A stretch of 64,000 nt of DNA from Acidobacteriaceae bacterium. Lineage in GTDB: Bacteria; Acidobacteriota; Terriglobia; Terriglobales; Acidobacteriaceae. A program made the position numbers and the translations under genes. Position 1 is the first letter of the stretch, and the number at the start of each line of letters is the position of its first letter. The notes below the pieces were generated by a model. The model did not search any database. It worked only from the letters and a program-made list of their open reading frames with translations, and was not told the origin of the DNA. Location of the stretch: positions 1-64,000 of the forward strand of contig JASHPJ010000070.1 of NCBI GenBank assembly GCA_030038195.1, written 5' to 3'. Positions 1 to 64,000 of this stretch are shown piece after piece.

Positions 1-76
1 GCCGCACATCAAAAATCCCGTCTGCGTTCCCGGCCGCATCTTCATCGCGTTGCTGCTCCCACTTGCTCTCCTTCAT
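1..76 (-). CDS. Possible 5' end of a gene running off the left edge
   Basis: On the minus strand an ATG at 76 opens a frame that stays open to the window edge (about 25 residues, starting MKESKWEQQRDEDAAG). The composition is polar and charged. No family can be assigned and no convincing ribosome binding site precedes the ATG, so this may be chance. It lies just beyond a dispersed repeat at 99-143. Confidence 0.22.
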   Translation of the reverse strand, partial: MKESKWEQQRDEDAAGNADGIFDVR

Positions 77-98
77 GTTACAAGCGCGGAGTACGGCA

Positions 99-143
99 GC
101 CGTGCCCTTTCAAAACACGACTTATTCAGAGTTTCCTTAGCCC
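99..143 (+). repeat. Dispersed repeat, core GCCGTGCCCTTTCAA (copy A)
   Basis: The 15-base core GCCGTGCCCTTTCAA at 99-113 recurs in the same orientation at 33795 and 57318. In each copy an AT-richer tail follows, here containing CAGAGTTTCCTTAGC; the other two copies end in an AGTTTTTnnACAGnTTCT motif. It lies between the end of the GH38-like gene and the left-edge frame. The function is unknown. Confidence 0.55.
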
Positions 144-164
144 TTCGTACAGCAGGGAAAAAAC

Positions 165-2258
165 TCACGCGATCCGCAGTACATACCGCGCTTTCACGTC
201 CTCGCCGTACCACATGATGTAATTCGTGCCCCACGTATTGTTGAACAGGCACGAGTGAATGCCCTTGCCCAGATCGGGCTGATCGTTTGAGAACAACAGC
301 GCGCTCCGCTCGCCCAGCGCCACCACCGGCGCGTCCAGCGTCTCCACCGCAAACCACGAGTTGCTGCCCTTGTACTCGAATCCCTTCCCGACCGCGTGCA
401 TGTGCCGGTTGCCCGACTTCACCACTTCGAACGGCGAAACCGCCTCGCCCGACTTATCGAGCGACCACAGCTTCCCATCCTCCACAATGGGATTGAACGT
501 GAGCCACAGCGCCTCCGGCATCCGCGTCGCCGGCTTGCCAAACCACGACGCTGTCAACTGAATCACTTCTTCATCCTTCGGCAGCTCCATCTCCACAAAT
601 GCGTGCCGCGGATACGCCGCGCGCCCTGACTGGAGCGCCTCCTCATCTTGGAACGCAAGCGCAATCACCACGCGATGTGCCGCGTCTGTCTCTTCCATGC
701 TCACTTTGGCCTGCTGCGAATGCCACTCTTCGCTGCGCGCGCCGAACCGCTCGATGTTCGGCTTGCCAAAATCCTTCTGCGCCCAGTCCGCCCTGGTCGT
801 GAGATAACTCGCCAGGAACCGCTGATAGTCGTCCTGCGAAAGCGTCTGGTAAGTAAGCAGTGCAATCGGATTCTTCTCGCTCGCCCACTCGCGCCGCGAG
901 GACTTGCTGAGTAACCTCGTAATCGCGCCCGTCTTCGCATCAATCTTCAGCACAAAATGCGCCGTCTCGATCGTCTCGCTTGGCGCAACCGCCGTCGCCT
1001 TCGGAGACACAACCGGCCACGCCGGCGTCACGCCCGCGACCGCAAGCTGCGCCTCTTCGCGCAATACTTCGGGCAGCGTCATCACGCCATCCAGCAAATC
1101 CTGCCGCTTCTCGATCCAACTGAACTCCACGACCTTGTAATTCTTCGTGTCTAGCATCCGTGCTAAATCGGCCGGCTCGTAGTTATCAAAGTCCAGCCAC
1201 GTCTTCGTATCCGTGCCCCAGGTGTGCTCGGCTTCCAGCAGCACATGCCGCAGCAGTTGCAAATCGGTCTCGCCACCCACGTGCAGCTTGCCCTGTGCAA
1301 TCCAGGCATCGCGCAGCCGCGACACGGCCCGGTACCGCGCCACCTTCAGCGGATCGCTCGCGCACCCGTGAATCCACGTGTCGCCAATCTCCTCGGTCAC
1401 CACCGGCAGATTGTCGTGATAAGGCTTCAGCGCATTCGCCATCTCCGAAAGGCTCGCCGCACGAATCTCGGCATTCGGAAACTGCGCTGCCAGATCCGCG
1501 TGAATCTTCGCAATCTCCTCCGCCGTGTGCGGACCGCTGTTGTCGCCGCGCACCTCGGTCACCAGCGCCAGGTCCCCGCCCGGAACCACCGCCGTACCAC
1601 CATATTCGTGGTGATACATCATTGCCAGGCTCGCGCCCGCAGGGTTCTTCCACAAAAACAGCGGCGGCAGATCCGCCGGCGTCGAGCCGCCATTCACGCC
1701 GATCTCCAGGAACTGGATGCCGTTCTTTGCCAGCGGCGCAATCATGCCGCGCGTGTGGCCCGGCACATCGGTCATCTTGGCGCCTGTCGTCACTTTGCCG
1801 AAGCGCAGATCGAGCGACCGCGCCAGCGCCAGGCTACCTTCGATCATCGACGGTGAAAGCATCTCCGTCTCCCACGTAAACGGCAACCCGTGCCAGGCAA
1901 TATCGCCGCGCCCGATTGCATCCTCCATCGTCTTCCTGTCCGCGGCCGAAGCCTGCTCCAGGTACTCGTAGACGAGCCACGATCCGGTGGTCCACACATA
2001 CCGCTGCTTGCCGTCTGCGTTCGCATCGCGCGCAATCTCGATCGCCTGCGGAAAGAACTTCTCGAAGTATCTCTTGTGCACCACATTATATTGCGTATCG
2101 ATGAACCCCACGTCAAAGTGGCACTTGAACATCACCAGCACGCGCTTCACGTCCGGATTCGGTGCGCTCTGCTCAGCGGCCCATACACTCCGCACTCCCG
2201 GCAGCATCAATCCCGCACTCGCAGCCGTCATCGTCTTCACAAACTCGCGGCGTTTCAT
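165..2258 (-). CDS. Tat-exported GH38-type (DUF5054) glycosidase-like protein
   Basis: A 697-aa protein resembling the DUF5054 / glycoside hydrolase 38 alpha-mannosidase-like family. The start at 2258 is chosen because AAGGAGA lies just upstream and the protein then opens with a twin-arginine signal (KRREF, hydrophobic stretch, AWA-like cleavage region), so export in folded form is likely. An in-frame upstream extension to 2471 lacks such support. The N-terminal half carries the family-like blocks KCHFDVGFIDTQYN and WETEMLSPSMIEG and the DVPGHTRGM segment, consistent with a metal-binding (beta/alpha) catalytic barrel; the C-terminal half is beta-rich. The substrate cannot be read from sequence; alpha-linked mannose is only a family-level guess. 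It stands alone on the minus strand. Confidence 0.75.
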   Translation of the reverse strand: MKRREFVKTMTAASAGLMLPGVRSVWAAEQSAPNPDVKRVLVMFKCHFDVGFIDTQYNVVHKRYFEKFFPQAIEIARDANADGKQRYVWTTGSWLVYEYLEQASAADRKTMEDAIGRGDIAWHGLPFTWETEMLSPSMIEGSLALARSLDLRFGKVTTGAKMTDVPGHTRGMIAPLAKNGIQFLEIGVNGGSTPADLPPLFLWKNPAGASLAMMYHHEYGGTAVVPGGDLALVTEVRGDNSGPHTAEEIAKIHADLAAQFPNAEIRAASLSEMANALKPYHDNLPVVTEEIGDTWIHGCASDPLKVARYRAVSRLRDAWIAQGKLHVGGETDLQLLRHVLLEAEHTWGTDTKTWLDFDNYEPADLARMLDTKNYKVVEFSWIEKRQDLLDGVMTLPEVLREEAQLAVAGVTPAWPVVSPKATAVAPSETIETAHFVLKIDAKTGAITRLLSKSSRREWASEKNPIALLTYQTLSQDDYQRFLASYLTTRADWAQKDFGKPNIERFGARSEEWHSQQAKVSMEETDAAHRVVIALAFQDEEALQSGRAAYPRHAFVEMELPKDEEVIQLTASWFGKPATRMPEALWLTFNPIVEDGKLWSLDKSGEAVSPFEVVKSGNRHMHAVGKGFEYKGSNSWFAVETLDAPVVALGERSALLFSNDQPDLGKGIHSCLFNNTWGTNYIMWYGEDVKARYVLRIA

Positions 2259-2405
2259 GGCTAAGTCTCCTTGCATCTTCGAACCCCGAAGTGTACCACC
2301 CGAGGCCATCTCCCAAAACGCATCGTCTGTCTTGGCTGAAGCAAAAAAAGGGATGGGAAAGCACAACCCCCGATCCAGCCTTTCTCGCTCAAACACAATC
2401 CCTGG

Positions 2406-2451
2406 GTGCCCCATCCTTGCGATGCTTTTTGTTGCAAGGATGGGAAAGCAC
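2406..2451. repeat. Palindromic intergenic repeat (GTGCCCCATCCTTGC family)
   Basis: A hairpin with a 10-bp perfect stem, CCATCCTTGC (2411-2420) pairing with GCAAGGATGG (2434-2443), flanked by GTGCC and AAAGCAC. A partial relative (GGGATGGGAAAGCAC) lies at about 2350. Similar elements are at 20381-20418, inside a coding region, and at 26544-26594. Confidence 0.6.
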
Positions 2452-2488
2452 ACTGCCAACCCCGCCGCCACGCGCTACACTTCTTTCC

Positions 2489-3193
2489 ATGACCCGCACC
2501 GCCCGCAGCCGCAAGCTCCCCTTCAACCCCGACGAAGCCATCGCACATCTCCGCTCCCGCGACCCCAAGCTGGGCGCGCTCATCGACCGCGCCGGCCCCT
2601 TCACGCTGCGCCTTGACCCCTCGCCCTCACCCTTCGAGTCGCTGCTCGAGTCCATCCTTTACCAGCAGCTCCACGGCAAAGCCGCGGCCGCCATCCACGC
2701 CCGCGTGCGCGCTTTCTTCGGCGGCGACCCCACGCCGCCGCAGCTCCACTCCACACCCGACGAACCGCTCCGCGCCGCCGGTGTCTCCTTCAACAAGATC
2801 AAGGCTCTCCGCGATCTGGCCGCGCGCACGCTCGAAGGCACTGTGCCCACCCACGCCGCCATCCTTAAAATGTCAGACGCCGACATCGTCGAGCGCCTCA
2901 CCACGGTGCGCGGCATCGGCCCCTGGACCGTCGAAATGCTGCTCATCTTTCGCCTCGGCCGGCCTGATGTTCTTCCCGTCACCGACTACGGCGTGCGCAA
3001 GGGCTACGCGCTCACCTTTCAGCGCCTGCCTAAGTCGCGGCCCATTGAAGCCGCAGACCTTCCCAAACCCGACGTGCTCTTCAAGCGCGGCCAGCGCTGG
3101 GCGCCGTTCCGCTCCGTCGCCAGTTGGTACCTGTGGCGCGCCTGCGATCTGGCCAAAGGCACGCCGCCTGCAGGCCGCTCCGCGCGCACATAA
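2489..3193 (+). CDS. DNA-3-methyladenine glycosylase 2 / AlkA-type base-excision glycosylase
   Basis: A 234-aa helix-hairpin-helix glycosylase that would remove alkylated bases to start base excision repair. The HhH-GPD signature is visible: the hairpin segment VRGIGPWTVEMLL is followed by the catalytic aspartate in VTDYGVRKG (about D166). The block FESLLESILYQQLHGKAA is typical of the AlkA fold. The ATG at 2489 is preferred; the frame stays open upstream to 2162 but that part crosses the palindromic repeat and reads as non-protein. The length fits AlkA catalytic cores lacking the N-terminal Ada-like part. It is transcribed away from the GH38-like gene. Confidence 0.85.
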   Translation: MTRTARSRKLPFNPDEAIAHLRSRDPKLGALIDRAGPFTLRLDPSPSPFESLLESILYQQLHGKAAAAIHARVRAFFGGDPTPPQLHSTPDEPLRAAGVSFNKIKALRDLAARTLEGTVPTHAAILKMSDADIVERLTTVRGIGPWTVEMLLIFRLGRPDVLPVTDYGVRKGYALTFQRLPKSRPIEAADLPKPDVLFKRGQRWAPFRSVASWYLWRACDLAKGTPPAGRSART

Positions 3194-3205
3194 TAAGGCA
3201 GTCTG

Positions 3206-3300
3206 CCGCTTTGAAGGGCACGAGCTTCAGCGAAGGGTGGGCTTCAGCCCGTACATCGAGAATCAGCACAAATTCAAGGGGCTTTAGCCCTGGAGGGAGG
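3206..3300. repeat. Compound short palindromes (GGGCTTCAGCCC / GGGCTTTAGCCC)
   Basis: The 220-bp gap between the glycosylase and GH57 genes holds two small palindromes, GGGCTTCAGCCC near 3239 and GGGCTTTAGCCC near 3281. Before them is TTGAAGGGCACGAGCTTC, which resembles the reverse complement of the GCCGTGCCCTTTCAA repeat. It is probably an intergenic repeat element; it is not a clear terminator. Confidence 0.45.
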
Positions 3301-3414
3301 GTGCTCTTTCCATTGAGTCACTGCCCCAGAACGCCGAGCTGCGAATGATTTCTCATTTCGCCGTAAAATAACCTTCAGCGGCCGTTGCACGCGCGGCTGC
3401 GATGGGAATTTTTG

Positions 3415-5928
3415 ATGCCGCCGAGTAAACGCTTTATCTGCATTCACGGCCATTTCTATCAGCCGCCGCGCGAAAACCCATGGCTTGAGACCGTCGAGAC
3501 GCAGGACAGCGCAGCGCCCTATCACGACTGGAACGAGCGCGTCTGCGCCGAGTGTTACGCCACCAACGGCGCCGCGCGCATCGTCAACACGCGCGACCAG
3601 ATCATCAGCATCGTCAACAACTACTCGCGCATCAGCTTCAACATCGGTCCCACACTGCTGAGCTGGCTCAAGGAAAACGCGCCGCGCACCTATCGCATGA
3701 TCCTCGACGGCGAGCGCACCAGCCGCAGGCATTATCGTGGCCACAGCTCGGCCATCGCGCAGGTCTACAACCACATGATCATGCCGTTGGCCAGCCCGCG
3801 CGACCGCGTCACGCAGATTCGCTGGGGCATCGCCGACTATATTTATCACTTCGGCGAGCGCCCTGAAGGCATGTGGCTTGCTGAAACCGCTGCCGACACG
3901 GCCACGCTCGAAGCGCTGGCGCAGAACGGCATCAAGTTCACGATTCTCGCGCCGCATCAGTGCAAGCGCATCCGTCCGCTCAAGGAACCTGCCGCGACAG
4001 CCGATCCGGCGCAGCCCGCCGCCACGCAGTGGATCGACACGCCCGACTCCACCGTCGACACCACGCATCCCTATCTCGTGCGCTTCGCCTCCGGCGCATC
4101 CATCACCGTCTTCTTTTACAACGGCCCCACCTCGCGCGCCATCGCCTTTGAAGGCCTGCTCAACTCCGGTGAGGACTTCGCCGCACGCCTCAGCGCCGGA
4201 TTCAAAGACACCGCGCAGCCGCAGCTCGTTCACGTCGCCACCGACGGCGAATCCTACGGCCATCACCACAAGTATGGCGACATGGCCCTTGCCTACGCGC
4301 TCCGCCTTCTCGAACGCGACAAGACCGTCAGGCTCGTCAACTACGGCAGTTTCCTGAGCCAGTTTCCGCCCGAGTACGAGTGCGAGATTGTGGACGACAC
4401 CTCATGGAGCTGTGTGCACGGCGTCGAGCGCTGGCGCTCCAACTGCGGCTGCAACAGTGGCAAGCCCGGCTGGAACCAGGCTTGGCGCGCCCCGCTGCGC
4501 ATGGCACTCGACGAGCTTCGCGACGAGCTCGTTCCGCTCACCGAGCAGGAAGGCAACAAGCTCTTCCGCGATGTATGGGCTGCGCGCGACGCGTACATCC
4601 AGGTCGTTCTCGACCACTCCGCTGAATCCGTTGATCGCTTCTTCGCCGAGCAGCAAGCGCACGTGCTCACTGAATCTGCGCGCGTCCGCGCGCGTGAGCT
4701 CATGGAGATGCAGCGCCACGCGCAGCTCATGTTCACCAGTTGTGGCTGGTTCTTTGACGATATCTCGGGCATCGAGACCGTACAGATCATCGCTTACTCG
4801 GCGCGCGTTCTCCAGCTTGCACAGCGGCTCTTCGGCAAACAGGCTGCCGCGCTCGAGCCGGCACTTCTCGCGCGCCTGGCTGAAGCGAAATCCAACGCGA
4901 CTGCCGCCGGCGACGGCGCAAAGATCTATCAGAAGTGCGTGCATACCATGGCCCTCAATCTCGAGCAGGTTGCCGCGCACTACGCCATCAGCTCCGTCTT
5001 TTCTTCCTACTCCGACGAAACGGACCTCTTCTGCTTTCACGTCCGCCGCATCTCTTACGAGATTCACACCTCCGGCCGCGGACGCCTGGCCCTGGGCCGC
5101 GCGCACATCGCCAGCGCCATCACCGGCCGCCAGCAGGCCTTCTCGTTTGCCGTGCTTCACTTCGGCGACCAGAACATTACCGCCGCCGTCAGAACCTACA
5201 GCGACATCGACGCCGCCGCATTTGAAGCCTTCGCCGCCGAGGCCGGCGAACACGTGGAGCGTGCCGACTTCCCCGAGGTCATTCGCCTGCTCGACCGCTA
5301 TTACGGCCACGCCGACTACTCGCTCATCTCGCTCTTCGGCGACGAGCAGCGCCGCATCGTGCAGCTCATTCTCAACTCCACCCTCTGGGACATCGAGAAC
5401 TCGCTGGCCACCATCTACCAGGATCATGCCAGCCTGCTGCACTATCTCTCGCAGGCCGGCCTGCCCAAGCCACCTGCGCTCACCCTGGCCGCCGGCTTTG
5501 CCATCAACGCCGGCCTGCGCCGCACCCTCGAGAGCGACCCCATCGATGTGGCACAGATGCGCTCCTATCTCTCGCTGGCCAAGGCCGATCTCGTCCCGCT
5601 CGAAACCGCCACGCTCTCTTACATTGCCGATCAGCGCATGAAGCGCGCCATGGTCGAGCTGCAGATGTCCGCCGGCTCTCTTGAAGTCCTCGACCGCGCG
5701 CTTGCCCTCGCGCGCACGCTCTCCGAGCTGCCTTTCGATCTCAATCTCTGGCAGGCACAGAACATCTGGTACGAAATCCTGCGCACCTCCGGCTTCGCGC
5801 TCACCACGCTGCAGCTTGGCGACCGCTCGCAGTGGGATCGCGACTTCAGCGAGCTTGCTTCGTGCCTCTCCATCGACAGCCAGGCCATCCGCGTTGAAGA
5901 CGAGTCCCGCGCCGCCGCTGCTGACTGA
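3415..5928 (+). CDS. Glycoside hydrolase family 57 protein with DUF3536 domain
   Basis: An 837-aa protein. The N-terminus has the GH57 hallmark ICIHGHFYQPPRENPW, and about 270 residues later HVATDGESYGHHHKYGD, both characteristic of the GH57/DUF3536 subgroup associated with alpha-glucan metabolism. The second half, rich in helices and leucine, is the DUF3536 part. ATG 3415 is chosen over an in-frame TTG at 3385 because GGGAA lies at suitable spacing and the family motif starts a few residues in. No signal peptide is seen, so it is likely cytoplasmic. The exact substrate and catalytic acid are not deducible here. A 14-bp GC-rich hairpin follows at 5994. Confidence 0.85.
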   Translation: MPPSKRFICIHGHFYQPPRENPWLETVETQDSAAPYHDWNERVCAECYATNGAARIVNTRDQIISIVNNYSRISFNIGPTLLSWLKENAPRTYRMILDGERTSRRHYRGHSSAIAQVYNHMIMPLASPRDRVTQIRWGIADYIYHFGERPEGMWLAETAADTATLEALAQNGIKFTILAPHQCKRIRPLKEPAATADPAQPAATQWIDTPDSTVDTTHPYLVRFASGASITVFFYNGPTSRAIAFEGLLNSGEDFAARLSAGFKDTAQPQLVHVATDGESYGHHHKYGDMALAYALRLLERDKTVRLVNYGSFLSQFPPEYECEIVDDTSWSCVHGVERWRSNCGCNSGKPGWNQAWRAPLRMALDELRDELVPLTEQEGNKLFRDVWAARDAYIQVVLDHSAESVDRFFAEQQAHVLTESARVRARELMEMQRHAQLMFTSCGWFFDDISGIETVQIIAYSARVLQLAQRLFGKQAAALEPALLARLAEAKSNATAAGDGAKIYQKCVHTMALNLEQVAAHYAISSVFSSYSDETDLFCFHVRRISYEIHTSGRGRLALGRAHIASAITGRQQAFSFAVLHFGDQNITAAVRTYSDIDAAAFEAFAAEAGEHVERADFPEVIRLLDRYYGHADYSLISLFGDEQRRIVQLILNSTLWDIENSLATIYQDHASLLHYLSQAGLPKPPALTLAAGFAINAGLRRTLESDPIDVAQMRSYLSLAKADLVPLETATLSYIADQRMKRAMVELQMSAGSLEVLDRALALARTLSELPFDLNLWQAQNIWYEILRTSGFALTTLQLGDRSQWDRDFSELASCLSIDSQAIRVEDESRAAAAD

Positions 5929-5993
5929 GTTCTCTCTTTCCGCGCTCTCAGCCGCAGCCGCGCCAGATCCCGGCCCGCTGCCTCGCCAAAATG

Positions 5994-6027
5994 GACGGCC
6001 CCGGAGGGTTCATCCTCCGGGGCCGTC
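5994..6027. terminator. Strong hairpin between convergent GH57 gene and RNase P RNA
   Basis: A 14-bp perfect stem, GACGGCCCCGGAGG pairing with CCTCCGGGGCCGTC, with a 6-nt loop. Read on the minus strand it is followed by CATTTTGG, a short T run, so it best serves the RNase P transcript. On the plus strand the T run is absent. Confidence 0.6.
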
Positions 6028-6077
6028 ATCCGGACCCCAACGGCAAAAACCTGTCGTCGGAGACCCCGTTTAGCAAG

Positions 6078-6515
6078 AGAGCCTGTAAGCCGAATTCTGT
6101 CGTAGTGCGGTCATTCCTCTAGGCGCCGCGTTGCCGCGGACGCTCCTCAGCGACCTACCCGGAGGTTTCGGCACGTACTCGAGCCGCCTTGCCACGCCGG
6201 GCCGGCATGGAGCGCGAGCCTGGCTCTTGGCCCGCGCGCTTCCTCCCTATTTGGTCTTGCTCCGTGTGGGGTTTACCCTGCCCCCGGCCTCACAGCCGGA
6301 GCGGTGCGCTCTTACCGCACCTTTTCACCCTTACCCCAGGGACCGGAGTCCCCGTGGCGGTATCTTTTCTGTGGCACTGGCCGTCCACGGGCCTTGAAGC
6401 CCGCGTCCCGGACGTTATCCGGCACACCGCCCTGTGGAGTTCGGACTTTCCTCTCCCGCCAGCCCCGCAAAGAGCTGTCGGCAGCGACCGCCCGGCCCTC
6501 CTGCCAGCTTCAAGT
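6078..6515 (-). ncRNA. rnpB: RNase P RNA, bacterial class A
   Basis: The minus strand carries the conserved bacterial RNase P RNA landmarks in order: GGCGGGAGAGGAAAGTCCG near the 5' end, the AACTCCACAGGGCGGTG segment, GGGTAAGGGTGAAAAGGTGC and GAGCAAGACCAAATAGGG in the middle, and GACAGAATTCGGCTTACAGG at the 3' end. The length of about 435 nt is normal for type A. It is the catalytic subunit that matures the 5' ends of tRNAs. The ends are set to the conserved helix P1 region and are accurate to within several bases. A hairpin with a T run lies 50 bp downstream. Confidence 0.93.
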
Positions 6516-6546
6516 TTACCGCGAAACCGTCCCAGACACACTCGCC

Positions 6547-6570
6547 TGTCATGGGCGCTTGTCATGGGCG
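6547..6570 (+). repeat. Direct repeat TGTCATGGGCG x2 upstream of RNase P RNA
   Basis: TGTCATGGGCG occurs at 6547-6557 and again at 6560-6570 (13-bp period), 30-55 bp upstream of the RNase P RNA 5' end. It could be a protein-binding site in the rnpB promoter region or simple duplication. Nothing more can be said. Confidence 0.3.
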
Positions 6571-6595
6571 TTGCTTGCCGCTAACAATCATTTGA

Positions 6596-6817
6596 ATCAG
6601 CACTCCTCCGCCCGCCATCCTGCTGCTCGTCAACCGGTATGTCCCACTGGCCCTGGCGCTGCTGGCCCCGGTCATCGTCAATATCGACCTCACTCACATC
6701 CTCATGGCGCCAAGCGGATTGCCGCTGGCCGCGCTCGTCTCTATCCTCTGGATCCTCGTCTTCCTCCGCGTTCACGCCGCCTTTCACGGCCTCTTCCAGG
6801 CCAGGGTCGAAGGCTGA
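6596..6817 (+). pseudogene. C-terminal fragment of a DoxX-like membrane protein
   Basis: A frame open from just after a TGA at 6593 to a TGA at 6815 encodes a hydrophobic stretch including VNRYVPLALALLAPVIVN and SGLPLAALVSILWILVF. It resembles the C-terminal two membrane segments of DoxX-like proteins. No ATG, GTG or TTG start exists in the frame, and RNase P RNA sits immediately upstream, so the 5' part of the gene is missing. The identification is from motif resemblance only. Confidence 0.45.
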
Positions 6818-6852
6818 CGCCGCTACAATCAAATCAGGAATCGCAACGGGCG

Positions 6853-7746
<894 letters not shown>

Positions 7747-7817
7747 GCCACAGGAAATAGCGGTTGAAGGGTGCAGCTTCAATAATTGGGTCTTCAACTC
7801 CGACGGGACAAGCAATT

Positions 7818-7823
7818 TATAAT
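7818..7823 (+). promoter_or_regulatory. Possible -10 box (TATAAT) for the E2 gene
   Basis: TATAAT lies 20 bp upstream of the E2 start codon. The best -35 candidate, TTCAAC at 7793, is 19 bp away and weak. This would give E2 its own promoter separate from lipB. Confidence 0.35.
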
Positions 7824-7843
7824 CCGGCTGGAAAGAGGGATTG

Positions 7844-9082
7844 ATGCCAACCGACGTCATCATGCCGCAGATGGGCGAGTCGATCTTTGAAGGCACCATC
7901 ACCAAGTGGCTCAAGCAGCCCGGCGACACGGTCGAAAAAGACGAGCCGCTGTTTGAAATCTCCACCGACAAGGTCGACGCCGAGATTCCTTCGCCCGCCG
8001 CCGGCATCCTGGCTGAAATCAAGTTCCACGAAGGCGCCACCGTCGAGATCAACACCGTAGTCGCTGTCATCGGCGGCAGCATCTCCGCGCCGCCGGTCGC
8101 AGCGCCAGCCACACCTCAACCCATGCCGCAGATCGCGACTCCAGCTCCGGCGCAAAGCGCACCGCAGGCGCAACCTACCCTACCGCGGAGGCTCCGTTCG
8201 TCTCCTCTGGTGCGCCGCATCGCCAAAGAGCACAACGTCGATCTCGCGCATGTTCCCGGAACCGGCTCGGAAGGCCGCATCACCAAGGACGACATTCTTG
8301 GTTACCTGGGCCAGCCAGCGCCCGCAGCCAAAGTCCCCGCGGCAGCGCAGGCGTCGCAGTCAGCTCCACCACAACTGGCCGGGCAGGTGGTTTCCATGAG
8401 CCGCATGCGCGCCATCATCGGCCAGCGCATGGTGGAGAGCCTCGCGATCAGCCCGCATGTCCACACCGTCTACCGCATCGACATGACCCGCGTCGCCCGC
8501 GACCGCGACCGCGAGCGCGCCGGCTTCGAGCAGCGCCACGGCGTCAGGCTCACCTACATGCCGTTCATCGCCGCCGCCGCCATCCAGGCGCTCCAGAAAT
8601 TCCCCATCGTCAACGCCTCGCTCATCGACGGCAACATCCACTACCACGCCGGCATCCATCTCGGCATCGCCGTGGCGCTCGAAGGCGGACTCATCGTTCC
8701 GGTCATCCGCGAAGCGCAGCAATGCAGCTTCGTTGACCTGGCCCGCGCCATCAACGACCTCGCGCTGCGCGCCCGCGCCAGGAAGCTCAACCCCGACGAG
8801 GCCACCGGCTCTACCTTCACGCTCACCAACTCCGGCGTCTTCGGCGGCGAGTACGGCACGCCCATCATCAACCAGCCCGAGTCAGCCATCCTGGCCATCG
8901 GCGGCCTGCGCAAAGATCCCGTCGTGCTCACCGACGCCGAAGGCAACGACACCATCGCCATCCGCTCGCTGCAGTACTACTGCCTCGGCTTTGACCACCG
9001 CACCATCGACGGCGCCGACGCCGGCAGATTCATGCTCGAATTCAAATCCGCAATCGAGAACTGGAATCAGGCGATCGGTTAA
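7844..9082 (+). CDS. Dihydrolipoamide acyltransferase (E2 of a 2-oxoacid dehydrogenase complex)
   Basis: A 412-aa E2 with the full family layout: an N-terminal lipoyl domain with the lipoylated lysine in ISTDKVDAE (K43), an Ala/Pro-rich linker, an E1/E3-binding domain (SSPLVRRIAKEHNVDL to KDDILGYL, about 120-160), and a C-terminal catalytic acyltransferase domain ending with DHRTIDGADAG (catalytic His about 384). ATG 7844 follows GAGGGA at good spacing; an in-frame TTG lies 3 bp earlier. No E1 or E3 genes are adjacent, so the acyl specificity (pyruvate, branched-chain or 2-oxoglutarate) is undetermined; the single lipoyl domain and the SGVFGGEYGTPIINQP block fit several classes. It is adjacent to lipB. 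Confidence 0.9.
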   Translation: MPTDVIMPQMGESIFEGTITKWLKQPGDTVEKDEPLFEISTDKVDAEIPSPAAGILAEIKFHEGATVEINTVVAVIGGSISAPPVAAPATPQPMPQIATPAPAQSAPQAQPTLPRRLRSSPLVRRIAKEHNVDLAHVPGTGSEGRITKDDILGYLGQPAPAAKVPAAAQASQSAPPQLAGQVVSMSRMRAIIGQRMVESLAISPHVHTVYRIDMTRVARDRDRERAGFEQRHGVRLTYMPFIAAAAIQALQKFPIVNASLIDGNIHYHAGIHLGIAVALEGGLIVPVIREAQQCSFVDLARAINDLALRARARKLNPDEATGSTFTLTNSGVFGGEYGTPIINQPESAILAIGGLRKDPVVLTDAEGNDTIAIRSLQYYCLGFDHRTIDGADAGRFMLEFKSAIENWNQAIG

Positions 9083-9109
9083 ATAGGCCGGAAGGTACGG
9101 AATGATTCG

Positions 9110-11566
9110 CTACGCAAAAGTTAGCGAATACTCGGCTCCTGCCTTGAGGGTTGCAGCGATCGCACCATTTGCCGCCGGAGTGAGGCGCAGTGGTCCGCTG
9201 CTCCCTGCAATCGTGGCCACTTGCTGACCCGCAGGCAGTGCGAGCGTGATGGGTCCGTCCATGCCGGCGCGCAGTTTGGCAGCGGTTGCCTTGCCGTTGC
9301 GCCAGACGAGATCGACTTCGACTGCTCCACGCGCGCGCAGTCCGCGGAAGCTGCCTGCAGGCCATGCGGACGGAAGCGCTGGCAGCAAGCGTATGACTCC
9401 GCCGTGGCTCTGCAAAAGCATTTCGACGAGCCCGGCCGTTCCGCCCAGGTTGCCGTCAATCTGGTAGGGTGAGTTGGCTTTCATACCGCACACGTCGAAG
9501 AAATTGTTGCGCGTGCAGTGACGCAGCAGCGCGAGCACGCTCTGGTAAGCGGCCTCGCCGTCTTCCAGCCGCGCCCAGCAGTTGACGATCCAGGCGCGGC
9601 TCCAGCCGGTGCTGCCGCCGCCGTTGGACAAACGGCGCTCCAGAACGGCGCGCGCGGCCTTTGCGAGCGCGGGCGTCTCGCGCAGCGTGATCTGGTGATC
9701 GGGATAGAGCGCAAAGAGATGCGAGATGTGGCGATGGCCAGGCTCGGTCTCGCCGTAGTCTTCGTTCCACTCCTGTAGCGCGCCGGTCTTGCCGACTTTG
9801 AAAGGCGGCAGGCGCTTTGAAGCCGCGACCACCTGCGCGCGCAGCTCTTCGTCTACACCGAGGATTTTGCTCATGCGCTCTACGCGATCGAACACGGCGC
9901 GGATAATCTCCGTGTCCATGGCGGGAGACATGCACAGGCTGGCATTGCTGCCGTCGGGCAGCATGTACCTGTTTTCCGGCGACTGGCTTGGACCGCTCTG
10001 CAATGTGCCGTCTGGGGCTTCGACCAGATAGTCCAGGAAAAACAGTGCGATCTCCCTGATGCACGGATATCCGCGGTCGCGCAGAAAGTTCTTGTCGAGC
10101 GAGTAGGCGTAGTGCGAAAAGAGATGGAGTGAGATCCACGCCGCGCCCATGGGCCAGATGCCGGCCTGCACGTAATCGACGGGGATGGAGTCTCCCCAGA
10201 GATCGGTGTTGTGGTTGACGAGAAACCCGCGGGCGTTGAAGTATCTCTTCGCCGTTTGCGCGCCGAAGCTGCGCGTCGCATCGAGAAGATCGAACAACTG
10301 CAGATGCAGATCGGCGAGATTCGCGTTCTCGGCCATCCAGTAGTTCATCTCGGTGTTGATATTGACCGTAAACTTCGAGCCCCACGGTGGATCGAGACTC
10401 TCGTTCCAGATGCCTTGCAAATTTGCCGGCAGAGTGCCGGGCCGGCTGCTGCTGATGAGCATGTAACGGCCGAAGTGGAAGTACGTGGCGATGAGGCCTG
10501 GGTCTTCTGCGCCCTCTTTCACGCGCATCATGCGCTTGTCTGTGGCCATATCGCGGAGCGGGTCGGGGCCGTCGAGGAGCTCAAGACCGACGCGGCGCGC
10601 GTAGCTTTGATAGTCCGCGACGTGCTCAGCGCGAAGCCGCTCATACGACGCCGCCGATGCCGCGCGAAGATTGCGGGCGCAGGCCGCGGCCATGCCGGCT
10701 GCATCGCGCTCGCGAAAATCAGTCGCTGCGGTCAGAAACAGCGTGATAGCGCGCGCGTTTTCGATGCGCAGTGTATCGCCGGTCGCGTGCATGCTGCCGC
10801 CTTCGGCGATTGCCTTGAGTTCCGCGCGAAAAGCAACGCCAGCCTGGCGCTCCTGCGTAGCCGGATCGGTGGTTGGCTTGACAGGCCTGGCTGCGCCGGT
10901 CATCACCAGGCGACTGCTGCCGAGCGATTCAGTCTGGCTGTGCGCAGGGCGGTCGAGGCGGACGGTCAGCGCGATAGGCTGTGTGCATTCGATGCGCGCC
11001 GCAATCACATTGCGTGGCGCGGAGCTGAAGACTTCGCGCGTCCAGGATGCGCCACCGGCGGTAAAACGCGTGGTGACGATGGCCTGATCGAGATCGAGTG
11101 CGAGGCGGTAGGAGCTTACGTCCGCGGGCACATCGTCGAAGTCGAGCCGGAGATCGCCGAGGGTTTGATAGACGGGCAGACGCACAGGAATGCCCATCAT
11201 CACTTCGGCGGCGAGAGCTTCTGCCTCGTGAACCTTGCCGGCCATGAGCAGGCTGCGGACTTCCGACGAGCGCACGGCCTGCGGGTTGTTGCGATCGCGG
11301 CGCTCGCCGTCCCAGATAGTCTCTTCGTTAAGCTGCAGGCGCTCTTTGGCGGGATTGCCGAAGACCATGGCGCCGAGCCGGCCGTTGCCAACCGGCAGCG
11401 CATCCGGCCATGTGGCGGCGGGCTGCTCGAAGAAGAGCACGGGACCGCGGGAAGGTTCGGCGTTTTCACTGGCCCATGCGGTCAGAGAGCGACGCTGCAT
11501 GAGAGCCGCGCTCGACAATGCCGTATTGCGCAGGAAGCGGCGGCGGCTCCATCGTTGCCTCGGCAT
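9110..11566 (-). CDS. GH95 alpha-L-fucosidase-type glycoside hydrolase, Tat-exported
   Basis: An 818-aa protein. The N-terminus SRRRFLRNTALSSAA is a twin-arginine signal. The mature part starts with the GH95 block DALPVGNGRLGAMVFG and RLQLNEETIWDG, and the (alpha/alpha)6 catalytic region carries NLQGIWNESLDPPWGSKF and NINTEMNYWMAENANL, segments that hold catalytic and ligand-binding residues in GH95 enzymes. GGGAGGA precedes the ATG. Family activity is hydrolysis of alpha-1,2-L-fucosides (some members act on L-galactosides). Another exported glycosidase gene follows upstream on the same strand, with about 125 bp between, suggesting cooperation on the same plant or microbial glycan. Confidence 0.9.
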   Translation of the reverse strand: MPRQRWSRRRFLRNTALSSAALMQRRSLTAWASENAEPSRGPVLFFEQPAATWPDALPVGNGRLGAMVFGNPAKERLQLNEETIWDGERRDRNNPQAVRSSEVRSLLMAGKVHEAEALAAEVMMGIPVRLPVYQTLGDLRLDFDDVPADVSSYRLALDLDQAIVTTRFTAGGASWTREVFSSAPRNVIAARIECTQPIALTVRLDRPAHSQTESLGSSRLVMTGAARPVKPTTDPATQERQAGVAFRAELKAIAEGGSMHATGDTLRIENARAITLFLTAATDFRERDAAGMAAACARNLRAASAASYERLRAEHVADYQSYARRVGLELLDGPDPLRDMATDKRMMRVKEGAEDPGLIATYFHFGRYMLISSSRPGTLPANLQGIWNESLDPPWGSKFTVNINTEMNYWMAENANLADLHLQLFDLLDATRSFGAQTAKRYFNARGFLVNHNTDLWGDSIPVDYVQAGIWPMGAAWISLHLFSHYAYSLDKNFLRDRGYPCIREIALFFLDYLVEAPDGTLQSGPSQSPENRYMLPDGSNASLCMSPAMDTEIIRAVFDRVERMSKILGVDEELRAQVVAASKRLPPFKVGKTGALQEWNEDYGETEPGHRHISHLFALYPDHQITLRETPALAKAARAVLERRLSNGGGSTGWSRAWIVNCWARLEDGEAAYQSVLALLRHCTRNNFFDVCGMKANSPYQIDGNLGGTAGLVEMLLQSHGGVIRLLPALPSAWPAGSFRGLRARGAVEVDLVWRNGKATAAKLRAGMDGPITLALPAGQQVATIAGSSGPLRLTPAANGAIAATLKAGAEYSLTFA

Positions 11567-11690
11567 GGTTCCTCCCCAATTTCGAAGTTATTTCTCGGTC
11601 GTACCGCGCTGTATGGAGCCACACGCAGCGCAAGGGCAATTGTAGCGCTATGCGTTGCACCGTCTTTGCCAATGGCCATGGCAAGATCGG

Positions 11691-13586
11691 CTACTCGGCT
11701 TTGATGGTAGAAAGAACCACGATCTCTCCAGGCTGGACGACCAGATCATTGGGAACAGCGGAAATCGCGTTCGCTTCTTCAAGGCCGGTCCGTTCCATTT
11801 CACTCCATGTGTGGGTAGCGCCCTGAACGGCAACCTTGCGCGGCGTGACGGCGCGGTTGATGAGCACGAGGGTTTCGTTGCCGCCGCCGGCGAATGCACT
11901 GGCCAGCAGGCCGGGATCGGGGCTTTCGACGCCAATACGCTTCATGCCCTTGAGGATGTGGCGGCTGTACGCGCCGAGGACGCGCAGCTCGAAGCTCGAT
12001 GGAGCGGGAACCCAGCCGTTCACGCGGTCCGGCACGAGGAGCGCCCGCGAGCCGCCGAAGGTGGGCTGCTCGACATCGAGAATCGTCCAGCAGTACAGGA
12101 GTGCAACCGCATCGAGGATCGTAAGGTTCTTGTGATAGAGCTGCGCGGCGGCGAAGGCGATGCGGTAAGAAGGTTCTTGCAGGTGCGGATCGTTGAAGCA
12201 GATTTCCGTGGCCAGGAATGGCTTGCCGCGCGCGGCCTCGTGCATGGCCTTCATGCGCGCATCGTACATGTCGGGGTTGGCCGCGAACTCCTGAAAGTCG
12301 TACTCGTGCGTCGTGGCGTAATCCAGGTCGCGCCATGCATCGGCGTCTTTGCTCAGCTCGTTGGCGCGGTCGATGCCGAGGGTCATGAAGCTGGCATCGG
12401 CCATGTGAATCTGCGTATGCGTGAAGCCGGCTTTGTCGAGCGCGCGGCGCAGGGCGACAGCCATGGCGCTGAAGACCTGCGGTGGCTGATCGACTTCGTT
12501 CTCCACGCCGACAATGAGCGGAGCGGCGCCCGTGGCGGCCTGCGCTTTTTTGCAGTATTCCACGACAATGCGCGCGTATTCGTCAGGATTGGCTACGCGC
12601 TTGATGGGCTTGTTCCAGGTATCGGTCTGGCTGGAGCCGTTGTAAGGCACGGTGGCCCAGGACGGCAGCGCCCATAGCTCGTAGATGACGCCGCCGCCGA
12701 GATCGACTATATGGCGGCTGTAATCGAAGCTCGATACTTCGCTGTTGGGGAAGTTGTCACCGTAGTAATGCGGCGTGGCGTCCTTCAGGTCTTCAAGATT
12801 GCTCAGGTCGGGCTTGAGCTGTGTGCCCATCGGGTACTCGCGGAAGAGCAACAGGTTGTAGCTCTTGAGAATCTTCCAGTACTCGCGCTTGCCCGCTTCG
12901 CTCAGCTCCTCATACGCGGGAATGCTGGGGCTGCCTCCAAAGCCAAGCATGGTCTGGTGCACTTCAGAGGGATTGATCGTAACGGTGTCCATCTTCACGT
13001 CGGGCTGCAGCAGCGCGCCGGCAACAACTTCATGCGCGGAGCGCGGGGCGGCGAGCATGAGCTGGTGGCGCGTGACGTCGAAGAGCAGCGGCGCTTCCAG
13101 GATGCGCTGGCCGTTGAGCAATACCTGCACGGCGAGATGAGAATCGGCGATGACGGTGAGCATGCGCGGCTGGCCGGTGTACTGGCGCTCGCTGGTGAAA
13201 GTAGTTTTCTCAGGGTAGTTGCCCTGGCCTTCGTAGAGACCCATTGAATCGTAGTAGCGTTCCGCGATGCGGATCTTGCTCGATGTGAGCTCGACGGTGA
13301 ATCCGGCGCGAGGCCCCGTAAAGATCCAGCGCAGCGTGGCACGCGCAGGGATGTCGGCATCGAGGGCGAGCGTGCGCTCGAAAAGGGCGGGCAGATTTTC
13401 GTGGAAGTATTTGCGCGCGATCTCGTCCGGGCGCGACCAGCCAGCGCCGGGAGGCCCATCGGAGACGAAGCGGAAAGTGTCAGCCGGCTGCTGTGTTGAA
13501 GACGGCGGCGCGGGCAATTGAATGGCCTGCTGAGCCAGGAGCGAGGTTGCGAAAAAGAGCCAAGCGAAACAGCCGGAAGACCGCAT
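11691..13586 (-). CDS. Secreted clan GH-A glycoside hydrolase (GH30-like)
   Basis: A 631-aa protein with an N-terminal signal peptide (hydrophobic FAWLFFATSLLAQQA), an N-terminal beta-rich domain of about 200 residues, and a TIM-barrel region starting TMLGFGGSPSIPAYEEL, which resembles GH30. The acid/base is probably the second Glu of GVENEVDQ (about E363) and the nucleophile Glu in LATEICFND (about E457), spaced as expected for clan GH-A. The C-terminal about 90 residues form a beta-domain. The exact GH family and substrate are uncertain. It is upstream of the GH95 gene in the same orientation. Confidence 0.7.
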   Translation of the reverse strand: MRSSGCFAWLFFATSLLAQQAIQLPAPPSSTQQPADTFRFVSDGPPGAGWSRPDEIARKYFHENLPALFERTLALDADIPARATLRWIFTGPRAGFTVELTSSKIRIAERYYDSMGLYEGQGNYPEKTTFTSERQYTGQPRMLTVIADSHLAVQVLLNGQRILEAPLLFDVTRHQLMLAAPRSAHEVVAGALLQPDVKMDTVTINPSEVHQTMLGFGGSPSIPAYEELSEAGKREYWKILKSYNLLLFREYPMGTQLKPDLSNLEDLKDATPHYYGDNFPNSEVSSFDYSRHIVDLGGGVIYELWALPSWATVPYNGSSQTDTWNKPIKRVANPDEYARIVVEYCKKAQAATGAAPLIVGVENEVDQPPQVFSAMAVALRRALDKAGFTHTQIHMADASFMTLGIDRANELSKDADAWRDLDYATTHEYDFQEFAANPDMYDARMKAMHEAARGKPFLATEICFNDPHLQEPSYRIAFAAAQLYHKNLTILDAVALLYCWTILDVEQPTFGGSRALLVPDRVNGWVPAPSSFELRVLGAYSRHILKGMKRIGVESPDPGLLASAFAGGGNETLVLINRAVTPRKVAVQGATHTWSEMERTGLEEANAISAVPNDLVVQPGEIVVLSTIKAE

Positions 13587-13641
13587 GGCCTCGATTATCC
13601 GGGACGGCGGGATGGAAGTGTCAAGAACGATGAGTGTGGAA

Positions 13642-14607
13642 TTATGAAGCGGATGGTCCGGATGAATCGCGCAGGAGACCTATTACCTCGTCCAGCGCTG
13701 ATTCCCACGGGGCAAGCTGAACAGCAAAGATGTTGCGCAGCTTTTCGTTTGAAAGGACGGAGTTGCGCGGACGTGCGGCGGGCGTGGGGTAGCTTGCAGT
13801 TGCAATCGAGGCGAGCTCGGGAACTTTCACGCCGAGAGCTTTGGACGCGCGCGCGAAGATGGCCTGCGCGAAGCCGAACCACGAGGTCGATCCGGCACAG
13901 GTCATGTGGTAGAGGCCGACCCACTCCTGCGCTGTGCCGAAGCGGCCGGCCAGGACGCCGCTGACGACGGCGTGGGTGGCGCGGGCCAGCTCGATGGACG
14001 TGGTAGGCGCGCCGATCTGGTCGTCGACGATGGAGAGCCGGTCGCGCTCGCGGGCGAGGCGCAGCATGGTGAGCAAAAAGTTTTTTCCATGCGGGCCGTA
14101 GACCCAACTGGTGCGAAAGATGAGAGAACGGCCGCCGGCGTTTTGAGTTGCGCGTTCGCCGGCGAGTTTTGATGCGCCGTAAATATTGAGGGGATTGGGT
14201 GCGTCGGTTTCAGTCCATGGGCCGGACTTCATGCCATCGAAGACATAATCCGTGGAGTAGTAAACGAGCAGCGCGTTGAGCTTGAGAGCTTCTTCGGCCA
14301 GGACGCGCGGCCCTTCGGCGTTGATGGTGTGGGCGCGTTCCGGCTCGGATTCGGCGCGATCCACGGCCGTGTAAGCGGCGGCGTTGAGAATCACTTCCGG
14401 CTGGACGCTGCGCACGAGAGCGCGGAGCTGATCAGGATTAGCCAGGTCGCCGGAGCTGTGATCGACTGCGGTCATGCAGCCTGAAGCGGCAAAGGCGGAT
14501 TGGAGCTCGACGCCGAGCTGTCCAGCGGCGCCGAAAAGGAGGATGCGCGGGCCGGAGGGTGCGTTTTTCCCTTGTTTGCCTTGATTGACGCTTGAATCTT
14601 CAGCCAT
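13642..14607 (-). CDS. rfbD: dTDP-4-dehydrorhamnose reductase
   Basis: A 321-aa short-chain reductase, the last enzyme of dTDP-L-rhamnose synthesis (NADPH-dependent reduction of dTDP-4-keto-rhamnose). It shows the Rossmann glycine motif ILLFGAAGQLGVEL, NAAAYTAVDRAE, the catalytic YYSTDYVFDG, then YGASKLAGE (catalytic Tyr/Lys) and FRTSWVYG. The length is normal. rfbA, rfbB and rfbC are not in the window, so the pathway is split. It is transcribed divergently from the cysteine desulfurase gene with 132 bp between. Confidence 0.92.
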   Translation of the reverse strand: MAEDSSVNQGKQGKNAPSGPRILLFGAAGQLGVELQSAFAASGCMTAVDHSSGDLANPDQLRALVRSVQPEVILNAAAYTAVDRAESEPERAHTINAEGPRVLAEEALKLNALLVYYSTDYVFDGMKSGPWTETDAPNPLNIYGASKLAGERATQNAGGRSLIFRTSWVYGPHGKNFLLTMLRLARERDRLSIVDDQIGAPTTSIELARATHAVVSGVLAGRFGTAQEWVGLYHMTCAGSTSWFGFAQAIFARASKALGVKVPELASIATASYPTPAARPRNSVLSNEKLRNIFAVQLAPWESALDEVIGLLRDSSGPSAS

Positions 14608-14739
14608 GCGGCAGAGTCCGTTCTGTACAGGACTGCACTGTTGAGCATTCTAACTGGAGCGGCCGATGCAGCCGGCGGGACAACCGAAAGTCGCGTGAAA
14701 ATGCGATTCCACATACAATTTAAGGAGGAGAGCTGTGCC

Positions 14740-15915
14740 ATGCCCCGTGTGTATATGGATGCGAACGCCACCACGCCTCTGCTGCCTGAGGTGATGGAGG
14801 CGATGCGTCCGTACTGGATGGAGCAGTTCGGGAACGCGTCGTCGATCCACCAGCAGGGGCAGGTGGCGCGGACAGCCGTGGACCGCGCGCGCGAGACGCT
14901 GGCGGAGTTCTTCAACTGCCGCGAGGCTGAGGTTGTCTTCAACTCCGGCGGCACCGAGGGAGACAACACGGCCATCTTCGGAGTGCTGCGGCCGGGCGAT
15001 CACTTCATCACCACGTCGATTGAGCACTCGGCCGTGCTGCGCGCCACGGAGCGCGTGGCGGAGCGCGGCATCGACATTACGTTGGTTGCGCCGCTGGCCA
15101 ACGGTCTGATCGATCCCGAGGCGATTCGGCGCGCGATCCGGCCCCGGACGCGCCAGACAAACCAGACAAAATTGATCAGCGTGATGCTGGTGAACAACGA
15201 GACCGGCGTGGTGCAGCCGGTGGAAGAGATTGGAAAGATCGCCGCAGAAGCGGGGATTTTCTTCCACATCGATGCGGTGCAGGGAGCGGGCAAGGTCGCG
15301 CTGGACATGCGCCGGCTCGGTTGCCACCTGCTCTCGATCAGCGCGCACAAGATTCATGGCCCTAAGGGAGTGGGCGCGCTGTATGTGCGGCGCGGAACGC
15401 CGGTGGAACCGCTGCTGGTGGGCGGCAGCCATGAGCGCCGGCAGCGCGCAGGCACTGAGAATGTGCCGGGCATCGTGGGGCTGGGCAAGGCCGTGGAGCT
15501 GGCGATGGCCAGCCTGGAAGATGGCACGCTGGAGCGCGTGGCTGCGCTGCGCGACCGGCTGGAGGCGGGGATTCTGGCGATTCCGGGCACGGGCGTTAAT
15601 GGCGCAGGCGCACCGCGCACGGCGAATACCACGAATATTCGTTTTGAGCAGGTGGAGGGCGAAGCGCTGGTGATTGCGCTTGATCTCAAGGGCGTGGCGG
15701 TGAGTGGAGGTTCGGCGTGCCACTCCGGCTCGACCGAGCCGAGCCATGTGCTGATGGCCATGGGCCTTGACAAGAACGCGGCGCGCGCGAGTTTGCGCTT
15801 CAGCCTGCTGCGGACGGCGACCGATGCGGATGTGGAGCACGCGCTGCGCGTAGTCCCGCAGGCCGTCGAGCATTTGCGGGCGCTTTCGCCGGTGGCGGCG
15901 GGGACGGCGGGATAG
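14740..15915 (+). CDS. Cysteine desulfurase (NifS/IscS type)
   Basis: A 391-aa PLP enzyme that takes sulfur from L-cysteine and forms a protein persulfide. The PLP lysine is in SISAHKIHGPKG (K204) and the catalytic cysteine in GGSACHSGST (C327), both at positions matching IscS. The N-terminal YMDANATTPLLPEVMEAM block is canonical. ATG 14740 is preceded by AAGGAGG 11 bp upstream; the frame extends upstream without homology. With mnmA only about 100 bp downstream on the same strand, its likely main role is supplying sulfur for tRNA 2-thiouridylation. No iscU, iscA or fdx is nearby, so general Fe-S assembly from this locus is not evident. Confidence 0.92.
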   Translation: MPRVYMDANATTPLLPEVMEAMRPYWMEQFGNASSIHQQGQVARTAVDRARETLAEFFNCREAEVVFNSGGTEGDNTAIFGVLRPGDHFITTSIEHSAVLRATERVAERGIDITLVAPLANGLIDPEAIRRAIRPRTRQTNQTKLISVMLVNNETGVVQPVEEIGKIAAEAGIFFHIDAVQGAGKVALDMRRLGCHLLSISAHKIHGPKGVGALYVRRGTPVEPLLVGGSHERRQRAGTENVPGIVGLGKAVELAMASLEDGTLERVAALRDRLEAGILAIPGTGVNGAGAPRTANTTNIRFEQVEGEALVIALDLKGVAVSGGSACHSGSTEPSHVLMAMGLDKNAARASLRFSLLRTATDADVEHALRVVPQAVEHLRALSPVAAGTAG

Positions 15916-15975
15916 CGGAGCTAGCGCGGTTAGTGGAGTTAGCAAAAACCGCACACGCCAAGGAATAGCTCCGCT
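15914..15975. repeat. Inverted repeat between the desulfurase gene and mnmA
   Basis: AGCGGAGCTA (15914-15923) pairs with TAGCTCCGCT (15966-15975), followed by a further small palindrome TCCGCCGCGGCGGA. Relatives such as GTTAGTGGAGTTAG occur within it. It probably belongs to the intergenic palindromes common in this genome, or is a weak attenuator. Confidence 0.4.
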
Positions 15976-16017
15976 AATCCGCCGCGGCGGACTAACTCCG
16001 CTGCAGCAAAGGAAAGC

Positions 16018-17145
16018 ATGATTGAGAGCACGACCATTGCTGTGGCCATGTCCGGAGGGGTGGACTCCTCGACGGTGGCGGCGATCCTTGCGCGCGGAGG
16101 CGAGACGGTTGTCGGGCTCACGCTGCAGCTCTGGGACCAGACGCGGCTGGCGGGCAAGCACGGCATTCCAGATGCGCCCAAGGCCGGGCGCTGTTGCTCG
16201 CTGGACGACGTGTATGATGCGCGGCGCGTGGCGGAGCAGCTAGGCATTCCTTATTACGTGGTGAACCAGGAGGAGCGGTTCGAGCGCGACGTGGTGCGGC
16301 CGTTTGTGAGCGAGTACCTGGCCGGCCGCACGCCGATTCCCTGCTCGCTGTGCAACGACCACATCAAGTTCGACCAGTTGCTGAAGACCGCGCGCAGCAT
16401 CGGCGCCGAGCGGATTGCAACCGGACACTACGCGGTGAACGAGTACGACGCTACACGCGATGGGAGGCGCGGACGCTGGATCCTCAAGCGTCCGGCGGAC
16501 TTGGCCAAGGATCAGACCTATTTTCTCTTTGGCCTCACGCAGGAGCAGTTGGCGCACACGCTGTTTCCGCTGGGCCGGCTCACCAAGCCGGAGGTGCGCG
16601 CGATCGCGCGGCAGCATGGGCTGCGGCTGGCCGAGAAGCCCGATTCGCAGGAGATCTGCTTCATTCCCGGCGGCGACTACAAGCAGTTCATCACGGCCTA
16701 TCTTGAAGAGCAGGGCGGGGAGATGCCGGATACAGCCGGCGAGCTGGTGGCCGCGGGCGGCGCGGTGATCGGACACCACGAGGGGATCTCCAGCTTCACG
16801 GTCGGTCAGCGCAAGGGACTGGGCATCGCTTCGCCCACGCCGCTTTACGTGCTGAATATCGATCCGGTAAGCCACCGCGTCACGGTGGGTGCGGATGCAG
16901 CGCTGGCCGCGCGCACGCTGCGCGCGCGCCGGCTGAACTGGATCAGCATTCCGGAGCTGACCGGGCCCATGCGCGTGCGCGCCAAGATTCGCCACCGGCA
17001 CGAGCCGGCATGGGCCACACTGGAGCCGGCAGAGAATGGCGAGGCAATCGCGACCTTCGACGAGCCGCAACGCGCAGTTACGCCGGGACAGTCGGCGGTC
17101 TTCTACGACGGCGATGAGGTGGTGGGTGGCGGCTGGATTGTGTAA
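16018..17145 (+). CDS. mnmA: tRNA-specific 2-thiouridylase MnmA
   Basis: A 375-aa PP-loop enzyme that adenylates U34 of tRNA Lys, Glu and Gln and adds sulfur to give s2U. The PP-loop AMSGGVDSS is at residues 10-18. The two catalytic cysteines are in TPIPCSLCN (C109) and SQEICFIPGG (C214). TGHYA and FTVGQRKGLGI are typical. AAAGGAAAGC precedes the ATG. It follows the cysteine desulfurase gene, which can supply the sulfur. Confidence 0.95.
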   Translation: MIESTTIAVAMSGGVDSSTVAAILARGGETVVGLTLQLWDQTRLAGKHGIPDAPKAGRCCSLDDVYDARRVAEQLGIPYYVVNQEERFERDVVRPFVSEYLAGRTPIPCSLCNDHIKFDQLLKTARSIGAERIATGHYAVNEYDATRDGRRGRWILKRPADLAKDQTYFLFGLTQEQLAHTLFPLGRLTKPEVRAIARQHGLRLAEKPDSQEICFIPGGDYKQFITAYLEEQGGEMPDTAGELVAAGGAVIGHHEGISSFTVGQRKGLGIASPTPLYVLNIDPVSHRVTVGADAALAARTLRARRLNWISIPELTGPMRVRAKIRHRHEPAWATLEPAENGEAIATFDEPQRAVTPGQSAVFYDGDEVVGGGWIV

Positions 17146-17177
17146 GGCCGCAGGCTCGTTCGTTTGCGAAAAATTTG

Positions 17178-18212
17178 CTACTGCCGCGCAGCCCAGGCCA
17201 TTCCATCAGGCTCGCCACCGGCGTCGATGTGGCCAACCACCTCCAGCGTCTTCAGGTCGATGACGGCCACGTAGTTGTCGGGGCCGCAGGCCTCGTAGGC
17301 GCGCAGACCGTCGGGCGCCACCAGCACGCCGCCTGAGCCGTGTCCGGTTCTGAGGCGCTTGATCACCTGGTGCGTAGCGGCATTGAGAATCACAAGATCA
17401 GGGCCGGCGGAGACCAGGACCATCTTGCCGTCGGGCGTAAACTTCAGGCGATTGGCGCCAGGCACATGAGCATCCAGGGTGGCCGTGACCTGCTTGGCCG
17501 CTATATCGATGATCGAGAGGGTGCCGTCGCCGGCATTCGCCACCCAGGCTTCTTTGCCGTCGGGCGAGACGTCGAAGCCTTCATCATGCGTGCCGACCGG
17601 GATCACCGTGAGCAGCCAGTCGCCGCCCGGCGGAAGAATCGAGCCCTTTGGCATGCCGGGCATGGTGTCTCCGGGCTTGAGGTCGTACTTTTCGAGGATG
17701 GTGACCGTGCCGGAGTTGACGTTGGTGGTGACGATGCGCCGAGCGCCAGGAAAGACATAGAGCATGTGAGTCCGGTTCTGGCCGATCCCCATGATCCAGT
17801 CGACCCTGCCGGTTGCCGGATCATAGCTGCCGATGGACCGCGCGGCTTCTGCAGTGAACCAGACCTTGCCCTCGCGAAAGGCCAGGCCATGCGGGCCGCG
17901 CAGCGCGCCCAGGTCGATCGCCGGCAGCGGTTTCTGCGCAACCAGGTCGACGACGGCAAGCGTGTGATAGGCCCCAAAACCATAGTTGGAGACATAGGCG
18001 GTCTTGCCATCGGAGGAAGCGATCACTTCATGCGGATCGTTGCCGACGGGAACACGCGCAACTGCCCGCAGAGTTGCGGGATCGACAATGGCCAGGGTGC
18101 GATCGTGCTTGGAGAGCACCAGCAGCGCAGGGCTGGGGGTGGTTTGTGCCGCAGACCAGCTTGCCAGCAAAAAAAGAACAACAACCAACGCGGAGCGAAG
18201 CATTGATTTCAT
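17178..18212 (-). CDS. Secreted YncE/YVTN-type beta-propeller protein
   Basis: A 344-aa protein with a cleavable signal peptide (ALVVVLFLLASWSAAQ). The rest is a series of about 40-residue YVTN/NHL-like blades with repeated features such as ALLVLSKHDRTLAIVD, VSPDGKEAWVANAGDGTLSI and FTPDGKMVLVSAGPDLVIL. It is probably a periplasmic seven-bladed propeller; the ligand is unknown. GGAGGTGG lies 6 bp before the ATG. It is convergent with mnmA (32 bp between the ends). Confidence 0.78.
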   Translation of the reverse strand: MKSMLRSALVVVLFLLASWSAAQTTPSPALLVLSKHDRTLAIVDPATLRAVARVPVGNDPHEVIASSDGKTAYVSNYGFGAYHTLAVVDLVAQKPLPAIDLGALRGPHGLAFREGKVWFTAEAARSIGSYDPATGRVDWIMGIGQNRTHMLYVFPGARRIVTTNVNSGTVTILEKYDLKPGDTMPGMPKGSILPPGGDWLLTVIPVGTHDEGFDVSPDGKEAWVANAGDGTLSIIDIAAKQVTATLDAHVPGANRLKFTPDGKMVLVSAGPDLVILNAATHQVIKRLRTGHGSGGVLVAPDGLRAYEACGPDNYVAVIDLKTLEVVGHIDAGGEPDGMAWAARQ

Positions 18213-18333
18213 CTTTCCACCTCCAGATGCGGTGCGCTCGATGAAATCTCAGTGTAACCGTGGCTGGCCGGCTCGGAACAGACGCTACTTTCATCTCTTC
18301 CGCTTCAATGGCTCTATCCGTCTGCGCACGCCG

Positions 18334-18861
18334 CTATACGAACATCTCCGGGTCGCCGGGGGGATGATTGGGGCGGGTGCGCGAAGCAGGCTCGGGCGCG
18401 CGCAGCGAATCCACGATGGCGCGAATCGACGCCAGAATTCCGGAGAGCTGACGCATAGGCCTCGATACTGCGTCATTCACGAATGCGCCTGCGCGGTCGG
18501 CGGCGTCGAGAACATGGGTGGTCATCGAATCGATGCGGCTGGCCTGATGGCGCGCCTTCTCGATGATCTCGGCCGAGGCCGCCTTCAGGTCGTCAGACTG
18601 GGCTCGCAACGAGTGTGTAAACGCGGCCACGTCGGCCGTCGTTTCTTCGATCCTGGGCGCCACGCGCGTAAAAACCTCGCGCGCTTCCTTCACGAATGGC
18701 GTCACCGAGGTGCGCAGGTCGTCAAAATCTTCGCGCAGGGTGGCAATCGCCTTGCGGATTCCGAAAAAGATTGCGAGCAGGACCAGGGCTTGCAGCAGCA
18801 GCGCCAGGGCAGCAACCCCGGCAAAAATAAGCTGTGCGGTCTGAGAGTCGAGATGGGCCAT
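18334..18861 (-). CDS. DUF948-like membrane-anchored coiled-coil protein
   Basis: A 175-aa protein with one N-terminal membrane segment (FAGVAALALLLQALVLLAIF) followed by long amphipathic helices with heptad character and a Pro-rich tail. The topology and helix pattern fit DUF948 / general stress YtxG-like proteins. The neighbouring YtxH-like gene supports this, since ytxG and ytxH are linked in Bacillus. The role is unknown; an envelope stress function is inferred from relatives only. Confidence 0.6.
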   Translation of the reverse strand: MAHLDSQTAQLIFAGVAALALLLQALVLLAIFFGIRKAIATLREDFDDLRTSVTPFVKEAREVFTRVAPRIEETTADVAAFTHSLRAQSDDLKAASAEIIEKARHQASRIDSMTTHVLDAADRAGAFVNDAVSRPMRQLSGILASIRAIVDSLRAPEPASRTRPNHPPGDPEMFV

Positions 18862-19047
18862 GGAAGTGTTCTCGTGCAGGAAACTCGCCGGGGACGCAAC
18901 CAGCGGATTGGATGCATCTCCGGGAGCCGAAAAACATCTAGGCCCGGAGCTGCGCGGCCTGCCACTCTTGAGCGGTCTTCCGCATAGCTCCGGAACGGGT
19001 TTTTAGAAGACAGCGGCCGACGCCCGGTTTCAGCCAGAACGCCGGCG

Positions 19048-19440
19048 CTACTCAGTGGTTGTGGCCGACTTGTACGCCTCGCGCCCGGCTTCGACTGCCG
19101 CCGTCACGCGCCCGGTCTGCTCGGCCACCAGGTTTTTGCCGCGCTCCACAAACTCCTCCCACTGCGCGCGGCCGCGGTCCACGTATTCGCTCATCTGTTC
19201 CTTGCTTTTGTCCACCAGCGCGCTCACCTGCTCTTTGCTCTTGTCCACAAAGGCGCTCACCTCTTCCGCCGCCTGGCGGGTCTTGGTGCGCAGATATTCG
19301 GTGCCTTCGCGAGCGCTGTTGGCCAGATCCTCGCGCGTTTCACGGCCGCTCTTGGGGGCATACAGAATGCCTACCAGCGCACCGATGCCCAACCCGGCCA
19401 GAAACCACGCCAAACCGTAAGATTTACTCTCATCTGCCAT
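19048..19440 (-). CDS. YtxH-like protein
   Basis: A 130-aa protein whose N-terminus (GLAWFLAGLGIGALVGILYA, then PKSGRETREDL) is the typical YtxH hydrophobic helix plus PKSG motif. The C-terminal part is highly charged, predicted helical and contains direct internal repeats of FVDKSKEQVSA and LVDKSKEQMSE. AAAGGAGA precedes the ATG. It is upstream of the DUF948-like gene on the same strand, probably the same stress-related module. Confidence 0.8.
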   Translation of the reverse strand: MADESKSYGLAWFLAGLGIGALVGILYAPKSGRETREDLANSAREGTEYLRTKTRQAAEEVSAFVDKSKEQVSALVDKSKEQMSEYVDRGRAQWEEFVERGKNLVAEQTGRVTAAVEAGREAYKSATTTE

Positions 19441-19624
19441 AAAAACTGTCTCCTTTCATTGAGCTTAAAGGATGCCTGAGCGTATCAAAATCCGCCATGG
19501 AACCGCAAATACACCTCGCCTGCGGAACGTATACCAAGGCCAGCCGTCACAAAAATAACAGCCTTGCCGCTCCGTAGTGAGACGCAAGCGCACCGTCTGG
19601 AGTTGCAAGGCGCTGTCTCCAATC

Positions 19625-22612
19625 CTATGCGCCGCAACTGGAACTGCGCGCCAGGACCTCGGCAAAGTGCAAAGCGCGGCGATGGGAGAGTTGCGCGACC
19701 TGCTCGCGGCAACTGAAGCCGTCGGCGACGATGAGCGTGGTCGAAGCTGAGGATTCGACTGCGGGCATCAGCCCCTGGCCGGCAATTGTCTTCGAGACCT
19801 CGAATTTATCGGCTTCAAAGCCAAAGGGACCGGCCATGCCGCAGCAGCCTGCCTGGATGGGCTCGACCGTGGCGCCAGCCTGGCGTAGAAGTGCGATTTC
19901 ACTCGCAGTGCCGCCAAAGACAGCCTTGTGGTGGCAATGGCCGTGCACGAGAATGTGTGCGCCGGTGAGCGGACCTGGGACGAAGGCTGGTCCCTGCGCA
20001 GCGAGCCAGTCGGCGAGGAGCCAGACCTGCTGCTTGAGCCGCGCCGCCCGCGGATCATTGGGGAAAAGTTCAAGTAATTCGTCTTTGAAGATGCTGGCGC
20101 AGCTTGGCTCAAGAAAGAGGACAGGAATGCCGGTTTCAATCTGTGCAGCCGTGCGTTCGAGCACGTTGGCCAGGTAAGCGCGGGCCTGGGTGAGAAAGCC
20201 AAAGTCGTAGAGCGGCCGTCCACAGCAGATGTGGCCGTCAGGCACCTGCACCTGGAAGCCCGCTTGCGCGAGCACGGATTCGGCGGCGGCGAGAGTTTGT
20301 GGATGGTAGTAGTTGTTCCAGGTGTCAGGCCATAGGAGAACTTGCCTCGCGCCTGGGTTCGATTGAGTTTTGCGCTCTCTCACCCTTGCGCCAGAAGGAA
20401 GGCGCAAGGATGGGGCACGGAAGCTTTGCTGGTAGGTCTGCTTGGCCAGGCGTGGCAGTTGGCGCTCTTTTGCTACGCCGGCGATGCGCTTGATGAGCGG
20501 GCTGGTGAGCGGGCCGGTAAGCAGCGCATTGGTAAGCGAAGGCGCGAGCGAGCCCAGGCGTGCCAGGCGATCGGCGAAGCCGAAGATGTAATGCCGGAGC
20601 GGATGCAGTCGGCCCTTGTAGTGCTGTGCAAGAAACTCCGATTTGTAAGCCGCCATATCCACCTGGACCGGGCATTCGGTCTTGCAGGCCTTGCAGCTCA
20701 GACACAGGTCAAGCGCTTCGTGAACGGCATGGCTGCGAAAGCCTTCATCCTGAAGCGCGCCGGCAAGCATCTCCCAGAGCAGATGCGCGCGTCCGCGCGT
20801 GGAGTGCTTCTCTTCGAGCGTGGCGCGATAGCTGGGGCACATCACGCCGCCTTCCGTATTACGGCAGGCGCCTACACCCACGCAGCGCTCGGTGGCAAGT
20901 TGCAGTGATCCGCCGTCCGCGGCGAAGGCCAGCTTCGTCTCCAGCCGCTCGCCTTGTGTGGGCGCGCTGTGGAAGTGCTTGAGGTTCTCGATGGGATCGT
21001 AGACGCGCACGGCATCGCAAAGCTTGCCGGGATTCATGCGGTTATCGGGATCCCAGAGAGCCTTGAACTCGCGGAAGGCCTCGACCAGTTCGGGGCCGAA
21101 CATTTTGGGTAGCAGGACGGCGCGGGCCTGGCCGTCGCCGTGTTCGCCGCTGAGCGAGCCGCCAAAGCCGATCACCAGGTCGGCGGCGCGCTCAATGAAC
21201 TCGCGGAAACTGCGCACGCCCGCCTCGGTGTGGAAGTCGAAGTTGGGGCGCAGGTGTGCGCAGCCCTGGCCAAAGTGGCCGTAGATGGGTGTGCGGTAGC
21301 CGTACTCCTTCATCAGCGCGGTAAGGCCGCGCAGATACGCGCCCAGTTTCCCCGGCGGTACGGCAGCGTCTTCCCAGCCCTCGCAGCCATTCGGCTCGCC
21401 GGGAACGAAGACGGTTGCGCCGAGCGCCGAATCGCGCACATGCCAGATGCGCGCCGCATCCGAGGATGCGTAAATCTGCGCGGTGGGCGCGGAGGGAAGC
21501 AACGAGGCGGCGCGCGCAAAATTTTCGGCCTTGGCTTGCGCTTCGGCAACGTCCCATGCCCCCAGCTCGACGAGCAGAAAGCCGCCGCCGGGCGGGAGCA
21601 GCGCCACGTTGCCCACAGCGAGGCCTTTTTTGCGCATGTAATTGACCATGGTGGCGTCGAAACCTTCGAGGCCGATGGGGCCGTGCTCGAGGACGGCGGG
21701 GGTGGCATCGGCGGCGAGAAATGCGTCAGCAAACGCGAGGACAACCAGCACGCGGTGCGGCGGGCTGGAAGTGAGGTTGAGCGTGGCGGAGACGATGTTG
21801 ACGCAGGTTCCCTCAGAGCCCACCAGCGCGCGGGCCACGTTGAAGCCGGTCTCGAGCAGCAGCTCGTCGAGGTTGTAGCCGGAGACGCGGCGCGGGATGC
21901 GCGGAAATCTCTGGCGGATGAGATCGACGTAGCGGTCGCGGATGTGCGCAAGGCCCGTGTAGATTTGCCCCACGCGTCCGCCGGAGCGGATGTGCGCTTC
22001 AAGCTGAGCGGGCGAGGTAGGGCCGACGGTGAGACGCGTGCCGTCGTAGAGGATCACGTCGAGCGATTCGACATTGTCCACGACTTTGCCGCCCAGCAGG
22101 CCGTGGACGCCGCAACTGTTGTTGCCGATCATGCCACCGAGCGTGCAGCGCGAGTGCGTGGCCGGATCGGGCGCGTAGGTGAGGTGGTGCGCCTCGGCAG
22201 CGTCGCGCAGACGGTCGAGAACGATGCCCGGCTCAACCACGGCCAGCTTGGCTTCAGGATCGATGGAGGTGAGCGCGTTCATGGAGCGCGAGTAGTCGAA
22301 GACCACGGCGACGTTGACGCACTGGCCGGCGGAGCTGGTGCCGGCTCCGCGCGGCAGAACGGCAGCGCCGGCGGTGCGGCAGGCGGCCAGCCCGGCTTCC
22401 ACATCGGCTGCGTCACGCGGGTAAACGACGCCGATGGGAAGCTGGCGGTAGTTCGAGGCATCCGCCGTGTACAACGCGCGTGAGCCGAGATCGAAACGCA
22501 CCTCGCCGCGGAGATTCTTCCTGAGAGCCGCTTCCAGCTCGCGATGCGCGGAGAAGCGCTCGTGCGCAAGCTGCGACTGGTTGATGAGGATGGAAAAAGG
22601 CGAAGTGCTCAC
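19625..22612 (-). CDS. FAD-binding / 4Fe-4S oxidoreductase (GlcD-GlpC-like fusion)
   Basis: A 995-aa fusion. Residues about 1-530 form a PCMH-type FAD-linked oxidase (LPRGAGTSSAGQC, GGMIGNNSCGVHGLLGG). A ferredoxin-like part follows with two cysteine clusters (CVGVGACRNTEGGVMC and CLSCKACKTECP), binding 4Fe-4S. The C-terminal part has CCG-type motifs (CCGRPLYDFG, HGHCHHKA, CCGMAGPFGFE). Such proteins oxidise 2-hydroxyacids such as D-lactate or glycolate and pass electrons to quinone; the substrate is not deducible. The start is GTG without a clear Shine-Dalgarno. About 20 residues near 740 derive from a palindromic repeat (20381-20418) that has kept the frame open. Confidence 0.85.
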   Translation of the reverse strand: MSTSPFSILINQSQLAHERFSAHRELEAALRKNLRGEVRFDLGSRALYTADASNYRQLPIGVVYPRDAADVEAGLAACRTAGAAVLPRGAGTSSAGQCVNVAVVFDYSRSMNALTSIDPEAKLAVVEPGIVLDRLRDAAEAHHLTYAPDPATHSRCTLGGMIGNNSCGVHGLLGGKVVDNVESLDVILYDGTRLTVGPTSPAQLEAHIRSGGRVGQIYTGLAHIRDRYVDLIRQRFPRIPRRVSGYNLDELLLETGFNVARALVGSEGTCVNIVSATLNLTSSPPHRVLVVLAFADAFLAADATPAVLEHGPIGLEGFDATMVNYMRKKGLAVGNVALLPPGGGFLLVELGAWDVAEAQAKAENFARAASLLPSAPTAQIYASSDAARIWHVRDSALGATVFVPGEPNGCEGWEDAAVPPGKLGAYLRGLTALMKEYGYRTPIYGHFGQGCAHLRPNFDFHTEAGVRSFREFIERAADLVIGFGGSLSGEHGDGQARAVLLPKMFGPELVEAFREFKALWDPDNRMNPGKLCDAVRVYDPIENLKHFHSAPTQGERLETKLAFAADGGSLQLATERCVGVGACRNTEGGVMCPSYRATLEEKHSTRGRAHLLWEMLAGALQDEGFRSHAVHEALDLCLSCKACKTECPVQVDMAAYKSEFLAQHYKGRLHPLRHYIFGFADRLARLGSLAPSLTNALLTGPLTSPLIKRIAGVAKERQLPRLAKQTYQQSFRAPSLRLPSGARVRERKTQSNPGARQVLLWPDTWNNYYHPQTLAAAESVLAQAGFQVQVPDGHICCGRPLYDFGFLTQARAYLANVLERTAAQIETGIPVLFLEPSCASIFKDELLELFPNDPRAARLKQQVWLLADWLAAQGPAFVPGPLTGAHILVHGHCHHKAVFGGTASEIALLRQAGATVEPIQAGCCGMAGPFGFEADKFEVSKTIAGQGLMPAVESSASTTLIVADGFSCREQVAQLSHRRALHFAEVLARSSSCGA
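20381..20418. repeat. Palindromic repeat of the GTGCCCCATCC family inside a coding region
   Basis: Hairpin CCTTGCGCC / GGCGCAAGG (9 bp, 8-nt loop), flanked on the right by ATGGGGCAC. This is the same architecture as the intergenic element at 2406-2451. On the minus strand it reads GTGCCCCATCCTTGCGCC and encodes residues such as APSLRLPSGARVR between the Fe-S and CCG regions of the oxidoreductase. Confidence 0.6.
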
Positions 22613-22655
22613 GAGTGAATGGTAGCGCGTTTAGTGATCCGGCCCTAGTCCTGAG

Positions 22656-22792
22656 TCAGAAGTTCGCATCACAAATAAGCTGTCATCTTGAGCGAATTTT
22701 GGCGCGTTTTGCGCCAAAATGAGTCGAAGGTCAAAGATCCGCCGTGGCGGAACCTGCGGTTCGGGGCTTCGACTTATGCTGCGAACTTCTGA
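22656..22792. repeat. Composite palindromic element with 13-bp terminal inverted repeats
   Basis: TCAGAAGTTCGCA (22656-22668) is the exact inverted repeat of TGCGAACTTCTGA (22780-22792). Between them an inner hairpin TTTTGGCGC-gtttt region-GCGCCAAAA (22697-22719) sits in a GTCATCTTGAGCGAA context. It fills the gap after the start of the FAD gene. No coding potential is evident; it resembles a small non-autonomous element. Confidence 0.55.
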
Positions 22793-22801
22793 TTCACCAC
22801 A

Positions 22802-22917
22802 CTAAAGCAATCCCAGCCTCTGCACGCCCTTTTGCAAGCACGCCAGACGGCTTTTTCTTGCGAAAAAAGCCGCTCCGCCGCAATGGCTCCGGGATAGAGC
22901 AGCTCTGGAACTGCTTC
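22802..22917. repeat. Nested palindrome element, copy 1 (about 112 bp)
   Basis: Outer arms AAGCAATCCCAG (22805-22816) and CTGGAACTGCTT (22905-22916) pair with two mismatches. The inner hairpin CGGCTTTTT / AAAAAGCCG spans about 22848-22872. It has the same size and layout as copies 2 and 3 (24489-24603, 28095-28209). Its right end touches the stop codon of the zinc-ribbon gene. Confidence 0.7.
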
Positions 22918-23212
22918 ACGGAGCCGGAGTGGCTTGCGCCCTGCCCTGCTTCTGAAAGCAGGAGCGGCAAAGCACGGGCCGGCCCTGCGTGGGTTTGAAC
23001 GGCACCGTCGTCTCCACTCCGCACTCGGAACAGGTGGTGCGGGTCTCGGGTCTTACTCGCTGCGTTCCGCGGGCGCGCTTTGCCTTGCACTGTTTACAGT
23101 GCTTGGGGTCATTTTTGAACTGTTTGTCGTGGAAAAACACCTGCTCGCCGGCGGTGAAGATGAACTCGGCGCCGCAGTCGCTGCACTTCAGTACTCGATC
23201 CCTGAATTCCAT
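22916..23212 (-). CDS. Small zinc-ribbon protein (CxxC-type)
   Basis: A 98-aa protein with four CxxC-type knuckles: CSDCGAEF, HCKQCKAKR, CSECG and CRSCF. They form two probable zinc ribbons, as in the CxxC-x17-CxxC small protein family. The start at 23212 follows GGGGAAG at good spacing and places the first ribbon at the N-terminus; a GTG at 23242 would add ten unremarkable residues. The function is unknown; it may be a nucleic-acid or protein-binding accessory. The 3' end abuts a nested palindrome element that supplies the last base before the stop region. Confidence 0.75.
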   Translation of the reverse strand: MEFRDRVLKCSDCGAEFIFTAGEQVFFHDKQFKNDPKHCKQCKAKRARGTQRVRPETRTTCSECGVETTVPFKPTQGRPVLCRSCFQKQGRAQATPAP

Positions 23213-23525
23213 GGCCAGGCTTCCCCGAGAAGGGACACGCACCGTAATCGGCCATAGCGCTGGATGCTTGCCGGTCGCGGTTCCCTGTCTTCGTTCTTGA
23301 TCACAACAAGGGCCCGGACCGCGTGAAAAGAAATGCGGCGTTTGGAGAGCCTTCCGGCGTGCGAACGGAAGGCATGCAATACAGATCGCCCGGCAACCGC
23401 CGAGCGATCAACCTAGCCAAAAATCGTGGTCCGTGCCGTCCGGTTTTGCTTATGCTCTGTCGCGGCTTCCACGACCAGGGCTGGGGAAGCCGCTCGGATC
23501 GGCGTTTGTTTCAATTCGATTTCTT
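23213..23525. other. Gap between the zinc-ribbon gene and rpsU with no recognised feature
   Basis: About 310 bp was read on both strands. Apart from the 5' leader of the zinc-ribbon gene and the downstream region of rpsU, it shows no convincing gene, tRNA or repeat. Small frames here lack ribosome binding sites and protein-like composition. Confidence 0.5.
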
Positions 23526-23723
23526 TTAATCCTGCTCTTTGCGAGCCTTCTTGCGATTCCGCTTGCGCGCCAAAGCTGCCTTGACGCGACGCTTCTCACC
23601 GGGCTTCAGGTAGTAGGAGTGACGCTTGACTTCCTTGATAATGTCCTCCTGTTGAACCTTCCGCTTGAACCGGCGCAGCGCATTCTCGAGCGGTTCGCCT
23701 TCCTGTATGCGAACCTCAGCCAA
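23526..23723 (-). CDS. rpsU: 30S ribosomal protein S21
   Basis: A 65-aa basic protein: MAEVRIQEGEPLENALRRFK, then the KRHSYYLKPGEKRR stretch and the lysine/arginine-rich tail typical of bS21. It sits in the small ribosomal subunit near the anti-Shine-Dalgarno region. GGAGG-like sequence (ccaccTCCAA on the plus strand) lies upstream of the ATG. It stands alone, without dnaG or rpoD nearby. Confidence 0.95.
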   Translation of the reverse strand: MAEVRIQEGEPLENALRRFKRKVQQEDIIKEVKRHSYYLKPGEKRRVKAALARKRNRKKARKEQD

Positions 23724-23930
23724 AGACTTCCACCTCCAAACCTGCCAGAAAGGCTGTGTTCATCATACTTGAGTTCCAGTCTGAAAACTACATAAACCGG
23801 GAATCCTTTGCGATTTCGCCACCCGGCTGGTGCAGGACGGCGGTAACTTTCGGGTAAACTTTTTCCCTGTCATGCCCATGGCTCGACCGTGCTTCCTGGG
23901 CCGCGTACACTTCATTTCGTGAGGTTTCCC

Positions 23931-24461
23931 ATGATCCGCAGCTACCAGGGCAAGCTGCCGCAGATCGGCGCGGGCTGTTATATTGATCCCTCGGCGCAAA
24001 TCTCAGGGGACGTGGCGATCGGCGACCGCTCCTCGGTGTGGATGAACGCCGTGCTCCGCGGCGACGTGAACGCGATCCGCGTGGGCTCCTGCTCCAACGT
24101 GCAGGACTGCACCGTGCTCCACGGGCAGCGCGATCTTTACCCGGTGATTGTGGGCGACTGGGTGACCATCGGCCACAACGCCACGGTGCACGGCTGCGTG
24201 GTGGAAGATGAGTGCCTGATCGGCATTGGCGCGCGGGTGCTCAACGACTGCCGCATCGGCAAGGGATCGATCATCGCGTCTGGCTCGGTGGTGCCCGAGC
24301 ACACCGTGGTGCCGCCGCGCACGCTGTGGGCCGGCGTGCCGGCCAAGATGCGCCGCGAGCTCACCGACAAGGACCGTGCACTGATCCTCGAATACGCGCA
24401 GAACTACCTGGACTACGTGGACTTCTATCTCGCCGAGGAAGGCGCGCTGAAACTGAAATAA
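23931..24461 (+). CDS. Gamma-carbonic anhydrase family protein
   Basis: A 176-aa left-handed beta-helix protein with hexapeptide repeats (SGDVAIGDRSSVWMNAVLRG, VLHGQRDLYPVIVGD, IGHNATVHGCVVEDECLIG). The metal-ligand histidines of the gamma class are present in TVLHG and in TIGHNATVHG. It is expected to form a trimer with zinc or iron at subunit interfaces; many family members are active CO2 hydratases, others are inactive relatives. ATG 23931 follows GAGG; an in-frame upstream extension is not family-like. Confidence 0.88.
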   Translation: MIRSYQGKLPQIGAGCYIDPSAQISGDVAIGDRSSVWMNAVLRGDVNAIRVGSCSNVQDCTVLHGQRDLYPVIVGDWVTIGHNATVHGCVVEDECLIGIGARVLNDCRIGKGSIIASGSVVPEHTVVPPRTLWAGVPAKMRRELTDKDRALILEYAQNYLDYVDFYLAEEGALKLK

Positions 24462-24488
24462 CCGGCTGCCGGTCCGGTACACTGCTCC

Positions 24489-24603
24489 TTAGAGCGGTTC
24501 CACAGTTTGTGTAGCCCTTTCCAGCTTCAAACGAGGTGGCTTTTTCTTGTTGAAAAAGCCACTTGGTTTCCCGGCTCCGGGATGCAGCAGCTGTGGAACC
24601 GCT
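24489..24603. repeat. Nested palindrome element, copy 2 (about 111 bp)
   Basis: Outer arms AGCGGTTCCACAG (24493-24505) and CTGTGGAACCGCT (24591-24603) are a perfect 13-bp inverted repeat. The inner hairpin GTGGCTTTTTC-ttgtt-GAAAAAGCCAC (24536-24562) is a perfect 11-bp stem. It lies between the carbonic anhydrase gene and the transporter gene, ending 37 bp before the transporter start. Confidence 0.8.
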
Positions 24604-24640
24604 GCGTCCCTCCCGAGCGCAAGGGCGAGGAACTTTGCGA

Positions 24641-26113
24641 ATGGCCCATCTCTATGTCGCCGTGCTGGCAGTCATCGTGGTTGCGCTGCTGGCGGTTGCT
24701 CTCTATCGCACCTTCAAGGTCAAGACCAAGGCCGATTACCTGGTAGCCGGCCGCTCGCTCTCCGCGCTGGTGCTGGTGCTCACCCTGCTCACCTCGTGGA
24801 TCGGCGCCGGCTCGCTCTTTGCCGGCGCGGAGAATGCTTACAAAAACGGCTTTGCCGCGCTCTGGCAGCCGGCTGGCGGATGGCTCGGCCTGGTGCTCAT
24901 CTACTTTATTGCTCCGCGGGCGCGCAAGTTTGCGCAGTTCACGCTGCCTGACCTGCTGGAAGCGCGCTATAACCAGACAGCGCGGGTGCTGGGGACCATC
25001 GCCATTCTCTTTGCCTTTACCGCCATCACCAGCTACCAGTTCCGCGGCGGCGGCGACGTGCTGCACCTCATCTTTCCTGACACGGTTTCAGCCGACCTGG
25101 GCACGTTCATCATCGCGGCCTTCGTCATCGTGACCACGGCCATGGCCGGCATGTCGTCGGTGGCGTACATGGACGTGGCGATCGGCTCGCTGGTCACCGT
25201 GATCTGCATCGTGGCCGCGCCGCTGCTGCTGGCCAAGGCCGGCGGATGGGCCGGCTTGCATGCCGCGCTTCCTCCGGCTTACTTTGAACCGCTAGGCAAC
25301 TACCGGCTCGGCCCCGGCGGGGTGGAGGAGTCGGTGGGCATGGGCATCATTCGCGGGCTCGAGTTCCTGGTACCCACGCTGCTGCTCATGCTCGGCAACC
25401 AGGTGATGTACCAGAAGTTCTTCTCGGCGCGCAGCGAGCGCGACGCGCGCATCTCCGTACTTGGCTGGACGCTGGGCACACTGGTCCTGGAAACGCTGAT
25501 CGTGGCTATCGCCGTCTTCGGGCGCGCGCTCTATCCCACCGGCGAGGTCGCGCTGCATCCACGCGAGATCATCCCTTACACGGCGCGCCACGGGCTGCCG
25601 GCGCTCATGGGCGCGCTGCTGCTGGGCGCGGTGTTTGCCAAGGTCATCTCCACGGCCTCGAACTTTCTGTTCTCGCCGGCCACCAACCTGGTGAACGATA
25701 TCTTTGTGCGCTACATGGCGCCCGAGGCGTCCAGCAAGCGCGTGCTGATTGTTTCGCGGCTGGCGGTGGTGCTGCTGGGCTGCTGGGCGCTTTACCAGGC
25801 GGTTTATGCCGAAAGCATCCTGGAAAAGATGCTCTACGCCTACACCATCTACTCCGCCGCGCTCACGCCGGTAGTGCTTGCCGCTTTCTATTCGAAGTGC
25901 GTAACGGCGTGGGGCGCCGTGGCGGCCATCGCCACCGGCACGGTGGTGACGCTGGCCTGGGACGCGCCCGGCTTCAAGGCGATCTTTCCGCCGATTCTTG
26001 TCCAGCGCGACGCCATCTTTCCGGCGCTCTTTGCCGCGGTGGCCGCCATGGTTGTGGTCAGCTTTTTCACGCCTGCGCCGGCAGCCGGGCAACTGGCGCA
26101 GTTCTCTGACTAG
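24641..26113 (+). CDS. Sodium:solute symporter family (SSS) transporter
   Basis: A 490-aa polytopic membrane protein with about 13 hydrophobic segments. The N-terminal DYLVAGRSLSALVLVLTLL, GAGSLFAGAENAYKNGFAAL and the later LGNQVMYQKFFSARSERDAR are typical of the SSS (LeuT-fold) family. It would import an organic solute with Na+; the substrate is unknown. ATG 24641 follows GGGCGAGG; the upstream in-frame extension crosses the palindrome element and is rejected. Confidence 0.87.
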   Translation: MAHLYVAVLAVIVVALLAVALYRTFKVKTKADYLVAGRSLSALVLVLTLLTSWIGAGSLFAGAENAYKNGFAALWQPAGGWLGLVLIYFIAPRARKFAQFTLPDLLEARYNQTARVLGTIAILFAFTAITSYQFRGGGDVLHLIFPDTVSADLGTFIIAAFVIVTTAMAGMSSVAYMDVAIGSLVTVICIVAAPLLLAKAGGWAGLHAALPPAYFEPLGNYRLGPGGVEESVGMGIIRGLEFLVPTLLLMLGNQVMYQKFFSARSERDARISVLGWTLGTLVLETLIVAIAVFGRALYPTGEVALHPREIIPYTARHGLPALMGALLLGAVFAKVISTASNFLFSPATNLVNDIFVRYMAPEASSKRVLIVSRLAVVLLGCWALYQAVYAESILEKMLYAYTIYSAALTPVVLAAFYSKCVTAWGAVAAIATGTVVTLAWDAPGFKAIFPPILVQRDAIFPALFAAVAAMVVVSFFTPAPAAGQLAQFSD

Positions 26114-26226
26114 TCTTGATGCAGCGCGGCATGCGCGGTTCCTGGCTACGGCGACACGCTGCGAAGAAAAATCTGCGATGGTGCCGGCAATCGGTCTTAC
26201 ACTGTCGGTGGAAATCCTTCAGCCGC

Positions 26227-26523
26227 ATGCCTATCGCCCAACTTACTCTCGAAGTGCGCATCGAGCGGGCGCAGTCGCTCAAGGACCGCCGGCAGGTGGT
26301 GCGCTCGCTCAAAGACCAGTTGCGGCAGAGCTTCAATGTGTCGGTGGCGGAGATGGACGAGGCTGTCACGTGGCAGTCGGCCACCATCGGCGTAGCGGCC
26401 ATCTCACGCTCGCGTGATTACCTGCACGGGTTGATGGAAGAGCTGGACCGCGCCGCGCGGCGCATGACCAACGAGCTGGGCGTGGAGCTGGCAGACTCGT
26501 TCTGGGAGTATCTGGAAAGCTGA
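26227..26523 (+). CDS. DUF503 / YlxP-like ribosome-associated protein
   Basis: A 98-aa DUF503 protein: LTLEVRIERAQSLKDRRQVV, VRSLKDQLRQSFNVSVAE and ATIGVAAIS are characteristic. In many bacteria ylxP lies between infB and rbfA; YlxP has been linked to ribosome assembly. Here rbfA is 1.9 kb downstream on the same strand, separated by accessory sequence. The ATG at 26227 is chosen to fit the family length (about 95 aa). Confidence 0.85.
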   Translation: MPIAQLTLEVRIERAQSLKDRRQVVRSLKDQLRQSFNVSVAEMDEAVTWQSATIGVAAISRSRDYLHGLMEELDRAARRMTNELGVELADSFWEYLES

Positions 26524-26543
26524 AGAGCGGCTGGCGCGGATTC

Positions 26544-26594
26544 GTGCTTTCCCACCTTCGCCGTCTACCACGGCGGACGGTGAAGGTGGGACAC
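26544..26594. repeat. Palindromic repeat related to the GTGCCCCATCC family
   Basis: GTGCTTTCCCACCTTCGCCG is mirrored by CGGTGAAGGTGGGACAC. The core stem is CCCACCTTC (26551-26559) with GAAGGTGGG (26582-26590), and a small inner pair CCGTC/GACGG adds to it. It sits directly after the ylxP-like gene and could also act as a terminator. Confidence 0.55.
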
Positions 26595-26637
26595 TCATGT
26601 TTGTGCTTTGCCGGCTGTTTCCTGCCGGACTTCTATT

Positions 26638-27051
26638 TCAGTGCATGGGCTTTTCGTGAATCAGCATCCAGTTCACGCCGAACCTGTCGCGGAACTGGGC
26701 GAAGCGGTGAGCGAAAAAGGTCTCGGCGAGGGGCATGAAGACCTCGCCTCCGGCACTCAGCGCGGCATAGATGCGCTCGGCTTCCTGGTTGCTGTCCACG
26801 GTGAGCGCCAGGTAGGCGCTGCGCATGGGCTGCACGCGCTCCGCAGGGCCGTCGCTGGCCATCACGACGCCGTCGCCAAGTTGAAAGCGGGCGTGGAGGA
26901 CGCCCTTTTCGAGTCCCGGCGGGATCGTCTTGGGATCCGGCATCTGATCGAAGGTCATGGTGGAAAGAATCCTGGCGCCGAGATGCTGCTCATAAAAGCG
27001 CAGCGCTTCAGCGCAGTTGCCGGGAAAGTTCAGATAGGTGTTCAGCTTCAT
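26638..27051 (-). CDS. VOC-family (PhnB-like) protein
   Basis: A 137-aa glyoxalase/bleomycin-resistance fold protein: LNTYLNFPGNCAEALRFYEQ, MASDGPAERVQPMRS and NWMLIHEKPMH match the PhnB/VOC type. Such small proteins are usually of unknown substrate. The start codon overlaps the end of the HxlR gene by 4 bp, so they are cotranscribed, and the regulator probably controls it. Confidence 0.85.
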   Translation of the reverse strand: MKLNTYLNFPGNCAEALRFYEQHLGARILSTMTFDQMPDPKTIPPGLEKGVLHARFQLGDGVVMASDGPAERVQPMRSAYLALTVDSNQEAERIYAALSAGGEVFMPLAETFFAHRFAQFRDRFGVNWMLIHEKPMH

Positions 27052-27545
27052 TGGCTCGATTTTCCTTTCCGGGATTGGAGGGTTGCGGATTTTTCAGAGG
27101 TGGTGAAGGGTGGAAGAATGGGCGTGGGGTCGCGCTCCTTCCAGCGGCGATAGGTTTCAGCCAGCACGGCGGCGCGGTTCTGCTCCATGTGGTCGATCAC
27201 CGCACAAGGCGCAGCGGTTTCCTCGTGATGCGCGCCCCAGACGAGCAGCTCCAGCATGGCCGGGGCCAGGGCGATGCCTTTTTTGGTGAGCCGGTAATAC
27301 AGGCTGCGGCCATCTTCGGCTGCCGGCTCGGTGTAAAGGATGCCGCCGGCCTCGAGCCTCCTGAGCCGGTCGGCCAGGATGTTGGTGGCGATGCCTTCGC
27401 CGGAGCGCAGGAACTCGCCGAACGTACGATAGCCGCGCACCATCAGGTCGCGCACGATGAGCAGCGACCAGCGGTCGCCGAGCAGTTCCAGGGCCATGCT
27501 CACCGGGCACCCGGAACGCGGCTGCGCGATGGATTTCCTGGGCAC
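27048..27545 (-). CDS. HxlR-family transcriptional regulator
   Basis: A 165-aa winged-helix protein with the HxlR signature CPVSMALELLGDRWSLLIVRD, then FGEFLRSGEGIATNILADRL and a beta-wing YRLTKKGIALAP. The cysteine near the N-terminus is typical and redox-sensitive in some members. The start is GTG. It is the first gene of a two-gene unit with the VOC protein. Confidence 0.88.
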   Translation of the reverse strand: MPRKSIAQPRSGCPVSMALELLGDRWSLLIVRDLMVRGYRTFGEFLRSGEGIATNILADRLRRLEAGGILYTEPAAEDGRSLYYRLTKKGIALAPAMLELLVWGAHHEETAAPCAVIDHMEQNRAAVLAETYRRWKERDPTPILPPFTTSEKSATLQSRKGKSSQ

Positions 27546-27650
27546 GAGGGCATCATAATCAAATTAACTTGCAAATTGCAATTGAGAGTGGTAGGAATGT
27601 CGATGCTGCAGCGCATGCGGCCAGTTCTTCCTAACTCAGGTGGTTTTCTG

Positions 27651-28072
27651 ATGTGTGCTCTTGCAAGCTCCTCACGCATTTCGCCGTTTCTCTGGTTCGA
27701 CTCGAACGCCGAAGAGGCCGTCGACTTTTACCTTTCGATCTTCGAGAACTCGCGCAAGCTTGAGGTGCTGCGCAACAACGGCGTTGCGCCGGGACCGAAG
27801 GACGGCGTCCTGACCATCGCCTTCGAGCTCGATGGGGCTCCGTTCACCGCGCTCAACGGCGGGCCTGCGCACTCGTTCACTGATACTGGTCGCGGCTCAC
27901 CGAGGGCGGCACGGAGGTGGCCTGTGGCTGGCTGCGCGATCGGTTCGGGCTCTCCTGGCAGGTGGTTCCGGCGCGGATTACGGAGCTGCTTCGGAGTCCG
28001 AAAGCGATGCAGGCCATGATGGGCATGAAGAAGCTGGATATCGCAGCGCTGGAGCGCACTGCGGAGGGCTGA
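27651..28072 (+). pseudogene. Broken PhnB-like VOC gene (internal deletion with frameshift)
   Basis: The first frame encodes a good N-terminal half (ISPFLWFDSNAEEAVDFYL, then VLTIAFELDGAPFTALNGG) up to about 27888. The second half continues in another frame: WSRLTEGGTEVACGWLRD, FGLSWQVVPARITELLRS, PKAMQAMMGMKKLDIAALER, then a TGA at 28070-28072. Together they are the two ends of one PhnB-like protein of about 155 aa. The segment between GPAHSFT and YYWSRL is missing, a deletion of roughly 45-55 nt that is not a multiple of three. The gene is therefore inactive, unless the sequence contains an error here. Confidence 0.75.
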
Positions 28073-28094
28073 TACCGCCAGGACCGGGACATAC

Positions 28095-28209
28095 AGCAGT
28101 TTTCCAGTTGCTGTAAGGCGAAGCCGCTACTCTCCAGTGCCTTTTTCCTCAAGAAAAAGGCACCTTGTACGCCGCTGGCTATACCACATGAACTGGAAAA
28201 CTGCTCTAG
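28095..28209. repeat. Nested palindrome element, copy 3 (about 111 bp)
   Basis: Outer arms AGCAGTTTTCCAGTT (28095-28109) and AACTGGAAAACTGCT (28191-28205) form a perfect 15-bp inverted repeat. The inner hairpin GTGCCTTTTTC-ctcaa-GAAAAAGGCAC (28137-28163) is a perfect 11-bp stem. The right end directly meets the truncated end of an ISAs1-like transposase remnant. Confidence 0.8.
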
Positions 28210-28302
28210 GTGTTTTCTAACGATGGGCTGCAACAAATGACGTCGCGTCCGTTCCACCCGCGGGTTCCGCAACTGAGCAAAATACTGCAAGGGATTTTCC
28301 AT
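28207..28302 (-). pseudogene. N-terminal remnant of an ISAs1-type transposase
   Basis: An ATG at 28302 on the minus strand opens with NPLQYFAQLRNPRVERTRRH, closely resembling the conserved N-terminal domain of ISAs1-family transposases (a PDPRVERTRRH-type motif). Resemblance ends after about 32 residues, exactly where the outer arm of palindrome copy 3 begins. No other part of the IS was found, so it is a dead fragment. Confidence 0.5.
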
Positions 28303-28439
28303 ATCCCCATCTCAGTTACTACCCACCACCTTGCATATAGCAATTAAGATGCGTTTGCCCTGCACAGGACACAGATATAGCCGGTGAAAACAGGACCGCC
28401 CTGCTATCCTGAAGAGTTTACCTGGGTAGGGAGGGCGCC

Positions 28440-28886
28440 ATGCCGGAGCACAGAGCACGCAAGCATCACCAGGACCGGGTGGCCGAGACGCTGCGCGAAG
28501 AGATCGGCGCCATGATCGAGGGCGAGCTCTCCGACCCGCGCATCGACTTCTGCCATGTGACCGAAGTGGCGCTGAATCCCGGCGGTAAATCGGCGCGCGT
28601 TTACGTGGCCGTAGACGCGCATGGGAAGGACATCGCCGAGGCCGAGAGCGAGACCATTGCCGGCCTGGAGGCGGCCAAGGGCTACATTCGCCATGAACTC
28701 AAGGAGCGCATGGGCGTGCGCCACGTGCCGGAGCTGAGCTTTCTGGCCGACCGCTCCGGCCGTTTCCAGGCACGGATCGAAGAGCTGATGGACCGCACGC
28801 GTAAGCGACAGAAGAGCGCGACTGGAGAGCAGGCTCCCGCGGAGGGGACGGCGGCTGCGCCGCAGACGCAGGCTCCGCCCGGCTAA
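28440..28886 (+). CDS. rbfA: Ribosome-binding factor A
   Basis: A 148-aa KH-like RbfA that assists maturation of the 16S rRNA 5' end in the 30S subunit. It shows RVAETLREEIGAMIEGELSD, DPRIDFCHVTEVALNPGG, YIRHELKERMGVRHVPEL and a low-complexity C-terminal tail. GTAGGGAGG precedes the ATG. It is followed 4 bp later by the DHH phosphoesterase, a common pairing. nusA and infB, which normally precede it, are not in the window. Confidence 0.95.
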   Translation: MPEHRARKHHQDRVAETLREEIGAMIEGELSDPRIDFCHVTEVALNPGGKSARVYVAVDAHGKDIAEAESETIAGLEAAKGYIRHELKERMGVRHVPELSFLADRSGRFQARIEELMDRTRKRQKSATGEQAPAEGTAAAPQTQAPPG

Positions 28887-28890
28887 GCGC

Positions 28891-29925
28891 ATGAGTCTCC
28901 TGCCCCACAATCCGGAGCGCGACGAAGCGGTCTTGGCGGCGCAGGCTGCGGCCGATCCAATGGCTGCCATCTTGCGCCTGCTCAATGAGGGCGAGCGCTT
29001 CCTGGTCTGCTCGCACTCGCGGCCGGATGGCGACGCCGTGGGCAGCATGCTGGCCTTTGGGATGCTCCTCGAACAGATGGGCAAGCGGGCCGGCCTGGTG
29101 ACAGCCGACCGCATTCCCGGCATCTATCGCAACCTGCCCGGAGCGGGGGCGATCCAGACGGTGCTGGGCGTGCACGGGCACTACGACGCGGCCATCCTGC
29201 TGGAGTGCGACAGCATCGAGCGCACGCGGCTGCACGGGCTGGAAGCGTACTATCTTGTCAACATCGATCACCACATTACCGGCCATGCCTACGCGCAGTT
29301 GAACTGGATCGACCATGGCGCGGCCAGCACCGGCGAGCTGGTTTACCGGCTGGCGAAGGCAGCGGGGACTCGCGTGACGCCGGAGATGGCCGCCTGCCTT
29401 TATACAACCGTGCTTACCGATACGGGCGCTTTCTGCTACGGCGCGCTGAGCGCATCGACCTTTGCGCTGGCGCGTGAGCTGGTGATGGCCGGTGCCGATC
29501 CCATTGCAATCGCGCAGGATATCTACTTCTCTGCGCCGGAGTCCAAGGCGCTGCTGCTGGGCGCGGCGTTGAGCAATCTCCATCGCCAGGGGCGGCTGGC
29601 ATGGCTGTGGGTGACGCAGCAGGATATGGCGCGGACCCGCGCCGCCGAAGAGGATTGCGAGGGGATCGTAAACTTTGCGCTGGGCATTGCCGGCGTGGAG
29701 GCCGCGGTGTTTCTGCGCGAGTTGCCCGAGGGGCAGATCCGACTGAGCCTGCGCGGCAAGGGACGCGTAAACGTGGCCGCCATTGCCGAAAAGCTGGGAG
29801 GCGGCGGACACGAAAATGCGGCCGGCTGCACGCTCGACGGTCCGCTGAGCTGCGCGCTCGATGAGATTCTGGCCGAGCTGCATGGCGCGGTGACCCAGGC
29901 GGGAACGGAGACTTTACTGCCTTGA
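28891..29925 (+). CDS. DHH/DHHA1 phosphoesterase, NrnA-like oligoribonuclease / pAp phosphatase
   Basis: A 344-aa protein with the DHH motif set: CSHSRPDGDAVGS, the central NIDHHITG, TDTGAFCYG, and the DHHA1 part ending GGGGHENAAGC. NrnA enzymes degrade nano-RNAs and dephosphorylate pAp. It is placed directly after rbfA (4 bp gap), the same arrangement as in many bacteria, so the genes are cotranscribed. Confidence 0.92.
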   Translation: MSLLPHNPERDEAVLAAQAAADPMAAILRLLNEGERFLVCSHSRPDGDAVGSMLAFGMLLEQMGKRAGLVTADRIPGIYRNLPGAGAIQTVLGVHGHYDAAILLECDSIERTRLHGLEAYYLVNIDHHITGHAYAQLNWIDHGAASTGELVYRLAKAAGTRVTPEMAACLYTTVLTDTGAFCYGALSASTFALARELVMAGADPIAIAQDIYFSAPESKALLLGAALSNLHRQGRLAWLWVTQQDMARTRAAEEDCEGIVNFALGIAGVEAAVFLRELPEGQIRLSLRGKGRVNVAAIAEKLGGGGHENAAGCTLDGPLSCALDEILAELHGAVTQAGTETLLP

Positions 29926-30191
29926 TCCGGCGGGAATCTGTTAGCCTTGTCCCTGTTGCCGTGCAGAGCACCCCCCCCCTCGCCTGCGGCGCGCGTACTG
30001 TGAGGATCGACAAGCCGGTTCGGCTTCCCCCGCCGTCCTGGCACGAGCCGTGGAACTGAGCCGTAGAATGGGATTTCGGCGCCCATCAGATCAGAGCAGG
30101 TCCGCTGGCGCGGCCGAGCGCGACGGGCCGCAAAGGGCATCTGCCATTTTAAGGATAAGCACTGCGCCCTCCCGTTGGAGAACTGCTGGAA
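29926..30191. other. Intergenic gap upstream of the glycosyltransferase
   Basis: About 265 bp, including a C9 homopolymer near 29971-29979. No RNA gene or protein-like frame was recognised on either strand. Presumably it holds the promoter of the downstream gene. Confidence 0.4.
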
Positions 30192-32003
30192 ATGGAAACT
30201 GCATTGGGACCATCTGCCCCGTCTGACCCGGAGCCTCTGAAGAGCTGGCGCAGCCGGTTGCCGAACGGGGCCACCGTCTCGGAAGCGGCAGTGTTCCTGG
30301 CCTTCAGCATCTTCTTTCTGCTGTATGGGGTCACGCCATTGCTGGGCGGCGATGGGCTGGGACTGGTGGGCGCCGACGAGCCGCGCTACGCGCAGATTGC
30401 GCACGAGATGCTCGACCGGTTCGACTCGGCGCACACGCTCAAGGCGCGGCTGGGCGCCTGCGTCACGCCCTATCTCTACGGCCGGCCATGGCTGGAGAAG
30501 CCGGCGCTCTACTACTGGCGCGCGATGTTTCTCTTCCAGGACTTTGGTGTGCACGACTGGAGCGCGCGGCTGCCCTCGACCACCTTCGCGTTCATCATGA
30601 TCGGGCTCATCTACCTGCACATGCGACGATTCCGTCCGGGCGGGCACCTGGATGCGGCGCTGATCACCGTCACCTGCGCGGGCATCCTGAGCTTTGCGCG
30701 CGGTGCTTCGACCGACATGCAGATGGCCGCGCCGCTGGCCATCGGGCTGCTGGGTTGGTATGCGTGGTATGAGACCGGGTCAAAGTTCTGGCTCTACGAT
30801 ATCTACTTCTTTACCGGGCTGGCCACGCTGGCCAAGGGACCGGTGGCTCCGTTCCTGGCCTGCCTGATCATCGTGGCCTTTGCGTTTCTGCGCCGCGAGT
30901 GGAACATCCTGCGCCGCTCGCTGTGGTGGCCCGGGGTGGCGCTTTATTTCGCCATGGTGCTGCCGTGGTTTATCGCCGTGCAGCACCAGAATCCCACGTT
31001 CTTCAGGGAGTTTTTCCTGGAGCATAACCTGGAGCGCTTCGCGACCGACCGCTACCAGCATGCGCAGCCTTTCTGGTACTACATCGTGGTGGTTGGGCTG
31101 GCCGTTATGCCATGGACAGTGGTGGCCGCGCGCGCACTCATCGACGGCATTCTGACGTCGGTGGCGGAGTGGCGGCTGCGTCACGCCAGCGAGGCCAAAC
31201 CCAAGCCGAAGGTGAACCGTCCCGGCGACGCCTTTCCCGAGTTCCTGGTTCTGTGGACGCTGATTCCCATCGTCTTCTTTTCCTTCTCGCAATCGAAACT
31301 TCCCGGCTATATTCTGCCTGCGATTCCTCCCATGGCCATCCTTACCGGGGATTATCTTTTCCGGCGGCGCGGTCCGGGACTGAACCGCTGGCTGGTGGGC
31401 GGCCACTCCACGCTGCTGGGCGTGATGACCATGGCCACGCTGCTGCTGCCGTGGTTTGTGGCCCACGGCGCCACCATGCCGCCGCTGCATGCGGCCACGG
31501 CCGCGTTTCTGGCCGCTGTGGGTGCGGCGCTGCTGGTGCTGATTGTGACCAACGGGTTCGGCGTGGCGCGGCTGCGCGTGACCACCAGCTGCGTGCTGGC
31601 GGTGCTCATGCTGTTCCTCTACGGAGTTGGGCCGTTCTTCGGCATTCCCCAGATCGACGCCACCAAGCGCGTGATTCACCTGCTCGACCGCTCCTACTCG
31701 GCGCGTCCACTGGCCGGGCGGCTGGCCGAGTTCATTCCTCCGGACGGCACCATCGCCGTATTCCGCGTGCGGCGCGATATCGAATACGGCCTTTCGTTTT
31801 ACCGCGACCGCGAGGTGGTGAATTACGAGGAAAATGGCGTGCCCGACGAGCAGCACCTGCTGGTGGTGCGCGTGTCTGGCCGGCATGGCGTGGATCTGCA
31901 CACCACCGATGCGCTCGAGGAGTACCTGGAGGGCCGGCAGTACCAGATGCTTTTCACCTGGCCCGAGCAGGGACTGGAAGTGTTTCTGGTTGGGGCACGT
32001 TGA
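30192..32003 (+). CDS. ArnT/PMT-like membrane glycosyltransferase (GT-C fold)
   Basis: A 603-aa integral membrane protein with about 11-12 hydrophobic segments and a C-terminal soluble domain. The first periplasmic loop carries GADEPRYAQIAHEML, the DE-type catalytic acid region of ArnT/PMT enzymes. KPALYYW, GPVAPFLACLI, MVLPWFIAVQHQNPTFFREF and SQSKLPGYILP are typical of the family. Such enzymes transfer a sugar from an undecaprenyl-phosphate donor to lipid A or another cell-envelope acceptor. The acceptor and sugar are unknown here. Confidence 0.87.
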   Translation: METALGPSAPSDPEPLKSWRSRLPNGATVSEAAVFLAFSIFFLLYGVTPLLGGDGLGLVGADEPRYAQIAHEMLDRFDSAHTLKARLGACVTPYLYGRPWLEKPALYYWRAMFLFQDFGVHDWSARLPSTTFAFIMIGLIYLHMRRFRPGGHLDAALITVTCAGILSFARGASTDMQMAAPLAIGLLGWYAWYETGSKFWLYDIYFFTGLATLAKGPVAPFLACLIIVAFAFLRREWNILRRSLWWPGVALYFAMVLPWFIAVQHQNPTFFREFFLEHNLERFATDRYQHAQPFWYYIVVVGLAVMPWTVVAARALIDGILTSVAEWRLRHASEAKPKPKVNRPGDAFPEFLVLWTLIPIVFFSFSQSKLPGYILPAIPPMAILTGDYLFRRRGPGLNRWLVGGHSTLLGVMTMATLLLPWFVAHGATMPPLHAATAAFLAAVGAALLVLIVTNGFGVARLRVTTSCVLAVLMLFLYGVGPFFGIPQIDATKRVIHLLDRSYSARPLAGRLAEFIPPDGTIAVFRVRRDIEYGLSFYRDREVVNYEENGVPDEQHLLVVRVSGRHGVDLHTTDALEEYLEGRQYQMLFTWPEQGLEVFLVGAR

Positions 32004-32162
32004 CGCGCGCAACCCGTTGCATCCGGCCTCTCACTCATGGCAAATTGGCCGAAGGGTGTTTTCTTTTGTATCCAGGCAGAGACGCATTCGGTTATTTCGA
32101 GAACGCTTTGCCGCAGCGGGACCACAATCCGGCTTATGGACGGGATGCGAACGGGGAAAAGC

Positions 32163-33146
32163 ATGGCGCTGAGCGCTTCGATTGAGATTCTCGACCTGCG
32201 GCACTTTGCCGCCACGCTCCTGCGTCCTGTGCTGGAGGCCGAAGGCGAGCTCTGGAAGCAGCGCCTGCACTGGGACTACCGCACCTCGGCCCGGCTGCTG
32301 ATGCAGTACCTGGACAATCACCTGCTGCCGGGCTACGCGGCGCTCGAAGCCGAGCATGTGACTGGGTATGTTTTCTGCGTCTACGAGGAGACCAAGGCGG
32401 TCGTCGGCGACGTCTTTGCCTTGCCCAATCAGCCGGAGGGCGCGGATTCGGCACACGCCATTGAGGAGACGCTGCTGCGCCACCTGCTGGAGCTGCTGCT
32501 GAACTCGCCGCAGGTGGACCGCATCGAATCGCAGCTTCTGCTGCATCCGGCCGGCTCGCACGCCGCGGCGTTTCATGCGGCGGGATTCGAGATTTATCGC
32601 CGGCTGTTCATGGTGCAGGAGCTGAAAGAGCGCTGGAACCCGCCGCACGCGAACCTGCCCGCCGACCTGGAGCTTCGCCCCTGGCGCGACGAGGACCTGG
32701 CGTCTGCCGCGCGGCTGATCGCCGAGGCCTACCAGGGCCATCCCGACTCGCTCATCAACGACCAGTACCGCTCGGTGCACGGCTCCATGCGCTTCCTCAA
32801 CAACATCGTGCGCTACTCGGGGTGCGGAGTCTTTTCGCCGCAGGTTTCGCACGTCGTGGTGGACCGCGCCACGCACGAATCGGTCGCGCTGATCCTGGGC
32901 TCGCGGGTGAGCCCGCAGAGCGGCCACATCACCCAGGTCTGCGTGCATCCCAGCTATCGCCGGCGCGGGCTGGCGCGGATTCTGCTCTCGCTGGCCGCCT
33001 ACTGGTTTGTGCGCCAAGGGGCAACGGAGATTTCGCTCACCGTGACCGAAGCTAACTGGGAGGCCATCGATCTGTACCTGGCCGAGGGGTACAACTGCAA
33101 GCACACCTTCGACGCAGCGGTGTGGGAGCGGACGAGAACCATCTGA
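32163..33146 (+). CDS. GNAT-family N-acetyltransferase
   Basis: A 327-aa protein. The C-terminal GNAT domain has the acetyl-CoA binding block VCVHPSYRRRGLARILLSL and the preceding beta strands, then SLTVTEANWEAIDLYLAEGY. The N-terminal half (about 150 aa) looks like a diverged GNAT-like fold, so this may be a tandem-type enzyme. ATG 32163 follows GGGGA and starts directly with the conserved N-terminus; an upstream in-frame ATG at 32037 is not supported. It is 160 bp after the glycosyltransferase gene on the same strand. The substrate is unknown. Confidence 0.8.
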   Translation: MALSASIEILDLRHFAATLLRPVLEAEGELWKQRLHWDYRTSARLLMQYLDNHLLPGYAALEAEHVTGYVFCVYEETKAVVGDVFALPNQPEGADSAHAIEETLLRHLLELLLNSPQVDRIESQLLLHPAGSHAAAFHAAGFEIYRRLFMVQELKERWNPPHANLPADLELRPWRDEDLASAARLIAEAYQGHPDSLINDQYRSVHGSMRFLNNIVRYSGCGVFSPQVSHVVVDRATHESVALILGSRVSPQSGHITQVCVHPSYRRRGLARILLSLAAYWFVRQGATEISLTVTEANWEAIDLYLAEGYNCKHTFDAAVWERTRTI

Positions 33147-33162
33147 GTCGAGTGGGAAACGC

Positions 33163-33342
33163 CTACCGCGCAATCAGGAACATCGCCCAGCTCAGCACGA
33201 TGGCTGAGCCCGCGAAGAGCACGAAGCAGTAGATGCCGTAGCGCAGCATCTTCTGCGGGGTGTTGCGCTGGGTGATGCCGAAGACGGTGGAAGCAAACAG
33301 CGCAAACAGCAGCACGGCGGCAAAGTGGGAGGGCCTGAGCAC
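33163..33342 (-). CDS. Small membrane protein (59 aa)
   Basis: A short gene starting with GTG directly after the TAA of the preceding gene (taaGTG), with GGAGG 9 bp upstream. The product has two hydrophobic segments, FAAVLLFALFASTVFGI and YGIYCFVLFAGSAIVLSWAM, joined by a short polar loop TQRNTPQKMLR. The zero-base junction and clear membrane pattern argue that it is real and translationally coupled. The function is unknown. Confidence 0.65.
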   Translation of the reverse strand: MLRPSHFAAVLLFALFASTVFGITQRNTPQKMLRYGIYCFVLFAGSAIVLSWAMFLIAR

Positions 33343-33753
33343 TTAGGATTTCCTCCCAGTGCGCAGGTTATGCGCGTCCACGGCGGCAATCACGTTGAGC
33401 AGGCCAGCCACCACGATGAACTTGGTGCCGTAATCGGCGGTAGTGAACATCACCGGGTCGCCGCCCAGCCCGATGGCGCGGCTGACGAAGTACATCAGCC
33501 CGCTGCCCAGGTCGCCGACCAGGCCGAGCAGAGCGAGGATATCCTGCGCGCCGGTGTAGAGCTTGCCGTCCATGGTCAGGCCGAGCGCGAACATGGCCAC
33601 GATGGCCACCAGCAGCAGTGTGCCGCGGCCCCATTTGCGCAGCAGAAAATGACCTGCGCCCGGCACCAGCCATCCGGCGATGAGCGGAAGATAAACGAAC
33701 CCTTGCTGTGGAGTCTGTCTCGCGGCAGTGGACTTGTTTGGAGCGGTTCCCAT
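33343..33753 (-). CDS. DUF6677-like small membrane protein
   Basis: A 136-aa protein with about four hydrophobic segments: FVYLPLIAGWLVPGAGHFLL, GTLLLVAIVAMFALGL and the C-terminal FIVVAGLLNVIAAVDAHNL. The GAGH-type loop after the first helix resembles DUF6677 membrane proteins of Acidobacteriota. The start at 33753 is preferred, but an ATG at 33774 is possible. It is translationally linked to the 59-aa membrane protein downstream. The function is unknown. Confidence 0.65.
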   Translation of the reverse strand: MGTAPNKSTAARQTPQQGFVYLPLIAGWLVPGAGHFLLRKWGRGTLLLVAIVAMFALGLTMDGKLYTGAQDILALLGLVGDLGSGLMYFVSRAIGLGGDPVMFTTADYGTKFIVVAGLLNVIAAVDAHNLRTGRKS

Positions 33754-33794
33754 TCCTCTTTGACTATACAGCACGTGGCTGCGCCGCCATGGAA

Positions 33795-33850
33795 GCCGTG
33801 CCCTTTCAAGGCGCTTGCCTTGCTTTGAAGAGTTTTTAAACAGGTTCTTA
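33795..33850 (+). repeat. Dispersed repeat, core GCCGTGCCCTTTCAA (copy B)
   Basis: GCCGTGCCCTTTCAAG at 33795-33810, then AGTTTTTAAACAGGTTCTTA at 33831-33850. Copy C at 57318 has the same two blocks with a shorter spacer (AGTTTTTGGACAGATTCT). This copy marks the left boundary of the accessory block. Confidence 0.6.
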
Positions 33851-34016
33851 GCGTTCCCTGATTTGTTCCCTTAATTCTGGCTCTCGAATGAGAAGCGACT
33901 TTGGGTTGGCTGTCCAAAGATTGCTGTGGAGACTGGTCCATTGGCAGCAAGATTGGCAAAGGATGACATGGCAAAAACTGCCATAAGCGGTCTAAATACC
34001 TTGAAGAAGGTGCGCC

Positions 34017-34254
34017 ATGCCAACTCGCAACGTACATCTAACCGGCCACTACGACGATTTTATCGAAGCGGGCGTTCAGTCTGGCCGGTTCAGCAATGCG
34101 AGCGAAGTTGTGCGTGAAGGGCTGCGTCTGTTGGAGCAGCACGAGGAAGAAAATAAGGCAAGACTCGTGTGGTTGCGCGGAGCGTGGGGAGTACACCACA
34201 CTGCCTAGCCCGAGTGCTGTCAATGATTTTCTCCACAACCTCCGAGCGAGGTAG
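34017..34254 (+). pseudogene. Decayed ParD-like antitoxin gene
   Basis: The frame starts with a good ParD/CC2985-type antitoxin N-terminus: RNVHLTGHYDDFIEAGVQSG, SNASEVVREGLRLLEQHEEE, NKARLVWLRGA. It then stops early at 34208. Another frame continues RGEYTTLPSPSAVNDFLHNL and ends at TAG 34252-34254, which reads as the usual C-terminal tail of these antitoxins. About ten residues between LRGA and RGEY are missing and the frame is shifted, so the toxin-binding part is lost or altered. Confidence 0.65.
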
Positions 34255-34605
34255 CCTTAGCCCGTTACGTCGTCACGGTGACGACGCCTGCCGAACGTGA
34301 TCTTCAAGACATTTTTCGATGGAGCCGAGTTTGGGAGTGCTGCAGCAGATCGTTATGAGGTCCTGATTGCGCAGGCGCTCAATAACATCGGCGAGAATCC
34401 TTACCGGCCAGGAGCCAGGCACCGCGAGGACCTCGCGCCTGGAGTCTACGCTTACCATTTAGCTTCCAGCCGCGACCGTGTTCCCGAAAACCGTCTCAAG
34501 TTTCCCAGGCACTTCTTGGTCTATCGAGTGATCGTGGGCCGAATCGAGATTCTCCGTGTCCTGCACGACAGCCGGGATCTGGACCGCCATATTCGCCGCG
34601 ACTAA
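34251..34605 (+). pseudogene. Decayed ParE-like toxin gene (frameshift, start lost)
   Basis: The N-terminal part, ARYVVTVTTPAERDLQDIFRWS, is in one frame. The rest is in the next: EFGSAAADRYEVLIAQALNN, GENPYRPGARHREDLAPGVY, FPRHFLVYRVIVGRIEILRV, LHDSRDLDRHI, the typical ParE/RelE fold ending. The join near 34322 needs a shift of about two missing bases. The expected start codon reads GTA instead of GTG or ATG. It follows the antitoxin remnant directly, as in an intact parDE operon. Confidence 0.65.
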
Positions 34606-34778
34606 TGTGGCCAAGAGCGGACTGGAGTAAGGGCCAATGGCGGTTCTGCTTCGTTGTCGGTTAGGCTAGTGTCGTTAGATGGTTATTTATTATTTATGCT
34701 TGGCCTGATCTGGCCACTTGGGGCGGGGCTTGTCAGTCTTCAAACGTTGTCACCGCGTTTCTATACTATTTCCGAGAA

Positions 34779-36224
34779 TCAGAAGTTCGGCCTCAATCCA
34801 CCACGCCAATTCAATGGCAAGTCGATGCAGCATCGTGCGCCAATGCTCACAGCCTGATCAAAAAAGATTTGGCCGCCACTGCGATCGACTGCGAGTTTGG
34901 CAATTGAGAGACCAAGACCTGAACCACTATTTGGCAGTGTATTTTCAGATTTACTTGTAAAAAATCTCTCGAACACCCGTTGGTGTTCGCCGGGAGCGAT
35001 ACCGGGACCGGCGTCGTGGATGCACACTCGCTCTCCATCCTGTGATCGAAGTGTCGTGCGAGAGTAGCTTATTTCGAGGACTGAATCCGAGCTGGAGAAC
35101 TTAACGGCGTTGTGTAGCACATTGAGCAGCGCAACGCGTACTAAGCTGCGGTCGGCTGTGATCGGCCGCCGAACATTTCCATCATATTTTTGTTGCACGG
35201 TGAGTCGCCGCTCTTCGATCAGAACTTCAAGCAGAGTGAGTATCTCATTCACCAAATCCGGAAGGAGGAAGGAAGTCCGCGCCTCCTCGGCATGAAAGGT
35301 CTCTGTTTTCGAGAGCAAAAGAAGACCATCCACTGTTTGGCTTAGTCGTGCTGTTTCTTCCAGCATGCTGCTGATCGCTTCCCGGTAATCTTCCTGTTCC
35401 TGCCCCTCCTGAAGTGCAACCTCCCCTGTTGAACGAATAGATGCCAATGGTGTGCGGAGTTCGTGTGCGGCATCGGCAGTAAATCGCTGCAACTGCGAGA
35501 ACGCTTGTTCCAGCCGTTGCAATAAATGATTTAGGACGCGGGCCATGTGGCCGAGTTCATCGTATTCATTTTCGACAACTAGTCTGTCGTGCAAATTACT
35601 CGCTGTAATCTGTTCGGCGCGAGCGGCCATGAGATCCAGAGGGGCGAGGGTTCGTTTGGCGAGGCCATATCCGGCAAAGCTAGCGATTATTAGACCAATG
35701 GGCATCGCCACCAACTGAAACAATAAAAATTGAAGCATACGATCGCGTAGAGGACCTATGCTATATCCGAGTCTTATAAGAAGCTCTTTTCCCTCAAGTG
35801 CGTGCAAGTGGCTGATCATGAAGACACGGGTTCCGTCCGCAAGTTTTACTACGCGAGCATCGGATGAAGCGGAACCCTCTTCAGGCAGTGTTGGACCACC
35901 CAGAGACTGGCCGTTTAAGGTATTCGTGCGATAAAGAACAACACCCGAAAGGTCGCGTACCTCCATGAGGCGGTCGACCAAGAGGTGTGATCTAGGGTGG
36001 GAATAATAGTTCTGTTGGAGATGAAGCTTTCCTTGAGCATCGAAGTACAACAGACCTTCTACTGTTTCGGCGTCTTCGATTTCATCATGAATCATTTGAT
36101 GTTCGAGCAAGCGATATTGAAAAACGAAGACAGCCGCGACGTATAAGATGAGGAGTCCTGCCAGTACGGAGACGTACCAAAGTGTTAGGCGCGCTCTTAC
36201 GCTCATTTTGGGGAATAGTCTCAT
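34779..36224 (-). CDS. Sensor histidine kinase (CusS-like)
   Basis: A 481-aa inner-membrane kinase with TM1 (LTLWYVSVLAGLLILYVAAV), a periplasmic domain of about 130 residues, TM2 (LVAMPIGLIIASFAGYGLAK), a HAMP linker, the dimerisation/phosphoacceptor block FTADAAHELRTPLASIR (H254) and a HATPase domain (N box NVLHNAVKF, G1 DAGPGIAPGEH, G2 GSGLGLSIAK). It is translated with the upstream response regulator through an ATGA overlap. By its divergent position it probably senses a condition relieved by the RND efflux operon; the signal is unknown. Confidence 0.92.
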   Translation of the reverse strand: MRLFPKMSVRARLTLWYVSVLAGLLILYVAAVFVFQYRLLEHQMIHDEIEDAETVEGLLYFDAQGKLHLQQNYYSHPRSHLLVDRLMEVRDLSGVVLYRTNTLNGQSLGGPTLPEEGSASSDARVVKLADGTRVFMISHLHALEGKELLIRLGYSIGPLRDRMLQFLLFQLVAMPIGLIIASFAGYGLAKRTLAPLDLMAARAEQITASNLHDRLVVENEYDELGHMARVLNHLLQRLEQAFSQLQRFTADAAHELRTPLASIRSTGEVALQEGQEQEDYREAISSMLEETARLSQTVDGLLLLSKTETFHAEEARTSFLLPDLVNEILTLLEVLIEERRLTVQQKYDGNVRRPITADRSLVRVALLNVLHNAVKFSSSDSVLEISYSRTTLRSQDGERVCIHDAGPGIAPGEHQRVFERFFTSKSENTLPNSGSGLGLSIAKLAVDRSGGQIFFDQAVSIGARCCIDLPLNWRGGLRPNF

Positions 36225-36919
36225 GATTCCGACTCCCCGAGCATGAATCCTACCCCTCGAATCGTGCGGAGCAGCTTAATCGCAAATGGATCATCTACTT
36301 TCCTGCGAAGCCGTGCCATTTGCACATCGATAACATTGTCGATTGGTGTGAAACGCGCATCTTCCCGCCATACATCCTTCGCTAACATCTCGCGCGATAC
36401 TACCCGATTGCGGTTTTCTGCCAGGTAAAGAAGGAGATCAAATTCGCGGCTTGTTAAATCCAGTCGTGTGTCTGATCTGCTGGCAGTTCGTGTGTTTATG
36501 TCGAGCGCTAGATCGGCAATCAGAAGCGGGTTGGGTGTTGTGATGTGAACTCTGCGTAGAAGCGAGGCAATGCGAGCGAGTAATTCCGGGAAGGAAAATG
36601 GTTTTCCGAGATAGTCGTCGGCGCCAGCATTCAATCCCATCACGCGATCTTCCACGCTATTTTGCGAACTAAGGATTAGCACACGGAGATCAAGAGCTTG
36701 GTCGCGTATTTGTTGGAGAATGTCAAGGCCGCTACGCCGGGGCAGATTGAGATCGAGCACCAGGAGATTCGGGCGATAATTGTGAACCAGAAAAAACCCC
36801 TCTTCGCCTGTGGACGCTGAAGTGACGTCATAGCCATTCGCACCGATCCCGGCGACGAGCGCATCGGCCATTTTCTTATCGTCTTCGACAATCAGAACGC
36901 GCGGGTGCAGTTCGGTCAT
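36221..36919 (-). CDS. OmpR/PhoB-family response regulator
   Basis: A 232-aa protein. The receiver domain has VLIVEDDKKM, phosphoacceptor D56 in LLVLDLNLPRRSG, and the KPFSFPELLARI lysine segment. The C-terminal winged-helix domain includes LTSREFDLLLYLAENRNRVV and VIDVQMARLRRKVDDP. The start MTELHPRVL at 36919 is preferred; an upstream ATG at 36961 adds 14 residues. It is cotranscribed with the kinase (4-bp overlap). Three direct repeats in the intergenic region towards the efflux operon are its likely binding site. Confidence 0.92.
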   Translation of the reverse strand: MTELHPRVLIVEDDKKMADALVAGIGANGYDVTSASTGEEGFFLVHNYRPNLLVLDLNLPRRSGLDILQQIRDQALDLRVLILSSQNSVEDRVMGLNAGADDYLGKPFSFPELLARIASLLRRVHITTPNPLLIADLALDINTRTASRSDTRLDLTSREFDLLLYLAENRNRVVSREMLAKDVWREDARFTPIDNVIDVQMARLRRKVDDPFAIKLLRTIRGVGFMLGESES

Positions 36920-36986
36920 AGCTAAAGCCTTATCCACTCGAACATGATTCCGCATGAGCACGCGCCAAGCAAGGGGAGTTGTCCAA

Positions 36987-37019
36987 TGTCAGGAAAATGT
37001 CAGGAAAATGTCAGGTTTT
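36987..37019 (+). promoter_or_regulatory. Putative response-regulator operator: three TGTCAGG repeats, 11-bp spacing
   Basis: TGTCAGG occurs at 36987, 36998 and 37009, each followed by four A/T bases (AAAA, AAAA, TTTT), giving an exact 11-bp period. This is the architecture of PhoB-box type sites (7-bp half-sites with 4-bp AT spacers), recognised by OmpR-family dimers. It lies in the 130-bp region between the divergent regulator gene and the efflux operon. Confidence 0.65.
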
Positions 37020-37049
37020 GTAAGGTGATTACATGATTCACTCGGATCA

Positions 37050-37874
37050 ATGAGTGGTGGTATTAACCGCAAGAGAGGCTACAGCTTGCACAAGTTCACT
37101 GTGCTCTCCCTTCTTCTGGCCTCTGTCGCTGTGGCGCAGGCCATCCCTCCGAGGGCTGTGCTGAAATCACTGCCGCCAAAAACAACCCTGCCGATTATGT
37201 TCACCCGAAGCGTCGATGCCAACCATGCGCACGTTGGAGACGAGGTAGATGCAAAAACGACGCAAGAAGTTGTCCTGCCTGGAGGGAGATCGTTGCCAGC
37301 AGGAGCACGGGTCACCGGTCGAATTGCCGTCGCAAGCCCCCTCATCTTTGATAAGACCCCCTATGCGAAACAGAGAGAATCTGTTCTCGCCATTCACTTT
37401 GACAGTGTCGAATGGAAGGCTTTGGTGTTCCCGCTGAACGTTTACGTTCGTGCGTTGGCGGATCCACTCGCGTCTTGGGATGCAAGGACACCGGAACCGA
37501 GCGATGTAGATCCGTGGGAAACTGTCACACAGATTGGTGGAGACCTCCTTATCCCATCTCAAAAGGAAGTACGAAATCAGGACGGCGATGTCGTCGGATA
37601 TAACCGGCGGGGCGGTGTCTATGCTCATTTGATTGCTTCCCAAAATCCTCCTGATGGATGCGACGGGAGCGACACGGAAGAATCCGTGGGCATCTTTTCC
37701 GCGTCTGCTTGCGGTCTCTACGGATTCGTGAGCACGGCTCTTCAACAAACAGGGAGAACGCGTGATTCATCTACTCTCGTCCTTAGCTCTCATAGGCATG
37801 CCCCCAAAATATGGAAGAACAGCACAGCGCTTCTAGAGGAGCTTCCGGGAAGCGGAACCGACGCTGCGCGATGA
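37050..37874 (+). CDS. Secreted hypothetical protein, first gene of the efflux operon
   Basis: A 274-aa protein of no family I recognise. A signal peptide (HKFTVLSLLLASVAVAQA) begins at a TTG at 37086 preceded by AGAGAGG, which may be the true start; the ATG at 37050 has little ribosome-binding support. The mature N-terminal region, with LPIMFTRSVDANHAHVGDEV and LPGGRSLPAGARVTGRI, looks like a small beta-domain where a property is made non-leaky, seen in some envelope proteins of Acidobacteriota (inference). The C-terminus is polar. It is the first gene after the three-repeat operator and is followed by DUF190, TolC, MFP and RND genes. Confidence 0.6.
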   Translation: MSGGINRKRGYSLHKFTVLSLLLASVAVAQAIPPRAVLKSLPPKTTLPIMFTRSVDANHAHVGDEVDAKTTQEVVLPGGRSLPAGARVTGRIAVASPLIFDKTPYAKQRESVLAIHFDSVEWKALVFPLNVYVRALADPLASWDARTPEPSDVDPWETVTQIGGDLLIPSQKEVRNQDGDVVGYNRRGGVYAHLIASQNPPDGCDGSDTEESVGIFSASACGLYGFVSTALQQTGRTRDSSTLVLSSHRHAPKIWKNSTALLEELPGSGTDAAR

Positions 37875-37907
37875 TCAAAGCCATTTCAATTCAACAGGGA
37901 GAGTCGA

Positions 37908-38261
37908 ATGCTTCAGGCGGGGCCTGCGCTGAAAGTCACCATCTACCTCAATCAGGATACCGGCTCATCGGGAGGCTTCTTGCACGACGATATTCTTGGC
38001 TTCCTGCACAAGAACGGAGTGGAAGGGGCCACGGCATTTCGCGCCCATGCAGGCTTCGGTTTTCATCGACGGCTTCATACGCGTGGAGCCGGAGATGTAG
38101 AAGGCCAGCATCTACCCGTCGTTATCTCCTTCGTTGATGCAATCGATAGGGTCAACGCTATCATGCCCGACTTGCTCGTGTTGGTCACGGATGGCCTAGT
38201 CGAAGCACATCCGACGGAAGTCCTGAAGAACATCACAACAGTAGAAAAGGTGCTGTCCTGA
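37908..38261 (+). CDS. DUF190 family protein
   Basis: A 117-aa protein: KVTIYLNQDTGSSGGFLHDD, HKNGVEGATAFRAHAGFG and LPVVISFVDAIDRVNAIMPD are the DUF190 pattern. This fold resembles PII-like signalling proteins, so ligand sensing is possible. AGGGAG lies before the ATG, and the stop overlaps the tolC-like start (TGATG), showing cotranscription and coupling with the efflux genes. Confidence 0.85.
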   Translation: MLQAGPALKVTIYLNQDTGSSGGFLHDDILGFLHKNGVEGATAFRAHAGFGFHRRLHTRGAGDVEGQHLPVVISFVDAIDRVNAIMPDLLVLVTDGLVEAHPTEVLKNITTVEKVLS

Positions 38262-39583
38262 TGGGTGTTGCAAAACATCGTAGAAATCTTTGCTTTGGCT
38301 CGATCCTCTGCCTGTTTTCTATGTTTTCTCGGGGCCAGGTTCTGCCTGCAAAGGCCGGCCCGGAGCCGGTTTTGACGCTTGCACAAGCAGAGGCAATAGC
38401 CATCGCTCACCAGCCTATGATTCTTGCAGCACGCGCACGAGCACGAGCCGCGAGTGAGCGGACCAGTGAACAGCGCGCTGGCTTCATGCCGACGCTCAAC
38501 TTCAACTCTACCGGGGTGCTGGTTGCAGATTCGGGGACAGCAACTGCAGCCGGCGCGTTGACAACCTCCTCTATTTCCGACCGCTTTGCTTACGGCGGAA
38601 CACTGGTGCAGCTTGTCACCGATTTTGGCCACACCAGCGCACTTGTCAGCAGTGCCCGAGCCTCGGCCCAGGCTGCAAATGACCAGGCGATCCTAACGGG
38701 CGCACAAATCCGGTTGAACGTAAGAGATGCGTACTTTCAGGTTCTCGGGGCGGAAGCGGTTCTGCGCGCCGCCCAGGAGGCACAGGCAAACCGGCAGCTC
38801 ATTTTGAAACAGGTCACCGCACTCGCCCAAAGTCAATTGCGCTCCACTTTGGATGTGAATTTTGCCGGGGTGCTCGAAAGCCAGGCAGAACTCGCTGTCG
38901 TAAAAGCTCAAGCTGCAGTGGAAGAACAACGCGCTCGATTAGCGACCGCTATGGGAGAAGATCAACCTATCTCCGCCCCTCTCACCCAGGAACCTCTACC
39001 GCAACCACTTCCGCCAACTCCTCAGGGCCTCTTGACGGAAGCATTGCAAGATCGCGCTGATCTGAATGAGGCGAGAGCGAATCAGTTGGCCGCTGAAAAA
39101 TTTGCGACAGCGGAAAAACGCTTAAGCTACCCCTCGCTCAATGTGATCGGTGCAGCCGGCCAGATTCCGTATCGCGATCACACATTGCAAGGCGATTATG
39201 CTGCAGCCGGATTCAATCTTGATATCCCTGTCTTCAATGGAGGGTTGTTTGCGGCGCAGCGACGGGAGGCTGCGCAGAATGCGGCCGCTCGTGAACGCGA
39301 TGTACAGCAAACCGCACTCGAGGTAAACGAGCAGGTGCGCGATAGCTGGTATGAGGCGCAAGCCGCCTTTCGCAGCCTTGCCGTTACCCAGCGCTTGGTC
39401 GCGCAGAGCCGAGAGGCGTTGCGCCTCGCACAGGCACGCTACAACGCCGGGCTCGGCAGCATCGTCGAGTTGAATGAAGCACAGCTTAATGAAACTTCAG
39501 CAGAGATCAGTGCAGCGGACGCGACTTATACCTATCTGAGCCGGAGGGCCGCACTCGACTATGCCGTAGGGCTTTTGAATTGA
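38261..39583 (+). CDS. TolC-family outer membrane efflux protein
   Basis: A 440-aa protein with a signal peptide (hydrophobic LCFGSILCLFSMFSRGQ), then two OEP repeats: LTLAQAEAIAIAHQPMILAA starts the first, and PLPPTPQGLLTEALQDRADL starts the second. Long coiled-coil helices are visible (AQAANDQAILTGAQIRLNVR). It would form the outer-membrane channel of the RND system. Overlaps with DUF190 before it and near-contact with the MFP after it indicate an operon. Confidence 0.9.
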   Translation: MGVAKHRRNLCFGSILCLFSMFSRGQVLPAKAGPEPVLTLAQAEAIAIAHQPMILAARARARAASERTSEQRAGFMPTLNFNSTGVLVADSGTATAAGALTTSSISDRFAYGGTLVQLVTDFGHTSALVSSARASAQAANDQAILTGAQIRLNVRDAYFQVLGAEAVLRAAQEAQANRQLILKQVTALAQSQLRSTLDVNFAGVLESQAELAVVKAQAAVEEQRARLATAMGEDQPISAPLTQEPLPQPLPPTPQGLLTEALQDRADLNEARANQLAAEKFATAEKRLSYPSLNVIGAAGQIPYRDHTLQGDYAAAGFNLDIPVFNGGLFAAQRREAAQNAAARERDVQQTALEVNEQVRDSWYEAQAAFRSLAVTQRLVAQSREALRLAQARYNAGLGSIVELNEAQLNETSAEISAADATYTYLSRRAALDYAVGLLN

Positions 39584-39597
39584 AGGGACTTCGTGAT

Positions 39598-40827
39598 ATG
39601 AAAGCACTCTTTCGTGTACTCGCTATAGCGTTTGTGTCTGCCGGCATTGCAATATTGCTTACTGCGTGCCAAGTTGCATCTGGCACAACAGCCGTCAGAG
39701 TGTCGCCCTCCATCGTTCCTGTGGTCAAAGCAGAACCTAAAAATCTATCTGACAATCTGGTGCTAACTGCAGAGTTCATCCCTTACCAGGATGTCGATGT
39801 AATGGCCAAGGTGGCAGGATACGTCAAGGAAATTCGCGTGGATATTGGTGATCATGTACATCAGGGTGAGCTGCTTGCTACCCTCGAAGTTCCAGAACTG
39901 GAAGATGAAGAGGCAAAAACTTCCGCAGCTGTGGCAGCAGCAAAGGCGAATGTTTTAACCGCGCAAGGCGATGTCAAACAGACACAGGCTGAAGCCGCCA
40001 TTGCACATCTTTCTTATCAGCGCATTGAAGATGTTGCCGCAAAAAATCCTGGATTGGTACCGAAACAAGAGGTCGATGTGGCGCAATCCCGCGATCTTGA
40101 GGCCGCAGCTCAACTTGCCAGTGCGCAGTCAGCTCTCAGCGCGGCGCAACAGGCGCTCACGGAAGCGAACTCAGAGCATTCGCGCGCGGAAGCGATGCTC
40201 GCTTATTCCAACATTCGGGCGCCTTTCACTGGCGTTGTGACAAAGCGCTATGCGAACACCGGCTCCATGATTCAGGCCGGAACCGCCTCGCAAACTCAGG
40301 CTATGCCGATCGTTCGTTTGGCGCAGAATGATTTGCTGCGCCTCATCTTCCCCGTACCAGTTACAGACGCAGCACAGATTAGAGATGGGCAGCCGGTGAG
40401 TGTCAACGTCATAACATTGGGAAAGATATTTCCAGGGAAGGTCACTCGCTACTCTGACACACTGGATATGTCAACGCGCACCATGAACACCGAGGTAGAT
40501 GTGCCGAATCCAAAAGGTGCATTAATACCCGGTATGTATGCCGAGGTGCATCTCCACGTTACCTCTGGCACTGAGGTTCTCAGCGTCCCATTAGACGGAG
40601 TAGAGGGGTTAGGGAGCAGTGCGGAGTCTGCTTATGTCATACGCGACGGCAAAATTGCAATTGTTCCCGTAACGACGGGCATACAGACGCCAACGGATAT
40701 TCAGATTCTTTCTGGTCTTCAGGAAGGTGATGTTGTCGTTGTTGGACGCCACACAAATCTTTCCGCCGGAGAACAGGTCAAACCGCAGGTTGCGGGTTAC
40801 GAGAACGACGATCCTCTACAAAATTGA
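39598..40827 (+). CDS. RND membrane fusion protein (periplasmic adaptor lipoprotein)
   Basis: A 409-aa adaptor. The N-terminus has a lipobox at ILLTACQVA, so it is anchored as an inner-membrane lipoprotein. Then come the lipoyl/barrel segment AKVAGYVKEIRVDIGDHVHQ, a helical hairpin (about 80-170) rich in Ala/Gln, RAPFTGVVTKRYANTGSMIQ, and beta-barrel and membrane-proximal domains. ATG 39598 follows AGGGA; a TTG at 39580 overlaps the tolC stop. It is the partner of the pump and TolC-like protein. Confidence 0.9.
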   Translation: MKALFRVLAIAFVSAGIAILLTACQVASGTTAVRVSPSIVPVVKAEPKNLSDNLVLTAEFIPYQDVDVMAKVAGYVKEIRVDIGDHVHQGELLATLEVPELEDEEAKTSAAVAAAKANVLTAQGDVKQTQAEAAIAHLSYQRIEDVAAKNPGLVPKQEVDVAQSRDLEAAAQLASAQSALSAAQQALTEANSEHSRAEAMLAYSNIRAPFTGVVTKRYANTGSMIQAGTASQTQAMPIVRLAQNDLLRLIFPVPVTDAAQIRDGQPVSVNVITLGKIFPGKVTRYSDTLDMSTRTMNTEVDVPNPKGALIPGMYAEVHLHVTSGTEVLSVPLDGVEGLGSSAESAYVIRDGKIAIVPVTTGIQTPTDIQILSGLQEGDVVVVGRHTNLSAGEQVKPQVAGYENDDPLQN

Positions 40828-40848
40828 ACCCTTCAGGAACATCCCTCT

Positions 40849-43800
40849 ATGTCTGGCTTTTCTATCAGAAATCCGTATTTCATCGTTGTTCTCTGCCTGA
40901 TCATTGCCGTATTAGGAACTGTCAGCGTCGCCCGCATGCCGGTGGACATGTTTCCTACGATGGACATTCCCGTAATCGCTGTTGCGACATTCTATTCCGG
41001 CATGCCGCCGCAACAGATTGAGAGTGACGTCACTTACCATCTTGAACGTCAGTTCACCCTGGGCAGCAACATCGATCACATAGAGTCCCGATCACTGCCC
41101 GGACTCAGCCTGATCAAAGTCTTCTTCCGTCCAGGCACTGACGCGGATGCAGATGCATCGTTGATTTCAACGCTTGCCTTGTCGGTAATGAAAGATCTGC
41201 CACCTGGAACGTATCCTCCCATCGTCCTTAAGTCAGATCCTTCCGACCTTCCCGTCTGCCTGGTGACATTAACCGGAAAGGGCTTAAGCCAGAGCCAGCT
41301 CAAGGATGCGGGCCAGAACTTCGTCCGTAACCAGTTGGCCAGCATCCCTGGCGCTTCCGTGCCCCCACCATTCGGTGGCCTTTTCCGCCAGATCATGCTC
41401 TATACCGATCCATATAAGTTGGAAGCGAATCAACTCAGCCCAATGGATGTCGTGCGCGCTGTGAACAATGACAATGTCATTTTCCCTGCTGGCGATGCTC
41501 AGATTGGCCGTTACGATTACGACATTTATACGAATGCCATGCTGACGGGCCTCAAGGATATCGATCAGGTCCCGATCAAGATGATCGGCCAATCCCCTGT
41601 ACGGGTTGGGGACGTGGCTGTCGCCAAGGATGCTGCTGGCCGCCAGTACAATATTGTCCGCGTCGACGGTCGACGGGCAGTCTATATGCCGATTTTCAAG
41701 CAGGGAGGCGACTCCAACACCATCTCGATCGTGAACGGAGTACGGAAAACGATCAAGAAACTGTACGACGTTCCCCGGTCCATGGTTGCCACGGTTGTGT
41801 TCGATCAGTCCCGCTTTGTGAAAACCGCAATCGAGACACTTCTTCACGAGGGCGGAATCGGGCTGTTCCTGACTTGCCTGATGATTTTGATATTTCTCGG
41901 CAGTTTGCGGGCGACCGTAGCCGTGTTTTTCTCTATTCCGCTTTCGATTCTTGCAACCTTCATCGTGTTGCAATTGACGGGTAATTCAGTTAACAGCATG
42001 GTGCTAGGCGGTCTCGCCTTGGCACTGTCGCGTTTGATTGACAATTCAGTGGTAGTTCTTGAGAACATCTTTCGCCATCTTGAAGCGGGAGAATCTGCTG
42101 TAGTCGCTGCCGAAAAGGGCGGCCGTGAGGTCGCTCTTCCTGTACTGGCAGCTACTCTGACAACAGTTGTTGTGTTCTTCCCCGTAACCTTACTTTATGG
42201 AGTAAGCAAGTTTCTATTTACCGCGCTCGCGTTGGCGGTAGTGATTTCGCTGTTCGCATCGTTTTTTGTCGCTTTGACCGTTGTACCGCTTTTCTGCGCG
42301 CGTTTCATTAAGCAGGTCGAGCACCACGAATCCGCACTCGAAGACGCGGGCTCCGTTCCACATGATGGTGCCACAAAAGACGATGGTAAGAAAAAGGGCT
42401 TAGGCCAGCGGTTCAATACATGGTTTGCGGGAAAGTTTGATGGCCTTTTGGTTCATTACGATGTTTTGGTCGGAAAGGTTCTCCTGTATCCGGGTAAAAC
42501 GTTGATTGTTTTCGGACTCGTCTTTATCGCCAGCCTTGCCTTATTCCCTCTGCTCGGGCTTTCCTTCTTTCCTCAAACGGATGCGGGTCAATTCGTCATC
42601 GATTTCAAGGCCCCTTCAGGAACAAGCCTCTTTGCGACTGAAGACGAAACCGCGCGGCTGGAGCAGGCGATTCGCAGGGTGGTTACAAAACATGATCTCG
42701 GCATGATCGTGTCCAATATTGGCATTCATCCGGGGTTCTCCTCGATATATTCACCGAATTCCGGCACGCATACGGCATTTGTTCAGGTCAGCTTGAAGCC
42801 GGGTCACACCATTGGCAGTTACCAGTACATCGATCGCATGAAACACTACATCGATTCACAGATGCCCGAGCTTGCAGCGTTCTTTTCTTCAGGCAGCATT
42901 ATTGACAGTGTATTGAATATGGGAGCACCGGCTCCGTTTGATGTCCAAGTCATCGGGACAGATCTCGATGAAGATTACAGCATCGCAAAGAAAATGGCGG
43001 ATCAATTCCGCCGAATTCCTGGTGTCGCCGACGTTTATATCCCGCAGGATCTCGACTATCCGTCGCTGCAAATGAATATTGATCGTACCCGCGCTGCCGA
43101 ACTGGGCCTAACAGAGAAAGAAGTTCTCTCGAATGTAATCACAGCGCTGACCTCAAATAAGATGATTGATCCCAGCTTCTGGATCGATCCAAAGACCGGA
43201 AATAGTTATTACCTGAGCGTTCAATATACCAATAACCAAGTGCGGACTCTGAATGATCTTCGCGCGATCCCCTTGCATGGAGCGCACCTTACTCAGCCCA
43301 CGCGTCTGGATATGGTGGCGGATATTACTCGCTTCAATGCGCCTACGGAGATCGACCATACTCAGATTCGACGGCGCATCGATATATACATTCGGCCATC
43401 GGGAGAAAATCTTGGCTCTGTCGCCCGCCGTGTAAATAAAATCATTGCCGGTACGCCTACACCCTACGGTATCGACATCGCCCTGAATGGCAGCGTGGAA
43501 GCGATGTATGCTACTTTTCGCAGCTTTGCCATCGGAATTTCGCTCTCTGTGCTGCTTCTCTATCTCATTCTGGTAGCCCAATTCCGATCTTTCCTAGACC
43601 CCGTGATTATCCTGATTGCTCTGCCTCCCGGAATTACAGGAGTGATCCTGGCGTTACTCCTCACCGGTACGACATTGAACGTAATGTCATTGATGGGGGT
43701 CGTCATGCTCGCCGGAATTGCCATGTCGAACAGCATCCTCATCGTTGAGTTCGCCCATCATCTGATTCATGAGGGTTCGGCAGTGAAGGATGCAATCGTG

Positions 43801-44010
43801 TCCGCATGCCGCATACGACTGCGACCAATTTTGATGACCTCTCTTGCAACGGTTATCGGCCTGTTGCCAATGGCGCTCAAACTTGGAGAAGGAAGTGAGC
43901 AATATGCGCCGTTGGCGCGAGCATTAATTGGGGGATTGACGGTTTCGGTCGTGTTGACAGTGTTCCTAGTCCCGGCTGGATTCTATCTTGCATATCGAGA
44001 AAGGCCATGA
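40849..44010 (+). CDS. RND-family efflux pump (AcrB/HAE-like permease)
   Basis: A 1053-aa inner-membrane transporter with 12 TM segments in the classical arrangement: TM1 at FSIRNPYFIVVLCLIIAVLG, a large porter domain, then FLTCLMILIFLGSLRATVAV; the second half repeats this. In TM4 the usual AcrB DD pair appears as LALSRLIDNSVVVLEN, with only one Asp in the proton-relay position. FFPQTDAGQFVIDFKAPSGT and GDVAVAKDAAGRQYN lie in the periplasmic part. Substrates cannot be predicted. It is last in the operon; a hairpin follows at 44032. Confidence 0.92.
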   Translation: MSGFSIRNPYFIVVLCLIIAVLGTVSVARMPVDMFPTMDIPVIAVATFYSGMPPQQIESDVTYHLERQFTLGSNIDHIESRSLPGLSLIKVFFRPGTDADADASLISTLALSVMKDLPPGTYPPIVLKSDPSDLPVCLVTLTGKGLSQSQLKDAGQNFVRNQLASIPGASVPPPFGGLFRQIMLYTDPYKLEANQLSPMDVVRAVNNDNVIFPAGDAQIGRYDYDIYTNAMLTGLKDIDQVPIKMIGQSPVRVGDVAVAKDAAGRQYNIVRVDGRRAVYMPIFKQGGDSNTISIVNGVRKTIKKLYDVPRSMVATVVFDQSRFVKTAIETLLHEGGIGLFLTCLMILIFLGSLRATVAVFFSIPLSILATFIVLQLTGNSVNSMVLGGLALALSRLIDNSVVVLENIFRHLEAGESAVVAAEKGGREVALPVLAATLTTVVVFFPVTLLYGVSKFLFTALALAVVISLFASFFVALTVVPLFCARFIKQVEHHESALEDAGSVPHDGATKDDGKKKGLGQRFNTWFAGKFDGLLVHYDVLVGKVLLYPGKTLIVFGLVFIASLALFPLLGLSFFPQTDAGQFVIDFKAPSGTSLFATEDETARLEQAIRRVVTKHDLGMIVSNIGIHPGFSSIYSPNSGTHTAFVQVSLKPGHTIGSYQYIDRMKHYIDSQMPELAAFFSSGSIIDSVLNMGAPAPFDVQVIGTDLDEDYSIAKKMADQFRRIPGVADVYIPQDLDYPSLQMNIDRTRAAELGLTEKEVLSNVITALTSNKMIDPSFWIDPKTGNSYYLSVQYTNNQVRTLNDLRAIPLHGAHLTQPTRLDMVADITRFNAPTEIDHTQIRRRIDIYIRPSGENLGSVARRVNKIIAGTPTPYGIDIALNGSVEAMYATFRSFAIGISLSVLLLYLILVAQFRSFLDPVIILIALPPGITGVILALLLTGTTLNVMSLMGVVMLAGIAMSNSILIVEFAHHLIHEGSAVKDAIVSACRIRLRPILMTSLATVIGLLPMALKLGEGSEQYAPLARALIGGLTVSVVLTVFLVPAGFYLAYRERP

Positions 44011-44031
44011 AACTTAGATCATGCTTAACAC

Positions 44032-44053
44032 GCCGCATATAAATGCGGCTTTC
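44032..44053 (+). terminator. Hairpin after the efflux operon
   Basis: GCCGCAT-ATAA-ATGCGGC, a perfect 7-bp stem and 4-nt loop, 22 bp after the pump stop codon, followed by TTTC. The short T run makes it a plausible but modest intrinsic terminator. Confidence 0.5.
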
Positions 44054-44195
44054 ATCACGAAACTACTGTTAGCACGGTTTTGGCGAAGCTACAAAGACGT
44101 GGAAGACCATAAAGACCAATGATAACAGCGCGGGGGTAGATTGAATTTTGAGTTGTAGGAGAAAAAGAGCGTCAGTATGCCTATTCCCAATCGTC

Positions 44196-46600
44196 TCAAC
44201 GGGCGGTAACTATTTGATCGCGGAGGAGACGCGCCTTCTTCAGCAGAGGTAGGTCGCTGTCCGCATCTTTCCACTGGTTCAGCAATCCGTTGACCCACCG
44301 GATCGCATCGGCCCTGTCGCCCTCTTGCCGGTAGTCCTCGGCAAGAGCATACTCCGCGTCGAACCAGTATCGCTCGGGTTCCCAACCGGGTATGCCGTTC
44401 CTGAGATACTGCGCGTACCAACCGATAGCCGCATCGCGGTCGCCAATCGCCTGATAGATATGCGCCAGGCTTCCCGCGTAAAGGTTGCCGAAGAATCGGT
44501 GTCGTCGGCAGCCGGAGGCTTCAGGAACTGCAAAGCAGCATTTAGGTCTCCATGCGCCGCGGCGACCGCCGCTTGCAGCAGAGCCAGGTATGCAGCCTGA
44601 TCTTCAATCCGTTGGTTGGCGATCGGAGCAATTTTGTCGAGGATCCAACGCGCCTTTCTTGACTCGCCTGCGCGCGCGTAGGCCTGTGCAATGATTGCCC
44701 CATAAATAACTTTAGGGCCGAGCTGATCGAACTTGGCCATGGCGTCGTCCAACTGGGCAATTTCTTCGTGCCGATTTCCTTCCTCATCGGCGATTGCCGC
44801 AAGCATGTAGTGGATGCGCGCCACCGCAAATGGATCCTGCGACTGAGATAGCGCGACCATCAGGCGACTACGAGCGGCTTGAAACTGTCCACGGTACATG
44901 TCCAGAAGGGCCAATGATCTTTCCCCGAACGGGGAATTCCCAGGGTCCGCCAGCATAGCGGAAAAGACCTGCTCGGCCTTAGTCTGGTTTCCGGCCTTCA
45001 CCAGAGTGAAGCCGTATTCTTGGTTGATGTTGGACACCAGTATCCGAGACGGATCGAGTACAAACGCCTCCTCGTAGGCCTCAACGGATGGATTCCACTG
45101 GTCGAGTTCGGCGTAAGCGGACGCCAGTTCAACCCATGTTCCTGGATCGTCCGGCTGTTCCTTGATCAGCTGCCGATACATGGGTATGGATTCCTGAGCG
45201 TGGCCATGCATGCGCAATAGCCGTGCGTAGGAGTATTGAGCTGCCCAGTCTCCAGGGAACCGTTGAAGGAACATCCGGTAAAGATCGAGTGCGTCCTCGA
45301 TACGCCCCTGGCTCTCCGCGTAGCGCATTTCAATCCAGGCGTGCTCGCGTTCGGTCGTCCGCGCAGCGAGCGCGAGAGCTTTCCGGAACTCCTGTTCGCC
45401 CAAAGCCGGCTGGTTCACATAAAAGCTGTAGTCCGTGTAGGCAAGCCCGGCATGGGCCATGGCAAAACTTGGATCAGCCCCAATCGCCGCCTGAAACAGC
45501 CGGGTTGCACCATCAATCTGTCCCTTGCCGAAAAGGTCCGATGCCTCGGTGTAGTCCTCCAAAGCCTGGATCGACGACGTGGTGACCTGAGGCAGCGACC
45601 GGGAGTTCCGATGAATATCGTATCGCGATTCTCCCAGGTCACGGCGGATATCGGTCGAGATGGAATCAAGCGCCGTAAGAATATGATCTTCGTCATAGGC
45701 TGTCTCGGAATAGGACCGCACTACAATACCTGTCGACGGATCGATGAGTTGTGCCGTCAGCCGGTACTCATGCCCGGCACGCGTAATGCCGGGCACAACC
45801 AGCCCTTGCAGATTCTCCCGCTGGCATATCTCGCGACCAATCGTCGCTGTGATGGGCTGGTCCTCTTTTCTCTGCATCAGACGAAGCACTGTTTCCGCCT
45901 GCAGCCGGGAATATACGTTGAGAGACCGCGACTGCCCCAGGCTCACCGTGAACGCCGTCGCTAGGGCTTTGTCGAATCTCGCATCCCCGGTCTGGTTTTC
46001 GAAGTCGGCGATCAGCACCGGATCGCGCCTCCCGGAGGACAGCACCGAATGCCCGCGGCCCAGCCAATACCATATCCCGCCCACACCAGCCGCGACGCAG
46101 CAGCCGACGAGAAACCAGCCAATCCGGAGCCGATGGTTTGAATCGCCATGCGCCGTGGCCAGAATCTGCTCCTCGGCGGAAGCCGGTTGCCTGGAGGGCT
46201 CCGTCGCAGAGGCTTCGTCGGAGACCGCTTCCGGTAAGCGCTGAAGAACGTCTTGCGCAGTGGCGATAGGCTCCACACGGCCGACGAAGCGGTATCCGCG
46301 ACCGCGCACCGTTTCGATATAGCGGGGCGACTGGGGATTATCGCTGAGGACCTCACGGAGGTGGCGCATCGCGGTATTCAGGGAATCTTCGAAATCGACG
46401 AAGGTATCCGCCGGCCATAGCCGATCCCGGAGTTCGACGCGCGTAATCAAATCCCCCGGACGCTGCACGAGTGCTATGAGCATTTGCCGAGGCTTCTCCT
46501 GGATTTGGAGGCGTCGCCCGTTCCGGGTCAGGTCACCGGAGCGTAAATCCAGCCTAAATGGGCCAAAGCGATAAACCTGGGTAGACAGCGAAGTAACCAT
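44196..46600 (-). CDS. Winged-helix / TPR transcriptional regulator (CadC-like), apparent frameshift near the C-terminus
   Basis: A regulator of about 800 aa. Residues 1-105 form an OmpR/PhoB-type winged helix (FGPFRLDLRSGDLTRNGRRL, DFEDSLNTAMRHLREVLSDN, VETVRGRGYRFVG). A single TM follows (LRIGWFLVGCCVAAGVGGIW), then a domain like those preceding TPRs (DPVLIADFENQTGDARFDKA) and a long TPR array. The first frame ends at 44279 with 65 unlikely residues. From about 44520 a second frame gives good TPR sequence, SLAHIYQAIGDRDAAIGWYA and YWFDAEYALAEDYRQEGDRA, ending in a stop at 44196. One indel is implied. This architecture is typical of Acidobacteriota. Confidence 0.8.
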
Positions 46601-46704
46601 GGCGCAGCGTCTGACGAGCAGGTAATAGGGAAGATGGGCCGGAGCTTAGCCGGTAAGTGAAATTAGCATAGCACCTATCGATAAGAACGGCACAGGTCAT
46701 TTGA

Positions 46705-46881
46705 CTCTTAACTCTTCGCAATTCACGGTCTTGCCTGCTCAGACAAATTTCAGAAACAAATCGGCTTCCGCTCATTGAATTCGAACGCGATTTCCTCTAC
46801 TGTGCCGCTCTGGATGCACACAGCCACAACCTGGACGGATTGGATCATGCACTGCGTGCGCTAATCGAGGTGGCCGAATAG
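46705..46881 (+). pseudogene. Possible remnant frame upstream of the 86-aa gene
   Basis: A short open stretch with a protein-like C-terminal sequence (RQISETNRLPLIEFERDFLY, CAALDAHSHNLDGLDHALRA, LIEVAE) ending in TAG at 46879-46881. An in-frame stop lies at 46702 and no ATG, GTG or TTG lies at the right place. It is either a truncated gene or chance; no family recognised. Confidence 0.3.
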
Positions 46882-46911
46882 AGGACCGGATTCAGGGAAA
46901 GGAGAACCACG

Positions 46912-47172
46912 ATGCCGGCAAACCTGCCCGAGAGGTTTTTCGCGCTGGAGACGACCGTTGGCTTGCTCGAACAGCAGACCGCGTTCGTCGCGAGATGGAT
47001 CCAACTCCGTCGCCAGATGGCCGACGACTGCCCCGGCTGTCCCGGCCCGCCGGTCGATCTGGTGAACAGCACACTGGCGGCAGCGAATGAAGCTTTGCGG
47101 TTCTCGTCACAGGCAGTCAGCCGGATTTCCACGCAGGAAGCTCTCACGGATGCGCAAGCAGTCAGCACGTGA
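46912..47172 (+). CDS. Small hypothetical protein (86 aa)
   Basis: A helical protein starting PANLPERFFALETTVGLLEQ, with a CPGCPGPP motif in the middle. AAAGGAGA lies just before the ATG, so translation is likely. No family is recognised. It is the first gene of a plus-strand series of mostly secreted products and ends 75 bp before the next one. The Cys pair (CPGC) could bind a metal or form a disulfide. Confidence 0.5.
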   Translation: MPANLPERFFALETTVGLLEQQTAFVARWIQLRRQMADDCPGCPGPPVDLVNSTLAAANEALRFSSQAVSRISTQEALTDAQAVST

Positions 47173-47247
47173 CGGTAGAGCTAAAGTTCGCACCCAGAGG
47201 CCCGAATCTCAACCCCCCGAATTTCAAGCCATGGAGAGGAGAAGAAA

Positions 47248-48054
47248 ATGAGCGAGGGAAGAAACCGGAAGTGGATCGCAGGACGCGCTATGGCGTGGGT
47301 GATTGGTATTGCGGTCGGTGTGCCGGGCGCGGCCGGTGTTAGCCAGGCGCAGACGCAAGCGCAAGCAGCTGCGAAGCCCGCGCCGACGGCATTAAGAACG
47401 GCACCGTTATCCGCACCGCAGGCCGAGCGAGCCTCCGCCGGCGGGACGAAAAACGGGATCACCGTACACGGCTGGTGGGTCATCGAGGTGAAGAACCCAG
47501 ACGGAACCGTGGTCAACCGCCGCGAGTTTGAAAATCATCTGGAAACCGGGTCCGGGACGAACGGCGGGTATAACCTGACCAGCCTCCTCAGCGGGTACCT
47601 GGTGGCAGGCCCGTTTGTAATGATCCTTCCTGTCCCCTGTGAAGCTTCCACAGATTACTGCATCCTCAGTCAGACCGGCTCAGCCGGTGTCTACAACTAT
47701 CCAACTACCACCATACCGATCGCGAGCGACCTTCAGCAGGCATTTGGCGGGGCAAAATCGGTGACCTGCAATAACGTGCCTGCAGGGGTGTGTACGCAGA
47801 CACTCGATCTCATCGCGCCCGGGGGAAGCACAACGTTCCAAATCACTGGAGCTGTGGTTGCGGCCGCCTCCGGCAGCATTGCCGCCGTTGAAACTGCCCA
47901 GGGCTTCTGCGGTGGCAGCCTATACAACGCGGCACAGTGCCTGCAAGTTCCGGCGGCCAACCCATACGTGTTCACGGGAACAACGCTAACTCCGGCGCAA
48001 ACTTACGAGGCCGGCCAAACGATCTCCGTTACTGTCACATTCAGCTTCCAGTAA
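47248..48054 (+). CDS. Secreted hypothetical protein with beta-rich domain
   Basis: A 268-aa protein. A long basic N-terminus (SEGRNRKWIAGRAMAWVIGI) leads into a hydrophobic helix and an Ala/Gln/Pro-rich linker, as in an exported protein. The domain begins GITVHGWWVIEVKNPDGTVV and contains repeated Thr/Ser-rich strands and six or more cysteines (for example CEASTDYCILSQ), possibly disulfide-bonded in the periplasm. Similar small Acidobacteriota proteins with an HG-W-I-V-NPDGT block are familiar to me but have no function. GGAGAGGAG precedes the ATG. It ends 53 bp before the giant protein gene. Confidence 0.55.
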   Translation: MSEGRNRKWIAGRAMAWVIGIAVGVPGAAGVSQAQTQAQAAAKPAPTALRTAPLSAPQAERASAGGTKNGITVHGWWVIEVKNPDGTVVNRREFENHLETGSGTNGGYNLTSLLSGYLVAGPFVMILPVPCEASTDYCILSQTGSAGVYNYPTTTIPIASDLQQAFGGAKSVTCNNVPAGVCTQTLDLIAPGGSTTFQITGAVVAAASGSIAAVETAQGFCGGSLYNAAQCLQVPAANPYVFTGTTLTPAQTYEAGQTISVTVTFSFQ

Positions 48055-48107
48055 TCCGCGAGCGCTCAGAGAACCTATACCCCTCGACCGTACGAGAAGG
48101 ATGCGAG

Positions 48108-51100
48108 ATGGGCAGACGGCCAAGGACAATTCGCGATGCGAATGCGGTGAAGCACGCGTGGCTATCCGGCTTGCTACCTGGAATGCTGCGCTGGGGCTTC
48201 GCCTGTGTGGCGATCCTGCTGCTCTTCGGCGCCGCGGCCCGCGCGCAATCCACTCAAATGCAAATCATCGCCGGGCTTGCTTCTCCAGGCAGTTCGCAGG
48301 ATACGTATGGCACCTGGAACCCGGGCACGTGTCCGGGGCCTAACCCTGGTCAGCCCTGCATCATTGGAGGGTCCAGCGGGAACGAAACCGTAGGGCCGGG
48401 CAATTGCAATGGCGGTCTTCCTGGTCCGCCGTCCGATCAACCGACGAGCCCCGTCCCGCTCTGCAACTTCGGTTACAGCGGCGATGGCGGCGCAGCTACG
48501 TACGCAACCATGAGTTTCCCCATCGCTGTCGCGGCGGATGCGAATGGAAATGTGTACATCGCGGACGCCGGCAACGCCGTGGTGCGCGAAGTAGATACCT
48601 CTGGCAACATCTCCACGTACGCTTGCGTCGATACGTCGGGCAATATTTCCTATGGATCCAGTTGCCCGGTTTCCAATCCGGGAAGCTTTCCCCTTGTATA
48701 TCCGGCCGCCCTGGTGGTAGACAGCAATGGCGTTCTGCATATCGCCACCGCCGGCAACGGCGCCAACTTTGGCAGTCCCCTGGTAAACACCTTGGCCATG
48801 GCTGCGGATAGCCAGGGCAACGTGTATAAGCTCCAGGAATACGAAGGAGGGACTCCGCCGGGGGATGCGTGTTCGGTCGCGTCGTACGTCATTACCGGCG
48901 CTCCCAACATCATCTGCATGGGGTTTGACGTAACCGCACAAGGGCTGGCGGTCGATTCGTCCGGCAATCTCTACACAATCGTGAACACGCACGGAGGCGA
49001 ACTGTGGGAATATGCCAGCGGGAGCACGTCGCCGACCACGATCGCGACTTCGGCGACCATACCCGGACTCGGCCTTGCCGCAGACGTGGGCGCGGTGAAC
49101 AGCCTGGCGGTGGATTCGCAAGGCAATATCTATGTTCTGACGGTCGGCACCTCGTCGAACGGGTTCGCCGAGGTCGAGAAATTCAATCCCACCACGCAGC
49201 AGTTGACCGTGATCGCAGGCGTGGGCACGAACGGCTACAACAATCCGGACGATGCGAACGGACCTGCCGATCTCGGCAACTACACGCCCGCCGTGGACGT
49301 TCCGCTCCCGGCGGCGCAAACCTATCTGAATAACGTCAACGGGATTGCGCTCGGTCCCGACGGCTCGCTTTACATTGCCGACAGCGGCAACAACATGGTC
49401 CGCAAGATCCAGGTGCTGGCAAGCGGGCCGAGCGCGCTGAACCTGGTAGACATTCCCGTTCCGCAGAGTTCCGGCGTTCAGTTCGGCTCGAAGCAGGCCG
49501 TGTACAACCCCGGCACCGGAGACTTCTATTACGTATCCGGCGCCAACACTGTGAACGTGATCAACACCGGATCGAGTGACATCTGCCCCGGATGCGAGCG
49601 CATCTTCGCATCGATCCCGGTGGGCTTGAACAACGGAGGTTCGACCTCGACGCTAACCATGGCTCTGGATCCGACGCGCAACCTGGTCTACGTGAACAAT
49701 ACGGCCGACGGGAATCTGTACGTCATCAATGGAAACCCCGGTCAGGCCACTTCGTACACCTCGGTGGGCGCGGCCAACCTCGGGTATGGCGGCCTGAGCC
49801 TGGTGGCCATCGACCCCGGACTGAACGAAGTCTATGTGGCAGGCCCCAACTCAACGACCATCGTGGCGCTGAGCGGAGGAGTCGCGCCGCAGGTGCTCAG
49901 CGCCTACACCAGCCTGTATACGCCCATTGCCTCGATGAGCGTGGACACGGCAACGCACACGGTGTACGCGGTGGGCGCGATCGATGAGGGCTACCCACCG
50001 TATCAGGAGATGTATCTCATTACGCCCGGATCGAGTGGGCTGACGGTCGAGACCGATTCCTTCCCAACCGGAGGCAGCGGACTGGGATCGGGGCTATTCG
50101 ACACGAACTCCATCTCGGTGGATCCCGTGACCGCGAGTGTGATCGCGGCCGGCTCCGGCCAGTACAACGGCACGGATTGGTACGCATGGGACATCAGCAA
50201 TTTCGGCGTCCTTGGCAATGGCACTTACGTCGCCTCTCCACTGCTGTATACGTGGCAGCCCTACACCTCCTCGCTCGACATTGCCAATCGCGCCTTCTAC
50301 CTCACTGACTTCGACGGTAGCATCAATGACACCAACTCGAACGCGGCCATGGTCACCGGCATGGACAGCGTGACGGCGAGCGATAATACGCTCACTTCGG
50401 TCGTGATTCCGGTCTTCGGCAGCGGATCGACGCCGTCCTCGCCGCACGTCTACGACGTCGAGCCGGATACGTCGAGTTACCAGGCATGGATTTCGGGCTC
50501 CGACGCGACCGACGGCGGATTTATCAAGCTGTGGAACGCAACCACGCAGGCGGTTACGCTTTCGGCAACGATCCCGGCTCTGCTGGGAGGGGGTCCGCTG
50601 GTTGCGGGCGGCAATCTTTTCGTCGATTCCGCCGATCAAGCCGCCTATCTTCTGGACCACGTGAACAACGATCTCTGGCTGGTCAACAAACCGCAGTGGA
50701 CCCAGACAGGACAGCCGTTTCTCGCCCAGCAGGGCAGCACGGTTTCGATCACCGGCAGTTCCAATCCGATCTACTACACGACCGACGGAACTCCGCCTGG
50801 TTTGAGCTCCACCACCCAATCCTGCACTTCACCATGCACGGTGAATTTGGTTCCGGGCGTCCCACCTGCCATTGTGAGCGCTATCCAGGAGGATCTAAGC
50901 AGCGGCGTGGCCAGCAATGTGGTGCAGGGCGTGTTTACGGCGATCTCGCCGACGACGCTCGCTCTCTCTATCAGCCCGTCGCCGGCAACCACCGGGGCGA
51001 GCATCACGGCAACGGCCACGCTTTCGCTTTCGTTCCCCGCCCTGACGGTGATCGGGACGGTCAACTTTACGGCCGACGGGACGACGATTCCCGATTGCTC

Positions 51101-54100
51101 CGGCGTCTCCCTGGGGTTGAATGGGTCAAGCTGGCAGGCAACCTGCACATTTACTGAAAATACGGCCGGCACCTACGCCATCGCCGCGGCTTTTTCGGGA
51201 GACGCATCGAACGGAGCCAGCAACAGCAACGTTGTTGACCTGCAGGTAAACCAGAGCACAGCTCCTACAGCGAGCACTGTTACTGGCGTTACCACGCCGC
51301 TGGCCATCAACGCCAACAACTCGGGAACCAACTTGAATGCCGTGCTCAACGCCGATTCGTCGGTAAGCCTGGTTCAAAACGGTGCGCTGGTATCGGGCGT
51401 GATCTGTTCCGCGTTTTCCAGCTTGAGCGGCGGCAGCCTTTCTTCCGGCGCAATCTATCTTGACGGCGCCAACTCCCGCGCCTACTTCACCATGATCGCA
51501 AGCGTCAGCGGAACGACAGGCTTGTACGCGGCCTACGACACCTTCAACGTGTCGGCGGGAACTTGCACACAGGGGCCACTCGTGCAGTTAAGCACGAACG
51601 CCAACTCCGACGTGGAAATGAACGCCGACATCGCGCAGGGTAACGTCTACGTCCTGAACTACTACGGCGCTTTCCCGGATTCGCTTTACGTTCTGCCCGC
51701 GCCGTGGTCTTCGTCCTTGCTCACGCCTGCGCAATTCACGATGGATTATTCGGTCGAGTACGGGCCGATCGTGATCGACCCCTCGAACCACCAAGTTTAC
51801 ATCAACGATCTGGGCGGGTCAGCCAACGGAGCGGTGCCGGGGACGTTCAGCACCTCCGGTTTCTTCGTTTACGACCCCACGTATACCGGGTCGGCGTCCA
51901 ATCCCGAGCATGTGGCAGGCTACATGACTTCGAGCACCGCCGCGCCGATTCCATTCAACGTGGGAACGCTGCTCGACAACGGCAACGGAACACTGGTTCT
52001 GGTTAACGAGAATCCCAATGCCTCATCCGCTGCCTATAGCGCCAGCACGCCGCCGGTGACCATCCTGAATACCGCCACGCCGGGATTCAGCTTCTTTGCC
52101 AATACGCAGCCCGGTTCGATCATCAACACCGTCGATATCACGACCGGGAACGCGCTAACCACCATAGCTCCCGCGACGCAGTACTACGCAATCAGCGGGG
52201 CCGATATCAATGCCGGAGCCAACCTGGTCTATGCCTTCGTCTTCGACCAAAGCACCTTTGCCGGGCCCCAAGAGCTGATCGCGTATAACTATGCGGCACC
52301 GCAGGAGACTGTGCTTAGCTCCAGCGTGGCCATGCCCAGTCAGGTCCCCGACCTGTGGATGCAGCTCAATTACGATTCCGAATCGACGCAGATTGCGCTG
52401 TCGGCGAGCACGTACAACTCGGGTGCTCTCGGCGTCACTACACCGCTGTGCGCAGGCAGCCCCTCGTTGACAATCCTGTTTGGCGGCGGGACGACTCCCA
52501 CGCCGCTCGATTTCCCGGTTGTGAATGCGGATTCCGGCTATATTTACGCCATCCAGTCGGCGTCCACTTATCCTCCGCCAGGCACACCGGCCGCGCTGGA
52601 GTATGTGGCGCCACCGGCCAGCCCATGCACCACATCGCAGCCGACGCCGGCCGCCATCAACGCCGTTTCCGGAGGCGGGCAGAGCGCAACGATCGGCCAG
52701 GCGTTTGCCAATCCTCTTGTAGTGAATGTCACGGATGCAAACGGCAATCCGGTCTCCGGCGCGACCGTCACGTTTACTGCGCCATCTTCGGGCGCGAGCG
52801 CGACTCTGTCCTCCATGACTGCCACCACAAGCAGCAACGGCAATGCCAGCGTGACGGCGACAGCCAACGGGACTGCCGGCACGTCTGCCTATCAGGTCAG
52901 CGCATCGGTTGCGGGCGTGAGCACCCTGGCCACGTTCTCGCTCACAAACACGCAGGCTGCGACGACGCTGGGGGTAACGCCTTCGGCTCTCTCGCTCGTA
53001 TATGGGCAGATGGTGGCCATCCAAGCCTCCATCAGCCCAGCGAGCGTCGACGGCTCCGTCCCCACCGGCTCCGTGGCCTTTTACGACGGTACTATCGCGC
53101 TCACACCCGATTCCACGGTCTCCGGCGCGATCGCCAGTTATACCGTAAACGTGCCCACGGTCGGCAGTCATACCTATGCAGCACAGTATCTGGGCGATAC
53201 CAATTTCCAGGCTAGCGCCCTCACCAGCGCGACGTCAGCAGTGACGGTGAGCAAAGCAAGCGTCACACTCACCGGCCCGGCAACGCAGCCGGTCACAGTG
53301 CCGAGCGGCCAGTCGGGGTCAATCGCGATCACGGTGAGCGGAGAGTTTTCCGGCAGCGGAATTTCCACGCCGTCCGGGAGCGTAAGCTACAGCGTCAGTG
53401 GCAGCGGATTTCCCGCGGGAACGGCCACCATCTCCGGGGGGACGGCCACGATCCCGGTGCCCGCGACCACCGCCCCCAGCAGCTACACGGTAACTGTGAA
53501 TTATGCGGGCGACGCAAACTATGCAGCAGCCACGGCCATCAATGTCTCGCTCACGGTCACACCGTCGGCGGTCCTAGTCACCGACAACGAAACTATTACG
53601 GTCTCCGACGCGGATGAGATGGTCACAGGTGCCCTCAGCGGCGACAATGAGGCAATCTCCGTTGTCGACACAGTAAGCGTCCAGGTCTCCGGCTACCCGA
53701 TAGAGGCGGTCAACGACAATGAGACCATCACTGTGTCTGACGCCGATGAGGTGACGCCGGGTGCTCTGAGCGCCAACAACGAGGCAATCTCCGTTGCGGA
53801 TGCCGTGAGCGTTCAGGTGGGTAACACGCCGACCATCACTACGCTCACCTCCTCCGTCAACCCGAGTCCAGCGGGCTACAACGTCACTCTGACCGCGACC
53901 ATCGCACCATCCCCATTTGGCTCTTCCGCCGGATCCATTGCTTTCATGGATGGAACCACGCTGCTTGCCACGGTTCCGGTGACGGGGAATGTCGCGATGT
54001 ACTCCACCACTTCACTGCCGGCGGGTGCAGACCAGATTACCGCCGTGTACAGCGGCAATACCGCCTATCTTGCCAGCACTTCAGCAGTTCTCGACGAGCA

Positions 54101-54599
54101 GATATCCGGTTTCAAACTGGACTTCACAACCCCCGTCTCGCTCAATCTGTTGCCAGGGCAGAGCGCCGCCATCGCCCTGACGGTGACACCGGACAATGGC
54201 TCCTACAATGAGCCGGTCACATTCACGGTCAGCGGACTGCCCACCGGCGCGACGGCCACCTTCAACCCGGCCGCTGTGACGCCGGGCAGCAGCCCCGCTA
54301 CTGCGAGCGTCACAATTATTGCCCCGCCGCTCAGCTCGCAGGCGGGATCTGAACCGGCGCTTCGCCGAGCGGGGCCGATCGTGCTTGCACTCCTGCTGCC
54401 ACTAGCGGCGTTCGGTCGCAAGCGGCGCTTGTTCCTGACGATCTTTATCACGGCGTTTGCCCTGGCTGCTGCGATGGGGCTCGGCGCGTGCGGCGGCGCA
54501 GGGTTCTTCAACCAGGCACCCGAGACTTATACCGTGACGGTTACCGGGTCGAGCGGCGCGGTTCAACATTCAGCCACGCTTACGCTGACGGTGGAGTAG
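48108..54599 (+). CDS. Giant secreted NHL/YVTN propeller and Ig-like repeat protein (2163 aa)
   Basis: The signal segment FACVAILLLFGAAARAQS is followed by, approximately: NHL repeats (60-460, for example DANGNVYIADAGNAVVREVD), a YVTN propeller (480-870), a chitobiase-type PIYYTTDGTPPGLSS segment (near 885), an Ig-like domain (950-1045), a second propeller (1060-1500), a Big_1/invasin-like domain (1516-1615), two Ig-like repeats (1618-1818), two 44-aa acidic repeats (1823-1908), more Ig-like domain and a C-terminal hydrophobic helix LALLLPLAAFGRKRR. Propellers and Ig repeats fit adhesion or glycan binding at the cell surface (family-level inference). GAAGGA is upstream of ATG 48108. Confidence 0.75.
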   Translation: MGRRPRTIRDANAVKHAWLSGLLPGMLRWGFACVAILLLFGAAARAQSTQMQIIAGLASPGSSQDTYGTWNPGTCPGPNPGQPCIIGGSSGNETVGPGNCNGGLPGPPSDQPTSPVPLCNFGYSGDGGAATYATMSFPIAVAADANGNVYIADAGNAVVREVDTSGNISTYACVDTSGNISYGSSCPVSNPGSFPLVYPAALVVDSNGVLHIATAGNGANFGSPLVNTLAMAADSQGNVYKLQEYEGGTPPGDACSVASYVITGAPNIICMGFDVTAQGLAVDSSGNLYTIVNTHGGELWEYASGSTSPTTIATSATIPGLGLAADVGAVNSLAVDSQGNIYVLTVGTSSNGFAEVEKFNPTTQQLTVIAGVGTNGYNNPDDANGPADLGNYTPAVDVPLPAAQTYLNNVNGIALGPDGSLYIADSGNNMVRKIQVLASGPSALNLVDIPVPQSSGVQFGSKQAVYNPGTGDFYYVSGANTVNVINTGSSDICPGCERIFASIPVGLNNGGSTSTLTMALDPTRNLVYVNNTADGNLYVINGNPGQATSYTSVGAANLGYGGLSLVAIDPGLNEVYVAGPNSTTIVALSGGVAPQVLSAYTSLYTPIASMSVDTATHTVYAVGAIDEGYPPYQEMYLITPGSSGLTVETDSFPTGGSGLGSGLFDTNSISVDPVTASVIAAGSGQYNGTDWYAWDISNFGVLGNGTYVASPLLYTWQPYTSSLDIANRAFYLTDFDGSINDTNSNAAMVTGMDSVTASDNTLTSVVIPVFGSGSTPSSPHVYDVEPDTSSYQAWISGSDATDGGFIKLWNATTQAVTLSATIPALLGGGPLVAGGNLFVDSADQAAYLLDHVNNDLWLVNKPQWTQTGQPFLAQQGSTVSITGSSNPIYYTTDGTPPGLSSTTQSCTSPCTVNLVPGVPPAIVSAIQEDLSSGVASNVVQGVFTAISPTTLALSISPSPATTGASITATATLSLSFPALTVIGTVNFTADGTTIPDCSGVSLGLNGSSWQATCTFTENTAGTYAIAAAFSGDASNGASNSNVVDLQVNQSTAPTASTVTGVTTPLAINANNSGTNLNAVLNADSSVSLVQNGALVSGVICSAFSSLSGGSLSSGAIYLDGANSRAYFTMIASVSGTTGLYAAYDTFNVSAGTCTQGPLVQLSTNANSDVEMNADIAQGNVYVLNYYGAFPDSLYVLPAPWSSSLLTPAQFTMDYSVEYGPIVIDPSNHQVYINDLGGSANGAVPGTFSTSGFFVYDPTYTGSASNPEHVAGYMTSSTAAPIPFNVGTLLDNGNGTLVLVNENPNASSAAYSASTPPVTILNTATPGFSFFANTQPGSIINTVDITTGNALTTIAPATQYYAISGADINAGANLVYAFVFDQSTFAGPQELIAYNYAAPQETVLSSSVAMPSQVPDLWMQLNYDSESTQIALSASTYNSGALGVTTPLCAGSPSLTILFGGGTTPTPLDFPVVNADSGYIYAIQSASTYPPPGTPAALEYVAPPASPCTTSQPTPAAINAVSGGGQSATIGQAFANPLVVNVTDANGNPVSGATVTFTAPSSGASATLSSMTATTSSNGNASVTATANGTAGTSAYQVSASVAGVSTLATFSLTNTQAATTLGVTPSALSLVYGQMVAIQASISPASVDGSVPTGSVAFYDGTIALTPDSTVSGAIASYTVNVPTVGSHTYAAQYLGDTNFQASALTSATSAVTVSKASVTLTGPATQPVTVPSGQSGSIAITVSGEFSGSGISTPSGSVSYSVSGSGFPAGTATISGGTATIPVPATTAPSSYTVTVNYAGDANYAAATAINVSLTVTPSAVLVTDNETITVSDADEMVTGALSGDNEAISVVDTVSVQVSGYPIEAVNDNETITVSDADEVTPGALSANNEAISVADAVSVQVGNTPTITTLTSSVNPSPAGYNVTLTATIAPSPFGSSAGSIAFMDGTTLLATVPVTGNVAMYSTTSLPAGADQITAVYSGNTAYLASTSAVLDEQISGFKLDFTTPVSLNLLPGQSAAIALTVTPDNGSYNEPVTFTVSGLPTGATATFNPAAVTPGSSPATASVTIIAPPLSSQAGSEPALRRAGPIVLALLLPLAAFGRKRRLFLTIFITAFALAAAMGLGACGGAGFFNQAPETYTVTVTGSSGAVQHSATLTLTVE
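53580..53832 (+). repeat. Two coding tandem repeats of 132 bp (44 aa)
   Basis: Within the giant protein gene the blocks starting DNETITVSDADEMVTGALSG and DNETITVSDADEVTPGALSA follow one another with a period of exactly 132 bp (starts at 53580 and 53712), each ending in NEAISV.D.VSVQV. The acidic runs suggest metal binding, perhaps Ca2+ (inference). Confidence 0.65.
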
Positions 54600-54607
54600 G
54601 AGTCTGC

Positions 54608-55195
54608 ATGGTTCTGCGCCTCGCGTTGCTTACTGCGTTGCTTTGGTCCCACGTTCCCGCGCTGGCGCAGGCTGCTTCGGCATATTCCGTGAGTCCTGCC
54701 CCTCTGGAAATGACCCTGGCCTACGACGCCGACCGAACCAATGGAGTGGTGGGCGGTTGCGGCTGCTTCTGGATGGGGGGCGGCAAGGCCGAAGCCAGTG
54801 CATACTTCGGGCGCGATCTGAGTGTTGTGGCGGAGATCGCGGGTGAACACGCCAATAGCATCAACTCCGCCGGAGAGAGCCTGAGCTTTGTGTCGTACCT
54901 CTTCGGTCCGCGTTACACATTCGTGAACAGAAGCAAGCTCGCGCCCTTCGCGCAATTCCTCGTAGGAGGCGTGCACGGCTTCGATGGTATGTTTCCCGGC
55001 CCCGGCGTATACATTTCCAACCCCGATGCTTTTGCCTTCGCGCCTGGCGGGGGGCTCAATCTGCATCTTTCGCACCGGTTTGCTCTTCGTCTCGTTCAGG
55101 CAGACTACTTTCAAACCCAGTTGCCAAACGATGGAAATAATCGGCAAAACCATCTCCGAATTTCGGGCGGCGTTATCTTTCGATTCGGAGAATGA
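54608..55195 (+). CDS. Outer membrane beta-barrel protein
   Basis: A 195-aa protein. A signal peptide (LRLALLTALLWSHVPALAQA) is followed by alternating hydrophobic strands such as KAEASAYFGRDLSVVAEIAG, FVSYLFGPRYTFVNRSKLAP, FAPGGGLNLHLSHRFALRLV and a final aromatic-ending strand ISGGVIFRFGE, typical of an 8-strand outer-membrane barrel (OmpA/OmpW-like). TAGGAG overlaps the end of the preceding gene, 8 bp before the start codon, so it is cotranscribed with the giant protein. It may anchor or secrete a partner; no specific role can be seen. Confidence 0.7.
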   Translation: MVLRLALLTALLWSHVPALAQAASAYSVSPAPLEMTLAYDADRTNGVVGGCGCFWMGGGKAEASAYFGRDLSVVAEIAGEHANSINSAGESLSFVSYLFGPRYTFVNRSKLAPFAQFLVGGVHGFDGMFPGPGVYISNPDAFAFAPGGGLNLHLSHRFALRLVQADYFQTQLPNDGNNRQNHLRISGGVIFRFGE

Positions 55196-55257
55196 GCGAG
55201 GTGAGAGCGGGGCGGATCACTGCGAGGTGCCGCCAGAGATCAAAGGAAGAGGAGATT

Positions 55258-55869
55258 ATGAAGTTCCATCCGGGACGGAAGGTCTTGTTCGTTAGTGGCA
55301 TGCTTTGGGTCTTCACGACAGCCCTGATGTCGCAGACGGCCAATGCTAAGAATCTGGTGGTCAACGGCGACTTTGAGAAAGGCAACGCCGGCTTTACCAC
55401 CCAATACAGCTTTGGAAATGTATCCAACCCAGGCACATACGATATCGGGACCAGTCCTTCGTCCGTGCCCGGTGCTTATGGCGACTGGTGCAACTGCGGC
55501 GACCACACGACAGGAGCCGGAATGATGCTGATCGCCAACGGGGCCACATCCGCCTCATGGCCGGCTTGGGAGCAGGTCGTGCATGTCTCGCCGAATAAGA
55601 ACTACCAGTTCTCCTATTGGGGAGCCGAAGTGGACCGCAACAGCAATTCCTTGCCTCGCGTGGTCCGGATTTTGGCAGTTGAGCCGAATCACTTACTAGA
55701 AGAGAACATAGGGGGAGTTGAACATGAGACGCGCACTGATGATAGCTCTCGCATTTGTGGCAGCAGTTCGGCCGGTCAGTATATTCGCCGATCCTTACAG
55801 CGATCTGCAGAAGGCGGCAGCCAAGTTCAGCGCGCAGCCATCCTTCCATGCCGAGATGCACTTTACTAA
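55258..55869 (+). CDS. Secreted protein with DUF642/PEP-CTERM-like N-terminus, apparently truncated
   Basis: A frame of 203 codons. After a signal peptide (KVLFVSGMLWVFTTALMSQT) comes NLVVNGDFEKGNAGFTTQYS and, further on, YGDWCNCGDHTTGAGMMLIA and SPNKNYQFSYWGAEVDRNSN, a galactose-binding-like beta-sandwich seen in secreted PEP-CTERM-type proteins. Around codon 145 this ends, and the remaining residues run out of frame over the start of the next gene, so the C-terminal half of the original protein is probably lost. AGAGGAG lies before ATG 55258. Confidence 0.5.
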   Translation: MKFHPGRKVLFVSGMLWVFTTALMSQTANAKNLVVNGDFEKGNAGFTTQYSFGNVSNPGTYDIGTSPSSVPGAYGDWCNCGDHTTGAGMMLIANGATSASWPAWEQVVHVSPNKNYQFSYWGAEVDRNSNSLPRVVRILAVEPNHLLEENIGGVEHETRTDDSSRICGSSSAGQYIRRSLQRSAEGGSQVQRAAILPCRDALY

Positions 55870-56278
55870 CGGGCGCATCATTACGGTCGAGTTTGTTGGC
55901 GCCGACCGGGCGCGGGTCGTCTTACCGGGCGGCGTGACGGAAGTACTGATCGGTTCCAGCATCTGGATCAACCGAAATGGGAGTTGGCAGCCGGTACCGT
56001 CAATGGCGGCCGCCCCGATGACCTCAATGGTCGAGCAATACCGCCGTTCGCCGCTCTTGAGCGTCGACCCCAATTCAGTAAAGGATTTGGGTATGCAGTC
56101 AGTCGGGGGAGAATCGTTGCACGCCTATTCCTACGTTGGCACCGGAGTTGGTGGAACGCCGGCGACCGTCTGGCTCGGCGCGAACGACTTACCCGTGCAG
56201 GTCGTCACGACCAGCGGCAAGAACAGCGCGACCATTACCTATTCTTACGGCAGTATCACGATCGAGCCGCCACAATAA
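55724..56278 (+). CDS. Secreted hypothetical protein (184 aa, LolA-like pattern)
   Basis: A signal peptide (RALMIALAFVAAVRPVSIFA) leads to SDLQKAAAKFSAQPSFHAEM and then alternating beta strands (RIITVEFVGADRARVVLPGG, VTEVLIGSSIWINRNGSWQ, ATVWLGANDLPVQVVTTSGK). The pattern resembles LolA/LppX-type half-barrels, but this is weak. GGGGAG precedes ATG 55724, giving good translation start evidence. It overlaps, out of frame, the run-on end of the previous gene by 146 bp, in line with a deletion joining them. It is the last gene of the secreted cluster. Confidence 0.6.
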   Translation: MRRALMIALAFVAAVRPVSIFADPYSDLQKAAAKFSAQPSFHAEMHFTNGRIITVEFVGADRARVVLPGGVTEVLIGSSIWINRNGSWQPVPSMAAAPMTSMVEQYRRSPLLSVDPNSVKDLGMQSVGGESLHAYSYVGTGVGGTPATVWLGANDLPVQVVTTSGKNSATITYSYGSITIEPPQ

Positions 56279-56737
56279 CGCATCCGTATGGGTCCCAGAT
56301 TCGTCCAATGTCGGCAAGACGCGCTCTGCCAGAAGTCGCCATCCGCTGCTGGGCGAACACCATGTCATCAGAGAGAGGCCGTGAAGACGGGCGGTAGAGA
56401 ATAACCATCTTTTCGGCCATGCCTCGTTCTGCTGGCGTAGCGCAGCGTTTTTCAGCAGATGCCAGCCCGAGCTGGCACAGGATAGACGACTGCACGCTGG
56501 CTCGGTTGAGGAGACTTCGCCCTTTATTGCCGAGCGGTCACGGCCTCCCCGCTCATGCCTTCCACGAAGAGTTGATTGTGTTCGTCTTCGCCCAGATGCT
56601 TGCCTGTGCCGATGGCAACACCCCCAGGGAGAAACTGCTCTTCGGCGACGGATATCCCCGAGCGGTCCCAGTGAAATTAGGCCAATCCGATTTTGGTCAG
56701 TTTCCATGTTATGAGCGATAGCGGGCCTGTCTATCGC
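56279..56737. other. Region of broken frames without a convincing gene
   Basis: Read in all frames. A minus-strand stretch around 56530-56680 contains VAEEQFLPGGVAIGTGKHLG and EDEHNQLFVEGMSGEAVTAR, ended by stops on both sides with no start; it looks protein-like but I cannot place it. A perfect 11-bp hairpin ATGAGCGATAG / CTATCGCTCAT lies at 56711-56741. Probably remnants of lost genes at the edge of the accessory block. Confidence 0.4.
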
Positions 56738-56823
56738 TCATGAGGTTCCGCTATCTTTTGATCGATACGAACTCTTCCTACTGATCATGGTGAGCGCCCG
56801 CGTTCGCCTTTGCATGGCTTCGG

Positions 56824-57252
56824 CTATGCTGACTTGGATTCTCCGCCGCCGCGCTGTTCTGTTGTGGCACGGGATTTGGAACAGACGGCACCACTGTTTG
56901 CGCCGGCGTTGCCGCCGCCGAATCTCGACAACCTTGTATCTCGATGCCACCAAACAGTCCGATCAACATCGCCGCCCCAGTCAGGCCACTGGCGGCGCAG
57001 ATGCTCGATCCGCTCCTCGACCTCGGCCGCGGTCTGCAAAGGGCTGTGGTGCGGACGCCGGCTCTGTTCCACGATCCCCGCCACCCCACATGCCCGATAG
57101 CGGCTCAGCCAAAGATAACCGCTCGGGCGCGAGATGCCGAACTCGGCACATAACCGCCTGAAACTCTGCCCTCCACGGCTGGCTGCGACTACAAATCGAA
57201 CCCGCTGCTCCTGGACTTCCATCCTGCGCCACCCCATCCATGCCTCCAACAC
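56824..57252 (-). mobile_element. IS481-type transposase remnant (N-terminal part only)
   Basis: From 57222 downwards the minus strand encodes EQRVRFVVAASRGGQSFRRL, CAEFGISRPSGYLWLSRYRA and IVEQSRRPHHSPLQTAAEVE, the helix-turn-helix N-terminus of IS481-family transposases, as far as LRRQWPDWG. After that the usual sequence is lost and unrelated frames follow (from about 56985); the DDE catalytic domain is missing. Just upstream on this strand TGTTCCGGTACATCCTTTAC (about 57265-57284) looks like an IS481 terminal inverted repeat. The other end was not found. Confidence 0.65.
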
Positions 57253-57317
57253 AAACCTGCAGGAGTGTAAAGGATGTACCGGAACAATGTGTTATGTCAT
57301 GAGACTGAACAACTTCA

Positions 57318-57358
57318 GCCGTGCCCTTTCAAGACATCAAGTTTTTGGACAGATTCTA
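57318..57358 (+). repeat. Dispersed repeat, core GCCGTGCCCTTTCAA (copy C)
   Basis: GCCGTGCCCTTTCAAG (57318-57333) followed by AGTTTTTGGACAGATTCT up to the HNH gene stop. It is nearly the same as copy B at 33795 and in the same orientation. It marks the right boundary of the accessory block. Confidence 0.6.
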
Positions 57359-57979
57359 ATAAAACAGGTACTTCCTCCACCGGTCGTCGCTGCGGCCGAG
57401 CATGCGCATGATCTGCCGGCTAGTGTGGAGCGAAAAGGGCCGCGGCTCGCGCAGCAGCACCATGTCGTCGATCTCGTGGAGCAAGCGGTTGCCCTTGCGG
57501 CGGTTGCAACTGTGGCAGCAGGCGACCAGGTTCTCCCAGGTGGAGCTGCCGCCGCGCGAGCGCGGAATGACGTGGTCGAGGGTGAGCTCGCCGGGTGGCA
57601 GAGTCTGGCCGCAGTACTGGCAGGTGTTGCGGTCGCGCAGCAGGATGTTCTTGCGCGAGAGGGCGCGCGTCTGGTGAGGAATGCGCCGGTACTCGAGCAA
57701 ACGGATCACGGACGGCATGGCGATGCGGCTGCGCTGGGCGTGCAGCGTGAGGCCGTGCTCCTCCTCAGTGCGCGCAATGCCCTTGAGCACCAGCACCAGC
57801 GCCCGCCGCGCGCCACAGATATTGATGGGCTCATAAGAGGCGTTGAGCACCAGCACCGGCATCTGCAGCATGTGGTCCGGCTGCAGGCCGTGCAATCCGA
57901 TCGAGTGGCCGGCCAGCGCCGCGGCCTTGGTGATGGCTTTCTGCTTACGGGCGTGGATCATGGCTTTTCCCAGCGACAT
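57356..57979 (-). CDS. HNH endonuclease
   Basis: A 207-aa protein. The C-terminal HNH domain shows [20 protein letters not shown] and [20 protein letters not shown] with four zinc-binding cysteines and the catalytic His in LDHV. The N-terminal about 90 residues ([20 protein letters not shown]) are typical of a widespread bacterial HNH family. ATG 57979 is preferred because AGGGGAG precedes it; the frame continues to 58000. It lies just after comF on the same strand, separated by 17 bp from the comF stop. Confidence 0.87.
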
Positions 57980-57996
57980 CTGTTCTCCCCTCGTCA

Positions 57997-58860
57997 TCAA
58001 TGATCGATGTAAAAAGACCGTTGTTCCTGCGATGGAATCGGCTCCGCAGACGTAAAAAGCTCCGGGTGAAGATCGGCGGAGGGACTGAGACGGAAAAATC
58101 CCTCGCGCCGGGCGCGGGCCAGCGTGGCTACGTAGACGGCGTTGGCTCCGGCTTTATTCAGGGCCAGCGCCGCGGCGCGCGCCGTGGCTCCCGTGGTCAG
58201 AATGTCGTCTACCAACAGAATGTCTTTGCCCGCGACGGCCGCCGGATGGCTCACTGAAAATGCGCCGCGCACATTGAGCCGCCGCTGGCGCGGCGCAAGG
58301 CCGGCCTGGCTCCCGGTGGCGCGCAGACGCATCAGCGCGCCGGGCGCAAGCGTAAGACGCCACTGCGGATGGCTCTTTGCCAGAGCTTCCAGCGCCGCGC
58401 GGGCCAGCACACGGGCCTGGTTGAATCCGCGCTGCGCGTGTTTCAGGCGATGCAGCGGCACCGGAACCACCAGCAGCCCGTCCGGCACATCGGCGGCGAG
58501 CGGAGCAATCGCCTGGGCCAGCATGTGACCCAGCCGGCGTGCGGCTGGACGCAGGCGATCGTATTTGAGCGCGTGGATGGCGTCTTTCATGCGTCCGCGA
58601 TAGGCGCCATACGCCACCGCGCGCACGAACGGCGGCGGCGCGAGGCGGCAGACGCGGCACAGGCCGGCCTCGCGCGCGCCATCGAGCGTGTCGCCGCAGC
58701 GCGCGCACACGGGGCCGCTCAGGACGGGAAATTCCGCCCAGCAGGCATCGCAGATTGGCACAGAAGAGAGCCGCGGCAGGAGGGAGCCGCAGAGAACGCA
58801 GAAGGCAGGAAAAAGCGTGCAACCCAGGGCGTCCACGGGACTTCGCAGCACGCGAACCAC
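57997..58860 (-). CDS. comF: ComF-family phosphoribosyltransferase-like protein
   Basis: A 287-aa protein. The N-terminus has paired CxxC zinc knuckles ([36 protein letters not shown]) and the C-terminal half a type I phosphoribosyltransferase domain with [20 protein letters not shown]. ComF members take part in DNA uptake in naturally competent bacteria, but similar proteins occur widely. The start is GTG. It is the first of a pair with the HNH gene. Confidence 0.87.
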
Positions 58861-59206
58861 GGCACGCCAGCGCGTGGTTTGCGATGGCGGAAGGTCGAAC
58901 GTCAGTGAACGAGCTTCCAGGCGGAAGACGCACCTCGATTCGGGGCGGCCAGCGAGTCACTGCCCTGTGCGGCAAGTATACCGCAATCGCGGCGCGGGCT
59001 TCCAGGCAAGGGGCAGGTAGGGGGCTGACTGCAACGATTCCCGTTGCGAGCTTCAGCGCCCGCTTTTGCTGCCTGAATAAGCCAGAAAACCGCCCCCCCA
59101 GGATGCAGGCCACACCCAGGATCGGCGGCAGCGGCACATGATCATGATGATGATGATGTGACCTGATCACCTGCAGCGACCACATAACTCTTCGATAAGC
59201 CGGACT
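58861..59206. other. Intergenic gap between comF and the DUF3309-like gene
   Basis: About 345 bp, GC-rich, with a C8 run near 59093 and a short trinucleotide run (GATGATGATGATGATG) near 59144-59158. No gene or RNA is recognised on either strand. Presumably it holds the divergent promoters. Confidence 0.4.
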
Positions 59207-59428
59207 ATGACTACATCGATAGGTTACTCGAAGTTATCTTTGCGCGGCACGATGGGAAGCAGAAAAGGAGGAGACAGGCTTCTACTCATTATCATCCTGG
59301 TTATCCTGATCTTCGGATCGGGCTATGGCGGTTACTGCACGGGGCCCGGCTGGAGATATTACGGCGGAGGTAGCCTGAGCCTCATTCTCACCATCGTTCT
59401 TATCCTGCTGCTGCTCAAAGTCATTTGA
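59207..59428 (+). CDS. Small glycine-rich membrane protein (DUF3309-like)
   Basis: A 73-aa protein (or 58 aa from the ATG at 59252). Two hydrophobic stretches, LLLIIILVILIFGSGYGGY and LSLILTIVLILLLLKVI, flank a Gly/Tyr/Trp-rich loop PGWRYYGGG. This is the layout of DUF3309-type small membrane proteins. The role is unknown. The usual Shine-Dalgarno at 59252 is weak, so the start is uncertain. A clear hairpin terminator follows. Confidence 0.6.
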   Translation: MTTSIGYSKLSLRGTMGSRKGGDRLLLIIILVILIFGSGYGGYCTGPGWRYYGGGSLSLILTIVLILLLLKVI

Positions 59429-59440
59429 GTGCGCACAGGA

Positions 59441-59478
59441 AAAAGGCGCTGCCTCCGCGCGTGGAAGCAGCGCCTTGA
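59441..59478. terminator. Bidirectional hairpin terminator
   Basis: AAGGCGCTGC (59443-59452) pairs perfectly with GCAGCGCCTT (59467-59476) over 10 bp. Read on the minus strand it is followed by TTTTCC, suitable for the usp transcript, while the plus-strand side has TTGATT. It separates the DUF3309-like gene from usp. Confidence 0.75.
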
Positions 59479-59496
59479 TTCAGCGTGCCCGCCTGC

Positions 59497-60456
59497 TCAG
59501 AAAGCGCCGGCGATATAGGCTTCGGCAGCGCCCGCTGTCTCGATCTTCTGCCCCGCTTCAGCAAGCACTACGGGCGACAGCGTGATGACCGGGCAGGTGG
59601 AGTGCGCCAGCACCTTGTAAACCACCCCATGCCGCGTTACCGCAGCAAAAGCCGATGCGCCATGCGCGCCCAGCACAACCAGGTCGGCCTGCTGCGCGCG
59701 AGCTTGGTAGAGCAGCTCCTCGGTGGGGTCGCCCGGCACCACGATGGTCTGCACGGCAATCCTGCCCTGCAGTTTTTCCGGAACCAGCGCGAGCATCTGG
59801 GCCTCCACGTCGTCGAGCGAGCGGCCGGCAAGAAACTCTGCGCGGTCCTGCGGCCGGATCACGTGCTGCAGGATGAGCCGCGCATGATGCTGAGCGGCCA
59901 CTTCGGCGGCAAAGTCCGCCACCACGCTGCCAGCCTCGAGCAAGCTGGCAGCGCAGAGAACCGTGCGCGTGGCAAAGCTGCGATAGTTGCCTTCCACCAC
60001 CTCGGGGCCAACGATGAAGACCGGCGCGTTGGCGTTGCGCAGCACGGCCTCAGCCACCGAACCCACCAGCAGTTTGCCGATGGGACCGGGTGAATGCGTG
60101 CCCATTACGATGCGGTCAATCTCGCGCTCGCGGGCGAAGCTCAGAATCTGGTCGGCCGGCAGTCCCGGCCGCACCACAACCTCGCACCGGACACCCACCG
60201 CGTGGGCACGCTCGGCCAGCGGCTCCAGTTGGTGTTTCTCCGTCCGCGCCGCCGCGGCGTAGTCGTAGTAGCGAATGCCCGAAGTGTCAGAGGCGGTGAC
60301 GACCAGAGTGTCATAGGCATGAAAGAGGATCAGATCGGCGCCAAACTCCCTGGCCTGCGCAAGTGCAAAGGCAAAAGCCTTCTGGTTGGACGGGATCTCG
60401 GTGGCAAAAAGGATGGTGGAGGGTTTGCTCCAGCCCGGCTTGAGTGCGACTGCCAT
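59497..60456 (-). CDS. Tandem universal stress protein (two Usp domains)
   Basis: A 319-aa protein with two Usp folds. The first (about 10-150) has ILFATEIPSNQKAFAFALAQ and an intact ATP-binding loop GTHSPGPIGKLLVGSVAE. The second (about 160-310) ends with VVLGAHGASAFAAVTRHGVV, where the G-2x-G-9x-G motif is only partly conserved. Such tandem proteins are produced under hypoxia, stationary phase or nitrosative stress in many bacteria. A TGTGA-N6-TCACG site 75 bp upstream supports oxygen- or CRP/FNR-type control. Confidence 0.9.
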   Translation of the reverse strand: MAVALKPGWSKPSTILFATEIPSNQKAFAFALAQAREFGADLILFHAYDTLVVTASDTSGIRYYDYAAAARTEKHQLEPLAERAHAVGVRCEVVVRPGLPADQILSFAREREIDRIVMGTHSPGPIGKLLVGSVAEAVLRNANAPVFIVGPEVVEGNYRSFATRTVLCAASLLEAGSVVADFAAEVAAQHHARLILQHVIRPQDRAEFLAGRSLDDVEAQMLALVPEKLQGRIAVQTIVVPGDPTEELLYQARAQQADLVVLGAHGASAFAAVTRHGVVYKVLAHSTCPVITLSPVVLAEAGQKIETAGAAEAYIAGAF

Positions 60457-60530
60457 GGCGAACCTCCTTTGGTGCGTTCCTACTCTGGCAGAATCAGGAT
60501 ACGCTTGCGGTGATCGTCTGCACGTCAGCT

Positions 60531-60546
60531 TGTGATGCTCCTCACG
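60531..60546. promoter_or_regulatory. CRP/FNR-like binding site upstream of usp
   Basis: TGTGATGCTCCTCACG fits TGTGA-N6-TCACA with one mismatch at the last position. It sits 75-90 bp upstream of the usp start codon. A matching site is upstream of cydAB. Confidence 0.5.
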
Positions 60547-60819
60547 CCAACCGCGTTGCGGAAGCGTACCGGGAGAAAAAGATGGCCATGATCGTCACAC
60601 GGGAGCTTCTACCACCTGTAAAAGACGCCGGATGCGGGCAAATCGGTTTCCGGGTGCTTCATTGTGTTCCGAATCCGGGGGTTTGTCCAGTCAATCAGGA
60701 TGCGGTCGTGGGACAGCCTGGGTATTTTTTACCTCTGGGGCCGAAGCCCGCTCATTTTGCAGTTGCTTAATGTACAGGCTAAAGTCCATACCCTTCAAGA
60801 ATAGGAACTTGATCAGCAG

Positions 60820-60851
60820 CCTGAGGCGGGAGTTGAAGCCGCCACCTCAGG
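60820..60851 (-). terminator. Hairpin after cydB
   Basis: CCTGAGGCGG pairs with CCGCCACCTCAGG with a 3-nt bulge, 18 bp past the cydB stop codon on the minus strand. There is no clear T run. A modest candidate terminator. The rest of the 412-bp region to usp (60457-60868) contains the site at 60531 and nothing else recognised. Confidence 0.35.
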
Positions 60852-60868
60852 CAGTAGCCGGGCCAGCT

Positions 60869-61909
60869 TCAATGCGCGCTGGTCTCTAGGTCCACTTTGC
60901 CCTTGAAGCGGCTGTAGACGAAGATCACGTAAGTGGCCGCCAGCGCCATGCCGAACAGCCACCACGCCAGGCCTACGGCCAGAGTGTGCGGGCCGGAGAG
61001 AGCGCGGGCGAGAGTGATGTCGTTGGCCGGGCCGGTGGTGGCAGGCAACAGCACCGGGTACACGCCCCAGCACGCACCGGCCAGCATGAAGAACAGGTAG
61101 ACGCACGAGGCGAGGAAAGCTTTGAGCGATTCTTCCTTGCGGTTCCATATCCAGATGGCGGCCAGCGACGCGACCACGCCCACCGGCACGATGAAGGTGA
61201 CCGGGTAATGGAAGTAGTTGTCCAGGCTCGCGGGACGCACGGCGATGGTGGCGATGAGGCTGGCGATGGTGAGCGCCAGCAGACCTGTCCATAGCGGCCC
61301 GACCATGCGCCGGGCACGCTGCTCCAGCTCGCCCTGGGTCTTGAGGCTCAGCCAGAGCGCGCCGTGCAGAGTGAGTGCGACGAGGGCGACCAGCCCGCCG
61401 ATGACCGTGTACCAGTCGAGGATGCCGGGCGCCGGTCCCGGTTTCCAGTTGGTCCACAAAGGCAGGAAGAAGTAGCCGTCTGCGTTCAGCGGGACGCCGC
61501 GCAGCACGTTGGCGAGCGCTGCGCCATAAAAGATGGCGAGCAGCGCGCTGGCCAGGCCGAAGACGCCGTCGAGCAGCGTCTGCCATACGCCCATCGCCAG
61601 GTGATTGCGCAGCTCCAGGCTTACGCCGCGCAGCACCAGCAGCCAGAGCACGATCATCAGCGGCAGATAGAAGCCGCTGAAGGCCGAGGCGTAGAGCAGC
61701 GGGAAGGCGAAGTAGAGCGTGCCGCCGCCGGCCAGCAGCCACACCTCGTTGCCGTCCCACACCGGGCCGATGCTGGCCAGCGCCATCCGGCGCTCCTGCT
61801 CAGTGCGCGCCAGAAACAGATGCAGTACGCCCACGCCGAGGTCGAAGCCGTCGAGAACGACGTAGCCCACGATCATGACCGCAACCAGCCAGAACCAGAT
61901 CAATCCCAT
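60869..61909 (-). CDS. cydB: Cytochrome bd ubiquinol oxidase subunit II
   Basis: A 346-aa membrane protein with eight to nine TM segments. The N-terminal IWFWLVAVMIVGYVVLDGFD, then LGVGVLHLFLARTEQERR and GPVWDGNEVWLLAGGGTLYF are the CydB hallmarks. It partners CydA in oxygen reduction to water at low oxygen. ATG 61909 with GGAG is preferred; an upstream ATG (61954) overlaps the cydA end. It lies 34 bp after cydA. No cydX-like small gene follows. Confidence 0.95.
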   Translation of the reverse strand: MGLIWFWLVAVMIVGYVVLDGFDLGVGVLHLFLARTEQERRMALASIGPVWDGNEVWLLAGGGTLYFAFPLLYASAFSGFYLPLMIVLWLLVLRGVSLELRNHLAMGVWQTLLDGVFGLASALLAIFYGAALANVLRGVPLNADGYFFLPLWTNWKPGPAPGILDWYTVIGGLVALVALTLHGALWLSLKTQGELEQRARRMVGPLWTGLLALTIASLIATIAVRPASLDNYFHYPVTFIVPVGVVASLAAIWIWNRKEESLKAFLASCVYLFFMLAGACWGVYPVLLPATTGPANDITLARALSGPHTLAVGLAWWLFGMALAATYVIFVYSRFKGKVDLETSAH

Positions 61910-61943
61910 CTCTATGCTCCTTCTTCGTGAGGCCGTTTCGGCG

Positions 61944-63290
61944 TCAGTCCGCATGCACCGCTGCGGCGGCGGGCTTCGGCTCGGGGCCGATGCTGATCTC
62001 GCGATAGACGAGCACCGTGAACAGCAGGCCCAGCAGCGTGTAAAGCCCCATGAAGCCGAGCAGCGTAAACAGTCCGTTGCTCGCCGAGACGGTGCTCGAA
62101 TAGCCCTCGCTGGTGCGCATCAGCCCGTAGATCAGCCACGGCTGCCGGCCCAGCTCGGCGGTCATCCAGCCGGCGGTGTTGGCGATGTAGGGCAGCGGAA
62201 AGCTCAGCAGCAGCGCCCAGAGCGCCCATCCGGCGGTGTAGAGCTTGCCGCGCCAGAGCAGAAATGCGGCGACGATCATCAGCAGCGCGAACCAGGTCCC
62301 GAGGCCGGCCATGATGTGGTAGGCGTAGTAGAGCAGCGGCAGCGCCGTGGGCCACTGGTCGCGCGGAAATTGATCGAGGCCCTTCACTTCAGCCTTGGTG
62401 GTGCCGTAGATGAGAAAGCTCAGCACATCGTTGACTACGATCGGGTTGTCGATCTGGCCGGTTTCCTCGTTGGGCTGGCCCACCAGCACGATGCCCGCGC
62501 CGGTCTCGGTCTTGAACAGGCCTTCCATGGCGGCGATGGCCGCGGGCTGGTGACGCGCCACGTATTTACCGTGCAGGTCGCCGGTGGGAAAGATGATAGC
62601 GATCGATGCGATTACGCCGGCGATGACGCCCACCTTGAGGAAGATCTGTCCGTACTCTTTGGAGCGGCCTTCGAGCAGGTAAAACGCGCCCACGGCAGCC
62701 ATCACGAACGAGCCGGTAATCACCGCTCCGGTCATGTTGTGCATGTACTGGAGCAGCGCCCAGGGGTTGAGCAGCAGTTGCCAGAAGCTGAGCACCTGGA
62801 ACTGCCCGCCGGGAAGACGGTCATAGGCCACCGGATGCTGCATCCAGGCGTCGGTCACGATGATGAAGAAGCCCGAGATCCACGAGCCCAGCCAGACCAT
62901 GACCGCGGAAAACCAGTGCATCCGCTTCGAAAGCCGGTTTTCGCCGTAGAGATACAGGCCGAGAAATGCCGACTCGAGAAAGAAGCTGAAGACGCCTTCC
63001 ATGGCCAGCGGTTGGCCGATCACGCCGCCGGAAAGCTGCGAGAAGCGCGCCCAGTTGGTGCCGAACTCGAACTCCATGGGGATGCCGGTGACCACGCCGA
63101 AGACGAAGTTGATGGCGAAGATCCTGCCCCAGAAGCGGGCGGCGCGGTCCCATTGCTCGTCGCCGCTGCGCAGGGCCACGGTTTTAAGCGCGACGATCAG
63201 CAGGCCCAGCCCCATGGTGAGCTGTGGAAACAGATAATGAAAGGTGACGGTGAACGCGAAGTGCAGCCGGTGGATCAGTTCGGCGCTCAT
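61944..63290 (-). CDS. cydA: Cytochrome bd ubiquinol oxidase subunit I
   Basis: A 448-aa subunit. Haem-ligand histidine region HRLHFAFTVTFHYLFPQLTM near the N-terminus, GRQPWLIYGLMRTSEG in the conserved C-terminal half and FPLPYIANTAGWMTAELGRQ are typical. The total length indicates the short quinol (Q) loop form, as in CIO-type and Gram-positive oxidases. Together with CydB it allows respiration at low oxygen. A CRP/FNR-type palindrome lies about 150 bp upstream, between it and the divergent porphyrin gene. Confidence 0.95.
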   Translation of the reverse strand: MSAELIHRLHFAFTVTFHYLFPQLTMGLGLLIVALKTVALRSGDEQWDRAARFWGRIFAINFVFGVVTGIPMEFEFGTNWARFSQLSGGVIGQPLAMEGVFSFFLESAFLGLYLYGENRLSKRMHWFSAVMVWLGSWISGFFIIVTDAWMQHPVAYDRLPGGQFQVLSFWQLLLNPWALLQYMHNMTGAVITGSFVMAAVGAFYLLEGRSKEYGQIFLKVGVIAGVIASIAIIFPTGDLHGKYVARHQPAAIAAMEGLFKTETGAGIVLVGQPNEETGQIDNPIVVNDVLSFLIYGTTKAEVKGLDQFPRDQWPTALPLLYYAYHIMAGLGTWFALLMIVAAFLLWRGKLYTAGWALWALLLSFPLPYIANTAGWMTAELGRQPWLIYGLMRTSEGYSSTVSASNGLFTLLGFMGLYTLLGLLFTVLVYREISIGPEPKPAAAAVHAD

Positions 63291-63438
63291 GCAGTGCCTC
63301 CTGGCGCGGACGCTGCCCGTGAAAGGAGAAGCAAGCGCTCCTGAAATCGAGCAAGGAGACGATGCGGTACGAGCCGCGGCCCTCCCCAGGCAGAGCTGTC
63401 ACTGCTCTTGAATGTAGCGGGCGATTGCAGTCCTCACC

Positions 63439-63454
63439 TGTGACAGGAGTCACA
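63439..63454. promoter_or_regulatory. CRP/FNR-like binding site upstream of cydAB
   Basis: TGTGACAGGAGTCACA exactly fits TGTGA-N6-TCACA, the CRP-family consensus, and is a perfect palindrome over its halves. It is 150 bp upstream of cydA and 131 bp upstream of the divergent protoporphyrinogen oxidase gene, so it could serve either one. Confidence 0.6.
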
Positions 63455-63584
63455 TGCGCGCGTGCCTGCTGACTTGATTCTTACTCTGCAGGGAAAGATT
63501 CTTCCCGCGTGGCTAGAAATTTCTCGTTTTGAGCGCGCGGACCTGGGAACAGACCTGAGAATAAAAGAGAAGAGAGTGCCAGGA

Positions 63585-64000
63585 ATGCGGATCGGGATCA
63601 TCGGCGGCGGAATTGCCGGACTGGCAGCGGCCTACGAGCTTGAGAAGGCCAGATCCGCTGGCGAGCCGGTGGAGTACACGCTCTTCGAGGCGGGTCCGCG
63701 GCTGGGCGGCTCTATCGCGTCTGAGATTGTGAACGGCGCTGTGCTCGAGCGTGGGCCTGACTCGTTCCTCACTGAAAAGCCGGCGGCAGCCGAACTCTGC
63801 CGCGAGCTGGGCCTGGGCGGCGAGCTGATCCCTTCAAACGACGCACAACGCAAGACCTGCATTGTGGTGTGCAACCGCCTGGTGCCGCTGCCCGACGGCC
63901 TAATGTTCCTGGTGCCTACGCGGCTGGTGCCGACGGCGCTTACGCGGCTGTTCAGCCTGCGGACGAAGATCCGCATGGGACTGGAGCTGCTGCATCCGCT
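63585..64000 (+). CDS. Protoporphyrinogen oxidase (HemY-like), partial
   Basis: The first 138 codons of an FAD-dependent amine-oxidase-fold protein; the gene runs off the window. The Rossmann FAD motif IGIIGGGIAGLAAAYELEK opens it, followed by FEAGPRLGGSIASEIVNGAV and LERGPDSFLTEKPAAAELCR, both matching HemY/HemG-type oxygen-dependent protoporphyrinogen oxidase. It oxidises (copro)protoporphyrinogen IX in haem synthesis. A GTG at 63576 is an alternative start with a better ribosome-binding site. It is divergent from cydAB, which needs haem. Confidence 0.85.
   Translation, partial: MRIGIIGGGIAGLAAAYELEKARSAGEPVEYTLFEAGPRLGGSIASEIVNGAVLERGPDSFLTEKPAAAELCRELGLGGELIPSNDAQRKTCIVVCNRLVPLPDGLMFLVPTRLVPTALTRLFSLRTKIRMGLELLHP

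Follow-up and report, generated by a model that had tools for sequence, protein, structure and literature searches.

The window analysed here, a stretch of 64,000 nucleotides from an Acidobacteriaceae bacterium (contig JASHPJ010000070.1), harbors three copies of a nested inverted repeat in which an outer pair of arms encloses an inner hairpin, each copy measuring 116-117 bp with its flanking TA (Table 1). Copy 2 is flanked by a hexapeptide-repeat protein gene (PF00132) on one side and a sodium:solute symporter gene (PF00474) on the other, and the left TA of copy 1 lies directly beside the terminus of another repeat family. All three nested repeats described in a first-pass annotation of this DNA are present, but their arms had been listed in the wrong order, and correspond to CAATCCCAG in copy 1, CGGTTCCACAG in copy 2 and CAGTTTTCCAG in copy 3.

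The arms of copy 3 match at 12 of 12 compared positions, with mismatch-free pairing, and its inner hairpin displays a compensated GC-CG change relative to copy 2. Folded as single-stranded DNA, copies 2 and 3 scored far better than their shuffled versions (z -7.93 and -7.17, respectively; 0/200 shuffles as good in either case). Copy 1, for which two arm mismatches had been reported, is more decayed than that: its arms match at 6 of 12 compared positions, and its fold did not clearly surpass those of shuffled versions (z -1.07; 28/200 as good).

Table 1. Coordinates of the three MITE copies and of their parts within the window.
Feature	Coordinates	Strand	Details
Copy 1 (decayed), MITE including flanking TA	22803..22918	+	arms AAGCAATCCCAG / CTCTGGAACTGCTT; R1 match 89.3 bits
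Copy 1, inner hairpin CGGCTTTTTC...GAAAAAAGCCG	22848..22872	+	sequence, alignment A1
Copy 2, MITE	24490..24606	+	arms GAGCGGTTCCACAG / CTGTGGAACCGCT; R1 match 106.6 bits
Copy 2, inner hairpin GTGGCTTTTTC TTGTT GAAAAAGCCAC	24536..24562	+	
Copy 2, right terminal inverted repeat	24590..24606	+	partner 24490-24507
Copy 3, MITE, reverse orientation	28092..28208	-	arms GAGCAGTTTTCCAGTT; R1 match 107 bits
Copy 3, inner hairpin GTGCCTTTTTC TTGAG GAAAAAGGCAC	28137..28163	-	
Copy 3, left terminal inverted repeat TAGAGCAGTTTTCCAGTT	28191..28208	-	partner 28092-28109

Size and distribution of the repeat family

The covariance-model search proposed in the first-pass annotation was carried out with a model built from 21 copies of the genome that contains the window (hereafter, the own genome), yielding 143 matches in that genome at E<=1, a figure in which some single places are counted on both strands; the loci fetched represent at least 104 distinct places. 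At E<=0.001, family matches were found in 35 of 60 genomes, which comprise 32 of 36 genus members (the own genome included) and 3 of 14 genomes from a second family of the order; the 10 genomes from elsewhere in the class gave none. Further, an exact 28-base core pattern was recovered in 73 stretches in the genome_contigs search, and the records carrying it were titled Acidobacteriaceae, Granulicella or Terracidiphilus only.

Comparisons were based on a set of 133 copies, obtained from the best 150 of 200 aligned rows of the own genome and 54 rows from relatives upon removal of second-strand and duplicate rows, in which some half or decayed copies remain. These elements are 93-129 bp long (median 117), and no gene was seen inside them; thus, being short, geneless, present in many copies and bounded by terminal inverted repeats, they display the features by which bacterial MITEs are recognized. 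In a stop-free-frame test, 46 of 97 copies scored as intragenic against 718 of 1000 random placements, a depletion from a test that is not clean in GC-rich DNA.

Pairing of the outer arms and of the inner hairpin

Within a copy, left and right arms agree at a mean of 9.98 of 12 positions (133 copies), against a mean of 6.04 of 12 when arm partners were shuffled (highest value in 2000 shuffles, 6.72). Pairing extends over about 14-15 positions in the outer stem and about 11 bp in the inner stem, with 22 of 27 pairs covarying overall and double changes in 10 of the 12 inner-stem pairs. Neither a family confined to three copies nor an absence of covariation, two of the outcomes named beforehand as speaking against the first-pass reading, was found, and chance palindromes were rejected in view of the number of model matches, the arm agreement above shuffles and the covariation.

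The double changes build up stepwise: copy pairs with at least 95% identity displayed 39 single changes and no double change, and double changes increased with distance, in a count that excludes copy pairs below 50% identity. Wholesale arm swapping was rejected as the usual route on these grounds; clear arm chimeras were represented by L016/L060 and L028, and perhaps L142. The outer arms that had appeared to compensate each other are terminal repeats, both presumably bound by one transposase; terminal-repeat recognition gives no account of the covariation in the inner stem.

Mismatched pairs were counted in 60 of the 133 copies (set A4; length 112-127, recognisable left end, similarity <=0.90). 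The outer stem contained 28 G.T and 29 A.C mismatches and the inner stem 23 and 33, respectively. These counts omit the outer pair 18:124, unpaired in 32 of 60 copies, and the pair at columns 65:95, at the base of the inner stem; the latter is G.T in 51 of 60 copies, and its inclusion would make G.T exceed A.C in the inner stem. Since G.T and A.C are about equally frequent, a constraint at the DNA level fits better than the fold of a one-strand RNA.

One such DNA-level process would be mutational, with mismatches corrected as replication switches template from one arm to the other and the pairing, chiefly that of the inner stem, maintained in this way; corrections of this type have been described (PMC8794818; PMC8604942). 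The near symmetry of G.T and A.C is in agreement with it, as is the covariation of an inner stem that is no terminal repeat. However, the closest copies differ by single changes only, with double changes rising with distance, and no inverted loop was seen: in the 78 of 133 copies that could be oriented by the right-end motif alone, the loop read TTGA in 48, TCAA in 0, and otherwise in 30. Mutation followed by correction is a possible, though less likely, source of the pairing.

It is improbable that the family is a structured RNA, or an element stabilizing mRNA, whose nested stems are kept since the transcript must fold, even though both stems covary strongly, the folds of copies 2 and 3 are well ahead of those of shuffled sequences (with DNA parameters), the basal pair 65:95 is so frequently G.T, and Correia and ERIC are mentioned among the bacterial MITEs acting in mRNA (PMC2229807). 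An RNA of fixed orientation allows G-U but not A-C, and the two mismatch counts are nearly equal with 65:95 left out; furthermore, transposition suffices to account for identical copies at unrelated TA sites. A curated RNA family was also rejected, RNase P being the sole match of the window at the Rfam gathering score. From the two readings offered initially, selection on a one-strand RNA fold was thus abandoned as the main cause, and a mobility that needs both arms was retained.

Termini, insertion sites and IS630-family elements

The ends of the elements read TA-NAGC-R followed by about 10 variable bases, a frame that is continued in many right ends by a GCTRTA-like motif. The right end also holds a short imperfect palindrome (TAYAGC...GCTRTA). 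Of the 133 copies, 87 have a TA at each terminus (103 have it at the left and 108 at the right), and 46 lack it at one or both ends; T or C precedes the element in 93 of 102 and G follows it in 76 of 108, the usual site being Y-TA-R. Three nested insertions were identified, in which removal of the element and one TA restores the host copy: the insert in L024 compared with L032, that in L058 compared with L110/L114/L116, and a 158-bp insert in L009/L004 compared with L003. A fourth case, L033, fits two bases out of register. These sites fit the duplication of a target TA, and fit equally a TA borne by the element. Orthologous empty sites between species were not obtained from the listed rows, which align at 68-85%.

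One MAG contained six letter-identical copies, each at a site unrelated to the others, with no DDE_3 match past the cut-off in that assembly. In another genome of the collection (G020), with at least 150 family matches, 17 of 17 fetched copies were letter-identical and at least 51 rows share that score. Such copies point to recent bursts, and because they sit at unrelated sites we infer that the MITE is mobile. Together with the restoration of nested hosts by a single TA and the IS630-like ends, they support the mobility proposed in the first-pass annotation.

The genus holds IS630-family elements of about 1 kb bounded by ends of the same frame, several of which also repeat the left/right asymmetry of the MITE. 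They carry two overlapping open frames, one helix-turn-helix and the other DDE, and the DDE proteins of three tested elements exceed the NF033545 IS630 cut-off; when a whole element was scanned against Pfam in read-through (stops as X), no family was recovered, the two open frames lying in different frames. In a comparison with 30 hand-picked IS ends over the 133 copies, 106 right ends and 58 left ends of the MITE matched one of them at 14/20 or better, while 99.9% of 20000 random 20-mers of the window scored 13/20 or lower (best, 15). One arm type of the own genome, ATTTCTCCTATT, matched the end of the IS at L204 at 19 of 20 positions. The MITE ends share their frame with the IS630-family elements of the genus.

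For the window copies, the best matches to IS ends reached 14-15/20 on the right and 9-13/20 on the left, and no exact autonomous IS630 partner for their arms was found in a search of 80 genus genomes with one transposase protein as query (28 matches in 16 of 80 genomes, E<=1e-25); 30 loci were taken from a PF13358 search of 40 genus genomes. A search of the own genome for the transposase of the best-fitting clade gave nothing at E<=1e-25, and the three DDE_3 matches of this genome are all partial and at contig starts. The burst arm of G020, GGTTCTCCAATT, shares only 9 of 12 positions with the IS end resident in that genome, ATTTCTCCTATT, and the 13 IS loci read there included no exact partner for this arm.

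REPINs, in which REP palindromes are paired and mobilized by a RAYT (Y1) transposase, resemble this MITE family in size and inverted doublet layout, and the right-end palindrome would suit them, but they are a far-fetched explanation here and were rejected, given that Y1_Tnp occurs in the own genome at two places only (C112:12.4-12.8 kb and C153:25.2 kb), neither flanked by a copy among the listed matches (nearest, C112:39.8 kb and C153:20.1 kb), and that the terminal TA, the nested TA restoration and the IS630-like ends fit IS630.

Proposed mobilization and its significance

With the integration of these findings, the window repeats very probably belong to a high-copy MITE family of about 117 bp that depends on IS630-type transposition, predicted to act in trans, and whose arms change together. 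The transposase would bind the variable segment of both ends, and the bound element would be cut out and pasted into a TA, which is duplicated. Because a single enzyme has to recognize each end, the arms would change in concert, leading to subfamilies with different but self-matching arms, that is, the compensation noted at the outset. The inner hairpin is a shared core, kept palindromic apparently at the DNA level, its most likely role being either to help bring the ends together, by forming a cruciform or bending, or to serve palindrome correction as the DNA replicates.

This is a MITE family of an already known type, beside which RUP, ERIC and Correia are set by description. RUP of pneumococcus (107 bp, 108 copies, intergenic, with TA targets) has termini resembling an IS630 element and folds with its terminal repeats paired (PMC2229807; PMC3049150); the RUP and IS630-Spn1 pair is alike in size, copy number, TA and IS630-like ends. 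It differs in its host phylum and in that RUP ends are described there as similar to one IS, whereas the acidobacterial family joins one core to a wide range of arm words, and the search for an exact partner of the window arms came up empty. ERIC, or IRU (127 bp), has terminal repeats, 5'-TA termini and a target duplication, and the description in PMC2229807 gives 7 contiguous paired bp, against about 14-15 outer positions and an inner stem of about 11 bp in the present family. Correia/NEMIS elements of Neisseria (about 107 and 155 bp) have TA termini and terminal repeats of 24 bp, and arm diversity as found here is not mentioned in their description in that source (PMC2229807). ISY100 inserts into TA and duplicates it, and its transposase binds the terminal repeats through two helix-turn-helix motifs in the N-terminal domain (PMC2170065); ISY100 is autonomous and encodes a single protein, while the genus IS read here divide helix-turn-helix and DDE between two overlapping open frames and the MITE family is geneless.

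The unusual trait of the family is its single common core hairpin joined to many different self-matching arm words. We tentatively consider that this core may act as a chassis that persists across the genus, its own pairing constrained at the DNA level through a part in transposition, while the paired ends drift stepwise and each word could be driven by a different IS630 lineage.

The family is abundant in this acidobacterial genus, as seen in the own genome and in G020. Its RNA-like covariation could mislead structured-RNA searches, and the comparison of G.T with A.C mismatches offers a simple test separating DNA-level palindromes from structured RNAs. Furthermore, a series of self-matching ends on one core, beside IS630 elements with diverse ends, could serve for studying the co-evolution of transposases and terminal repeats. 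If the chassis view is true, the family would outlive the loss of any single transposase by re-specifying its ends.

Layout in the window and spread of the family

The three nested inverted repeats reported in the first-pass annotation are present in the sequence, each measuring 116-117 bp with its flanking TA, and are listed as copies 1, 2 and 3 in the table. Their layout runs from TA-NAGC through a variable arm of ~12 bases and a subterminal stretch to a GTGGCTTTTTC-TTGA-GGAAAAAGCCAC-type core hairpin, followed by a second subterminal stretch, the reverse complement of the arm and the terminus GCTN-TA. Single-strand folding was far better than that of shuffled sequences for copies 2 and 3 (z -7.93 and -7.17, respectively), with no clear gain for copy 1 (z -1.07). 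The arms of copy 1 agree at just 6/12 positions, so that its decay had initially been put too low, and the arms had also been listed in the wrong order of copies.

A treble-clef zinc finger gene takes its TGA stop from the right end of copy 1 (GCTTCA), and its present 3' end may have been set by the insertion. On its other side, copy 1 adjoins a second palindromic repeat family (arms TGAGTCAGAAGTTCGCA / TGCGAACTTCTGATTCA), with which it has a TA end in common; this repeat has 41 own-genome matches at E<=0.01, including its own place and one 22-base fragment, and since its GTGTCCTGAGTC-like ends lie beside TA, it may be another TA-targeting MITE.

The family extends far beyond the three copies first seen. 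Copy 2 as nucleotide query gave 69 own-genome matches, some being one place counted on both strands, and a covariance model built from 21 own copies gave 143 at E<=1; once second-strand and duplicate rows had been removed, the 150 best of 200 rows from fetched loci left at least 104 distinct own places, with some half or decayed copies still included. At E<=0.001, matches occurred in 35 of the 60 genomes searched (own included), namely 32/36 of the genus, 3/14 of another family of the order and 0/10 other genomes of the class. The exact core pattern was found in 73 stretches of named genomes, every record being titled Acidobacteriaceae, Granulicella or Terracidiphilus.

Coordinates of the repeats and associated features (G000, own genome; G020, another genome with family copies; C, contig; L, fetched locus)
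Feature	Location	Strand	Remark
Copy 1	window 22803-22918	+	right end at 22913-22918
Copy 2	window 24490-24606	+	
Copy 3	window 28092-28208	-	
Treble-clef zinc finger gene	window 22916-23242	-	PF13451/PF23477
Second palindromic repeat	window 22648-22803		
Nested insertion 1	L024 vs L032		GGTTCCAGGAT-type copy within AGAATCCGGGT-type copy
Nested insertion 2	L058 vs L110, L114, L116		AGTTTTCCAG-type copy within AGTTCTCC-type copy
Nested insertion 3	L009/L004 vs L003		158-bp element, common end frame, other core, within GGTTCCACAG-type copy
158-bp element	L009:1541-1698 (G000 C66, ~78.83-78.98 kb)		
Mixed-arm copy	L060:1501-1617	+	
Mixed-arm copy	L028:1498-1626	-	
Possible mixed-arm copy	L142:685-800		
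Partial IS630 copies	G000 starts of C152, C137, C17 (L182, L180, L181)		contigs begin inside 3' part
G020 burst copies	C13, C23, C24 and many more contigs		

Insertion at TA and IS630 elements

Among 133 deduplicated copies from the own genome and its relatives, 87 had TA at both termini; the base preceding TA was T or C in 93/102 and the base following was G in 76/108, and thus the target is mostly Y-TA-G. Three elements nested in other elements made empty sites available within the genome: at all three, removal of the insert and one TA restored the host copy, although at such sites alone a duplicated TA and a TA carried by the element have the same appearance. L033 gives a fourth example, in which the fit is offset by two bases. 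The 158-bp insert combines the family end frame with a different core, containing a GCAGATCCTTCGACTCC / TCAGGATGACA-like stretch, so the same ends are able to carry other cores. In two further copies, the left arm belongs to one arm type and the right arm to another, which looks like recombination within or close to the core hairpin; a third copy may be of this kind.

One MAG holds six letter-identical copies at six unrelated sites, with TA on either side. The 6.4 Mb genome G020 has at least 150 family matches; among those listed, at least 51 rows had one score, and 17/17 of those fetched were letter-identical at unrelated sites, seemingly a very recent burst. Judged from sequence, the family is very probably mobile, with TA accompanying the element.

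Candidate sources of transposase were searched with PF13358 in 40 genus genomes (25/40 with a match at E<=0.001) and with one transposase protein in 80 (16/80 at E<=1e-25, 28 matches). The elements so found measure ~1016-1069 bp, L177 being an exception at 1060 or 1181, and have TA-GAGC-R ends on both sides and a helix-turn-helix open frame with an overlapping DDE open frame; the DDE protein scored above the NF033545 IS630 equivalog cut-off in 3/3 elements tested. Several display the left/right asymmetry of the repeats, with a TTGCTGTAG-like continuation at the right end that is absent at the left. At >=14/20 positions, 106/133 right ends and 58/133 left ends matched one of 30 IS ends, a level to be read against 20000 random window 20-mers (99.9% <=13/20, best 15). 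The own-genome arm type ATTTCTCCTATT agrees with the IS end of L204 at 19/20 positions; the window copies reached just 14-15/20 on the right and 9-13/20 on the left, and neither search yielded an exact IS partner for their arms. Within the checked loci L150-L199, the core pattern occurred in L171 and L172 only, beside an IS fragment.

Three partial IS630 copies in the own genome, each at a contig start, are closely similar, with ends TAGAGCATTTTCGATTTAAGTG whose first 13 bases are common to the MITE arm type ATTTTCGG; they probably represent a multi-copy IS breaking the assembly. By hand count, 3/12 positions differ between the arm of the G020 burst and the IS end resident there, and the MAG with six identical copies had no DDE_3 match above cut-off. 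Missing partners may be explained by multi-copy elements being often absent or broken in draft assemblies.

Covariation of the outer and inner stems

Sixty diverse copies of the 133 were aligned without structure, with the pairing scheme taken from one copy. Pairing cells amounted to 91.7%, and 22/27 pairs were changed on both sides, comprising 10/12 inner and 12/15 outer pairs. The covariation score was 0.452 vs 0.182 for shuffled partners (0/500 as high) and <=0.149 for slid partners, the more telling control, as related sequences may beat shuffles without structure. A selected RNA strand would predict G-U over A-C mismatches; the counts were about even (28 vs 29 in the outer stem, 23 vs 33 in the inner stem), with one exception, the basal inner pair, excluded from the count and G.T in 51/60 copies. 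Therefore, the pairing constraint looks symmetric, as for DNA.

Single and compensated double changes numbered 39 and 0 in copy pairs of >=95% identity, 824 and 73 at 85-95%, 3505 and 1871 at 70-85%, and 44040 and 70313 at 50-70%, the pairs being non-independent. As doubles are rare in close pairs and grow with distance, the arms seem to evolve in steps, passing through states in which only half of a pair has changed. In the outer stem, this would be compatible with two binding sites of one transposase, which by themselves give no explanation for the inner stem covariation. Inner pairing might reflect a DNA-level function of the hairpin, or else correction by template switching, a process described in an excerpt of PMC8794818. 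Some template switches would be expected to leave inverted loops, but none was seen: where the right-end motif allowed copies to be oriented (78 copies), the loop was TTGA in 48, the inverted form TCAA in 0 and another sequence in 30.

Relation to known systems

The general features of MITEs are found in this family, which very probably represents an IS630-type MITE family, a known kind. It probably works like RUP with IS630-Spn1, RUP being described, in excerpts, as 107 bp long with 108 copies, TA and IS630-like ends (PMC2229807, PMC3049150). According to an excerpt on ISY100, this element inserts at TA, which is duplicated, and its terminal repeats are bound by two helix-turn-helix motifs (PMC2170065); it may serve as a biochemical model for the family's presumed movement. 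No published account was found in the open full-text literature on acidobacteria, MITEs, IS630 and Terracidiphilus repeats, covered mostly as titles and abstract starts, with subscription papers outside this scope. The words IS630 and Acidobact are absent from a MITE review (PMC10969869), as are MITE and IS630 from an Acidobacteria genome paper (PMC5900883). As far as the literature covered shows, these repeats are new as a family. What deserves attention is the combination of a single core with many self-matching ends, together with the covarying inner palindrome.
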